Shown here piece by piece: positions 1-31,726 of a DNA stretch of 31,726 bases. How positions within the stretch are numbered: the first letter of the stretch is position 1; each line of letters begins with the position of its first letter. This stretch comes from a virus. The position numbers were made by a program, and so were the translations under genes. The notes beneath the pieces are model-generated. The model did not search any database and was not told where the DNA came from. It worked only from the letters and a program-made list of their open reading frames with translations. The stretch covers positions 1 through 31,726 of the IMG/VR virus record IMGVR_UViG_3300031920_000626; one strand, given 5' to 3'.

Positions 1-1328
1 CCATAGACCAACACATTACGAGGACTTTCTCCTATGTTTCTGCCCGGTACAGTGTACTTTTTCTCATGCACTGTAAGATCTCTTCTTTCTAAGGAATAGA
101 AAGACACGTAAGGATCATTTGGAGAGATAGTTACCTTGATGAACTCAGAATTTTGGTCCTGCACCGCAGTAACTATTGGAATTTTGAGGTTATTTGACCT
201 GCTTTGTGGAGTGATTTTTTGGACACTAGACACATAATCCACCTCTTTTGGCTCAGATAGTGTTCCATGTATATTCTCAAGAAAAACCCGATAAGTATAC
301 GATTCTCCGTATTTTACGGTAGAGTCAGCCAAGCTAATTGTATCGCTTATGTTCTCCGCAGCGGCGACAAGCTTATAATAAATTTCATTTTGAGCTTTTC
401 TATAGAATATAATCTTCCCTATATCATCTCTTTTATCTGCACACGCTCTTATCTTTATTGTTGTCTCGTTTGATTGCTGCGCCGTAAGAGAAGTCGGAGG
501 GCGGATAGAAGACAAATCCTCTATTCTTGCAGAAACAAGATTCGATCTTGGACTCTCCCTCGAATCTTCAGAAATAGCTGACACGCAATAATCATAAGAC
601 TCTCCATACCCAACAGCCCTGTCCTTGAAGGTTAGCTCAACGAAACCCCTTTCCCTGACAGATATAAATTTTTTCTGTTCCTTCACTAAAAATTGAGAAT
701 AATCAATATATCCCACTTTAGTAAACTTCTTATCCTCAAGATACGAAGAAAGCCGACCCCTAAGAATCAAAGAGGTAGCTGGCTGTAGGCTTGAATTAAT
801 CCTCGGATTGGACTGAGGAGCGCCAAAAGAAGATTCAAACCTTCTCCTCTCCGCTCTCTCTTCCTGGGAAAGATTTACATTCATGGAAATGGCAGGAATA
901 AGCTCCCTCTTTATGTGATAAACGGCCTTTTTCTCTGCAGAAAATTTGCCTCTAGCAGGGATACCTCTGGATATCTTCTCGAACGCAGAACGGGAAAACA
1001 TTTTACTTTCTATTTCTTCTCTTGTCGTCTTACGTCGGTAAACATTGAACCCAATCACTCCCCCGGCATCAACGTCGTGTCTTGTCACTCTCCAGTTCAG
1101 TTCAAGGTAAGGATTTTCTAACCCATCACGAAGCAGCTCAATGAATCTCAGATTGGGAGTGGTTATTTCTAATTTGGCACCAACACGAGGGTCTTTCCCG
1201 AGAGAAAATACGGTAGAACGAACCCCTACTTCTCCTTCCTTTGGCTCTGGTTCTTCGTTCCTTTCTTCTAGTTGTCTCTCTAGTTCATCAATGTCGATAG
1301 AGACAGATACTTCTTTTGTTTTGATCAT
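1..1328 (-). CDS. FN3-like repeat virion protein, 3' end cut by window edge
   Basis: The minus strand is open from an ATG at 1326-1328 to base 1 with no stop, giving about 442 codons of an unfinished protein. Two stretches with the pattern YGESYDY.V.A and YGESYTYRV have the look of the F/G strands of fibronectin type III domains. Each is preceded by a ligand-like linker such as RPPTSLTAQ. FN3-like domains are common in tail and baseplate proteins, where they are thought to bind surfaces or act as spacers. The ATG overlaps the stop of the upstream 291-aa gene as ATGA, so translation is probably coupled. The N-terminal 40 residues are acidic and probably flexible. I infer a structural role from position; the exact virion part is unknown. 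Confidence 0.75.
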   Translation of the reverse strand, partial: MIKTKEVSVSIDIDELERQLEERNEEPEPKEGEVGVRSTVFSLGKDPRVGAKLEITTPNLRFIELLRDGLENPYLELNWRVTRHDVDAGGVIGFNVYRRKTTREEIESKMFSRSAFEKISRGIPARGKFSAEKKAVYHIKRELIPAISMNVNLSQEERAERRRFESSFGAPQSNPRINSSLQPATSLILRGRLSSYLEDKKFTKVGYIDYSQFLVKEQKKFISVRERGFVELTFKDRAVGYGESYDYCVSAISEDSRESPRSNLVSARIEDLSSIRPPTSLTAQQSNETTIKIRACADKRDDIGKIIFYRKAQNEIYYKLVAAAENISDTISLADSTVKYGESYTYRVFLENIHGTLSEPKEVDYVSSVQKITPQSRSNNLKIPIVTAVQDQNSEFIKVTISPNDPYVSFYSLERRDLTVHEKKYTVPGRNIGESPRNVLVY

Positions 1329-2200
1329 TCTTCTCTGTCAACCTTGAGGTCCAAAAACGATTCGAATCCCTCTTCCAGAACATCATCGTTTAGCTTATTT
1401 TCAACATTTTCTTGAATAATTTTTATTAGCTGCCCGTCAGACCCGCTTGAGTAAATTTGAACCAAATATCCCGACCTAGAAGGAACTTCTCCTTCGCTAG
1501 TCTTTAATTTGAAACTCATATTGGCGTCATCGATACCCTGAATAACCTCAATTTCTTGCCTTGAGCTTATCACTCTTTCGGTGACAACAGCGAGAGAAGC
1601 CTTTTCGATAGAAAGTACTGCCCCTGTCGAAGTATTTAGCACTCTGCTCTTGTTGAGAGAAACCATATTCATAGCTACCGGCAATCCGACAACGCTCTTT
1701 CCTTCTTCTGCTCTCTTTTTGGTCTGACTAAAAACTTGCTGACCAACGTAGTTTTGGAGACGCTTTTGGATTGTATTTTTTTCTATAGCAAGCCTCATGA
1801 TAAGGCCTTTCGGTTTTACTATCTTGTTTACCTTGCGATTCGTATATTCGTAAAGCTGCTCAATAATGAAGCTTCTCGTGAGGCTGATTGTTGAGCTTTC
1901 GCTAGGGCCGAGATCAACTACAAATTCCGGAAGAACTTTGCTTCTCGAAGGAACTGTATACAAAAAACTGCTTAGGTCGTCATCCTTTTTCTGCGACACT
2001 TCAGGAGCCAATCCCCTAAAAATATAATCGTCTAGAGAAACAGAACTTGCCGAAGCTTCCGTAAATGACCCGCTGTAGTCGATTCCTTCATCTGAAAAGG
2101 CATAATACGAAAAATCGAGCTGTCCCTTGGAGAGTCTTTCCTTGCCCTTGTCTGTAAGAATTATATCAAGAATTCTCTCTTTTTTGTCTAATAGTCCCAT
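1325..2200 (-). CDS. Conserved-looking virion-associated protein of unknown function (291 aa)
   Basis: This gene encodes 291 residues. The opening is distinctive: LLDKKERILDIILTDKGKE, then LSKGQLDFSYYAFSDEGIDY. I associate this type of start with tail-region proteins of environmental phages that have no assigned function. A middle segment (about residues 105-150) is basic and helical, and the last 30 residues are very acidic. No signal peptide, membrane segment or enzyme motif is visible. The ATG lies 11 bases after the stop of the S74 tail-fibre gene, and its stop overlaps the start of the FN3-like gene. The position argues for a tail or fibre-assembly role, but I cannot assign one. Confidence that it is a real gene is high. 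Confidence 0.8.
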   Translation of the reverse strand: MGLLDKKERILDIILTDKGKERLSKGQLDFSYYAFSDEGIDYSGSFTEASASSVSLDDYIFRGLAPEVSQKKDDDLSSFLYTVPSRSKVLPEFVVDLGPSESSTISLTRSFIIEQLYEYTNRKVNKIVKPKGLIMRLAIEKNTIQKRLQNYVGQQVFSQTKKRAEEGKSVVGLPVAMNMVSLNKSRVLNTSTGAVLSIEKASLAVVTERVISSRQEIEVIQGIDDANMSFKLKTSEGEVPSRSGYLVQIYSSGSDGQLIKIIQENVENKLNDDVLEEGFESFLDLKVDREE

Positions 2201-2211
2201 AATACTAAATA

Positions 2212-3492
2212 TCAGCTCTTATCCTTTTCGAGTAAATCTATTTTGTCGGAAAGTTGTTGGACGGCTTTGACGAGGTATTTGATCAAGCACGAATCACCAA
2301 CCCCTAAGTAACCATTCGGCAGCATCCCAACCATCTCGGGAACTATTGGCTGGACTTCCTGTGCGACGTAATCGATATCTGGATCGTGGTGTTTTGTTTT
2401 TGGGTCTCTGTTTTTCCATTTAAATTTTCTTAGTTTAATTCCTTTGATTACAGCTAGTCCGTCAACTGTTGAATCCTGAATATCATATTTTAATTTTTCA
2501 TCTGAAGTCGCAGATAATTGCGAGTAGGGAGAAGTTGATTGGAATCTTAAATACGATCTTTCTGTTCCGTTCCCATCTTTTAGTACATTCCAATAAATAT
2601 CTCCGGTCGTTGCCGGGCTGTCTAATCCGGCTAAAATCTGCAGTCCCCACCGATTTGCACCGTTTCCGTCGTTATGAAATTTGCCGGCAGAATTTGCTGA
2701 AGCGTCCGCGTAGACATCAAGAGTGGCTGTTGGGCTGGTCGTTCCTATTCCGACATTCCTGTCGTTTGTAATACGCATTACTTCCGGAGTGGCTGCACCT
2801 ACGTCATTAGTACTATTCCCAACATGGAATGCCATGTACTGCGTGGCCCAAGCTCCACCATCAAACCCCGCAGAAATATCAGCAGCTCGTCGTGGACCAT
2901 TATCTGCGGTACCTTCGAATGTTGGATAAAACGAAAGGCCAACCACCTCACCCTGAGCATCGCCTTCAGCAGATAGTGATAGATTTGTTGAGTGAGAGTC
3001 ACCAAAATTCTTATATGATTTTAACCTAGCGGCAGATACACTGCCACCTAATCCTAACTTATTATTTACCTCATTATAAACACTAGTGCCAAATAAAATA
3101 CTCCCCTTTGTTGCATGCGCTGTTGACTGAAGCGTTAAATCATCTCCCGACGCGAGACCCCCAATGATTGTTTGCCCACCAGACCTTCCCGCTAAAAGAG
3201 CATAATTAGTGTGGTCGTCATCAGTGAGTCCGTCCAGCAAATCATGGTCCTTTATAGTGAAATTACCAATTGAAGCCGTTATCGCTCCCTCTAAATTGAT
3301 ATTTCCGGTAACCCTTAAATCTCCATTCACATCCAGGTCATATTCCGGAGACGTTGTATTTATCCCAATTTTCCCATCTTTCGCATATAGATTATTAGCG
3401 ACCTGAGGGAGTATTCGGACCTGTCCCTTGGAGATGTTGTCAACAATATTGCTTACCGTATTTGTGTTTCTGAATCTAGTTTTCATCTGCAT
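2212..3492 (-). CDS. Tail fibre/spike with C-terminal S74 intramolecular chaperone
   Basis: This is a 426-residue receptor-contact fibre or tailspike candidate. Two copies of a beta-rich fibre motif occur, at residues 42-56 (IGINTTSPEYDLDVNG) and 248-262 (IGTTSPTATLDVYAD). The C-terminal ~97 residues match the peptidase S74 / intramolecular chaperone pattern: SDEKLK at 330-335, then YVAQEVQPIVPEMV, and a terminal coiled coil (KAVQQLSDKIDLLEK). In this family the domain trimerises the fibre and then cleaves itself just before the Ser of the SD motif using a Ser-Lys dyad; Ser330 and Lys335 fit that spacing. The gene overlaps the lipoprotein gene by 17 bases. A second ATG at 3484-3486 is an alternative start; neither has a good Shine-Dalgarno site. 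Confidence 0.88.
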   Translation of the reverse strand: MQMKTRFRNTNTVSNIVDNISKGQVRILPQVANNLYAKDGKIGINTTSPEYDLDVNGDLRVTGNINLEGAITASIGNFTIKDHDLLDGLTDDDHTNYALLAGRSGGQTIIGGLASGDDLTLQSTAHATKGSILFGTSVYNEVNNKLGLGGSVSAARLKSYKNFGDSHSTNLSLSAEGDAQGEVVGLSFYPTFEGTADNGPRRAADISAGFDGGAWATQYMAFHVGNSTNDVGAATPEVMRITNDRNVGIGTTSPTATLDVYADASANSAGKFHNDGNGANRWGLQILAGLDSPATTGDIYWNVLKDGNGTERSYLRFQSTSPYSQLSATSDEKLKYDIQDSTVDGLAVIKGIKLRKFKWKNRDPKTKHHDPDIDYVAQEVQPIVPEMVGMLPNGYLGVGDSCLIKYLVKAVQQLSDKIDLLEKDKS

Positions 3493-4081
3493 TATTTAGG
3501 GTAACAAACCCATTATTCCCTGGACACATTTCTAAATAAATTCTCTGAAGTGCTTTCATTTCTATGGAATTATTATTTTCTTTCACGGAGTATTCGTCAT
3601 GAGCAAACCAGCCAACCGGATGAGCTTCTGATGACCCTCCGTCTTCGGAAGGAGCCCCGTCGATAGAAATATTAATGACATGAATAATTTCATGAGATAA
3701 CGCTGATATAGTTAAACACTCGTCGTGAATAATAAAGACCTCAAAACTATCTCTAATTAATTCTCCGACGCGATAATTGACAAAAGCGTATTTGTCGTGA
3801 TTATCTAGCATTTCTTCTTCACTCAAGAAAGAAATGCTAGTGTTTGAATACTGAGATTGAGCTTTTTCAGGGGTACAATCTTTATATTTTTCCTGACACT
3901 CCTGTTCGGTCACCTTCAAAATATATTCAACCTGACTCAAATCAACATCAAATCCTCCGGAAAAAATGCAAATTCCGCCTTTAGTAGAGAGGTCGCTGCC
4001 TTCACACACATCCTTCCCGCAAGAGAGAACCATTCCGAGAACCAATAATAAGCTCAACAAAATTTTAAGTCTCTTCTTCAC
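3476..4081 (-). CDS. Secreted lipoprotein with HExxH zinc-protease-like motif
   Basis: This 201-residue protein starts with a typical lipoprotein signal: basic MKKRLK, a Leu-rich core, and a lipobox ending VLS-C with Cys21 as the likely lipidated residue. Residues 130-134 are HEIIH in a helical context (ALSHEIIHVI), the zinc-binding motif of many metallopeptidases. Glu152, His154 and His161 follow within 30 residues and could supply the third ligand. Six further cysteines suggest disulfides outside the cytoplasm. The start is GTG at 4079-4081, chosen because it alone gives a complete signal peptide. It overlaps the propeller gene upstream and the fibre gene downstream by 17 bases each. Phage lipoproteins are often superinfection-exclusion factors, but a protease-like one among fibre genes is unusual. 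Family unknown; catalytic activity is inferred. Confidence 0.8.
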   Translation of the reverse strand: MKKRLKILLSLLLVLGMVLSCGKDVCEGSDLSTKGGICIFSGGFDVDLSQVEYILKVTEQECQEKYKDCTPEKAQSQYSNTSISFLSEEEMLDNHDKYAFVNYRVGELIRDSFEVFIIHDECLTISALSHEIIHVINISIDGAPSEDGGSSEAHPVGWFAHDEYSVKENNNSIEMKALQRIYLEMCPGNNGFVTLNNADEN

Positions 4082-5855
4082 TTTTGATCAGCCTTCCCCA
4101 CACAATAAAGTTTTTGTTTAATTCCTCTGTCTGTCCAGTTGTGTGTTTTGCTGCTATTCTTAATTCTCTCACATTTATTAGGGGGATGTCAATAGGATAA
4201 CCTATTTCTTTTATATCAAGGTCGGCGTAATCTATCTCTTTTTTGTATCGCAAATCCGTCAAATTGGCATAAGTTACACTCCCGGTGACCTCATACTCAA
4301 TAGTCTGTTCCGTAGTAAACCCAACACTCTTAAGCGGCCTTCTCTCTACCGTTATTTCGACACTGTCTAGAGACCCGCTAACTTGTTTTCTTAAGTAGCA
4401 ATACAAAGACAAGTGATCGTGTTCTGTCACATCTACAAAATCACCAAAAACAAAAGAATCAGATAACTTCCCAGACCTCTGACCCGCTGACGAGTCGCCA
4501 AAACCTCCCACCTGAACAATTTGGTCTGCCTGTTTGGGCCACATAATTTTCACAATAGATCCAAAATGATTAATTTGAATTATATTATCTTCTGTGTTCC
4601 CGACAGTTCCCACGTCTTGAGTTCCTAAAACCATATTCTTCATCTGAAAAAGACCAGACGAATGAGGGAACTCAGAAATATTATTTAATTTAAATCCCTC
4701 ATTCGTTGACCCCGAAAACTCACTGAGAACATAGCCGAAAGACGGAGACAACATAGACGGACCAAGAGAACACGAATTTGCTGTAAGTCTTCCTTTTCTA
4801 ATGGTAGCCTTATTTCCATTCGCCTGACCGGCTAAAAAAATATCATCATCATAAACAACAATACCCCTACCCAGCCCATCTCCAGGATCAACCGACCCCG
4901 ACTGCCAATCAATAGACTCCCAAATCTCGGCACCTATTCTCTTTTTAGGTACCGCCTCTTTAGAAAAAACAAAAACATCATCTTTTGAATCAGAAGCAAA
5001 AACACCCCCACTAAATGACCCCGTACAGTCAGTAGACCAAGATGCACTAGACAGACGACGAACACAGGGATAACCAACATTGGTACTACTATAAGAAGTA
5101 AGAATATAGTCCGATTTATCGGTCGGGAAAAATATATCTCCGACATAAATCGCCTCAACATCAGGAGCAGAATAAGAATCTTCTTCATTCCAAGACGAAC
5201 CATCAAATCTAAACACCTTACAAACATCTCCGTGTGTCGCATTGTAAATATAATGATTCGCCGATGTCCAAATATTGTCAGAACTATCAACCACAAGAGA
5301 AAATCCCTGATAACTCGAAGGCAGAGCAGCTTCTCCAGTCCATGTCAGTCCATCGTCATCAGAAGAATAAAATTTAGAGCTGCTGCCGTTTGACACCGGA
5401 TTTACGATACAATAAAGTTTTCCATCAGAGTCGGCAACTACGTCACTAGTCTTGTCTCCAACGGCCCATCCAGGTGCAGGAGAAAAATTGTACAAATTTG
5501 ACCACGTTTCACCCCTGTCGGAAGACCTAAATATAAATGAACGGCTTATCGTTCGAGGTTTCTCGTAACCTACGACATAAATTCTGTCAAAACTATCAAC
5601 CCTTATTTTTTCACTATTACCGACAGAAAAAGAACTTGTTACGAGTACATTATCCCAAGTTGAACCCCTATCTATAGATTTACGAACCATGACCCTATGA
5701 GAACCTATTGCGTCCCTTTGTGTTCCACAAGCATAAAGAGTTCCACTAGAATCAGTGGCCACAGAAGTATAATTAGCCTCGGCAGATCCACTAACAGTTG
5801 GTTGATATTCGTCCACATTCCTCCACCCATAATAACTCGTATCTCTAATTCCCAT
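4065..5855 (-). CDS. Asp-box (BNR) beta-propeller tail protein
   Basis: This is a 596-residue protein with at least three Asp-box motifs (S-x-D-x-G-x-T-W), at residues 60-67, 111-118 and 165-172. Further degenerate blades follow (repeats of VDSSDNIW, SDSKDDVFVF). Asp boxes mark beta-propellers such as sialidases, but also many non-enzymatic propellers. The C-terminal ~200 residues are a separate beta-rich module. No signal peptide is seen, as expected for a virion part. The ATG shares one base with the upstream stop (TAATG). Its place between an unknown virion gene and the fibre and lipoprotein genes suggests a receptor-binding or glycan-recognising tail component. I cannot see a full sialidase active site, so a catalytic role is not claimed. 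Confidence 0.8.
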   Translation of the reverse strand: MGIRDTSYYGWRNVDEYQPTVSGSAEANYTSVATDSSGTLYACGTQRDAIGSHRVMVRKSIDRGSTWDNVLVTSSFSVGNSEKIRVDSFDRIYVVGYEKPRTISRSFIFRSSDRGETWSNLYNFSPAPGWAVGDKTSDVVADSDGKLYCIVNPVSNGSSSKFYSSDDDGLTWTGEAALPSSYQGFSLVVDSSDNIWTSANHYIYNATHGDVCKVFRFDGSSWNEEDSYSAPDVEAIYVGDIFFPTDKSDYILTSYSSTNVGYPCVRRLSSASWSTDCTGSFSGGVFASDSKDDVFVFSKEAVPKKRIGAEIWESIDWQSGSVDPGDGLGRGIVVYDDDIFLAGQANGNKATIRKGRLTANSCSLGPSMLSPSFGYVLSEFSGSTNEGFKLNNISEFPHSSGLFQMKNMVLGTQDVGTVGNTEDNIIQINHFGSIVKIMWPKQADQIVQVGGFGDSSAGQRSGKLSDSFVFGDFVDVTEHDHLSLYCYLRKQVSGSLDSVEITVERRPLKSVGFTTEQTIEYEVTGSVTYANLTDLRYKKEIDYADLDIKEIGYPIDIPLINVRELRIAAKHTTGQTEELNKNFIVWGRLIKSEEET

Positions 5856-6607
5856 TACTCAACCTTCTTCATTGCATCTGTGTTCAGATAATTGAATTCT
5901 ATATGCTGATTGTCAACAGTTCTGTAATATTCCACACCCTCATTATTCAGGGGCTCCACGAAATCTAACCTAAATTTACGGAAAGACGATGACACAGGCA
6001 CTCCTGAATTATCAGTGCCAACCATCGTTATGTAAACACCCTTCGTATCGTCGGGAGCCAATAAATTCATTGGAAACTCTGTAGCATCTGACCCTGACAC
6101 GAAGGAAAATACCTTCTCAAACCTGACCCACCCGTCGCTTAACGAAACCCCTGAACCGGCCCCAAGGAAATCCAAGGCCGTTTCCCAGATATACCCGTCG
6201 CGATATTCAAGAACCATCTCTCCCCTTATTGCTGCTGGAGTAGTAGACGCAAGCGAACTGGAGATCTCCACTGAGAGCCTTGCCGTCATTTTTGTTGTCG
6301 CTGTCGAACTTCCATTTGCCAGATAGAAATCAAAGAACGAATCATTTCTCTCTAGGTTAACATTCGTTTGATCCCAGAGAGTTCCACTAAATTCATAAGA
6401 ATTTCCGTTCGCATTAATGACAGTTATCAGGCCATCATCACTGAAGGCATAATCATCTGAATCGTAAGTCCCGCCTGTTCCACTCATGAATCTGACAGAA
6501 TAACCCGTATGCTTTGTGTGCCCGCCGAAATAATGGTCATTATCGACAGAAGAATCAACTGGCTTGATCCGGAAGGCGTTCCCTAATTTCTCATTAATAA
6601 AAACCAT
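5855..6607 (-). CDS. Putative tail/baseplate protein, unknown function (250 aa)
   Basis: The product is about 250 residues, beta-rich, with many Ser, Gly and Asp residues and no recognisable enzyme motif or signal. Residues 46-62 include FMSGTGGTYDSDDYAFSD, in the style of the neighbouring virion proteins. The ATG at 6605-6607 overlaps the upstream stop as TGATG. A GTG one codon further upstream is possible but less likely. The stop shares a base with the start of the propeller gene. Flanked on both sides by structural genes in a tightly coupled operon, it is most likely a virion protein, perhaps an adaptor between the LamG-like protein and the propeller. The function is not recognised. Confidence 0.75.
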   Translation of the reverse strand: MVFINEKLGNAFRIKPVDSSVDNDHYFGGHTKHTGYSVRFMSGTGGTYDSDDYAFSDDGLITVINANGNSYEFSGTLWDQTNVNLERNDSFFDFYLANGSSTATTKMTARLSVEISSSLASTTPAAIRGEMVLEYRDGYIWETALDFLGAGSGVSLSDGWVRFEKVFSFVSGSDATEFPMNLLAPDDTKGVYITMVGTDNSGVPVSSSFRKFRLDFVEPLNNEGVEYYRTVDNQHIEFNYLNTDAMKKVE

Positions 6608-9600
6608 CACTCATTGTCCCTGTCTTTTCTCATTAGCAACAGTTTTGCAAATTCATTTTTATTGTTCACGCTCACTCCCGATTCATTCACTTCGTCTTTT
6701 TGATCTCCGCTGACCTTTATAGCGAAAACAGTCTGTGAATTAGATTTTTCAAGCCCATCAGCAAAATGCGTCTTCATTTGCGGAGAGATTGTGCCATCAG
6801 GTTCAAGAACCCCACTCAGCTCAGTTGTAAACACATACTGACTGTGTCCCTCTAAATTGGCAGAAGCACTAATAACTGTCTCTGGGATTGTCGGAGGAGT
6901 TCTGAACACAGGATACTTATAGCCATACTTAGGTCTCTCAAGGAAATGACTCTCTACTACGTGTTCTCCGCCGATAAATCTAACCCTAGCTGGAAGAAGC
7001 TGCATTATTGAATCACTCAGTCTCCGGTCAAACCAGCGAAACAGCTTGAAGAAATTGGTGAAATTGATGCTGTCCCCAAGTCTTTCGAAATATTTCCTTC
7101 TCAGGTTTTCTAGGTCAGAATAATCTTCTCTATATTTGTTCACGGGGCTTCCGATCACATTGTTCGCAATATCCATTGTAGAGAATATCTTGGATATATC
7201 CTCATTCAAGGCATCAACAAGATTGAATTCAAGAGCAACTTCATTTGTGTCGTGAGCAAGCTCGCTCACCTTAAGCTCTGATTTGTTTCTTATTCTTATT
7301 TTATTTTCCGTCCACTTCAAATCAATGGAGGGACTGAGATAGTTGTAATCCAAATAGAATTTCTGGTAAGGATTCTCAGACGCAGGAAATCTAGCACCAG
7401 TTGTTGCTGTCAGGTTCCTGCGAGACAGCTCCAAGATAGGATCAACAACGTCCAGCGAAGCTGTAATGTTCTCATTTAAAGGAAAGTGGGCAAGCAAGGG
7501 ATGAGGACTTTCGTTGGGGTCTCTAATTCCCACACTCTCAAAGTGCATGGCGTGATCGTCCAGCTCAGAAGCAGACAATATCCTGTCCCACACCCTGTAT
7601 TCTCCGTAAAATCCCTGAGTCTCTGTCTCCCAAACTGAACCGCTGGCTGCTCCCATTATGAAGCTATAGCTGCCAGTAGCGCCGCCGATGGACCCATTAT
7701 ACGAAGAGCTAAGAGTTAACCTATCACCTTCTCCCTCTAGCGACCGGATATTGATATTTGTAGTAGCCGGTGCAGCTCCATCAGGACGAGTAACGGAAAC
7801 ATGTAAAATATCTCCCTTAAACAACTCAACACTATCTGTTTCAAAATAAGCGCCAGCACTATTACTAGAAGACATGAACAATTTTCCGTAGCTAGAACTC
7901 AAGCTCTCTCTTGCCCAAAACAAACCTATCTCATCATTATCTGAGCCGGTGTGCGCAGTCCAGATACTACCAGTCAATAAAGACCCGCTGTAACTTGAAC
8001 TCACGGACACAAATTGGCACGTTGATTCTACCGTAAAGCCCTTATTTGTGTAATCCCAGAAATGATCTGTCTTTACATATGAAGAACTAAGAGTGCCATA
8101 GCTGCCAGTGCCGATACCCAGTAAAGAAACTACTTTTTGTTTATGTATCCGCGTATCTTCAATAGACCCGCCAGGTAAATAGCCATACTCTTTTATGGAA
8201 ATATTTTCTCTGTTAATCCCCATCACGTTAAAAAACGCATCCAAATTGTGTCTCTTCCCTTTTGTTTTCAAAAGATAGGGAAGATTATTCAATGTCCTTC
8301 TCCAGAACTGATTTCTTATCTCATTCAGGGGAACATCTAAAGACCCAGAAGAGGCAACATTCTCACCATAGAAAAAAGCTGAAACATCTGCGTCGCCATA
8401 ATGCTCTGTCGCTTTCCACCCAAAATATCTCTGCAGATAAGGTAAAAACAAATCTGGGGTCTCGTCATATCCGTCATAGTTGGTAATTCTTAAGTTGCCG
8501 AACTGATCAATGTACAGTTTCAATTCATCAAAGAATCTGGCGAGGGAAAGGGAAAACGCAGACATTATCCCCTCTGCGTCATCATCTTCCCTAATGATTG
8601 CTTCCGGTATTAAATTGAATATATTGTTATTATTTTCGTTATCGTAAAAAGAGGCAGAGGTCACCATGCTGCCCGTGAAGGAAATAACTTCGGGGTGGAA
8701 ATTGTACAAAATCGGATCGCCTTCGTGAGTCAACATAACAGCGCCGGAAACCCGAGAATCAGAAGCATATCCCTCATAAGCTCCATGAATTCCACTCTTC
8801 GAGTAGTCAACAATTATCTTGTCATACGAATCTTGAGTAGTCACCCCTTCGTTGAACTTGTAATACAACCTTAGATGGCTTTCTGACTCTTCGAACGTCC
8901 CCGTGTTGTACGGAAGGGCGCTAATGGGCCTGTTGTAATTTTTTTGCAACCACGCGACACTACCAGTGTGACAAACTCTAACCTCATCAACAGACCCAGA
9001 ATACAGAACGGAGCTAGCTATGCTACTGCTCGCTATTAAAAACTTATCTGTCTTAAATTCAATCGGACCAATATTGAGTGTAGACTCGTCAGCTATCACT
9101 CCGTTTATGAGTATCGAAGCTGAATTCTGAGTCCTGTCATAAATCAAGGCAACATGATTAAACGAACCAACATAATCAGTATAGTCAGCCGACAAAGACA
9201 CGTCACCAGCCGAACCAGAATAAATCTCTCCAACCAACTTGTATCCACTTGAATCAACAAACCCAAGACTATAACCAAAATAATTACTTGCAGTCCCGCT
9301 CATGAATTCTACCACGGAATTCTGGTCGGAAGTAATTCCTCCAGGGTCTACCCAACAAGAAACCATTATTGACGAAGAGCCAATGTACAAGTTACTGTCC
9401 GGATCTGAAGCACTGACATACTGGTCATCGCCATTAAAATCAGCATATCCAACATACCGAGGCCAGCTGTTAAACACGTACTCTTCGTATCCTGACCCGG
9501 TTAAATGAAAAGATTCTTTTTCTTCTGTCGTGCCGTTGAAGGGAAACTTGTTCAGTACCCTGTCCTGCGCAATAGCAAACTTTGAAATAGCAGAATCAAA

Positions 9601-9801
9601 AAATACATGAGAAGAAAACTCAGAATAATCGACACGAAGTTCAGTTTCAGAACTCTTTTCGAGTGCTCTCCTGATCTTCTGCCTGTCTTCTACAAATTCT
9701 TCAATATCAGAAAAAGACAACTTGTCAGTAGTGGTCAGACTGGCATCTGCCCTCTTTAAATTTTCTGGAAATACAAACTTGAAGCCTGAATTGTCAGCCA
9801 T
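6607..9801 (-). CDS. Large tail/baseplate protein with two LamG-like domains
   Basis: This is a 1064-residue virion protein. Residues about 115-320 look like a LamG/concanavalin-type jellyroll (YADFNGDDQYV, then FNHVALIYDR, ILINGV, SVDEVRV and LYYKFNEG). A second such domain lies at about 585-780 (GFTVESTCQF, LHVSVTR, FYGEYRVWDR, LAHFPLNE). Between them, residues 410-545 form a helical segment with FFDELKLYIDQFG and RNQFWRRTLNNLPYLLKTKG. That style resembles tail proteins which anchor fibres to the baseplate. Repeated SSSY, TGSY and SGS words are dense in the second jellyroll. The ATG at 9799-9801 (TGATG overlap, AAGGTGG five bases upstream) is preferred to a TTG one codon earlier. LamG folds often bind glycans, so host-surface binding is a reasonable inference. 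Confidence 0.8.
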   Translation of the reverse strand: MADNSGFKFVFPENLKRADASLTTTDKLSFSDIEEFVEDRQKIRRALEKSSETELRVDYSEFSSHVFFDSAISKFAIAQDRVLNKFPFNGTTEEKESFHLTGSGYEEYVFNSWPRYVGYADFNGDDQYVSASDPDSNLYIGSSSIMVSCWVDPGGITSDQNSVVEFMSGTASNYFGYSLGFVDSSGYKLVGEIYSGSAGDVSLSADYTDYVGSFNHVALIYDRTQNSASILINGVIADESTLNIGPIEFKTDKFLIASSSIASSVLYSGSVDEVRVCHTGSVAWLQKNYNRPISALPYNTGTFEESESHLRLYYKFNEGVTTQDSYDKIIVDYSKSGIHGAYEGYASDSRVSGAVMLTHEGDPILYNFHPEVISFTGSMVTSASFYDNENNNNIFNLIPEAIIREDDDAEGIMSAFSLSLARFFDELKLYIDQFGNLRITNYDGYDETPDLFLPYLQRYFGWKATEHYGDADVSAFFYGENVASSGSLDVPLNEIRNQFWRRTLNNLPYLLKTKGKRHNLDAFFNVMGINRENISIKEYGYLPGGSIEDTRIHKQKVVSLLGIGTGSYGTLSSSYVKTDHFWDYTNKGFTVESTCQFVSVSSSYSGSLLTGSIWTAHTGSDNDEIGLFWARESLSSSYGKLFMSSSNSAGAYFETDSVELFKGDILHVSVTRPDGAAPATTNINIRSLEGEGDRLTLSSSYNGSIGGATGSYSFIMGAASGSVWETETQGFYGEYRVWDRILSASELDDHAMHFESVGIRDPNESPHPLLAHFPLNENITASLDVVDPILELSRRNLTATTGARFPASENPYQKFYLDYNYLSPSIDLKWTENKIRIRNKSELKVSELAHDTNEVALEFNLVDALNEDISKIFSTMDIANNVIGSPVNKYREDYSDLENLRRKYFERLGDSINFTNFFKLFRWFDRRLSDSIMQLLPARVRFIGGEHVVESHFLERPKYGYKYPVFRTPPTIPETVISASANLEGHSQYVFTTELSGVLEPDGTISPQMKTHFADGLEKSNSQTVFAIKVSGDQKDEVNESGVSVNNKNEFAKLLLMRKDRDNE

Positions 9802-11171
9802 CAAACCACCTTAAACACAGAATCTGAATCGATTATCTTTTTGTCATACTTATTGATGTCAATCAAGAACAGGAGACGATATTTGTATCCCGGAACAAAA
9901 CTACTCATCTCAATATTGAAATAATTGCCCATCTCTCCATAAGAAAGTTGGGTATAAGGGATGGACCCAGTGCCGAATGGAATCACTGTCTCCCCCGAGT
10001 CGTCGTTCACTACAGAATAATACATTTTTTCTATATGTTCCCGACTTGAGGTATCCAAGCTTGCGCTGCTAATCGGGCCAACATGGGTGATGTAGTCTCT
10101 TTTTCTGACATCGACTATCAGCCTTGCAGTTTCGGCCTCTCGATAAACCCTGTTCAAGTTAACAACACTAACATCAAACTCGTCATAGGGATCAAACTGA
10201 GAACCCGTTAACCTCAATGGGGTGAAGGTCCCAGACATATACGTGGTAGAGCCCGAAGACCACACGTCAACCCAGGTAGCAGAAAGATATGTGGAGGCTA
10301 TTGGTACGGTGAAACTTGCCGTGTAGACACCCACAGAAGCCACTGACGCCGTTAATTCAGAGACATAGGATGACGACCCAAGGGAGTCCTGAATACGCGC
10401 TATAACGGGCTCTGTGAGACTCGTAAGCTCTCCTCGAACGAGGTTGTACAAATACAGATTACTAGACGTGCCGAACGCAAAATTGTCCCGATGGTCTTTT
10501 TGAACAGAATCCCACCTGGCTTCTATAAACGGAATCCTATCAATATATTTTGATTCCCTGCCATGAAATACCTTTCTGAAATATCCGTCGAGAGCTTCTT
10601 CTGTGTCTCCCAATTTAATCAGGAAACCATTATTATTGAGAGAGCTAGTTAACCAGCTCACAACAACGTCAGTTATGTCAACCTCTAAGTCTTCATCGCC
10701 ACGGTCAAAATGCTGAGAACCACTACCATGATTCGTGAGGTAATCTGACCCGGTCAATGTCCACTCCGAAGTAGAAACAGGTTGGAGCCAATTTACAGCA
10801 CCAGTGTCCAAACCCTCATCGTCGTCGATTCCATTTCCTTCATCCCAGCTACGAGACAGGGGATAAACGAACAAATCATAACTTGAAGGTAAAGTGTCGG
10901 CATGTTTCATATCAAACATTCTAAGCTTGTATGTAACGCTGGAGGAGGGTATCGACAGGTCCTCGTAAATCTTCCCGGAAAGCTCAGAAAGTCCGAACTG
11001 TACCATCGATCTTGCTAAGCTAATCGAACCCGTAAAGTTTTCAACAATAAATGAAAAAACATTCAAAGCAGGAGACTCTCCGTGATTCGACCCAGAAGAT
11101 TCGTTCAGGGTATCATAGCTTCGATTCGTGATATATGAATCCTTTTCGGGAAAAATTCTATAAAATCCCAT
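9801..11171 (-). CDS. Virion protein with DNRLRE/CBM-like N-terminal domain
   Basis: The protein has 456 residues. The first ~230 follow the layout of DNRLRE-type carbohydrate-binding beta-sandwiches: KDSYI near the start, a line of hydrophobic strands with LARSMVQFGL, SWDEG at about 129-133, then DLEVDITDVVVSWL and GFLIKLGD. The second half is also beta-rich, with VYTASFTVP and repeated Ser/Thr strands. No enzyme motif or signal peptide is seen. The ATG overlaps the stop of the gp6-like gene (TAATG) and its stop overlaps the LamG-like gene, so the three are made together. The position next to the baseplate wedge suggests a peripheral baseplate or fibre-network protein. The fold assignment is tentative and the structural role fairly safe. 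Confidence 0.72.
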   Translation of the reverse strand: MGFYRIFPEKDSYITNRSYDTLNESSGSNHGESPALNVFSFIVENFTGSISLARSMVQFGLSELSGKIYEDLSIPSSSVTYKLRMFDMKHADTLPSSYDLFVYPLSRSWDEGNGIDDDEGLDTGAVNWLQPVSTSEWTLTGSDYLTNHGSGSQHFDRGDEDLEVDITDVVVSWLTSSLNNNGFLIKLGDTEEALDGYFRKVFHGRESKYIDRIPFIEARWDSVQKDHRDNFAFGTSSNLYLYNLVRGELTSLTEPVIARIQDSLGSSSYVSELTASVASVGVYTASFTVPIASTYLSATWVDVWSSGSTTYMSGTFTPLRLTGSQFDPYDEFDVSVVNLNRVYREAETARLIVDVRKRDYITHVGPISSASLDTSSREHIEKMYYSVVNDDSGETVIPFGTGSIPYTQLSYGEMGNYFNIEMSSFVPGYKYRLLFLIDINKYDKKIIDSDSVFKVV

Positions 11172-13003
11172 TATTTTGCTGTCCCTGAAATATCTTTCGC
11201 CAAGTATTTTATTTCAAAAATAGAATTATTTTTACAATAAATTATCCCATTTTGAGTGTTTTCTTTTATGTTGTACGACGTCGAAGAGTACGACCTTGAG
11301 TCAAAATTACCAACTCTGCCAATAACTTTGAAATCAATCAGCGACAAAACACCAGGCACAGACCCCAAGAGTGTGTTTATTGTTGTTAGATTTATAGGCT
11401 GATTAATTTGAACCTTGGCTATCGTGAAGTGCTTTTTAAGAACTTCAAGGCAATTCGCGACCACCTCTGATTTTACAAAATCAGGGATAGTAAGAACATC
11501 AAAATGAGCAGCTATATTGATTATATCCCCATCCAAAATTTCTATAGCGTCGGTCAACATTCTGAATCTGGATAGATATTTCTTAAGATTTTCCTTCAAA
11601 TCTTGTGGAGCTGTAGTGACATATCCGTTAGAATCCCTAGACAAAATGACTAACTCTACTCCGTTTTTATTCACCGCCCCTGCATTAGCTGTTGCTCTGA
11701 ATATCGACCCAAACCTAGGAGGCATGGACAGAGTTCTGGCAATGAAATCTTCGGGCGTAACCATCCTACTTTGCGCAGAAAAATTGGCAGAAATCAAATG
11801 TCGGAGTTCCTCTATATCTAGTTCATCTCTTCCACCTTGAATTGGTTTCGGATTCTGAACAGAAAAAGAATTGCCAACATCCCTCGCAGTAGAGGTACTA
11901 AGGGTCGAATCACCTATGTCGAAAAAACTACTAGCGACCGACGCCACCTCTCCTGCCCCTGCGTTTGTTATTGCTCCCCCTCCGGCCCTGTACTTCACGG
12001 TCAAGGTGGTATTAACAGGAGCAAGGCCAAGCGTTCTGGTTTTCAAGAAATTCTGAGGGTCTAAAGAAAAATCAGTAAACGTGTCCTTTCCGTACAGAGG
12101 AAGAGATAAATCACCGAGATCAGGAATAAGCTCTCCGTCAAATACTTCAGCATCGCCGGTTCCAAATATCAAGGACATCCTGTTTGTATCTATATCGTAT
12201 TCCGATATAAACCGATAAGGAACAGACCTAAGTTTCATGATATATGGGACTTCATCGGCACCATCACCAGTACTAGGAACCCCGTCAAAAACAGTGTCTT
12301 GAGCCAGGTAGTCAACCTCATACCACTGGTTTCCTTCGCTATCAACAACACTCTGAATTTCAGTAACATCGTCTTCTTGGATGGTTATTTTCCTGAATGA
12401 TTTGTAAGAACCAACCGAAAATGTAGCCGTCGTTGTTTCTCCCGCTTTGACGTCAACCTCTGATTTCTTGAGAACGTAACTCAAAGGCTCTTCAGTAACA
12501 ACATCAGTTTCTGACACCTGAATAAACGCAGGGTTGTTCTGGTCTACGGTACTGAAGTCAATATCTAGAAGTGTTTCATAGGATTCCCCGGCGTTACTTT
12601 TCAGTTTTGCTGATTTTCTAACTATACCTGCGTACCGCATATCTGGGATGGTTTTGCCTAATGATGAGGAGGCCGGAACCTTAAGATATGCGTCGAGAAC
12701 ACCACAAGCAGCAGATTTTCCGAAAGGCTTCCACCCGTTCTGCTTCGCATGTTTAAATAAGTTTTTCTTTTCTCTTGCCGTCGCTATGAAGGATTCGTCA
12801 AATTTCTTGTCCAGGTAAAACGACAAATTATCTCCGATAAATGCCGACATTTCAGTTAGGGCCATCCCTTGAGATGATTCTTGAAAATCCTGAACAGTGT
12901 CAGGAAAATAAATTCGGAGATGTTCTATCAAATCTCTCTTAAAAGATTCGAAATCCCTGTTAAGGTATCGAATGGCTCTTTTTTTGGTGGTATCCGTTGC
13001 CAT
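11171..13003 (-). CDS. Baseplate wedge protein, gp6/baseplate-J-like
   Basis: This 610-residue protein begins with the signature of phage baseplate wedge proteins of the T4 gp6 / baseplate J superfamily. A YLNRDFESFKRDLIEHL segment (about 13-29) is followed by DFQESSQGMALTEMSAFIGD and LDKKFDESFI. The C-terminal third has the J-like core: GGRDELDIEELRHLI, then MVTPEDFIARTLSMPPR, and beta-rich closing modules. In T4, gp6 joins neighbouring wedges and holds the iris of the baseplate during sheath contraction. The length is close to the 660 residues of T4 gp6. The gene follows the gp25-like gene directly, as in many contractile-tail operons, and GGAG nine bases before the ATG supports the start. 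Confidence 0.88.
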   Translation of the reverse strand: MATDTTKKRAIRYLNRDFESFKRDLIEHLRIYFPDTVQDFQESSQGMALTEMSAFIGDNLSFYLDKKFDESFIATAREKKNLFKHAKQNGWKPFGKSAACGVLDAYLKVPASSSLGKTIPDMRYAGIVRKSAKLKSNAGESYETLLDIDFSTVDQNNPAFIQVSETDVVTEEPLSYVLKKSEVDVKAGETTTATFSVGSYKSFRKITIQEDDVTEIQSVVDSEGNQWYEVDYLAQDTVFDGVPSTGDGADEVPYIMKLRSVPYRFISEYDIDTNRMSLIFGTGDAEVFDGELIPDLGDLSLPLYGKDTFTDFSLDPQNFLKTRTLGLAPVNTTLTVKYRAGGGAITNAGAGEVASVASSFFDIGDSTLSTSTARDVGNSFSVQNPKPIQGGRDELDIEELRHLISANFSAQSRMVTPEDFIARTLSMPPRFGSIFRATANAGAVNKNGVELVILSRDSNGYVTTAPQDLKENLKKYLSRFRMLTDAIEILDGDIINIAAHFDVLTIPDFVKSEVVANCLEVLKKHFTIAKVQINQPINLTTINTLLGSVPGVLSLIDFKVIGRVGNFDSRSYSSTSYNIKENTQNGIIYCKNNSIFEIKYLAKDISGTAK

Positions 13004-13018
13004 TTTTGTTGTCTCCGC

Positions 13019-13408
13019 CTATGCGCTGATTTTTTGCTCTAGTGTCTTTGTCGAATCCAAATTGCCCACGGAAAATTCTATCTTCACATGAATCTCGTTC
13101 GACCTCAATGTGGGGGTGGTTGTTTTATCCTGAACATCTATGTTAATCACATTAACAAATGGCATCCACTTTTCTATCGCAACAACAATGTGGTCTTCGA
13201 TAGATTGACTGAGGTCGTCACCCTGTAGCTCGAAAATAACCTCACGAAGATTGGCACCAAAATCATAATGTATTGGCCTTTCCCCGTAATTTGTAAGTAA
13301 AAGAATCTTCAGATCATCTGCAATTGCATCGAGCGTTGATTCGTTGGTCGCAAAAGAGCCTTGTGGGCTCCGTCGCATTGGAAACTGTAGGTTTATTGGT
13401 GTAGCCAT
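13019..13408 (-). CDS. Baseplate wedge protein, gp25/GpW family
   Basis: The 129-residue product matches the gp25-like family of contractile-tail baseplates. It has an N-terminal strand ending in FPM, a helix ESTLDAIADDLKILLLT, the family turn NYGERPIHYDFGANL at about 55-69, then VIFE and a C-terminal half with two beta strands. This small wedge subunit contacts gp6 and the first sheath ring and is needed for sheath assembly; despite old lysozyme labels it is structural. Length and motif order agree with the family. The gene sits between an unknown 154-residue gene and the gp6-like gene, which fits the usual order. The ATG is 22 bases after the upstream stop. Confidence 0.92.
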   Translation of the reverse strand: MATPINLQFPMRRSPQGSFATNESTLDAIADDLKILLLTNYGERPIHYDFGANLREVIFELQGDDLSQSIEDHIVVAIEKWMPFVNVINIDVQDKTTTPTLRSNEIHVKIEFSVGNLDSTKTLEQKISA

Positions 13409-13430
13409 CTCTACAGTAATTAGTAAATAG

Positions 13431-13895
13431 TCACATTAATGGCGCAGTTGAAGTGGCACCCGAGGAAGTATTGGTCAAAACGACTAGAACAGACCTTGTC
13501 CAGGCATCAATTGCATCGGCAAGTTTGGCGGGTCCATCAGCTCCACCAGCAATTAAGGCTTGAGCGGCCTTCAGGGACACCTTAAGGGCAGAAGGGGGAG
13601 CAAAAGAAGTTATACCCGTGAAGGCCGAGCTTACCCACGACGCATTGCTCCACAAAACATACAAACTTTCACCCAGATCATCAAGAAATACCTGTTTTTC
13701 CATTGATTTCTTAATGTTTTTCTCTAATCTTTCCTTCTGGCCATAAAATCTGACAGGTACGGACAGTGCAACAGCAGACTTTGAGTAGTCGTACAACAAT
13801 TCTGCCCACTTTTCTGCCGCTGAGTCAAGATTTTTCGGAGGATTTGCTTGAAAATCCCTCATTCCGTCAATTAATATTTTCTTATTCAGTGCCAC
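13431..13895 (-). CDS. Small tail-region protein of unknown function (154 aa)
   Basis: This is a 154-residue protein. The first 90 residues are helical and basic; the rest is Ala/Gly-rich (LKAAQALIAGGADGPAKLADAIDAW), ending in a Ser/Thr/Ala-rich tail. No membrane segment or enzyme motif is evident. The start is GTG at 13893-13895, sharing its first base with the TAG stop of the spike gene (TAGTG), so translation is probably coupled. Lying between the central spike and gp25, it may be a baseplate or tail-completion factor. The sequence itself does not tell, and I do not recognise the family. Confidence 0.75.
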   Translation of the reverse strand: MALNKKILIDGMRDFQANPPKNLDSAAEKWAELLYDYSKSAVALSVPVRFYGQKERLEKNIKKSMEKQVFLDDLGESLYVLWSNASWVSSAFTGITSFAPPSALKVSLKAAQALIAGGADGPAKLADAIDAWTRSVLVVLTNTSSGATSTAPLM

Positions 13896-14980
13896 TATTT
13901 CTTCAATTTTATCGTTTTTGAGAGAATATCTTGCAATTTCTTTTCAATTGCCACAAATTCGGCCTGATTTATCAAAACAGGAGCAGTTGGCCCAACAGCT
14001 GTATTTAGAGATATTTTCTTGATGGCAGAAATCAAATCACCCAGAGTGTCAACCAAGGTATCTCCCAGCACTCCCGACTCACCATTAGTATCAGAACCAA
14101 AATGAATATTCGCGCCCTCAATGAAAATATCCCCGTCCTTCACGAACAATTTCATCCCTTCTCTGCCAACTATTCTAACTTGGTCAGATTTCAAGCCAAC
14201 AGTAGGAGAAGGAGGAGAAGCTGGACCGACCTCCTCTGTTTCAAAATGTTTGTCAACATCAGTGTTCATGCTGATATACACTCGGGACTTGTCTTCAAGC
14301 ATGTTTAGATCATCTTTATCTTTTCTACCGACAACAAGGTCAATAGTACCAGATTCTTTTTTTTCTCCAGACTCGACAGTTGACGGCCTGTCTCTGCCCA
14401 GGACGATTACAGAATTATTTGACCCCTCAAGAACCCTATCTCCTTCCCTATTCTGAAATTCAGGGACCTCTTCAACAACAAATTCATCTGAAGGTTTCAC
14501 CACCAGAGGTTGAACTTCCGTGTCTTGAATCGCCTGTTCTATACCGATATCATTGAAATCATTGTCTTTGTTCTCAAAGAATCTCTTCTTTCCGGGAGTA
14601 TAATTTGTGTCATGTATTCCATGTGGCTCCGCTATTCTCGTCAGCCACAGACCATGCGTTTGTTCGGGATCTGAAAAGACAACCCAGGCATGTTCGCCCT
14701 TCTTGATGGGCATTCTGTCATAAGGAAACATCGGCCAAAATACAGGCAAATCTTCTTCACTGGTGTATTTGTCCATAGAGTCAGTTATGACTCTGGCCCT
14801 TATGCTATTCCTTGGATTTGGGAGAGGCTCGTCTTTGAACGCTCCACCCTTCGTGTCAATGTCTATAACTGCTGCAACATAAAAAACCGTGTAATCTTCT
14901 AAATCCCCGTTGATATAGCTGCTAATCAGCTTCTCTAGGATTCTGTTCGGCTGGGCTATATCCCTCGGGCTGATTCTCAT
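13895..14980 (-). CDS. Central spike/baseplate hub protein, gp5-like OB fold
   Basis: The protein has 361 residues. Residues about 30-125 look like the OB-fold domain of phage spike proteins (T4 gp5, P2 GpV type): a beta strand with NSIRARVI, then LPVFWPMFP, a GEHAWVVFSDPE strand and a closing HGLWLTRI strand. Residues 265-300 are short alternating strands (VRIVGREGMKLFVKDGDIFI), as in the beta-helix part of the needle. The last 60 residues are helical. No lysozyme domain is present between the two, unlike T4 gp5. In such phages the protein caps the tail tube and pierces the outer membrane. The ATG at 14978-14980 has AGAGGA nine bases upstream. It lies 59 bases inside the preceding gene. Confidence 0.72.
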   Translation of the reverse strand: MRISPRDIAQPNRILEKLISSYINGDLEDYTVFYVAAVIDIDTKGGAFKDEPLPNPRNSIRARVITDSMDKYTSEEDLPVFWPMFPYDRMPIKKGEHAWVVFSDPEQTHGLWLTRIAEPHGIHDTNYTPGKKRFFENKDNDFNDIGIEQAIQDTEVQPLVVKPSDEFVVEEVPEFQNREGDRVLEGSNNSVIVLGRDRPSTVESGEKKESGTIDLVVGRKDKDDLNMLEDKSRVYISMNTDVDKHFETEEVGPASPPSPTVGLKSDQVRIVGREGMKLFVKDGDIFIEGANIHFGSDTNGESGVLGDTLVDTLGDLISAIKKISLNTAVGPTAPVLINQAEFVAIEKKLQDILSKTIKLKK

Positions 14981-15212
14981 CTGAAGGTGTCCTCTTATTT
15001 ATTTCGGCCAAAATAGACTCTTTTAGTTCTTCTGAATCTTTTGGTTGTATTCCTCTGCGGTCAAATTCTACGGTCAAAACTTCTAATTCTTTTTTATGTT
15101 TCCCGAACTTTTCAAGTTTTGGTGCAAGCTCTTTTGCCAGCGTCACATATTTTCTTACGACAAATTCGTATCGATCAATCAGTTCCAGGACATCTGCATC
15201 TTCTAGACTCAC
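14922..15212 (-). CDS. Small coiled-coil protein, unknown function (96 aa)
   Basis: The product is a 96-residue charged protein. Residues 5-70 form a long amphipathic helix (YEFVVRKYVTLAKELAPKL and onward), and the C-terminus is acidic, polar and probably disordered. The start is GTG at 15210-15212 with AAGGTGA just upstream. That Shine-Dalgarno site contains the stop of the previous gene, so the two are coupled. The 3' end overlaps the spike gene by 59 bases in another frame, a long overlap even for this compact operon. The coiled-coil look suggests a structural or assembly partner of the spike. No family is recognised. Confidence 0.65.
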   Translation of the reverse strand: MSLEDADVLELIDRYEFVVRKYVTLAKELAPKLEKFGKHKKELEVLTVEFDRRGIQPKDSEELKESILAEINKRTPSDENQPEGYSPAEQNPREAD

Positions 15213-15217
15213 TTACT

Positions 15218-15418
15218 TCACCTTGACGTTTCATCACCGTTTTGTTCGTCGGAATCGGTGAGGAGAAAAGAAGAGATATCGTTTGGGCTGTCAAGCCACT
15301 CATCGCCGATCTCTTGTATTCTGCATTGAGGAACGCCAGAGGCCCTGGCGGCGGCCTTATCTACAGTCTTCCAAAATGCTTTCGTTTTCTCTGTGCTTTC
15401 GTTTCTATAAATTGCCAT
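15218..15418 (-). CDS. Small hypothetical protein (66 aa)
   Basis: This is a short gene encoding about 66 residues, basic in the first half (TEKTKAFWKTVDKAAAR) and acidic at the end. No domain is recognised. I chose the ATG at 15416-15418 because a GAGG site lies ten bases upstream. An ATG at 15425-15427 would put that site only one base away. The site overlaps the stop of the 103-residue gene upstream, and the 3' end leads into the next Shine-Dalgarno, so the gene fits the coupled chain of small genes before the spike. It may be a small assembly or regulatory protein; function is unknown. Confidence 0.6.
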   Translation of the reverse strand: MAIYRNESTEKTKAFWKTVDKAAARASGVPQCRIQEIGDEWLDSPNDISSFLLTDSDEQNGDETSR

Positions 15419-15430
15419 TTTTAGCATTCC

Positions 15431-15742
15431 TCACTTTACCTCTTCTGAATCGATTTCATTCTGAATTGCGCTCAAATCACCCTCTGTCAAATCGCCTTCG
15501 TCTACTTGTTGTTTGCTGGACAGCTTGATCAAGTCAACAACCTGAGCGGTCTGCTTGATCAATAGCTCTCCATACTTAGCGAGGGTGTCACCGCTCTCAA
15601 GAAACAACTGAGGGTCTTTATCAATGTACTCTTTCAGTTTCTTATACGCCTCAACTGCGAATTCTCTATCTTCCTTGAATTGTTCAGAAACAAGTTTATA
15701 CAGCTGATCGACATCAGATGCTTCTATTTTTTTCTCGGACAT
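15431..15742 (-). CDS. Small helical acidic protein (103 aa)
   Basis: The product is about 103 residues and mostly helical. It has a charged N-terminal part (VDQLYKLVSEQFKEDREF), a central helix pair ending in LIKQTAQVVDLIKLSSK, and a very acidic C-terminus. The length and shape would suit a tail-assembly or scaffolding chaperone, but no family motif proves it. The ATG at 15740-15742 is taken as start. A TTG three codons earlier overlaps the stop of the sigma-factor gene (TTGA) and could also be used. Its neighbours are the late sigma factor upstream and small genes of the spike group downstream. Confidence 0.68.
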   Translation of the reverse strand: MSEKKIEASDVDQLYKLVSEQFKEDREFAVEAYKKLKEYIDKDPQLFLESGDTLAKYGELLIKQTAQVVDLIKLSSKQQVDEGDLTEGDLSAIQNEIDSEEVK

Positions 15743-15747
15743 ATCTT

Positions 15748-16461
15748 TCAAATTTCCCCAGCTAAATACTTCTTCCTGAATATATCGTACTTTTTCCTAA
15801 GCTTCGTGAGATTTGTAACCACCTGTTTCGTATTAAGTTTTGTAATCTCTCTCAGGTATAAGTATATGAATTTTTTGTTAAATATTGAAATAACATCCGG
15901 GTGATCCAAAAGAAGAATGACGGCGTCCAGAACCTTTTTTTCCTGGTCTTTGTTGAATTTGCCCCTCCATCGTCTTACCTCTTCCTTGAGTAGCAAAATG
16001 TATTCCTTCCTCATAGCCTCTTCTTCATAAGGAACAAATATGTCTTCACTGTGGTTTTTCTCAAGAAGGCTTATTGAATCTTTGTCCAAGGGAACATCTG
16101 AATTGCTCTTCTTTGTATGCATTTTAACACGCTGGATGAACCAATTCTTAGCGATTACGTTGTAGTAAGAAAAGGCCTTACACCCCTTTGTCGCATCAAA
16201 TTTATACAGATTCTCGAATAAGAAGGAAACACAGTCGCTCTTCAGCATATCAACGTCGCCCATGGCATTGAACTTGTAAACAAAGATAATGTTCTCTACG
16301 AGCTTAGAAAAAGCTGGTCTGATTCTATCGACGAAGATTTTCTTTTTTTCTTCTATGCCCGGCTCTTGCTGATAATCAATTATTGCATTCTCGGTTGCCT
16401 TCCCGAAATAATTACCGCTTTTCTTCTTTCTCTTCTTCGGCCTTGCCAATGTTTTTTGCAT
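15748..16461 (-). CDS. Late-transcription sigma factor, gp55-like
   Basis: This 237-residue protein resembles phage late sigma factors of the T4 gp55 group. After a very basic N-terminus (KKRKKKSG), residues about 40-115 follow sigma-70 region 2: DMLKSDCVSFLFENLYKFDA, then TKGCKAFSYYNVIAKNWFIQ. This is the core-binding and -10-melting helix pair, ending in RVKMHTKK. Region 4 is not evident, as in gp55. Such factors redirect host RNA polymerase to late promoters with a TATAAATA-like box, together with a clamp and co-activator. A single exact TATAAATA was noticed at 19375-19382. The N-terminus is overlapped by the membrane-protein gene by 50 bases. The lysis genes lie upstream and the baseplate genes downstream, as expected for late control. 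Confidence 0.78.
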   Translation of the reverse strand: MQKTLARPKKRKKKSGNYFGKATENAIIDYQQEPGIEEKKKIFVDRIRPAFSKLVENIIFVYKFNAMGDVDMLKSDCVSFLFENLYKFDATKGCKAFSYYNVIAKNWFIQRVKMHTKKSNSDVPLDKDSISLLEKNHSEDIFVPYEEEAMRKEYILLLKEEVRRWRGKFNKDQEKKVLDAVILLLDHPDVISIFNKKFIYLYLREITKLNTKQVVTNLTKLRKKYDIFRKKYLAGEI

Positions 16462-16723
16462 TTTTGTATCCCACTAAGATGTCATGAATTATCACCACGG
16501 CTTTACGAACATTTTGAACATCAGGGTCGTCGGATATCATTTGCCTGTTGTTAATGAGTGCGTCTAACATTTCGATCACTCCGTCCAAGTCTCCAATAGT
16601 GTCTTCATAAAAGTTTTCATACGTTTGAACTTTTCGACTGACCCTCACTGACGCTTGAGTAATCACGGCCAGCAAGATAACCAACAAAGAACAAACAACT
16701 GATAAAATAATGATAGTAGTCAT
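16412..16723 (-). CDS. Small single-pass membrane protein (103 aa)
   Basis: The first 24 residues are one hydrophobic segment (IIILSVVCSLLVILLAVITQ) with no charge, followed by a basic turn (VRVSRKV). This indicates a membrane anchor with the rest in the cytoplasm or periplasm. The remaining part is helical and acidic (YENFYEDTIGDLDGVIEML) with a charged tail. Anchored small proteins of this shape are frequent near late genes of large phages, but I know no proven function. Its 3' end overlaps the sigma-factor gene by 50 bases. AAGGA lies about 12 bases before the ATG. A role in lysis control is possible given the neighbours, but this is only inference. Confidence 0.68.
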   Translation of the reverse strand: MTTIIILSVVCSLLVILLAVITQASVRVSRKVQTYENFYEDTIGDLDGVIEMLDALINNRQMISDDPDVQNVRKAVVIIHDILVGYKNAKNIGKAEEEKEEKR

Positions 16724-16730
16724 GTTCTTA

Positions 16731-17108
16731 TTATGTCCTTGTTTTTGAGGTAAGTAAAATATTTCTTCTCTTTTTCATTTCTATCGCGTATTCTTCTTCT
16801 GAATAATTATATCCATCAAGCCACCAATATTTGTCTCCATTAGGTTCTGTAACAGCGGGGCCGTCTTCTCTGTGAAAATTATATGTTTTCAGGTCACTCC
16901 AGCAAATGGCTCCGTCACACATAATGTCAACTTTATTCTTTATCACTACGCCGCACTTCTCTTCTATCTCCCCTAACCCTACTCCGCTAGAAAACACAGG
17001 AATACACTCTCCATGAAGTAGAAACAATCTTTTGCCATCCCTGATAGAAAAGAATTCTGAATGTCTATTAAACTCTTTATTACAACATGAGCAGAAATAA
17101 TGTTTCAA
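16731..17108 (-). CDS. Cys-rich protein with MORN-like motif (125 aa)
   Basis: This is a 125-residue protein. The start is rich in cysteines (C6, C8, C9, later HGEC and MCDGAIC), which suggests metal binding or a treble-clef-like knuckle. Residues about 78-100 (FHREDGPAVTEPNGDKYWW) match the repeat unit often annotated as MORN-like or as a HREDGPA motif in phage and large-virus proteins, here in one copy. The start is TTG at 17106-17108. It is supported by GAGGAG eight bases upstream and a TTGA overlap with the transglycosylase stop. No signal or membrane segment is seen. Function is unknown; the motif is usually linked to protein contacts. Confidence 0.68.
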   Translation of the reverse strand: MKHYFCSCCNKEFNRHSEFFSIRDGKRLFLLHGECIPVFSSGVGLGEIEEKCGVVIKNKVDIMCDGAICWSDLKTYNFHREDGPAVTEPNGDKYWWLDGYNYSEEEYAIEMKKRRNILLTSKTRT

Positions 17109-17872
17109 AGACCCATCTCCTCAAATTCTTTTTTGTATTTGAGAACATATTTCTCATACTCAATTGTCTCTTCGGGATAGTTCTTGTAGATACCTGCTTC
17201 AATTTTCTCAACATAAGAGGGTCCACAATTATAGGCCTTAATTGCAAGTTCAACGTCGCCATGGAACCTATCTGTCATCTTCCAGAGATAGTAAGTTCCA
17301 AGCTGAATGTTGTGCTTCGCGTTATACAGGTTGTAGTGCCTCTTCCCTATCTCTCCTGCGATATCTGAAGCTGTTGCAGGCATGACCTGCATTATTCCTT
17401 TTGCTCCAGCATGGGACTCTATTTTGGGATTAAATGCCGACTCTCTTCTTGCTACAGCCAAGACCAGAGCAATAGGAACATCGTTGTCTTCCGAATACTG
17501 AACAATAGCTGAAGCAACCGTCGTGTATTCCACAATATTCATCTTGGGTCTGGCATATCTCTCCAATATTGGCCTGACTCTCTTAATCAAGGCCCATCGC
17601 TTGTTTTCTGGTTCAATTGACTCTTCAATCACTGAAGTTCTCTTTTCTATCGTTTCCAAGACAGAAGATTGATATTCAAGATTATGGGCAATAATGGAAT
17701 CTGAGTCAAGGGACTGGAACCTGTTACTTATAGACTCTTCCTTCAGCAACTCAAGCTGGGTGGATAAAGAATCGGCCTTCATTCTTGATTCGTAGACGAC
17801 AAGGGAAAATCCCAGGAAGAACAAAAGGTTGAATACTCCAATGACTGCAATGATTTTTTCTGTTCTTCCCAT
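17105..17872 (-). CDS. Membrane-anchored lytic transglycosylase (SLT domain)
   Basis: This 255-residue enzyme would cleave the MurNAc-GlcNAc bond of peptidoglycan to leave a 1,6-anhydro product. Residues 8-26 form an N-terminal membrane anchor with no cleavage site evident, followed by a helical stalk to about residue 95. The SLT domain fills the C-terminal half. The catalytic Glu is E144 in ARRESAFNP, followed by GAKGIMQVMPATA (156-168), NIQLGTYYL and AYNCGPSYV (213-221), all standard for family-1 lytic transglycosylases. AAGGAG lies four bases before the ATG. As it is anchored rather than a virion tip protein, it may act in lysis or help the tail or progeny cross the cell wall. Confidence 0.9.
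   Translation of the reverse strand: MGRTEKIIAVIGVFNLLFFLGFSLVVYESRMKADSLSTQLELLKEESISNRFQSLDSDSIIAHNLEYQSSVLETIEKRTSVIEESIEPENKRWALIKRVRPILERYARPKMNIVEYTTVASAIVQYSEDNDVPIALVLAVARRESAFNPKIESHAGAKGIMQVMPATASDIAGEIGKRHYNLYNAKHNIQLGTYYLWKMTDRFHGDVELAIKAYNCGPSYVEKIEAGIYKNYPEETIEYEKYVLKYKKEFEEMGL
17117..17122 (-). promoter_or_regulatory. RBS fixing the TTG start of the MORN-like protein
   Basis: GAGGAG on the minus strand lies eight bases before the TTG at 17106-17108, inside the end of the transglycosylase gene. It supports this non-ATG start and coupling by TTGA overlap. Confidence 0.55.
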
Positions 17873-17891
17873 GGTTCTCCTTCACCTTCTT

Positions 17892-18326
17892 TTAGTCTTC
17901 GTCTAAGGATTCTTGTAGCTCTTCTCTTGTTATCTTCTCTTCCTTCACGTACTTCCAGAAAGAATTGAATGAAGGAAACTCTTTAGTAATTCTTGGAGCA
18001 CCTCTTAACTGTACCGCTTCTGCAAGGAGGGCGTCAATATATTTCTTTTTTTCTTCCCCGATTTCTTTGTCCGGGGATTTCTTGAAGAGGGCCATTTCAT
18101 AGTGAAAAGCGTTTACGAGCTGGTCTATTCTCAGGCCAATTGTTCTTTCTTCTGACTTCTTTGTTGAATAAAATTTCTTCACGAAGTTTCTGTACATCGC
18201 TTTGCTGCAGAATTTTAGAGGCTTTTTGCAATAAGCTCTCCTTCTTTTCCTGAGAATTTCTGTTGCTTCTTCGTTCTGAACCGGCTCAAAAAGTTCTTCA
18301 GATGTGTTCTTAATTGTAGAATCCAT
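17892..18326 (-). CDS. Hypothetical basic/acidic protein (144 aa)
   Basis: The 144-residue product has an acidic first 20 residues, a strongly basic centre (ILRKRRRAYCKKPLKFC, about 24-40) and a charged helical C-terminus. There is no signal peptide, membrane segment or known motif; a nucleic-acid-binding role is conceivable from the basic stretch but unproven. The ATG has a TAGGAG site nine bases upstream. A sigma-70-like promoter candidate lies about 70 bases further upstream. The next gene downstream, the transglycosylase, begins 19 bases after its stop. It separates the endolysin and zinc-ribbon pair from the transglycosylase. Its coding status is likely. Confidence 0.68.
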   Translation of the reverse strand: MDSTIKNTSEELFEPVQNEEATEILRKRRRAYCKKPLKFCSKAMYRNFVKKFYSTKKSEERTIGLRIDQLVNAFHYEMALFKKSPDKEIGEEKKKYIDALLAEAVQLRGAPRITKEFPSFNSFWKYVKEEKITREELQESLDED

Positions 18327-18399
18327 TCCTTTACTCTCCTAAATTTAGTTAGTCGTCTCATCTTTGCTGCGTGTTGTTTTTCTGTGTAAGGCTTAGTTC

Positions 18400-18428
18400 A
18401 CTTTACTACAGAAAAGCTGGAGTGTAAA
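18400..18428 (-). promoter_or_regulatory. Candidate minus-strand sigma-70-like promoter
   Basis: TTTACA (18423-18428) and TAAAGT (18400-18405) on the minus strand are 17 bases apart, in a 120-base gap between the zinc-ribbon and 144-residue genes. It could give extra transcription of the transglycosylase and sigma-factor group. Five of six and four of six bases match the consensus. Confidence 0.35.
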
Positions 18429-18446
18429 GAATTATTTCAACTGGAA

Positions 18447-18605
18447 TCAGAAACCTGAATATGCTCCTTTCTCTTTGATCACAAAGTACTTCCCTCCACA
18501 ATTACGACACTTGTACTTCTTCTTCAAAAATAGCTCACTGAAGTTTGTGATGATACCTTCACAGTAAGGGCACTTCTGGAGTATCTTCTTCTTTTGTTCA
18601 ACCAT
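18447..18605 (-). CDS. Small zinc-ribbon protein (52 aa)
   Basis: A 52-residue ORF read on the minus strand carries a CPYC (12-15) and a CRNC (33-36) knuckle, the four-cysteine pattern of a zinc ribbon. The flanks are Lys-rich, and it ends FVIKEKGAYSGF. Such mini-proteins often bind DNA, RNA or RNA polymerase, but many phage examples have no known role. The ATG at 18603-18605 has AAGGTGA about seven bases upstream. That site contains the stop codon of the endolysin, so the two genes are coupled. The gene is easy to miss because of its length. The coding call rests on the knuckles, the Shine-Dalgarno and the tight spacing. Confidence 0.72.
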   Translation of the reverse strand: MVEQKKKILQKCPYCEGIITNFSELFLKKKYKCRNCGGKYFVIKEKGAYSGF

Positions 18606-18612
18606 TTATCTG

Positions 18613-19344
18613 TCACCTTTCTGTAATTAAGTCAACAACTACATCTAAGAACAAGTTTGACAGCTTCTCTTTCTTGAGTGCTCTCTTTGTTTTTCTTCCA
18701 AATATTCCGTCAATCTTTCCAATTGTGAAATGCTGAAGTCTGTAAAGCTGAGATTGAACAAACATTCTTTTTACTTCTTCACTGTCAGAAGCTGGATTCC
18801 ACCTACCCACATCAAGAACTGCACACTTGACTGCTCTTGTGTTAGATAATACATTGAATATCTTTACCCAATCTTCACCTATGTAGTTGTAGTGCCAGAC
18901 TTCAGATTCTTCAATACTAGGGAAAGGTATTATAGGACTGAACCCTACCGACATTGACAGTTCCCAGAATAAAGACACCCAGTTTTCTTTACCTATTCCT
19001 TCAAAGTTCAGATCATTCATTGATATATCAACAGCTCTGCCAGCATTGTGAAAACTTTCACCTGGCTTTGCCACAAAATCTTTTTTCTTTCCTGATTTGT
19101 ACAAAGTTCTTGCTTTCTCTTGTGTTTCCCAGTTTCTAAATAAGTCAATTATTAACATGGTTCCTTTGTTCAGTCTTACTAATCTGTCCAGTTTAAGTAA
19201 AGCAGTAAACATATCTGGGACTATGTAATTTCCTTCCTGACCTACATTGTTGAAGTTAGAGACATCAATTTTATTTTTGCTGTTCTTTGGGTAAATTGAA
19301 GAGAGAGAGTAAGCTGGTATTAATTTTGTTCTTCTAGGGGTCAT
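18613..19344 (-). CDS. Endolysin: M15/VanY-like peptidase with PG-binding tail
   Basis: This 243-residue enzyme is predicted to cut peptide bonds in peptidoglycan. Zinc ligands of the M15 (D-Ala-D-Ala carboxypeptidase/endopeptidase) family are visible: His99 and Asp106 in SFHNAGRAVDIS, and Glu148 with His151 in EVWHYNY. Residues about 197-227 form a peptidoglycan-binding repeat (LYRLQHFTIGKIDGIFGRKT), here at the C-terminus. No signal peptide is present, so release would need a holin or similar; a possible small membrane ORF lies just upstream. AGGTAAG eight bases before the ATG supports the start. Its stop lies inside the Shine-Dalgarno of the zinc-ribbon gene. It is the first confidently called gene after the intergenic region that follows the sugar operon. 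Confidence 0.88.
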   Translation of the reverse strand: MTPRRTKLIPAYSLSSIYPKNSKNKIDVSNFNNVGQEGNYIVPDMFTALLKLDRLVRLNKGTMLIIDLFRNWETQEKARTLYKSGKKKDFVAKPGESFHNAGRAVDISMNDLNFEGIGKENWVSLFWELSMSVGFSPIIPFPSIEESEVWHYNYIGEDWVKIFNVLSNTRAVKCAVLDVGRWNPASDSEEVKRMFVQSQLYRLQHFTIGKIDGIFGRKTKRALKKEKLSNLFLDVVVDLITER

Positions 19345-19374
19345 TGTGTCTTACCTGGGATATTTGTGTCTTAG

Positions 19375-19382
19375 TATAAATA
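19375..19382 (+). promoter_or_regulatory. T4-late-type TATAAATA box on the plus strand
   Basis: The octamer TATAAATA is the consensus for promoters used by T4 gp55-type sigma factors, and the window encodes such a factor. In my reading it is the only exact copy in either orientation. It points right, away from the endolysin and against all genes. It could occur by chance in AT-rich DNA. Confidence 0.35.
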
Positions 19383-19389
19383 GAGTGAA

Positions 19390-19566
19390 TCAAAGTAGTT
19401 CGCTACTTCGTTGTGTGCTTTTGAGGTTTGAAAACTTTCTTTCAAAAAGTGTGTCTTTTGTTTTACGAGTGGAAGAAAGTATGATATAATTAAAGAATAA
19501 ATACACAAAGTAACCCCAAACTATAAGTCTTCTTAAACTCTTTCTTCTTCTCTTACTCTTTTCCAT
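19390..19566 (-). CDS. Possible small membrane protein upstream of endolysin (58 aa)
   Basis: An open frame of 58 codons starts at an ATG at 19564-19566. The translation has a very basic N-terminus (MEKSKRRRKSLRR), a single hydrophobic stretch at about 14-30 (LIVWGYFVYLFFNYIIL), then a polar, basic tail. This layout would suit a small inner-membrane protein such as a holin, antiholin or lysis accessory, next to the endolysin. Against it, the Shine-Dalgarno is weak (AGGAAAG about 14 bases upstream), the region is AT-rich, and a plus-strand promoter and repeats fall in or near it. It is listed as a candidate only. A class II or III holin is an inference from position and shape. Confidence 0.35.
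   Translation of the reverse strand: MEKSKRRRKSLRRLIVWGYFVYLFFNYIILSSTRKTKDTLFERKFSNLKSTQRSSELL
19462..19490 (+). promoter_or_regulatory. Orphan plus-strand sigma-70 promoter with extended -10
   Basis: TTTACG (19462-19467) and a perfect TATAAT (19485-19490) are separated by exactly 17 bases. TG at 19482-19483 gives an extended -10 (TGATATAAT). It points right, opposite to every gene. No plus-strand gene follows within the gap, so the transcript would be non-coding, or antisense to the cupin and kinase genes. Confidence 0.5.
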
Positions 19567-19568
19567 AG

Positions 19569-19588
19569 GGTTTATTTTAACTCTTTCC
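19569..19588. repeat. Direct repeat copy 1 (pair spaced 70 bp)
   Basis: The 20 bases here (plus strand, beginning GGTTTATTTTAAC) match 19639-19658 at 18 of 20 positions, exactly 70 bases apart. The preceding bases are also loosely alike, suggesting a decayed tandem duplication or paired binding sites. A related CTCTTT block lies at 19538-19543. Confidence 0.5.
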
Positions 19589-19601
19589 TAACTCAAGTAA
19601 A
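19574..19601 (-). promoter_or_regulatory. Candidate minus-strand promoter for lysis/virion genes
   Basis: On the minus strand TTTACT (19596-19601) and TAAAAT (19574-19579) are 16 bases apart. They lie in the first of two repeated elements, upstream of the possible membrane-protein ORF and the endolysin. The match is moderate and the region AT-rich, so this is a candidate only. Confidence 0.33.
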
Positions 19602-19638
19602 TTTCTTTTCTTAATTCCTTCCTTTATCTTTTTTGGCT

Positions 19639-19658
19639 GGTTTACTTTAACTCTTTTC
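19639..19658. repeat. Direct repeat copy 2 (pair spaced 70 bp)
   Basis: This is the second copy of the intergenic element (GGTTTACTTTAAC and onward), differing from copy 1 at two positions. It is followed by a short inverted repeat TCTTTT-CAG-AAAAGA that copy 1 lacks. It may be a regulator site or part of an origin. Confidence 0.5.
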
Positions 19659-19831
19659 AGAAAAGATTCACTGAAAACAACAGTTAAAGACAATTTAAAC
19701 CCTTTAAAAGGAAATAAAGGAGAAAAACATCTGGAAAGAAATAGGTAAACAACATAGTTCTTGTTGTATGATGACGGCCAAAGGCCTGTTCTTAGTGATT
19801 TCAACACAATTAAAATTTGGGCAGCGCAGAA

Positions 19832-19850
19832 AACAATAAAAATAATTGTT
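19832..19850 (-). terminator. Weak terminator-like hairpin at the end of the sugar operon
   Basis: On the minus strand AACAAT and ATTGTT flank a seven-base T-rich loop and are followed by T residues, starting inside the cupin stop codon. The stem is only A/T-rich, so termination would be weak. It is the only hairpin at this operon end with a T-run in the right orientation. Confidence 0.3.
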
Positions 19851-20244
19851 AAGGATTGATTCGGTAGGAGTCGTCGTCAAAATGCTGAGTGGAGAATTCA
19901 AACATTTCGCTGTCTTCAAGAGCTACAATTTGATGAACTCTTCCTGGTGGGATATAGAAATTATCTCCCGGACTTAAGATAATAGAATCGAGATAGTCAA
20001 GGATAGGGATGGCGCTCCCTGCAACAGCAAATGCCAAGAGACTTAAATTATCTGAATAATAGAGCTTAACTTTTCCCGTCGAAATGTAAAATGTCTCGTC
20101 CTTTAATTTGTGGTAATGAGCTGGGAATCCCTGGTCTTTGGCGATGTTGAGAAGCTTCCCGCAATATTCTTTTTTGTTTACTATCCACTTTTCCCATCCC
20201 CAAGATTTAGGAACAAAATGCATTTTTGGTTGGTCATTGTTCAA
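19849..20244 (-). CDS. Cupin, mannose-6-phosphate isomerase type II-like
   Basis: This 131-residue single-domain cupin has HYHKLKDETFYISTGKV (43-59), where His43, His45 and Glu50 form the first cupin metal motif, and PPGRVHQI (99-106) with His104 as the last ligand. The closest style is the C-terminal isomerase domain of mannose-6-phosphate isomerase/GDP-mannose pyrophosphorylase proteins, or stand-alone sugar isomerase cupins. The substrate is not fixed by sequence; a sugar-phosphate or nucleotide-sugar isomerase is likely from context. The start is TTG at 20242-20244, because a perfect GGAGGTGA lies five bases before it and it overlaps the kinase stop as TTGA. It is the last gene of the sugar operon, before the intergenic region. 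Confidence 0.8.
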   Translation of the reverse strand: MNNDQPKMHFVPKSWGWEKWIVNKKEYCGKLLNIAKDQGFPAHYHKLKDETFYISTGKVKLYYSDNLSLLAFAVAGSAIPILDYLDSIILSPGDNFYIPPGRVHQIVALEDSEMFEFSTQHFDDDSYRINP

Positions 20245-21080
20245 AATTCACCTCCAGTGTGCCTTTTGAGTGTTGAGTGCATTGCGACCTGATTGGCGTA
20301 CATCGCGGCAGAGGAGACCATCTTTGTTTTCAAATAAGAGACTACAAACCCAGCTAAAAAGACATCCCCACAGCCGATAATATCAGGATTTTCAATTTTT
20401 TCGGGTTGGGAATAAGTTGCCGAACAGAGGCCGTCATTCCACAAGGAACATCCTTCTGCTCCATTAGTTACTATCAGGTTTTTCTGTGTGCTTGTCCCAA
20501 ACGCTGCGCTAAATTCTTTGTGGTTTATCTTGATGAACTTTTGTTCGATATTCCTCCAGATTGTAAGGTCGCTTTTCTTTGTGTCAATGAACACTGGTTT
20601 ACTAAACCTCTCCAGCTTTTCTATGGTTTGTTCGTTTACAACTCCTTTATCATAATCACTGACAACAACAGCGTCATAATAACTTAAGTCAACGTATTTG
20701 AAAATATAGTGATATTCTTCCAGCGCCCAATCTTCAAATCTTTTTTTATTGTCTATCCGCACAATCTGTTTGTTTGTTTCAGAGTTGATCACTCTTGTTT
20801 TGACCATCCCGTCATTATTCCAGAGTTTGTAGCTGGTAGCTGTTCCTATTTCTTTCTTTCCAAGCATTGAGTTGCTTCTTTTTGACAGGATACTCGAAAC
20901 ATCTATAAAGTCCTCTGAGAGCGATTTAAGGTTGGCAGCGACGTTCAGACACCCACCTAGCTTGTAATCGTCTGAGATCGCGTCTAGGACGTCTACAGAG
21001 GGATCTTCTGGGGACCTTCTTGAGATAGTTCCGTACTGATAATGGTCAAGCATTGCGTCGCCAATTACTAAGATTTTCAC
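20241..21080 (-). CDS. D-glycero-beta-D-manno-heptose-7-phosphate kinase-like (HldE N-domain)
   Basis: This 279-residue PfkB/ribokinase-family protein opens with ILVIGDAMLDHYQYG and ISRRSPEDPSVDVL, closely following the HldE/RfaE kinase domain. It continues with LGGCLNVAANL (41-51). GCGD at 236-239 carries the catalytic aspartate of the family near the C-terminus. In Gram-negative cells this step phosphorylates heptose-7-P to the 1,7-bisphosphate on the way to ADP-heptose for LPS cores. The length matches a single kinase domain. The partner adenylyltransferase is a separate gene upstream, with a 56-residue ORF between. The start is GTG at 21078-21080 with GAGGAGG seven bases upstream. Another PfkB sugar substrate cannot be excluded, but the pairing favours heptose. 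Confidence 0.83.
   Translation of the reverse strand: MKILVIGDAMLDHYQYGTISRRSPEDPSVDVLDAISDDYKLGGCLNVAANLKSLSEDFIDVSSILSKRSNSMLGKKEIGTATSYKLWNNDGMVKTRVINSETNKQIVRIDNKKRFEDWALEEYHYIFKYVDLSYYDAVVVSDYDKGVVNEQTIEKLERFSKPVFIDTKKSDLTIWRNIEQKFIKINHKEFSAAFGTSTQKNLIVTNGAEGCSLWNDGLCSATYSQPEKIENPDIIGCGDVFLAGFVVSYLKTKMVSSAAMYANQVAMHSTLKRHTGGEF
20248..20255 (-). promoter_or_regulatory. Strong RBS fixing the TTG start of the cupin
   Basis: GGAGGTGA on the minus strand ends just upstream of the TTG at 20242-20244. The nearest in-frame ATG lies 21 bases further in and would be too distant, so the non-ATG start is favoured. Confidence 0.65.
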
Positions 21081-21247
21081 TTTTCTTCCTCCTCTTCAGT
21101 GTATGCTGATAAGAGTAGAATTACGGAGTCAGGATGGAGATAGTAACAACCTTGTTCTATTTGGTCGGCAGGATGGGACATGGTGCCATATTTTAACATT
21201 CCGCCAAGGGCTGCCTTTATTTGTTCAAATTCTTTTTTTGTTAGCAT
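21077..21247 (-). CDS. Small unknown protein between the HldE half-genes (56 aa)
   Basis: A 56-codon frame starts at an ATG at 21245-21247 with CGGAGAA eight bases upstream and ends in a GTGA overlap with the kinase gene. It begins inside the adenylyltransferase gene (23-base overlap). The product has a helical N-terminus (LTKKEFEQIKAALGG), a central SHPADQIEQGCYYLHPD and a tail of five glutamates. No motif is recognised. It may be a small subunit linking the two heptose enzymes, or simply a small phage protein. The clean overlaps at both ends and the good Shine-Dalgarno argue that it is translated. Confidence 0.65.
   Translation of the reverse strand: MLTKKEFEQIKAALGGMLKYGTMSHPADQIEQGCYYLHPDSVILLLSAYTEEEEEK
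21088..21094 (-). promoter_or_regulatory. RBS fixing the GTG start of the heptose kinase
   Basis: GAGGAGG on the minus strand lies seven bases before the GTG at 21078-21080, inside the acidic end of the 56-residue ORF. It explains the non-ATG start and couples the two genes. Confidence 0.6.
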
Positions 21248-21659
21248 TGGTTATTCTCCGAATGATTTCTGAAGTTGAGGGGAATATTCTCCGTCTCTCA
21301 TAATAGATTACTTTGTCCGCATATTCTTCGCCAATCACGTTTCCTTCCCATTCTTTTCCTTTTATCAGAATTATGCTCTCTGGATATTGAATGAGGTCCT
21401 TCAAATCTTTTGAGTTATCGAATGGAAAAATTCCTGCAATTTCCGAGAACAAGGTCAAGAGTTGTTCTTTTCTTTCTTTGAAACTGAAGATGGAGGCCCT
21501 ACCTTTGTCGAGTGAAATTTTGGAATCACTATCAATTCCGAGAAGTAGTATTCCGTTATTTTTGTCCGCTGTTTCAAGGCAAAATCTCAGGAAAGCGAAG
21601 TGTCCAGAATGAAGAACATCAAAGCAACCGTTTGCGAAAAATGTCGTCCTACTCGTCAT
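21225..21659 (-). CDS. Heptose-1-phosphate adenylyltransferase-like (HldE C-domain)
   Basis: This 144-residue nucleotidyltransferase has the signature FFANGCFDVLHSGH (7-20), where His17 and His20 form the HxGH nucleotide-binding motif of the cytidylyltransferase-like superfamily. FSFKERKEQLL and STSEIIRRI (near the end, ISSTxxI-like) fit the HldE/RfaE2 domain, which transfers AMP to heptose-1-phosphate to give ADP-heptose. The ATG at 21657-21659 is preferred because it overlaps the dehydrogenase stop (ATGA). A TTG eight codons earlier would add residues with no family match. The gene precedes the kinase with a small ORF between. Glycerol- or ethanolamine-phosphate cytidylyltransferase is a less likely alternative. 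Confidence 0.82.
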   Translation of the reverse strand: MTSRTTFFANGCFDVLHSGHFAFLRFCLETADKNNGILLLGIDSDSKISLDKGRASIFSFKERKEQLLTLFSEIAGIFPFDNSKDLKDLIQYPESIILIKGKEWEGNVIGEEYADKVIYYERRRIFPSTSEIIRRITNANKKRI

Positions 21660-22531
21660 CGCCACTTCTTGGCACTTGTACAATATTCCCCTGTCACCTG
21701 AGGGAGGTCTTCCCAGTCTCGGTCTGATCTGTCGAGAAGATTCCTTGTCCAGACAGTTTCTAAAATCAAAGGGTCCAAGTCATTTTCTTTTGCCAGGGCA
21801 ATCAATCCGTTAAGATCTTTCGGGAAACATGATTTTGACCAACCTCGGCCATCTTCTCCAGGAACCTTCGTGTGGCTGTCAGTTATTCTTTTGTCCCTGG
21901 TTACAATTCCTATGACAGAATTATAGTCAATATCTGTCTTTTCGCAGATGTCGTAGATTTCATTGCAGAAAGAAACTTTCATTGCAAGAAACGAGTTGGC
22001 GACATATTTTGCCATTTCGGCAGCATCGCTTGTCGTTTCGATAATCTCTGCAGGATTCTTTTGTGTCTTCGTGAATTCGATCATCAGGTCAAGAAGGTCA
22101 ATATTATTCGCTCGATCCGAAACACCAGAGAGCCCCAATATGATTCTATCTTGATTGAAGAAATCATTGAAAGCGTTGTTTTCTGTCAAATATTCTGGAC
22201 AGAAGACAAAGTCATGGGACAGATATTTTTCAGCCAACCTTCGTGTTGTTCCGGGGATTACTGTGCTTTTGATCACAATCATTTTTCTTTCGTCTGTTAG
22301 TTGATTTATTTCATCAACAACAGATTCGACAATAGAAACGTCGCATGATCCGTCTGCACTCATTGGCGTGGGGACACAAATAAAAATAATATCACTCTCA
22401 TCAACGACCCTGTTCAGAGAGCAAGAGCATTCAAACTTGTCATAAGTTATTGTGTTTGCGGCTTGTTGAAAGCCAATTTCAACTGCCGACCCTACGAATC
22501 CGCTCCCTATGATTCCAATTTTGTTTTTCAT
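21656..22531 (-). CDS. Short UDP-glucose/GDP-mannose dehydrogenase-family protein
   Basis: This 291-residue NAD-dependent sugar dehydrogenase homologue has the Rossmann start IGIIGSGFVGSAV, CVPTPM (52-57), STVIPGTT (89-96), PEYLTE, AEMAKYVANSF (171-181, catalytic-type Lys175 and Asn179) and GRGWSKSCFPKD (228-239) with the catalytic Cys235. These residues oxidise the C6 hydroxyl of a nucleotide sugar to a uronate in the family. Standard members are about 390-450 residues. This one ends soon after the cysteine domain and so lacks most of the C-terminal nucleotide-sugar-binding Rossmann domain. No frameshift remnant is evident, since the next gene starts at once. Substrate specificity may therefore differ. 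AGGAAGAG precedes the ATG. Confidence 0.83.
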   Translation of the reverse strand: MKNKIGIIGSGFVGSAVEIGFQQAANTITYDKFECSCSLNRVVDESDIIFICVPTPMSADGSCDVSIVESVVDEINQLTDERKMIVIKSTVIPGTTRRLAEKYLSHDFVFCPEYLTENNAFNDFFNQDRIILGLSGVSDRANNIDLLDLMIEFTKTQKNPAEIIETTSDAAEMAKYVANSFLAMKVSFCNEIYDICEKTDIDYNSVIGIVTRDKRITDSHTKVPGEDGRGWSKSCFPKDLNGLIALAKENDLDPLILETVWTRNLLDRSDRDWEDLPQVTGEYCTSAKKWR

Positions 22532-23322
22532 TTCTCTTCCTTTAGCAGGGGGTGATCTTGCATAGCTTCTGGATGTTTTCCTTCGTATTTCTCTATTCTG
22601 TGGTTGGGGTCAGTTATTTTCCCGTTGTCGTCAATATGCCATCCATAGTCAAATGGTTCGCCAAAGCGAGTTTCCCACCACTTTTTTTTGTGCAAAAATC
22701 TGTCAACACTTTTAACGAAAGCATAGTGGTGGTACATGATGTATTTGAGAACCACCACACTGTCATGGTCCCAATGAATTTTTCTATTTTCCCACTCCAT
22801 TCTGTTGTCATCAACAAATTTGCACTTTGGAGTGATCTTGAACAGCCTGGGGAATTCCTGAAGAGTGCAGTGGTCAAGGTCGTTCACGAACGTTAAACTT
22901 GCGAAATAAGCTGCAAATTTATTTTTGGAGTTCAAAATTTTTGCAGACTTCTTTACGATCTTTAGTGTGTGTTTGGTATAAACTTCATCGCCATCAACAA
23001 TGAGTAGCCATCCATCAGGATTCAGTTCCTTTATTTTTTCTAGCCCAACATTGCGCTGGTCTTTGTCTGATTTCTCATTCGCTTCTATGTAGTGAATCTT
23101 GTCCCAACCATTGCCTGATTCATCTTCGAAATCAATTATTTTCTTTATTTTGTCTATCGTGCCGTCTGTGGACCGGGGCTCTGCACCAATTGCAATTGAC
23201 TCTTGGTAAGCTCCTTCTACGATTACGAGGTCATCCACATAAGGCAGGACAGACCAGATGGCTTGTTCAACAAATTCTGTTTCGTTGAACACGGTCATCA
23301 GTACTGAGAGTCTTTTACACAT
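22528..23322 (-). CDS. GT2 family glycosyltransferase A
   Basis: This 264-residue GT-A-fold transferase has a family-2 start (LSVLMTVFNETEFVEQAI), then PRSTDGT (49-55) and a DGD metal motif at 110-112 (LIVDGDEVY). The C-terminal part is rich in Trp, His and Tyr and includes KWWETRFG and EGKHPEAM near the end. It would use a nucleotide sugar made by the operon and add it to a glycan, lipid, protein or nucleobase; the acceptor is unknown. The second GT2 at 27771 shares its overall layout and the closing G-K/R-HPE-x-M motif, so the two are probably paralogues. No membrane segments are present, so it is a soluble enzyme. Its stop overlaps the dehydrogenase start (ATGA). Confidence 0.85.
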   Translation of the reverse strand: MCKRLSVLMTVFNETEFVEQAIWSVLPYVDDLVIVEGAYQESIAIGAEPRSTDGTIDKIKKIIDFEDESGNGWDKIHYIEANEKSDKDQRNVGLEKIKELNPDGWLLIVDGDEVYTKHTLKIVKKSAKILNSKNKFAAYFASLTFVNDLDHCTLQEFPRLFKITPKCKFVDDNRMEWENRKIHWDHDSVVVLKYIMYHHYAFVKSVDRFLHKKKWWETRFGEPFDYGWHIDDNGKITDPNHRIEKYEGKHPEAMQDHPLLKEEK

Positions 23323-23539
23323 ATTTCGTTACTGAGCTTTCCTCTTGCTTGGTCATTCCGTTTTTGACCCTGACCAGTTCCGTTTTCAGATCGGCCAGAT
23401 CATCAGACAACCTGCTAATCAGTGTGACGTTGTTATTTTGTTGTTCGAAAAGCCTTCGAATTGAATCAACCATTTCTCCGAATTGTTTGTTCAGAGCGTC
23501 AATTCTTTCCGTCATTTCTTTCGTTGTTACTGGTGCCAT
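23315..23539 (-). CDS. Small coiled-coil protein within the glycan operon (74 aa)
   Basis: This 74-residue protein is almost entirely one predicted coiled coil. Heptad-like hydrophobic positions run through MTERIDALNKQFGEMVDSI and onward to LADLKTELVRVK. There is no signal or membrane segment. AAGGAG lies seven bases before the ATG and the stop overlaps GT2 A by eight bases, so it is co-translated. It may scaffold sugar enzymes or be an unrelated small virion or regulatory protein inserted in the operon. No known family is recognised. The coding call is supported by the good ribosome-binding site and overlap. Confidence 0.7.
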   Translation of the reverse strand: MAPVTTKEMTERIDALNKQFGEMVDSIRRLFEQQNNNVTLISRLSDDLADLKTELVRVKNGMTKQEESSVTKYV

Positions 23540-23578
23540 GTTTGTTTCTCCTTGTTAGGTTTGCTTCTAATATTGGCA

Positions 23579-24583
23579 TTAAGTTGCCGGTTTGTCAATA
23601 CTTCTTGTTGCCTCAATAGATTGCTGAAGCAACTCACACACTCCGGGATAGAGACCTATTCGAGGTCGATAACCGAGAGTTGTACTTGTCTTATCGATCG
23701 AAGCGAGCGTTTCTTTTGATTCCCCGGTCCTTAATGGGAGGAGAACTTTACAGAAACCTTCTCTCTCTGTTATTTTTTTTGCAATTCCAATTACCATATC
23801 TGCGACTTCCATAATTGAATAATTAACTCCGGTCCCGACATTAAAAACTTCGCCCGATATTTGTTCGGTGTCTCTATCCATCAGTGCTTTCATAGCTAAA
23901 AGATTGGCACTGACGACATCGCTTACGTGAGTAAAGTCTCTCTTTTGTTCGCCTGTTCCTACTATCGTTAGGGGTTTGTTATTCAAAACTTGATTTATGA
24001 ATAAGCCAACGACTGGAGCGTGTTTTCCTTCTAGGGGAGAATTTTTTCCATAAACGTTGAAATATCTGAGAATTATGTTATTGATTCCGTGAAGCTTTCC
24101 CCAAGTCTGACAGTAAAGCTCCCCCATAAGTTTGGATACAGAGTATGGTGTCTGACAATTTGGAACAGCGTCGGGCATACAGGGCATTTCTGCATCTGGC
24201 CCGTAACAGCTCGAAGAAGATGAATAGATAATATTCTTAATCTGAAGCATCTTCATCATCTCAAGTACATTTAGTGTTCCTCTGACATTTGTTTCGTTGG
24301 TGAGAAAAGGTTTCTGTATTGACGGTTGAATTCTTGCCTCGGCAGCAAGATGGAACACTCCCTTTGCCCCCTGGAAATAGGAGTAAGCACTTGACAGATC
24401 ATTCCAATTCGAGATGTCTATGTTCAGAAATTTCAGTCGTTCATGTTTCGGGATGTTCCTCTCAAATCCTGAGGACAGATTATCGACAACAATCACGCTC
24501 TTGCCGAATGAAAGTAATTGATCGGCCAAGTGCGACCCAATAAATCCAGCTCCGCCTGTGACTATGAATGTGCTCTCGTTCAT
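23579..24583 (-). CDS. NAD-dependent nucleotide-sugar epimerase (GalE/WbpP-like SDR)
   Basis: This extended short-chain dehydrogenase has 334 residues. The NAD-binding motif is TGGAGFIGSH (9-18), the active site has SSSSSCYG (121-128) and YSVSK (147-151, catalytic Tyr147 and Lys151), followed by LRYFNVYG. LAAEARIQPSIQKP and the length place it with UDP-hexose or UDP-N-acetylhexosamine 4-epimerases such as GalE and WbpP. It would change the C4 configuration of a nucleotide sugar for the neighbouring transferases. The ATG overlaps the stop of the GT4 gene (ATGA). Whether it acts on acetylated or plain hexose cannot be decided from sequence alone. Confidence 0.85.
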   Translation of the reverse strand: MNESTFIVTGGAGFIGSHLADQLLSFGKSVIVVDNLSSGFERNIPKHERLKFLNIDISNWNDLSSAYSYFQGAKGVFHLAAEARIQPSIQKPFLTNETNVRGTLNVLEMMKMLQIKNIIYSSSSSCYGPDAEMPCMPDAVPNCQTPYSVSKLMGELYCQTWGKLHGINNIILRYFNVYGKNSPLEGKHAPVVGLFINQVLNNKPLTIVGTGEQKRDFTHVSDVVSANLLAMKALMDRDTEQISGEVFNVGTGVNYSIMEVADMVIGIAKKITEREGFCKVLLPLRTGESKETLASIDKTSTTLGYRPRIGLYPGVCELLQQSIEATRSIDKPAT

Positions 24584-25503
24584 TTGCTCCCCTTTAAGAT
24601 TCTTTCGTATTGTTTGAGATAATCTTTCGCAATTTTAACGTTGTTGAAATTATCATGTGCATATTTTCGACACCCTTCGTGGTCAATTTTACCCACCTTC
24701 AACATAGCTCTGAGGATATCTTGATCCGAATCGCACAAGAAAGCAACATCTTTATTGAGTATTTCTATGTGGGCAGCAGTGTTTCTTGCAATCACTGGCG
24801 TGCCTGAAATCAAAGCCTCAACATTTACTAAGCAGAATGCGTCTCTTATCTTACCTATATTCAGAACTGCCTTAGCTTTTGACAGGACCTCGGCTTTCAC
24901 CTTCCCGTTGATTGCTCCAAGATATTCTATCTTATCATCACAATTCTCTTTTATCAGGTTTATCATCTCTTGATTATTGCCTGTTCCCGCAATTTTCAAA
25001 TTGAATTTGTATTGCCTCGCCAGGTAGATAGAAGTGAGCAGACCCTTTGCCTCTCCCCAATCAGTCCCGGCCATCCATAAAAAATAATCATCTTTTTGGT
25101 CAGAGAAAATGAAATCTTCAGGAGAAATACAGTTATGAACATAGTGCGGGCAGCTTAATCTGTCTGAGATGTACTTGCTGATACAGATTATATGAGGGCT
25201 GTTTTTGATTTCTTCTAGCCAATCAGGGTCGCTTTCGTGCCCGCCACCGTGAATTGTGTAGGCCCAAGGTTTGCCAAAACTTTCGCAATATTCGAAGTCC
25301 TGATGATGAAAGTGAATTATGTCTGTGTCTTCTGGGATTTCCTGTACGATAGGCACAGGGGCCGAAACAGACGAAGGGAGTACCTTCATATAGACATCGT
25401 GCCCTAGGGCCTTTAAACCGGCTGATAAGCTCTCTACGACCCTTTCTGTCCCCATACTATCTTTCGCCGGAGCATGATAATCACAGTATTGTACTATTTT
25501 CAA
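24580..25503 (-). CDS. GT4 family glycosyltransferase
   Basis: This is a 307-residue GT-B-fold transferase. The N-terminal domain has the acceptor-side glycine-rich region near DSMGTERVVESLS and IIHFHHQDF. The C-terminal domain has LKIAGTGNNQEM and the family donor-binding segment RDAFCLVNVEALISGTPVIA (220-239); Glu229 matches the second Glu of the E-x7-E motif, while the first is Asp221. It is somewhat shorter than the usual 350-380 residues. The start is TTG at 25501-25503 with GAGGGAG six bases upstream, and the gene overlaps the dehydratase gene by 23 bases. It would transfer an activated sugar from the operon; the acceptor is unknown. Confidence 0.82.
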   Translation of the reverse strand: MKIVQYCDYHAPAKDSMGTERVVESLSAGLKALGHDVYMKVLPSSVSAPVPIVQEIPEDTDIIHFHHQDFEYCESFGKPWAYTIHGGGHESDPDWLEEIKNSPHIICISKYISDRLSCPHYVHNCISPEDFIFSDQKDDYFLWMAGTDWGEAKGLLTSIYLARQYKFNLKIAGTGNNQEMINLIKENCDDKIEYLGAINGKVKAEVLSKAKAVLNIGKIRDAFCLVNVEALISGTPVIARNTAAHIEILNKDVAFLCDSDQDILRAMLKVGKIDHEGCRKYAHDNFNNVKIAKDYLKQYERILKGSK

Positions 25504-26422
25504 AACGGGCTCCCTCGTAGAATTTGATGATTTTGGCGATCTCAGTTTTGAGTTTTCTTTCCTGCTCCCACCCTAATTCTTTCTTTATTTTGGAGCTGTC
25601 AAGGGCATATCTGATATCTTGTCCTGGCCTGTTGGGAACAAAATCAGTAGTGTCTGAGCTAATTTCTTCACCAAATTGAGACAAAACAATATCAATTATC
25701 TGTAAAACGTCATACTCTTCATCACTGGAAATATTATACAATTCACCGTCTGTTCCTCTTTCCATCACTTGCAGAATCGCATCACAATTATCTTTTACGT
25801 GAATCCAATTTCTGATATATTCGCCTGTTCCGTGTATCAATATCTTTTCATCATTCAGAAATCGGTTAATGCAATTTGGTATCAATTTCTCATAATGCTG
25901 TCTGGTTCCGTAATTATTTGTCGTTCTCGTTATCCTGTAGGGAATGTCAAACGTTCTGCCCCATGCTCCAATTAACATTTCTGCACATGCTTTTGTTGAG
26001 GCGTAGGGGTTGCTTGGATTTCTGTAGGTGGTCTCTTTGAATGACCCATCTATGATATCGCCGAACACTTCGTCTGTTCCGATGTAGGTCAGTGTTGGTT
26101 TATTTTTTTCTTTCCGGATTAACTCTAAGAGATTGTATGTTGCCAAGATATTGCTCTCTATGAAAATTGCACTATCTTCAATGGAACAGTCTACAGAAGA
26201 TTCTGCAGCAAAATGAACAATATGTTCGCACCTCGGCAGGGTTTTTAAATCCTTGATGTCAACTTTCGTAAATGAGTAATTCTCAGATTCTGGTGAGAAA
26301 TTAATATTTGATGCATAGGTAACCTTGTCGTAATTAATTACCCTGTATCCCTTCTTCAGGGCTAGTTCTATGAAGTGAGAACCAATAAACCCAAGACCAC
26401 CTGTAACCAATATTGTACTCAC
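25481..26422 (-). CDS. NDP-glucose 4,6-dehydratase, RmlB-like
   Basis: This 313-residue extended SDR has VTGGLGFIGSH (6-16), HFAAESSVDCSI (70-81), GTDEVFGD (115-122) with Asp117 and Glu118 as the catalytic acid-base pair, YASTK (140-144), and NNYGTRQHYEKLIP, a close form of the RmlB signature. The family turns a nucleotide-diphosphoglucose into the 4-keto-6-deoxy sugar, the entry step to deoxysugars. It is slightly shorter than typical RmlB (about 350). The gene directly follows the E1/RfbH-like dehydrase, whose expected substrate is just such a 4-keto-6-deoxy sugar. The start is GTG at 26420-26422 overlapping the previous stop (GTGA). The nucleotide could be dTDP, or CDP as in RfbG pathways. 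Confidence 0.85.
   Translation of the reverse strand: MSTILVTGGLGFIGSHFIELALKKGYRVINYDKVTYASNINFSPESENYSFTKVDIKDLKTLPRCEHIVHFAAESSVDCSIEDSAIFIESNILATYNLLELIRKEKNKPTLTYIGTDEVFGDIIDGSFKETTYRNPSNPYASTKACAEMLIGAWGRTFDIPYRITRTTNNYGTRQHYEKLIPNCINRFLNDEKILIHGTGEYIRNWIHVKDNCDAILQVMERGTDGELYNISSDEEYDVLQIIDIVLSQFGEEISSDTTDFVPNRPGQDIRYALDSSKIKKELGWEQERKLKTEIAKIIKFYEGARFENSTIL
25510..25516 (-). promoter_or_regulatory. RBS fixing the TTG start of the GT4 gene
   Basis: GAGGGAG on the minus strand lies six bases before the TTG at 25501-25503, inside the end of the 4,6-dehydratase gene. It supports the non-ATG start and coupling. Confidence 0.55.
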
Positions 26423-27762
26423 TTGTCACCACTGAAAAAGCTTTCTACTACTTCCTCTATGTACTTTATTTTCTCTTCTGTTATTCCAATGAACGTCCCG
26501 ATGAAGAACGAATTCGTGGTAACTTGCTTGGCAACCGGGAAGTCTTTGCTTAAATCTGGAGAGATTGTTTTAGCTAGGTCGGAGTATCCCGAGTGAGCAA
26601 GAATGTTCCCGCTGAAGTATGACCTAGTTTGAATTCTGTTCTTCTCTAGGTGGTCTACGAACTGTTGTTTGGTGAATGTTGCCCCTTCTTTCACTGTTAG
26701 GAGATAGGCAAACCAACATGGGTCTGAATTCTTTTCAGCAACAGGAAGATGAAAATGCTTCTCATGTTTCTTGAATATTTTGCTCAAGCTTTTGAAATTA
26801 TTTCTTCGGCTCTCATCAAATTTATCGACTTTCTTTAGTTGTTCAAGACCCATTGCCGCCTGCAAATCTAGAGGTTTAAGGTTGTAACCTACTTCATTGA
26901 ATACATATCTGTGATCGTATACAACCTCCGGAAATCCTGGCAACCATTTTTTAAATCTGTTCTTGCAAGCAGTCTGCGCCACTACATTTCCCGGAGTTTT
27001 CATGTTGCAGAAACAGCCACGACCCCAATCTCGAAGGCTGTACAAAACCTTGTGAGCGTTGCTGTCGTTGGTTGCTACAAACCCTCCCTCTCCTGTCGTT
27101 ATGTGGTGAGCAGGGAAGAAGGAGCAGGTAGATAAGTGCCCGAAAGCTCCAAGTTTGGTGCCATTATACGTTGACCCTAGCGCGTCACAGGAGTCCTCGA
27201 ACAAATACAAATTATATTTTTTGACAAGCCCCATGAGCCTGTCCATGTCTGGAGGGTTGCCGAGAACGTGAGCGAACATTATTGCTTTTATGTCCCCGTG
27301 CTCTTCTAATTTCTGTTCTACTTGGTCCAAATCTAGGTTCAACGAAGGCAAGGTTACATCCACAAAGACGGGAGTGAACCCTAGCTGCAATATCGGATTG
27401 AGAGTGGTAGGGAAACACACAACTGGGGTTAAAATCTTGTCCCCATTCTTCATATTGTACAGATTTGGTGACTTTGCTGCAGCCATCATCAACAGATTCG
27501 CTGAGCTTCCCGAGTTAGTAAAAATGCCCCTGGTCCTCCCGAGCAAGGGCGGGAACTTTTGTTCAAAAATCTTAGTTTGTGGGCCAACTATGAGCCATTC
27601 GTCCATCAAAGACCTGACTGCAGCGACATATTCGTTCTCGTCATACACTGCGCCCGAGTAGGCGACCCAATCCTTGTCCTTGTCCCAAGTGGAGTCCTGT
27701 TTTTCTTGGTAAAATTCCCTAAGAAGCTGCAATATTTTTTCTTTTTTCTCTTCCAAAGACAT
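26419..27762 (-). CDS. E1/RfbH-type PLP 3-dehydrase with Fe-S cysteine pattern
   Basis: This 447-residue protein of the DegT/DnrJ/EryC1/StrS fold has SFFPAHHITTGEGG (214-227), where His220 stands in place of the PLP-binding lysine. This is the mark of RfbH/E1-type sugar C3-dehydrases (and of ColD-like enzymes) rather than aminotransferases. Cys192, Cys250, Cys252 and Cys266 give C-x57-C-x-C-x13-C. E1 is known for C-x57-C-x-C-x7-C, which holds a [2Fe-2S] cluster. NSGSSANL (83-90), FEDSCDALGS and YNLKPLDLQAAMG support the fold. The expected reaction removes the C3 hydroxyl of a 4-keto-6-deoxy nucleotide sugar and needs an E3-like reductase, not seen here. It precedes the 4,6-dehydratase. The longer last cysteine spacing is unusual. 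Confidence 0.85.
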   Translation of the reverse strand: MSLEEKKEKILQLLREFYQEKQDSTWDKDKDWVAYSGAVYDENEYVAAVRSLMDEWLIVGPQTKIFEQKFPPLLGRTRGIFTNSGSSANLLMMAAAKSPNLYNMKNGDKILTPVVCFPTTLNPILQLGFTPVFVDVTLPSLNLDLDQVEQKLEEHGDIKAIMFAHVLGNPPDMDRLMGLVKKYNLYLFEDSCDALGSTYNGTKLGAFGHLSTCSFFPAHHITTGEGGFVATNDSNAHKVLYSLRDWGRGCFCNMKTPGNVVAQTACKNRFKKWLPGFPEVVYDHRYVFNEVGYNLKPLDLQAAMGLEQLKKVDKFDESRRNNFKSLSKIFKKHEKHFHLPVAEKNSDPCWFAYLLTVKEGATFTKQQFVDHLEKNRIQTRSYFSGNILAHSGYSDLAKTISPDLSKDFPVAKQVTTNSFFIGTFIGITEEKIKYIEEVVESFFSGDK

Positions 27763-27770
27763 GGGGACTC

Positions 27771-28598
27771 CTAGTAAAGGTGTTCAGTGTAACACTTGTG
27801 TGTCTTCATCATTTCTGGGTGTCTGCCTGTGAAGTCTCTGTACTTGTTTTGTTCAAAAAAGGCCCAATTCTTGTTCATATAGTGGGCATAAAATTCTTCT
27901 GCCACACTGTTTTCGAAATTCTTGTAAAATTCATACTTTGCTTTGATCCTGTCGTACCCAACGCAGCTGTAGTGGAAGGGTCTTAGCATTTTTGGATAGT
28001 CAAAGTTGGCTTTTAGCACGTATTCTGGGGTGTTTGGGGGGCGGGGTTCGTTAATTCCTCCCGCATAAATCCAAATATTTTTGTCAGGGTAAAACATCCC
28101 TGCCCCTCCCTCTGTTAGCACTGCGTCGGGGGTCAATTTAGAGATTCTTGGGTTGCGAAAGTCCTTAAAATGCCAAAAATCAGGAGCAAAATAGTTCATC
28201 CAAACATTTAGCCCCAAAATGTTGTTCTTGTCGCATTTTCCAAGGAAGTTTTTCATGGGAGAGAGGGCCGCTTTTGGCCATATTTCGTCAGCTCCGCACA
28301 AAAACAACCAATCCCCGCCCATTTTTTTTGCCATTTCCACGGCAGGAGTAAGTGACTCCCCGTGCGTTTTTGGTTCTTTTTCTGAAAGGATTAAATGACA
28401 TTTTGTGCTTTTTTTCAACCATTTGTCGATAATTTCAGGAGTTTTGTCTGTCGATCGGTGACCAAGACCTATTTCTAGTGAATCTTTCATGCCGATATCG
28501 ACAATGATCAGCTCATCAACAAAATCATGAACAGAAGAAATGGCATAATCGAGAAATAGCTCCTCATTATACGCCGGAATCATCCCTATTAATTTCAT
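27771..28598 (-). CDS. GT2 family glycosyltransferase B
   Basis: This 275-residue GT-A-type transferase has IGMIPAYNEELFLDYAI at the start, GHRSTDKTPE at 46-55 and LFLCGADEIWP at 98-108. In the last, the usual DxD reads G-A-D, so the first Asp is lost and Asp104 kept. The C-terminus has TGRHPEMMKTH, the same G-K/R-HPE-x-M ending as GT2 A at 22528, and both are Trp/Tyr-rich, so the pair look paralogous. The altered metal motif may mean metal-independent or changed activity. The gene starts in an ATGA overlap with the transketolase C-part and ends nine bases before the dehydrase gene. Acceptor and donor are unknown. Confidence 0.82.
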   Translation of the reverse strand: MKLIGMIPAYNEELFLDYAISSVHDFVDELIIVDIGMKDSLEIGLGHRSTDKTPEIIDKWLKKSTKCHLILSEKEPKTHGESLTPAVEMAKKMGGDWLFLCGADEIWPKAALSPMKNFLGKCDKNNILGLNVWMNYFAPDFWHFKDFRNPRISKLTPDAVLTEGGAGMFYPDKNIWIYAGGINEPRPPNTPEYVLKANFDYPKMLRPFHYSCVGYDRIKAKYEFYKNFENSVAEEFYAHYMNKNWAFFEQNKYRDFTGRHPEMMKTHKCYTEHLY

Positions 28599-29518
28599 GC
28601 GAGCCCCTCATAATTTGACGCGAAATTGTAGATATCTTCTTCTGATATTCCCGCCGTTTTCCTTAGAAAATCCTGGTCGCCGACTGTTTTATTCACGACA
28701 TTTGGTATCGAAAAGCTCTTAATTGGAATGGTCTGCTTATTCGAGTAAAGCAACTCAATTATTGAAGAAGCTAACCCATTGTTGTCTATATTTTCTTCAG
28801 CAACTATGACTATTTTCTTGTCTTTTATCGAGCTTAAAATCAGAGAATCATCCAAGGGCCTTATTGTCGGCAAAGAAACAACACAAGATTTTATGCCTTG
28901 TTTGTCTAACCTTTTTGCCACGTTCGATACGACCGACAGCATTCCTCCGGAAACAAAAAAACATATTTCATTTCCTTCTTGGACAGTGATTCCTTTTCCT
29001 ATTTCAAATTTTGTTCCCTTTTTATGCACTATGGGTTCTCCTCCTCTTCCTATCCTGAGATAAGATGGACCTTGTTTTTTTATCATGTTGTGAGTTAGAA
29101 CAGATGTTTCTATTGGGTCTCCCGGAGAAAGAATATCAATGCCTGGGAGAGATTTAATCAGAGAAACATCGTCAATTCCGTAGTGTGTCGGCCCGCCGAG
29201 TCCGTAGCTATAGCCTGCCCCAACTCCTACAATTTTGACGTTAAGTCCGTTGTAAATTATGTCGTTCCTTATCTGCTCTAAGCACCTAATACTCACGAAA
29301 GGAACTATTGAATATACTATTGGGATGAATCCTTCGAGTGCCAGGCCAGCTGCCACGCCTATCATGTTGGCTTCTGCAATCCCCATGTTCAAAAATCTGT
29401 CAGGATATTTTTTTCGTATAGGATCGAACAATTTAAACCCTAAATCTCCCGTCAAGAAGATAGATTTTTCCTCGTAATCACTAATCTCTTCAATAGCTTT
29501 GAAAAAACTATTTCGCAT
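28595..29518 (-). CDS. Transketolase-like, C-terminal (pyrimidine-binding) subunit
   Basis: This 307-residue protein covers the second half of transketolase/DXS-type enzymes. FLTGDLGF lies near the start and MGIAEANMIGVAAGLA follows at 45-60, where Glu49 is the glutamate that activates thiamine diphosphate. GVGAGYSYGLGGPTHYG, DILSPGDP and YLRIGRGGEP come next, then a C-terminal transketolase domain. It pairs with the N-part gene just upstream; split transketolases act as heteromers. The ATG at 29516-29518 lies inside the end of the N-part gene (11-base overlap) and gives a standard family start; a more distant in-frame start would add 16 unrelated residues. In this operon it may move a two-carbon ketol unit onto a sugar, or supply sedoheptulose-7-phosphate. 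Confidence 0.83.
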   Translation of the reverse strand: MRNSFFKAIEEISDYEEKSIFLTGDLGFKLFDPIRKKYPDRFLNMGIAEANMIGVAAGLALEGFIPIVYSIVPFVSIRCLEQIRNDIIYNGLNVKIVGVGAGYSYGLGGPTHYGIDDVSLIKSLPGIDILSPGDPIETSVLTHNMIKKQGPSYLRIGRGGEPIVHKKGTKFEIGKGITVQEGNEICFFVSGGMLSVVSNVAKRLDKQGIKSCVVSLPTIRPLDDSLILSSIKDKKIVIVAEENIDNNGLASSIIELLYSNKQTIPIKSFSIPNVVNKTVGDQDFLRKTAGISEEDIYNFASNYEGLA

Positions 29519-30290
29519 CAGATATCTCTTTGATCGCTGCCTGTAATTCTTCTGAGTTTGGGACACGATAGTGCCATTCTAATACGTTTTCCATGAAAGA
29601 AACACCCTTTCCTTTGACTGTATCGAGAGAAATAACGAAAGGCCGATGCCATCCTTTTGAAAAATGTTTGATTTCGACCAATTTTTTAAAGTCATGACCG
29701 TCAGTGCGGAGAGCATTCCAATTAAATGAGTTGAAAATTTTAATCAAATCACTGTTGAACACGTTCGAGCATTTGTCCAGGGCCTGATAGTTGTTGTTGT
29801 CGATGATACAGACTAGGTTGTCCAAATTTCTGGCCCCTGCGAATGCCGCTGCTTCCCAAACACTCCCTTCATTGCACTCTCCATCGCCTACTAAACAAAA
29901 AACACTGCCCTTTTCCTTCTTGATTTTCTTTGAATAAGCAATTCCGGCAGCAACAGACAGCCCGTGACCTAGTGACCCGGTCCCCACCCTTACTCCTGGA
30001 ATGTTATTGCTTGGATGCTCGCACAATAGGCTTCCGTTTTTGCAAAAATCATCATAGGTTTTTCTTGAGATGACCCCTTTTTCCATTAAAACGGAATACA
30101 GGGCGAGACCTGCGTGACCCTTACTCAAGATAAACTCGTCTTCTTCCTCCATTATGGAAAAATAGAGAGCAACTAAGGCCTCAACACATGAAAAATTGGG
30201 CCCAATGTGAGGCGTTTTGGTCGCAAAAGAGGATTTAAGAATGTTTTTTCTGATCTCTTTTGCGACCAATTTTAGGTCATTTTGATTCAT
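29508..30290 (-). CDS. Transketolase-like, N-terminal (TPP-binding) subunit
   Basis: This 260-residue protein is the thiamine-diphosphate-binding half of a split transketolase. LSKGHAGLALY (55-65), GTGSLGHGL (103-111) and GDGECNEGS (135-143) followed by IDNNN (163-167) make up the family TPP/Mg motif (GDG with a downstream Asn). EGSVWEAAAFAGARNLDN is typical. The C-terminus includes TVKGKGVSFMEN, again family-like. It begins inside the end of the SDR gene (14-base overlap) and its end overlaps the C-part. Both halves are of normal length, so a working enzyme is likely. Its place in a deoxysugar operon, rather than with pentose-phosphate genes, suggests a specialised substrate. Confidence 0.85.
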   Translation of the reverse strand: MNQNDLKLVAKEIRKNILKSSFATKTPHIGPNFSCVEALVALYFSIMEEEDEFILSKGHAGLALYSVLMEKGVISRKTYDDFCKNGSLLCEHPSNNIPGVRVGTGSLGHGLSVAAGIAYSKKIKKEKGSVFCLVGDGECNEGSVWEAAAFAGARNLDNLVCIIDNNNYQALDKCSNVFNSDLIKIFNSFNWNALRTDGHDFKKLVEIKHFSKGWHRPFVISLDTVKGKGVSFMENVLEWHYRVPNSEELQAAIKEISDAK

Positions 30291-31197
30291 TTTGGTACCA
30301 TTCTATGGTTTTTTTGAGCCCTTCTTCTAGGCTAAATTTCTGTTCCCAACCTATGCTTTTCAGTTTTGTGTTGTCAGCGACCCAAAGTTTTGATTCTTTA
30401 GGGGTGGTGCCTAAGTAATTCCATGGACATTTAGGTTTCAGTCCTGTTAGTTTTATCACAATCTTCGCAATTTCTTCAATCTTTGTTGACTCTCCTGACC
30501 CTAGGTTGTAGATTTCTCCGCTGACCAGCTGGTCTGTCATATTCAATGCATCAATTACATCCTGCATGTAGACAAAATCTCGCATGGCATAAGGATTAGT
30601 GATGCTGATCAACTGCTCCTTAAGTGTCCTCGTGATAACTTGATACACAAGCCTTGTTGATTCCTCGAAAGGACCATAAACACTGAAGGGTCTTATCGTG
30701 CAGACAGGTTTATTTTCTTTTTTCGCGTAGTATTGACACAGGTTTGTCTGAGCAGCCTTGGCCACCCCATAGCAACTGTAGGGATTTAGCCTGTCATCTT
30801 CCCTCATTGGTGAGTCACTGTGGCCATATTCTGATGAACTACCCACATTAACGAACATTTCGTAGTCAATCCAGGCCGAAGCTTCGAGTAAATTGTTCGT
30901 TCCTATGATGTTTGTGGTCAAAATGTCGTTATTGATGGTGTGAAAGTGATAACTCCCGAGCGTTGCTAGGTGATAGATAATGTCCGGTTTGGACCAATTT
31001 ACGATGTCTTGAAGGCTATTTCTGTCCCTTATGTCCACTTTTTGCAGATATATGTGCCTTCTTATGTCTTTTAGTCGCCAAGATTCCCCTGAATTGCTTG
31101 TAGTGGCGAAGATATTGTGCCCTTTGTCGAGCAAATCCCTCACAAGGTTAGCGCCAATGAACCCACTGGCTCCTGTTATCAGTATGTTCTTAGACAT
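30277..31197 (-). CDS. SDR sugar reductase/epimerase
   Basis: This 306-residue extended short-chain dehydrogenase has LITGASGFIGANL (6-18), YHLATLGSYHF, SSSEYG (120-125), YGVAK (143-147, Tyr143 and Lys147 catalytic) and RPFSVYGPFEEST. The style is that of CDP- or GDP-deoxysugar 4-ketoreductases and epimerases (abequose/paratose synthase type, or GDP-mannose-related). With the E1-like dehydrase and RmlB-like enzyme it could reduce or epimerise a 4-keto-3,6-dideoxy intermediate. The ATG is 15 bases after the methyltransferase stop. The stop overlaps the transketolase N-part. The exact substrate cannot be read from sequence. Confidence 0.8.
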   Translation of the reverse strand: MSKNILITGASGFIGANLVRDLLDKGHNIFATTSNSGESWRLKDIRRHIYLQKVDIRDRNSLQDIVNWSKPDIIYHLATLGSYHFHTINNDILTTNIIGTNNLLEASAWIDYEMFVNVGSSSEYGHSDSPMREDDRLNPYSCYGVAKAAQTNLCQYYAKKENKPVCTIRPFSVYGPFEESTRLVYQVITRTLKEQLISITNPYAMRDFVYMQDVIDALNMTDQLVSGEIYNLGSGESTKIEEIAKIVIKLTGLKPKCPWNYLGTTPKESKLWVADNTKLKSIGWEQKFSLEEGLKKTIEWYQNESK

Positions 31198-31212
31198 TTA
31201 GAATCCTTTCGT

Positions 31213-31726
31213 TTACCTATTTACGATTCTTATGACTTGTTGTTGCCTGGAACCTGACTGGGGGCTGACAAATTCTATGTCTTTCTCTTTTGCGAAGTCG
31301 TTCCACACGCCAGATAGGCCAGTTTGCCAGTCATGGAAGACCAGTATAGACCCCTGAACCAAGAAACTGTCGCAGAAATCCAATACGGTTCTTGCGCTAG
31401 AGGCCAGGTCGCAATCAATATGCACTAAATCGATGTATTTCAGCCTAATTTTTTCCTGTAGATTTTTGTCAGAAAGAGTGTCTTCGTACATTCCTTCAAC
31501 AAGGAATATATCATCGATATTCCCTAGTTTTTCCGACATCTTTGTTTCGGTGTTTTCTCTGCTGGAGGAATAATCCCCCTCTTTCCAAGATTCGCTTGAA
31601 GAAGGGAGCCCCATGAAGCTGTCAAATCCGCACAATTTGTTGTCCATATTGTTCTGTCTCATGAACAGTGACATTTCAGACAGAGAATGACCTTCAAATA
31701 CCCCGAATTCTAGGACATGACCGTTG
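31213..31726 (-). CDS. TylF/macrocin-O-methyltransferase-like, 5' end outside window
   Basis: The frame is open to the right edge, so the true start lies beyond base 31726; about 170 residues are visible. The first visible residues contain VLEFGVFEGHSL, the glycine-rich SAM-binding motif I. KLCGFDSFMGLP, the acidic strand YIDLVHIDCDLASSA and GSILVFHDW follow, all in the order seen in TylF-type class I methyltransferases. These usually methylate a sugar hydroxyl in natural products or polysaccharides. An internal Met at 31672-31674 is unlikely to be the start because motif I lies before it. It is the first visible gene of the sugar operon, so O-methylation of the final glycan is a natural inference. 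Confidence 0.8.
   Translation of the reverse strand, partial: NGHVLEFGVFEGHSLSEMSLFMRQNNMDNKLCGFDSFMGLPSSSESWKEGDYSSSRENTETKMSEKLGNIDDIFLVEGMYEDTLSDKNLQEKIRLKYIDLVHIDCDLASSARTVLDFCDSFLVQGSILVFHDWQTGLSGVWNDFAKEKDIEFVSPQSGSRQQQVIRIVNR

Follow-up and report, generated by a model that had tools for sequence, protein, structure and literature searches.

The gene cluster on the T4-like phage contig IMGVR_UViG_3300031920_000626 (31,726 nucleotides; the whole stretch is called the window here) is rather likely to equip the phage with a pathway to a C4-branched 3,6-dideoxyhexose. The active sites and dozens of related phage clusters indicate that the phage probably makes this unusual carbon-branched sugar using a transketolase (TK). 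All genes of the cluster are located on the minus strand:

31213..31725, minus strand: TylF-like/class I methyltransferase, cut by the contig end (Methyltransf_24 2.2e-10, TylF 6.5e-8)
30277..31197, minus strand: SDR of the NAD-dependent epimerase/dehydratase family (Pfam Epimerase 5e-48; YxxxK motif)
29508..30290, minus strand: TK-N, ThDP-binding half of a split transketolase (Transketolase_N 2.8e-27; closest PDB entry 6yak)
28595..29566, minus strand: TK-C, pyrimidine and C-terminal domains (Transket_pyr 1e-23, Transketolase_C 1.8e-18; PDB 6yaj)
27771..28598, minus strand: GT2-type glycosyltransferase between TK-C and RfbH (Pfam Glycos_transf_2 1.3e-10)
26419..27762, minus strand: E1/RfbH, PMP- and [2Fe-2S]-dependent NDP-4-keto-6-deoxyhexose 3-dehydrase (DegT 2e-78; 466.9 bits to the curated NCBIfam model NF011936, cut-off 423)
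25481..26422, minus strand: RmlB-like NDP-hexose 4,6-dehydratase (GDP_Man_Dehyd 2.3e-61; TIGR01181 325.9 bits, equivalog cut-off 365.1; best PDB match 2hun, 1.5e-71)
24580..25503, minus strand: GT-B (group 1) glycosyltransferase, overlapping the RmlB-like gene (Glycos_transf_1 2.6e-10)
23579..24583, minus strand: flanking GalE-like NDP-sugar epimerase (galE 179 bits, cut-off of 262 not reached)

The ORFs for SDR, TK-N, TK-C, RfbH and the RmlB-like enzyme are each complete, their Pfam matches are far above chance, and all four gene types (ThDP enzyme, SDR, RfbH and RmlB-like) are found within 5.7 kb, at the place where an earlier note on this DNA had named them. That note also described the genes as adjacent. 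Neighbouring frames do abut or overlap in an operon-like manner, but the GT2-type glycosyltransferase, which it did not mention, parts TK-C from RfbH. A homologue of this glycosyltransferase with 44% identity is present in the phage locus L004. RfbF, RfbG and YerE are not among the annotated ORFs of the window, whose contig ends inside the TylF-like methyltransferase gene and thus lacks the genes upstream of the cassette. The methyltransferase possibly modifies the sugar at a later step.

While the gene set, its active-site residues, the conserved cassette and the exchange of the ThDP enzyme inside it are seen in the sequences, we infer the substrate order, the product, its nucleotide (TDP or CDP), the ketol donor, the branching site and the final use as follows. 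The RmlB-like enzyme would generate an NDP-4-keto-6-deoxyhexose, from which E1/RfbH, powered by a host reductase, would remove O3 to yield an NDP-4-keto-3,6-dideoxyhexose. With a ketose or hydroxypyruvate as donor, the split transketolase is predicted to add a two-carbon ketol (hydroxyacetyl) to the ketone at C4, which would create a tertiary alcohol, and the SDR would reduce the new keto branch. The resulting NDP-3,6-dideoxy-4-C-branched hexose could be attached by the neighbouring glycosyltransferases to host LPS or a virion glycan. This scheme resembles the yersiniose pathway with a transketolase replacing YerE.

RfbH aligns over its full length with 3bcx. A His corresponding to E1 H220 replaces the PLP lysine (FPAHHITTGEGG), and the four [2Fe-2S] cysteines C193, C251, C253 and C261 (3bcx) are all kept. 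Together with the score above the curated cut-off, this decides, at the sequence level, the question raised earlier of dehydrase versus aminotransferase: an ordinary aminotransferase is ruled out. Relatives in viral contigs are up to 65% identical; among the 80 best of them, the H220 equivalent is present in 80 and the four cysteines in 79. The plant-type ferredoxin motif of an E3-like reductase, C-x4-C-x2-C-x(22-36)-C, was found neither in the window ORFs nor in these 80 viral loci, which counts against the proposed pathway; host reductases may serve RfbH. The RmlB-like enzyme, whose gene directly adjoins rfbH, the usual arrangement in viral loci, contains both catalytic motifs, TDE (TDEVFG) and YxxxK (YASTK). 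The assignment to the RmlB type thus stands as a likeness, but the TIGR01181 score below the cut-off does not certify the protein as RmlB. The SDR is proposed to be the reductase of the branch or of a keto group. The cassette SDR model SDR280 recognizes it (5.7e-19) but not the GalE-like protein of the window, and it shares 38% identity with the SDR encoded upstream of a TK pair in the Omnitrophota locus L074.

Transketolase_N, Transket_pyr and Transketolase_C domains are all present across the two TK halves. According to residue mapping, TK-N keeps the catalytic residues H28, H59, H92, D136, N166 and H240; in TK-C, the catalytic Glu and His are conserved. The pair is full-length and so differs from the mini-TK type that prevails in viral cassettes, a point against the proposed pathway. 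The closest PDB entries, 6yak and 6yaj, are the genuine split transketolase of C. hydrogenoformans, which shares the domain split and the catalytic residues. This likeness would suit an enzyme of central or sugar-phosphate metabolism, i.e. an auxiliary metabolic gene that supplies pentose or heptose phosphates and has no part in nucleotide-sugar branching, as would pentose-phosphate genes such as transaldolase in cyanophage loci and the HldE-like kinase and cytidylyltransferase genes that are also present in the window. However, both H461 and D469 (E. coli TktA numbering; phosphate/aldose-binding), which 6yak/6yaj retain, are Gly in TK-C. In the trees, the pair falls into a sugar-cluster clade, and TK-N groups with transketolases adjoining RfbF/RfbG, separate from 6yak and from the transaldolase-adjoining split TK of L006. 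In addition, sugar-nucleotide enzymes and glycosyltransferases are constant neighbours. A role in central metabolism is therefore improbable. The earlier note had asked whether the pair groups with central-metabolism transketolases; at the sequence level, it lies outside them, with neither H461 nor D469 retained.

The RfbH-centred cassettes of other viruses independently support the same reading. Single-protein scans of viral contigs with RfbH or the TK halves yielded almost no matches, whereas queries with two-sequence alignments succeeded; the viral sample comprises the 80 best RfbH loci from a scan for RfbH relatives. TK-half matches in the Listeria LM, fecal and Acinetobacter MD-2021a phage records look like bacterial DNA and were left out as evidence. 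RmlB is encoded in 76 of the 80 loci, usually abutting RfbH, and 62 have a ThDP enzyme nearby. In 33 loci, this enzyme belongs to the YerE/JanthE superfamily (ALS-type), which is known for sugar-branching enzymes, in 29 it is a split transketolase, and both together never occur, which would have a chance of 1e-7 under independence (64 deduplicated loci). In the same deduplicated set, the commonest orders are ALS-SDR-RfbH-RmlB (23) and TK-SDR-RfbH-RmlB (18), from which the window order SDR-TKN-TKC-GT-RfbH-RmlB departs. This means that ALS-type and TK-type enzymes fill one slot beside SDR-RfbH-RmlB, and the ThDP type changes about 13 times along the RfbH tree. The phage locus L045, for instance, combines a TK pair with RmlB and an RfbH 54% identical to that of the window. 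In L118, the ALS-type protein has 8rph as its closest PDB entry (432.6 bits; runner-up 236). This entry is JanthE, which resembles YerE and accepts ketones (PMC12188165). The cassette system is widespread in uncultivated phages and not unique to the window phage.

A bacterial counterpart exists in one Pelagibacteraceae genome. The L098 operon has the order RfbG-RfbH-like(His)-TKN-TKC-SDR-GT, and its RfbG, a CDP-glucose 4,6-dehydratase, scores 432.9 bits against a cut-off of 278. Residues, shared ThDP slot and L098 operon together support well, as far as sequences can, the earlier suggestion of a 3,6-dideoxy sugar with a ketol-derived branch. The operon and the slot shared with YerE/JanthE-like enzymes also speak against another class of acceptor for the TK pair, for example a free aldehyde or else a carbonyl (keto or aldehyde) provided by GalE-like or UDP-glucose-dehydrogenase-like genes, that would lead to a chain-extended instead of a C4-branched sugar. 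Split-TK clades elsewhere adjoin ACP/LuxE-type or SIS/HAD/AroE-type genes, and the superfamily probably has several acceptors. For the window pair, we rate such an acceptor as improbable and the least likely of the alternatives.

Given the glycosyltransferase gene that parts TK-C from RfbH, the TK pair and RfbH-RmlB might serve separate sugars. SDR and TK pair, perhaps with the methyltransferase, would then form a branched sugar from an NDP-4-keto-6-deoxyhexose or another keto-sugar, RfbH and RmlB a plain 3,6-dideoxyhexose, and the glycosyltransferases would divide the modules. In line with this, the Legionellales locus L063 (RfbF-RfbG-...-SDR-TKN-TKC) has no detectable 3-dehydrase, and the fetched stretches of cyanophage S-H68 and marine virus AG-345-D19 contain RmlB and RfbH but no TK. 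Similarly, a His-type dehydrase is located within about 10 kb in just 9 of 64 bacterial split-TK loci without H461/D469, compared to 1 of 10 that keep D469 (Fisher p = 1.0). As residue loss and dehydrase show no statistical association here, the TK residues are not enough by themselves to identify the acceptor. On the other hand, the window holds no second 4,6-dehydratase to feed the TK, a ThDP enzyme is present in 49 of the 54 viral RfbH loci that extend 5 kb or more in both directions, and ThDP-SDR-RfbH-RmlB forms a single unit in 41 loci. Two separate sugars are thus unlikely, albeit less so than the other alternatives, and one branched 3,6-dideoxyhexose is preferred.

The yersiniose A pathway is composed of RfbF/RfbG/RfbH plus E3, YerE and a branch ketoreductase. 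It shares with the window the clustering of a 4,6-dehydratase, an E1 3-dehydrase, a ThDP enzyme and an SDR, as well as a predicted 3,6-dideoxy-4-C-branched hexose. In contrast, the window genes are phage-borne, a split transketolase stands for YerE and an RmlB-like enzyme for RfbG, no RfbF or E3 gene is seen, and a hydroxyacetyl/dihydroxyethyl instead of an acetyl/hydroxyethyl branch is expected. Relatives of the JanthE/YerE-like lyases (8rph) sit in the TK position of sister viral cassettes; the lyases themselves convert ketones to tertiary alcohols (PMC12247030, PMC12188165). Unlike the window TK, they are single chains of the decarboxylase-type ThDP superfamily and use an alpha-keto acid donor. 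Two-gene transketolases like that of the window are known from miharamycin/amipurimycin clusters, where hydroxyacetyl transfer to a keto sugar has been proposed (PMC12247030), and as Rif15, which acts in vitro on the ketone of rifamycin S (PMC6002545). These belong to natural products of Streptomyces/Amycolatopsis, and Rif15 forms a C-O bond. Among the RfbH-bearing cyanophages (S-H68, S-B05, S-B43), S-H68 has RmlB and RfbH in a glycan cluster as the window does, but no ThDP enzyme was found beside RfbH. In one paper on marine viruses, rfbH appears in the list of viral auxiliary genes, with no mention of transketolase (PMC10653327). Literature searches on RfbH plus transketolase and on phage branched sugars revealed nothing relevant, nor any demonstration of transketolase use in surface-sugar building.

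According to a 2025 review, keto-sugar-accepting transketolases are only proposed, from Streptomyces clusters, and untested; no LPS or phage example appears in its section on transketolases (PMC12247030). The window and its relatives offer dozens of split transketolases whose biochemical context is clear, and the YerE-like enzymes of sister clusters provide a built-in comparison, so the question of ketone-accepting transketolases becomes directly testable. On balance, though with less assurance than for the window pathway itself, we favour a broader view: surface-glycan synthesis would have taken up transketolases as enzymes that branch sugars, interchangeable with YerE-like lyases; marine phages would carry and repeatedly swap these modules, and 4-C-glycolyl/dihydroxyethyl 3,6-dideoxyhexoses would form a new class in phage glycans or host LPS. 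Phage contigs often carry putative pathways for branched deoxy-sugars. Their frequent exchange of the branching enzyme points to selection on the structure of the sugar, perhaps to change a receptor or to shield the virion. An apparent TK-C/SDR fusion in L002/L031 was rejected: the reading frames are broken there, and the genes are separate in the related L042.

The left part of the window, a 31.7-kb virus record, carries baseplate, tail-fibre, lysis and late-sigma-like genes. The sugar cluster occupies about 20-31.7 kb on the minus strand and is transcribed in the order truncated TylF-like methyltransferase, reductase-like SDR, both halves of a split transketolase (TK-N, TK-C), GT2, RfbH/E1, RmlB-like, GT1, GalE-like and a further glycosyltransferase. 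Its upstream end is cut at the contig end, inside the methyltransferase gene. Gene order and family matches confirm that SDR, split transketolase, E1/RfbH and RmlB-like genes are adjacent, as observed in the earlier note. The genes named there were right, with one glycosyltransferase omitted:

27771-28598, minus strand: glycosyltransferase GT2, which intervenes in the cassette between the TK pair and RfbH/RmlB-like, separating TK-C from RfbH/E1.

Within the same cluster, an adjacent PfkB-type kinase and cytidylyltransferase-like protein (20241-21683) resemble the heptose enzyme HldE split into two genes. For the UDP-glucose dehydrogenase-like gene at 21656-22531, the family's C-terminal domain gave no match.

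The dehydrase scores 466.9 bits against the RfbH equivalog model (cut-off 423), and its alignment to Yersinia pseudotuberculosis E1 (3bcx, 9e-94) covers the full length. Counted along this alignment, it contains H220, which takes the place of the PLP lysine, and C193, C251, C253 and C261, the iron-sulphur ligands of E1. H220 and the four cysteines rule out an aminotransferase. By score, alignment and these residues, the predicted enzyme is an E1 3-dehydrase, and the earlier assignment holds. The RmlB-like enzyme, a predicted NDP-hexose 4,6-dehydratase, has the TDE and YxxxK motifs. It does not reach the curated RmlB cut-off, so its nucleotide may be TDP or CDP.

Both transketolase halves have the Carboxydothermus split transketolase as closest PDB match (6yak for TK-N, 6yaj for TK-C). 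TK-N retains catalytic H28, H59, H92, D136, N166 and H240, and TK-C the catalytic Glu and His. H461 and D469 (E. coli numbering), which in ordinary transketolases hold the substrate phosphate and an aldose hydroxyl, are both Gly. The pair does not group with central-metabolism enzymes, a grouping that the earlier note had set against its own reading: trees place it apart from 6yak and from a split transketolase adjoining transaldolase. Such residue losses are common among sugar-cluster transketolases of several contexts and therefore do not alone name the acceptor.

In the TK-N tree, the window groups with L098, L063, L020 and L085 (clade support 0.81), whose transketolases adjoin CDP-glucose enzymes. 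L098 (Pelagibacteraceae genome G609) has a minus-strand run of CDP-glucose 4,6-dehydratase (TIGR02622, 432.9 bits vs cut-off 278), RfbH-like protein, TK-N, TK-C, SDR and glycosyltransferase; its RfbH-like protein has His at the catalytic position and lacks the Fe-S cysteines. L063 (Legionellales) and L085 (Omnitrophota) combine RfbF and RfbG with a TK pair, and no 3-dehydrase was seen at either locus. ColD-like His-type enzymes stand beside TK pairs at L095, L014, L042 and in phages L032-L037.

Viral relatives were collected with an alignment of the RfbH proteins of the window and phage L045. Among 517 relatives, the best 80 loci by similarity to this query were read; gene classes were assigned with HMMs, and a single Pfam/PDB check was made for each class. 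Bacterial DNA may be among the IMG/VR contigs, though several share a T4-type late-sigma-like gene with the window. H220 is present in all 80 relatives, the four cysteines in 79. RmlB occurs in 76/80 loci, mostly abutting RfbH. No E3 gene was found in these 80 loci or among the window ORFs. A ThDP enzyme is encoded in 62/80 loci: 33 are ALS-type (YerE/JanthE-like superfamily), 29 TK-type, and no locus has both. Of 54 loci flanked by 5 kb or more on each side, 49 have a ThDP enzyme. When RfbH sequences alike to 90% or more are removed, 25 of the remaining 64 loci are ALS-type, 24 TK-type and none has both (P = 1e-7 for no overlap under independence). In 23 loci the order is ALS-SDR-RfbH-RmlB and in 18 TK-SDR-RfbH-RmlB, the two most frequent arrangements. 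The RfbH tree shows about 13 changes of ThDP-enzyme type, the same frequency as for shuffled labels, so the branching enzyme is swapped freely within one slot. The window SDR matches the viral-cassette SDR (5.7e-19); the GalE-like protein does not.

L118, the one ALS-type protein tested, finds its best match by a wide margin in 8rph, which is JanthE, a YerE-like enzyme that couples to ketones (PMC12188165). The one TK-type pair tested (L106:6060-7167) is a minimal form with an N half of 216 aa and a C half of 158 aa. Most TK-type loci in L103-L182 are alike, with TK-N of about 205-250 aa and TK-C of about 157 aa; the latter has the pyrimidine domain alone, without Transketolase_C (Pfam check on L106). 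These would be unusually small transketolases.

At sequence level, the data together support the branched deoxy-sugar pathway proposed in the earlier note. The predicted pathway is yersiniose-like and has a split transketolase where the yersiniose pathway uses YerE. Judged by gene content, this pathway with transketolase is widespread in uncultivated phages. In the YerE reaction, two carbons are attached to CDP-4-keto-3,6-dideoxyglucose (PMC12247030), the product of 4,6-dehydratase and E1 with its reductase. The viral cassettes keep SDR, RfbH and RmlB, and either a YerE-like or a TK-type enzyme fills the remaining position. On the simplest reading, the two kinds of enzyme share one 4-keto-3,6-dideoxy acceptor. 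The transketolase would bring a hydroxyacetyl unit, yielding a 4-C-hydroxyacetyl sugar, and the SDR would reduce this branch to dihydroxyethyl. The review PMC12247030 describes ketone-accepting transketolases in sugar branching as proposals only, from Streptomyces clusters and untested. The split transketolase Rif15 does act on a ketone in vitro (PMC6002545). For the SDR step, the precedent comes from paulomycin, where Pau7 is a ketoreductase dedicated to a C4 acetyl branch (PMC4753412).

Other split-transketolase loci differ in their neighbours. At L063 (12164-14198) and L020, both Legionellales, sulfotransferase-like and kinase-like genes lie between RfbF/RfbG and SDR-TK, suggesting that the sugar is decorated further. 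L011, L012, L015-L019 and L024 (Pantoea, Erwinia, Dickeya, Pelagibacteraceae, Eubacterium) adjoin genes that, by sequence reading alone, look like acyl-carrier, AMP-ligase and LuxE/LuxC types. Many of the Listeria, Staphylococcus and Acinetobacter 'phage' records that carry TK or DXS genes appear to be contaminating bacterial DNA. The phage split transketolases L004:4621-6921, L005:5226-6927 and L049 keep H461/D469, and Gln replaces catalytic H473. SIS-isomerase-like and AroE-like genes adjoin those of L004 and L005, and L004 has three glycosyltransferases and a GalE-like gene in common with the window.
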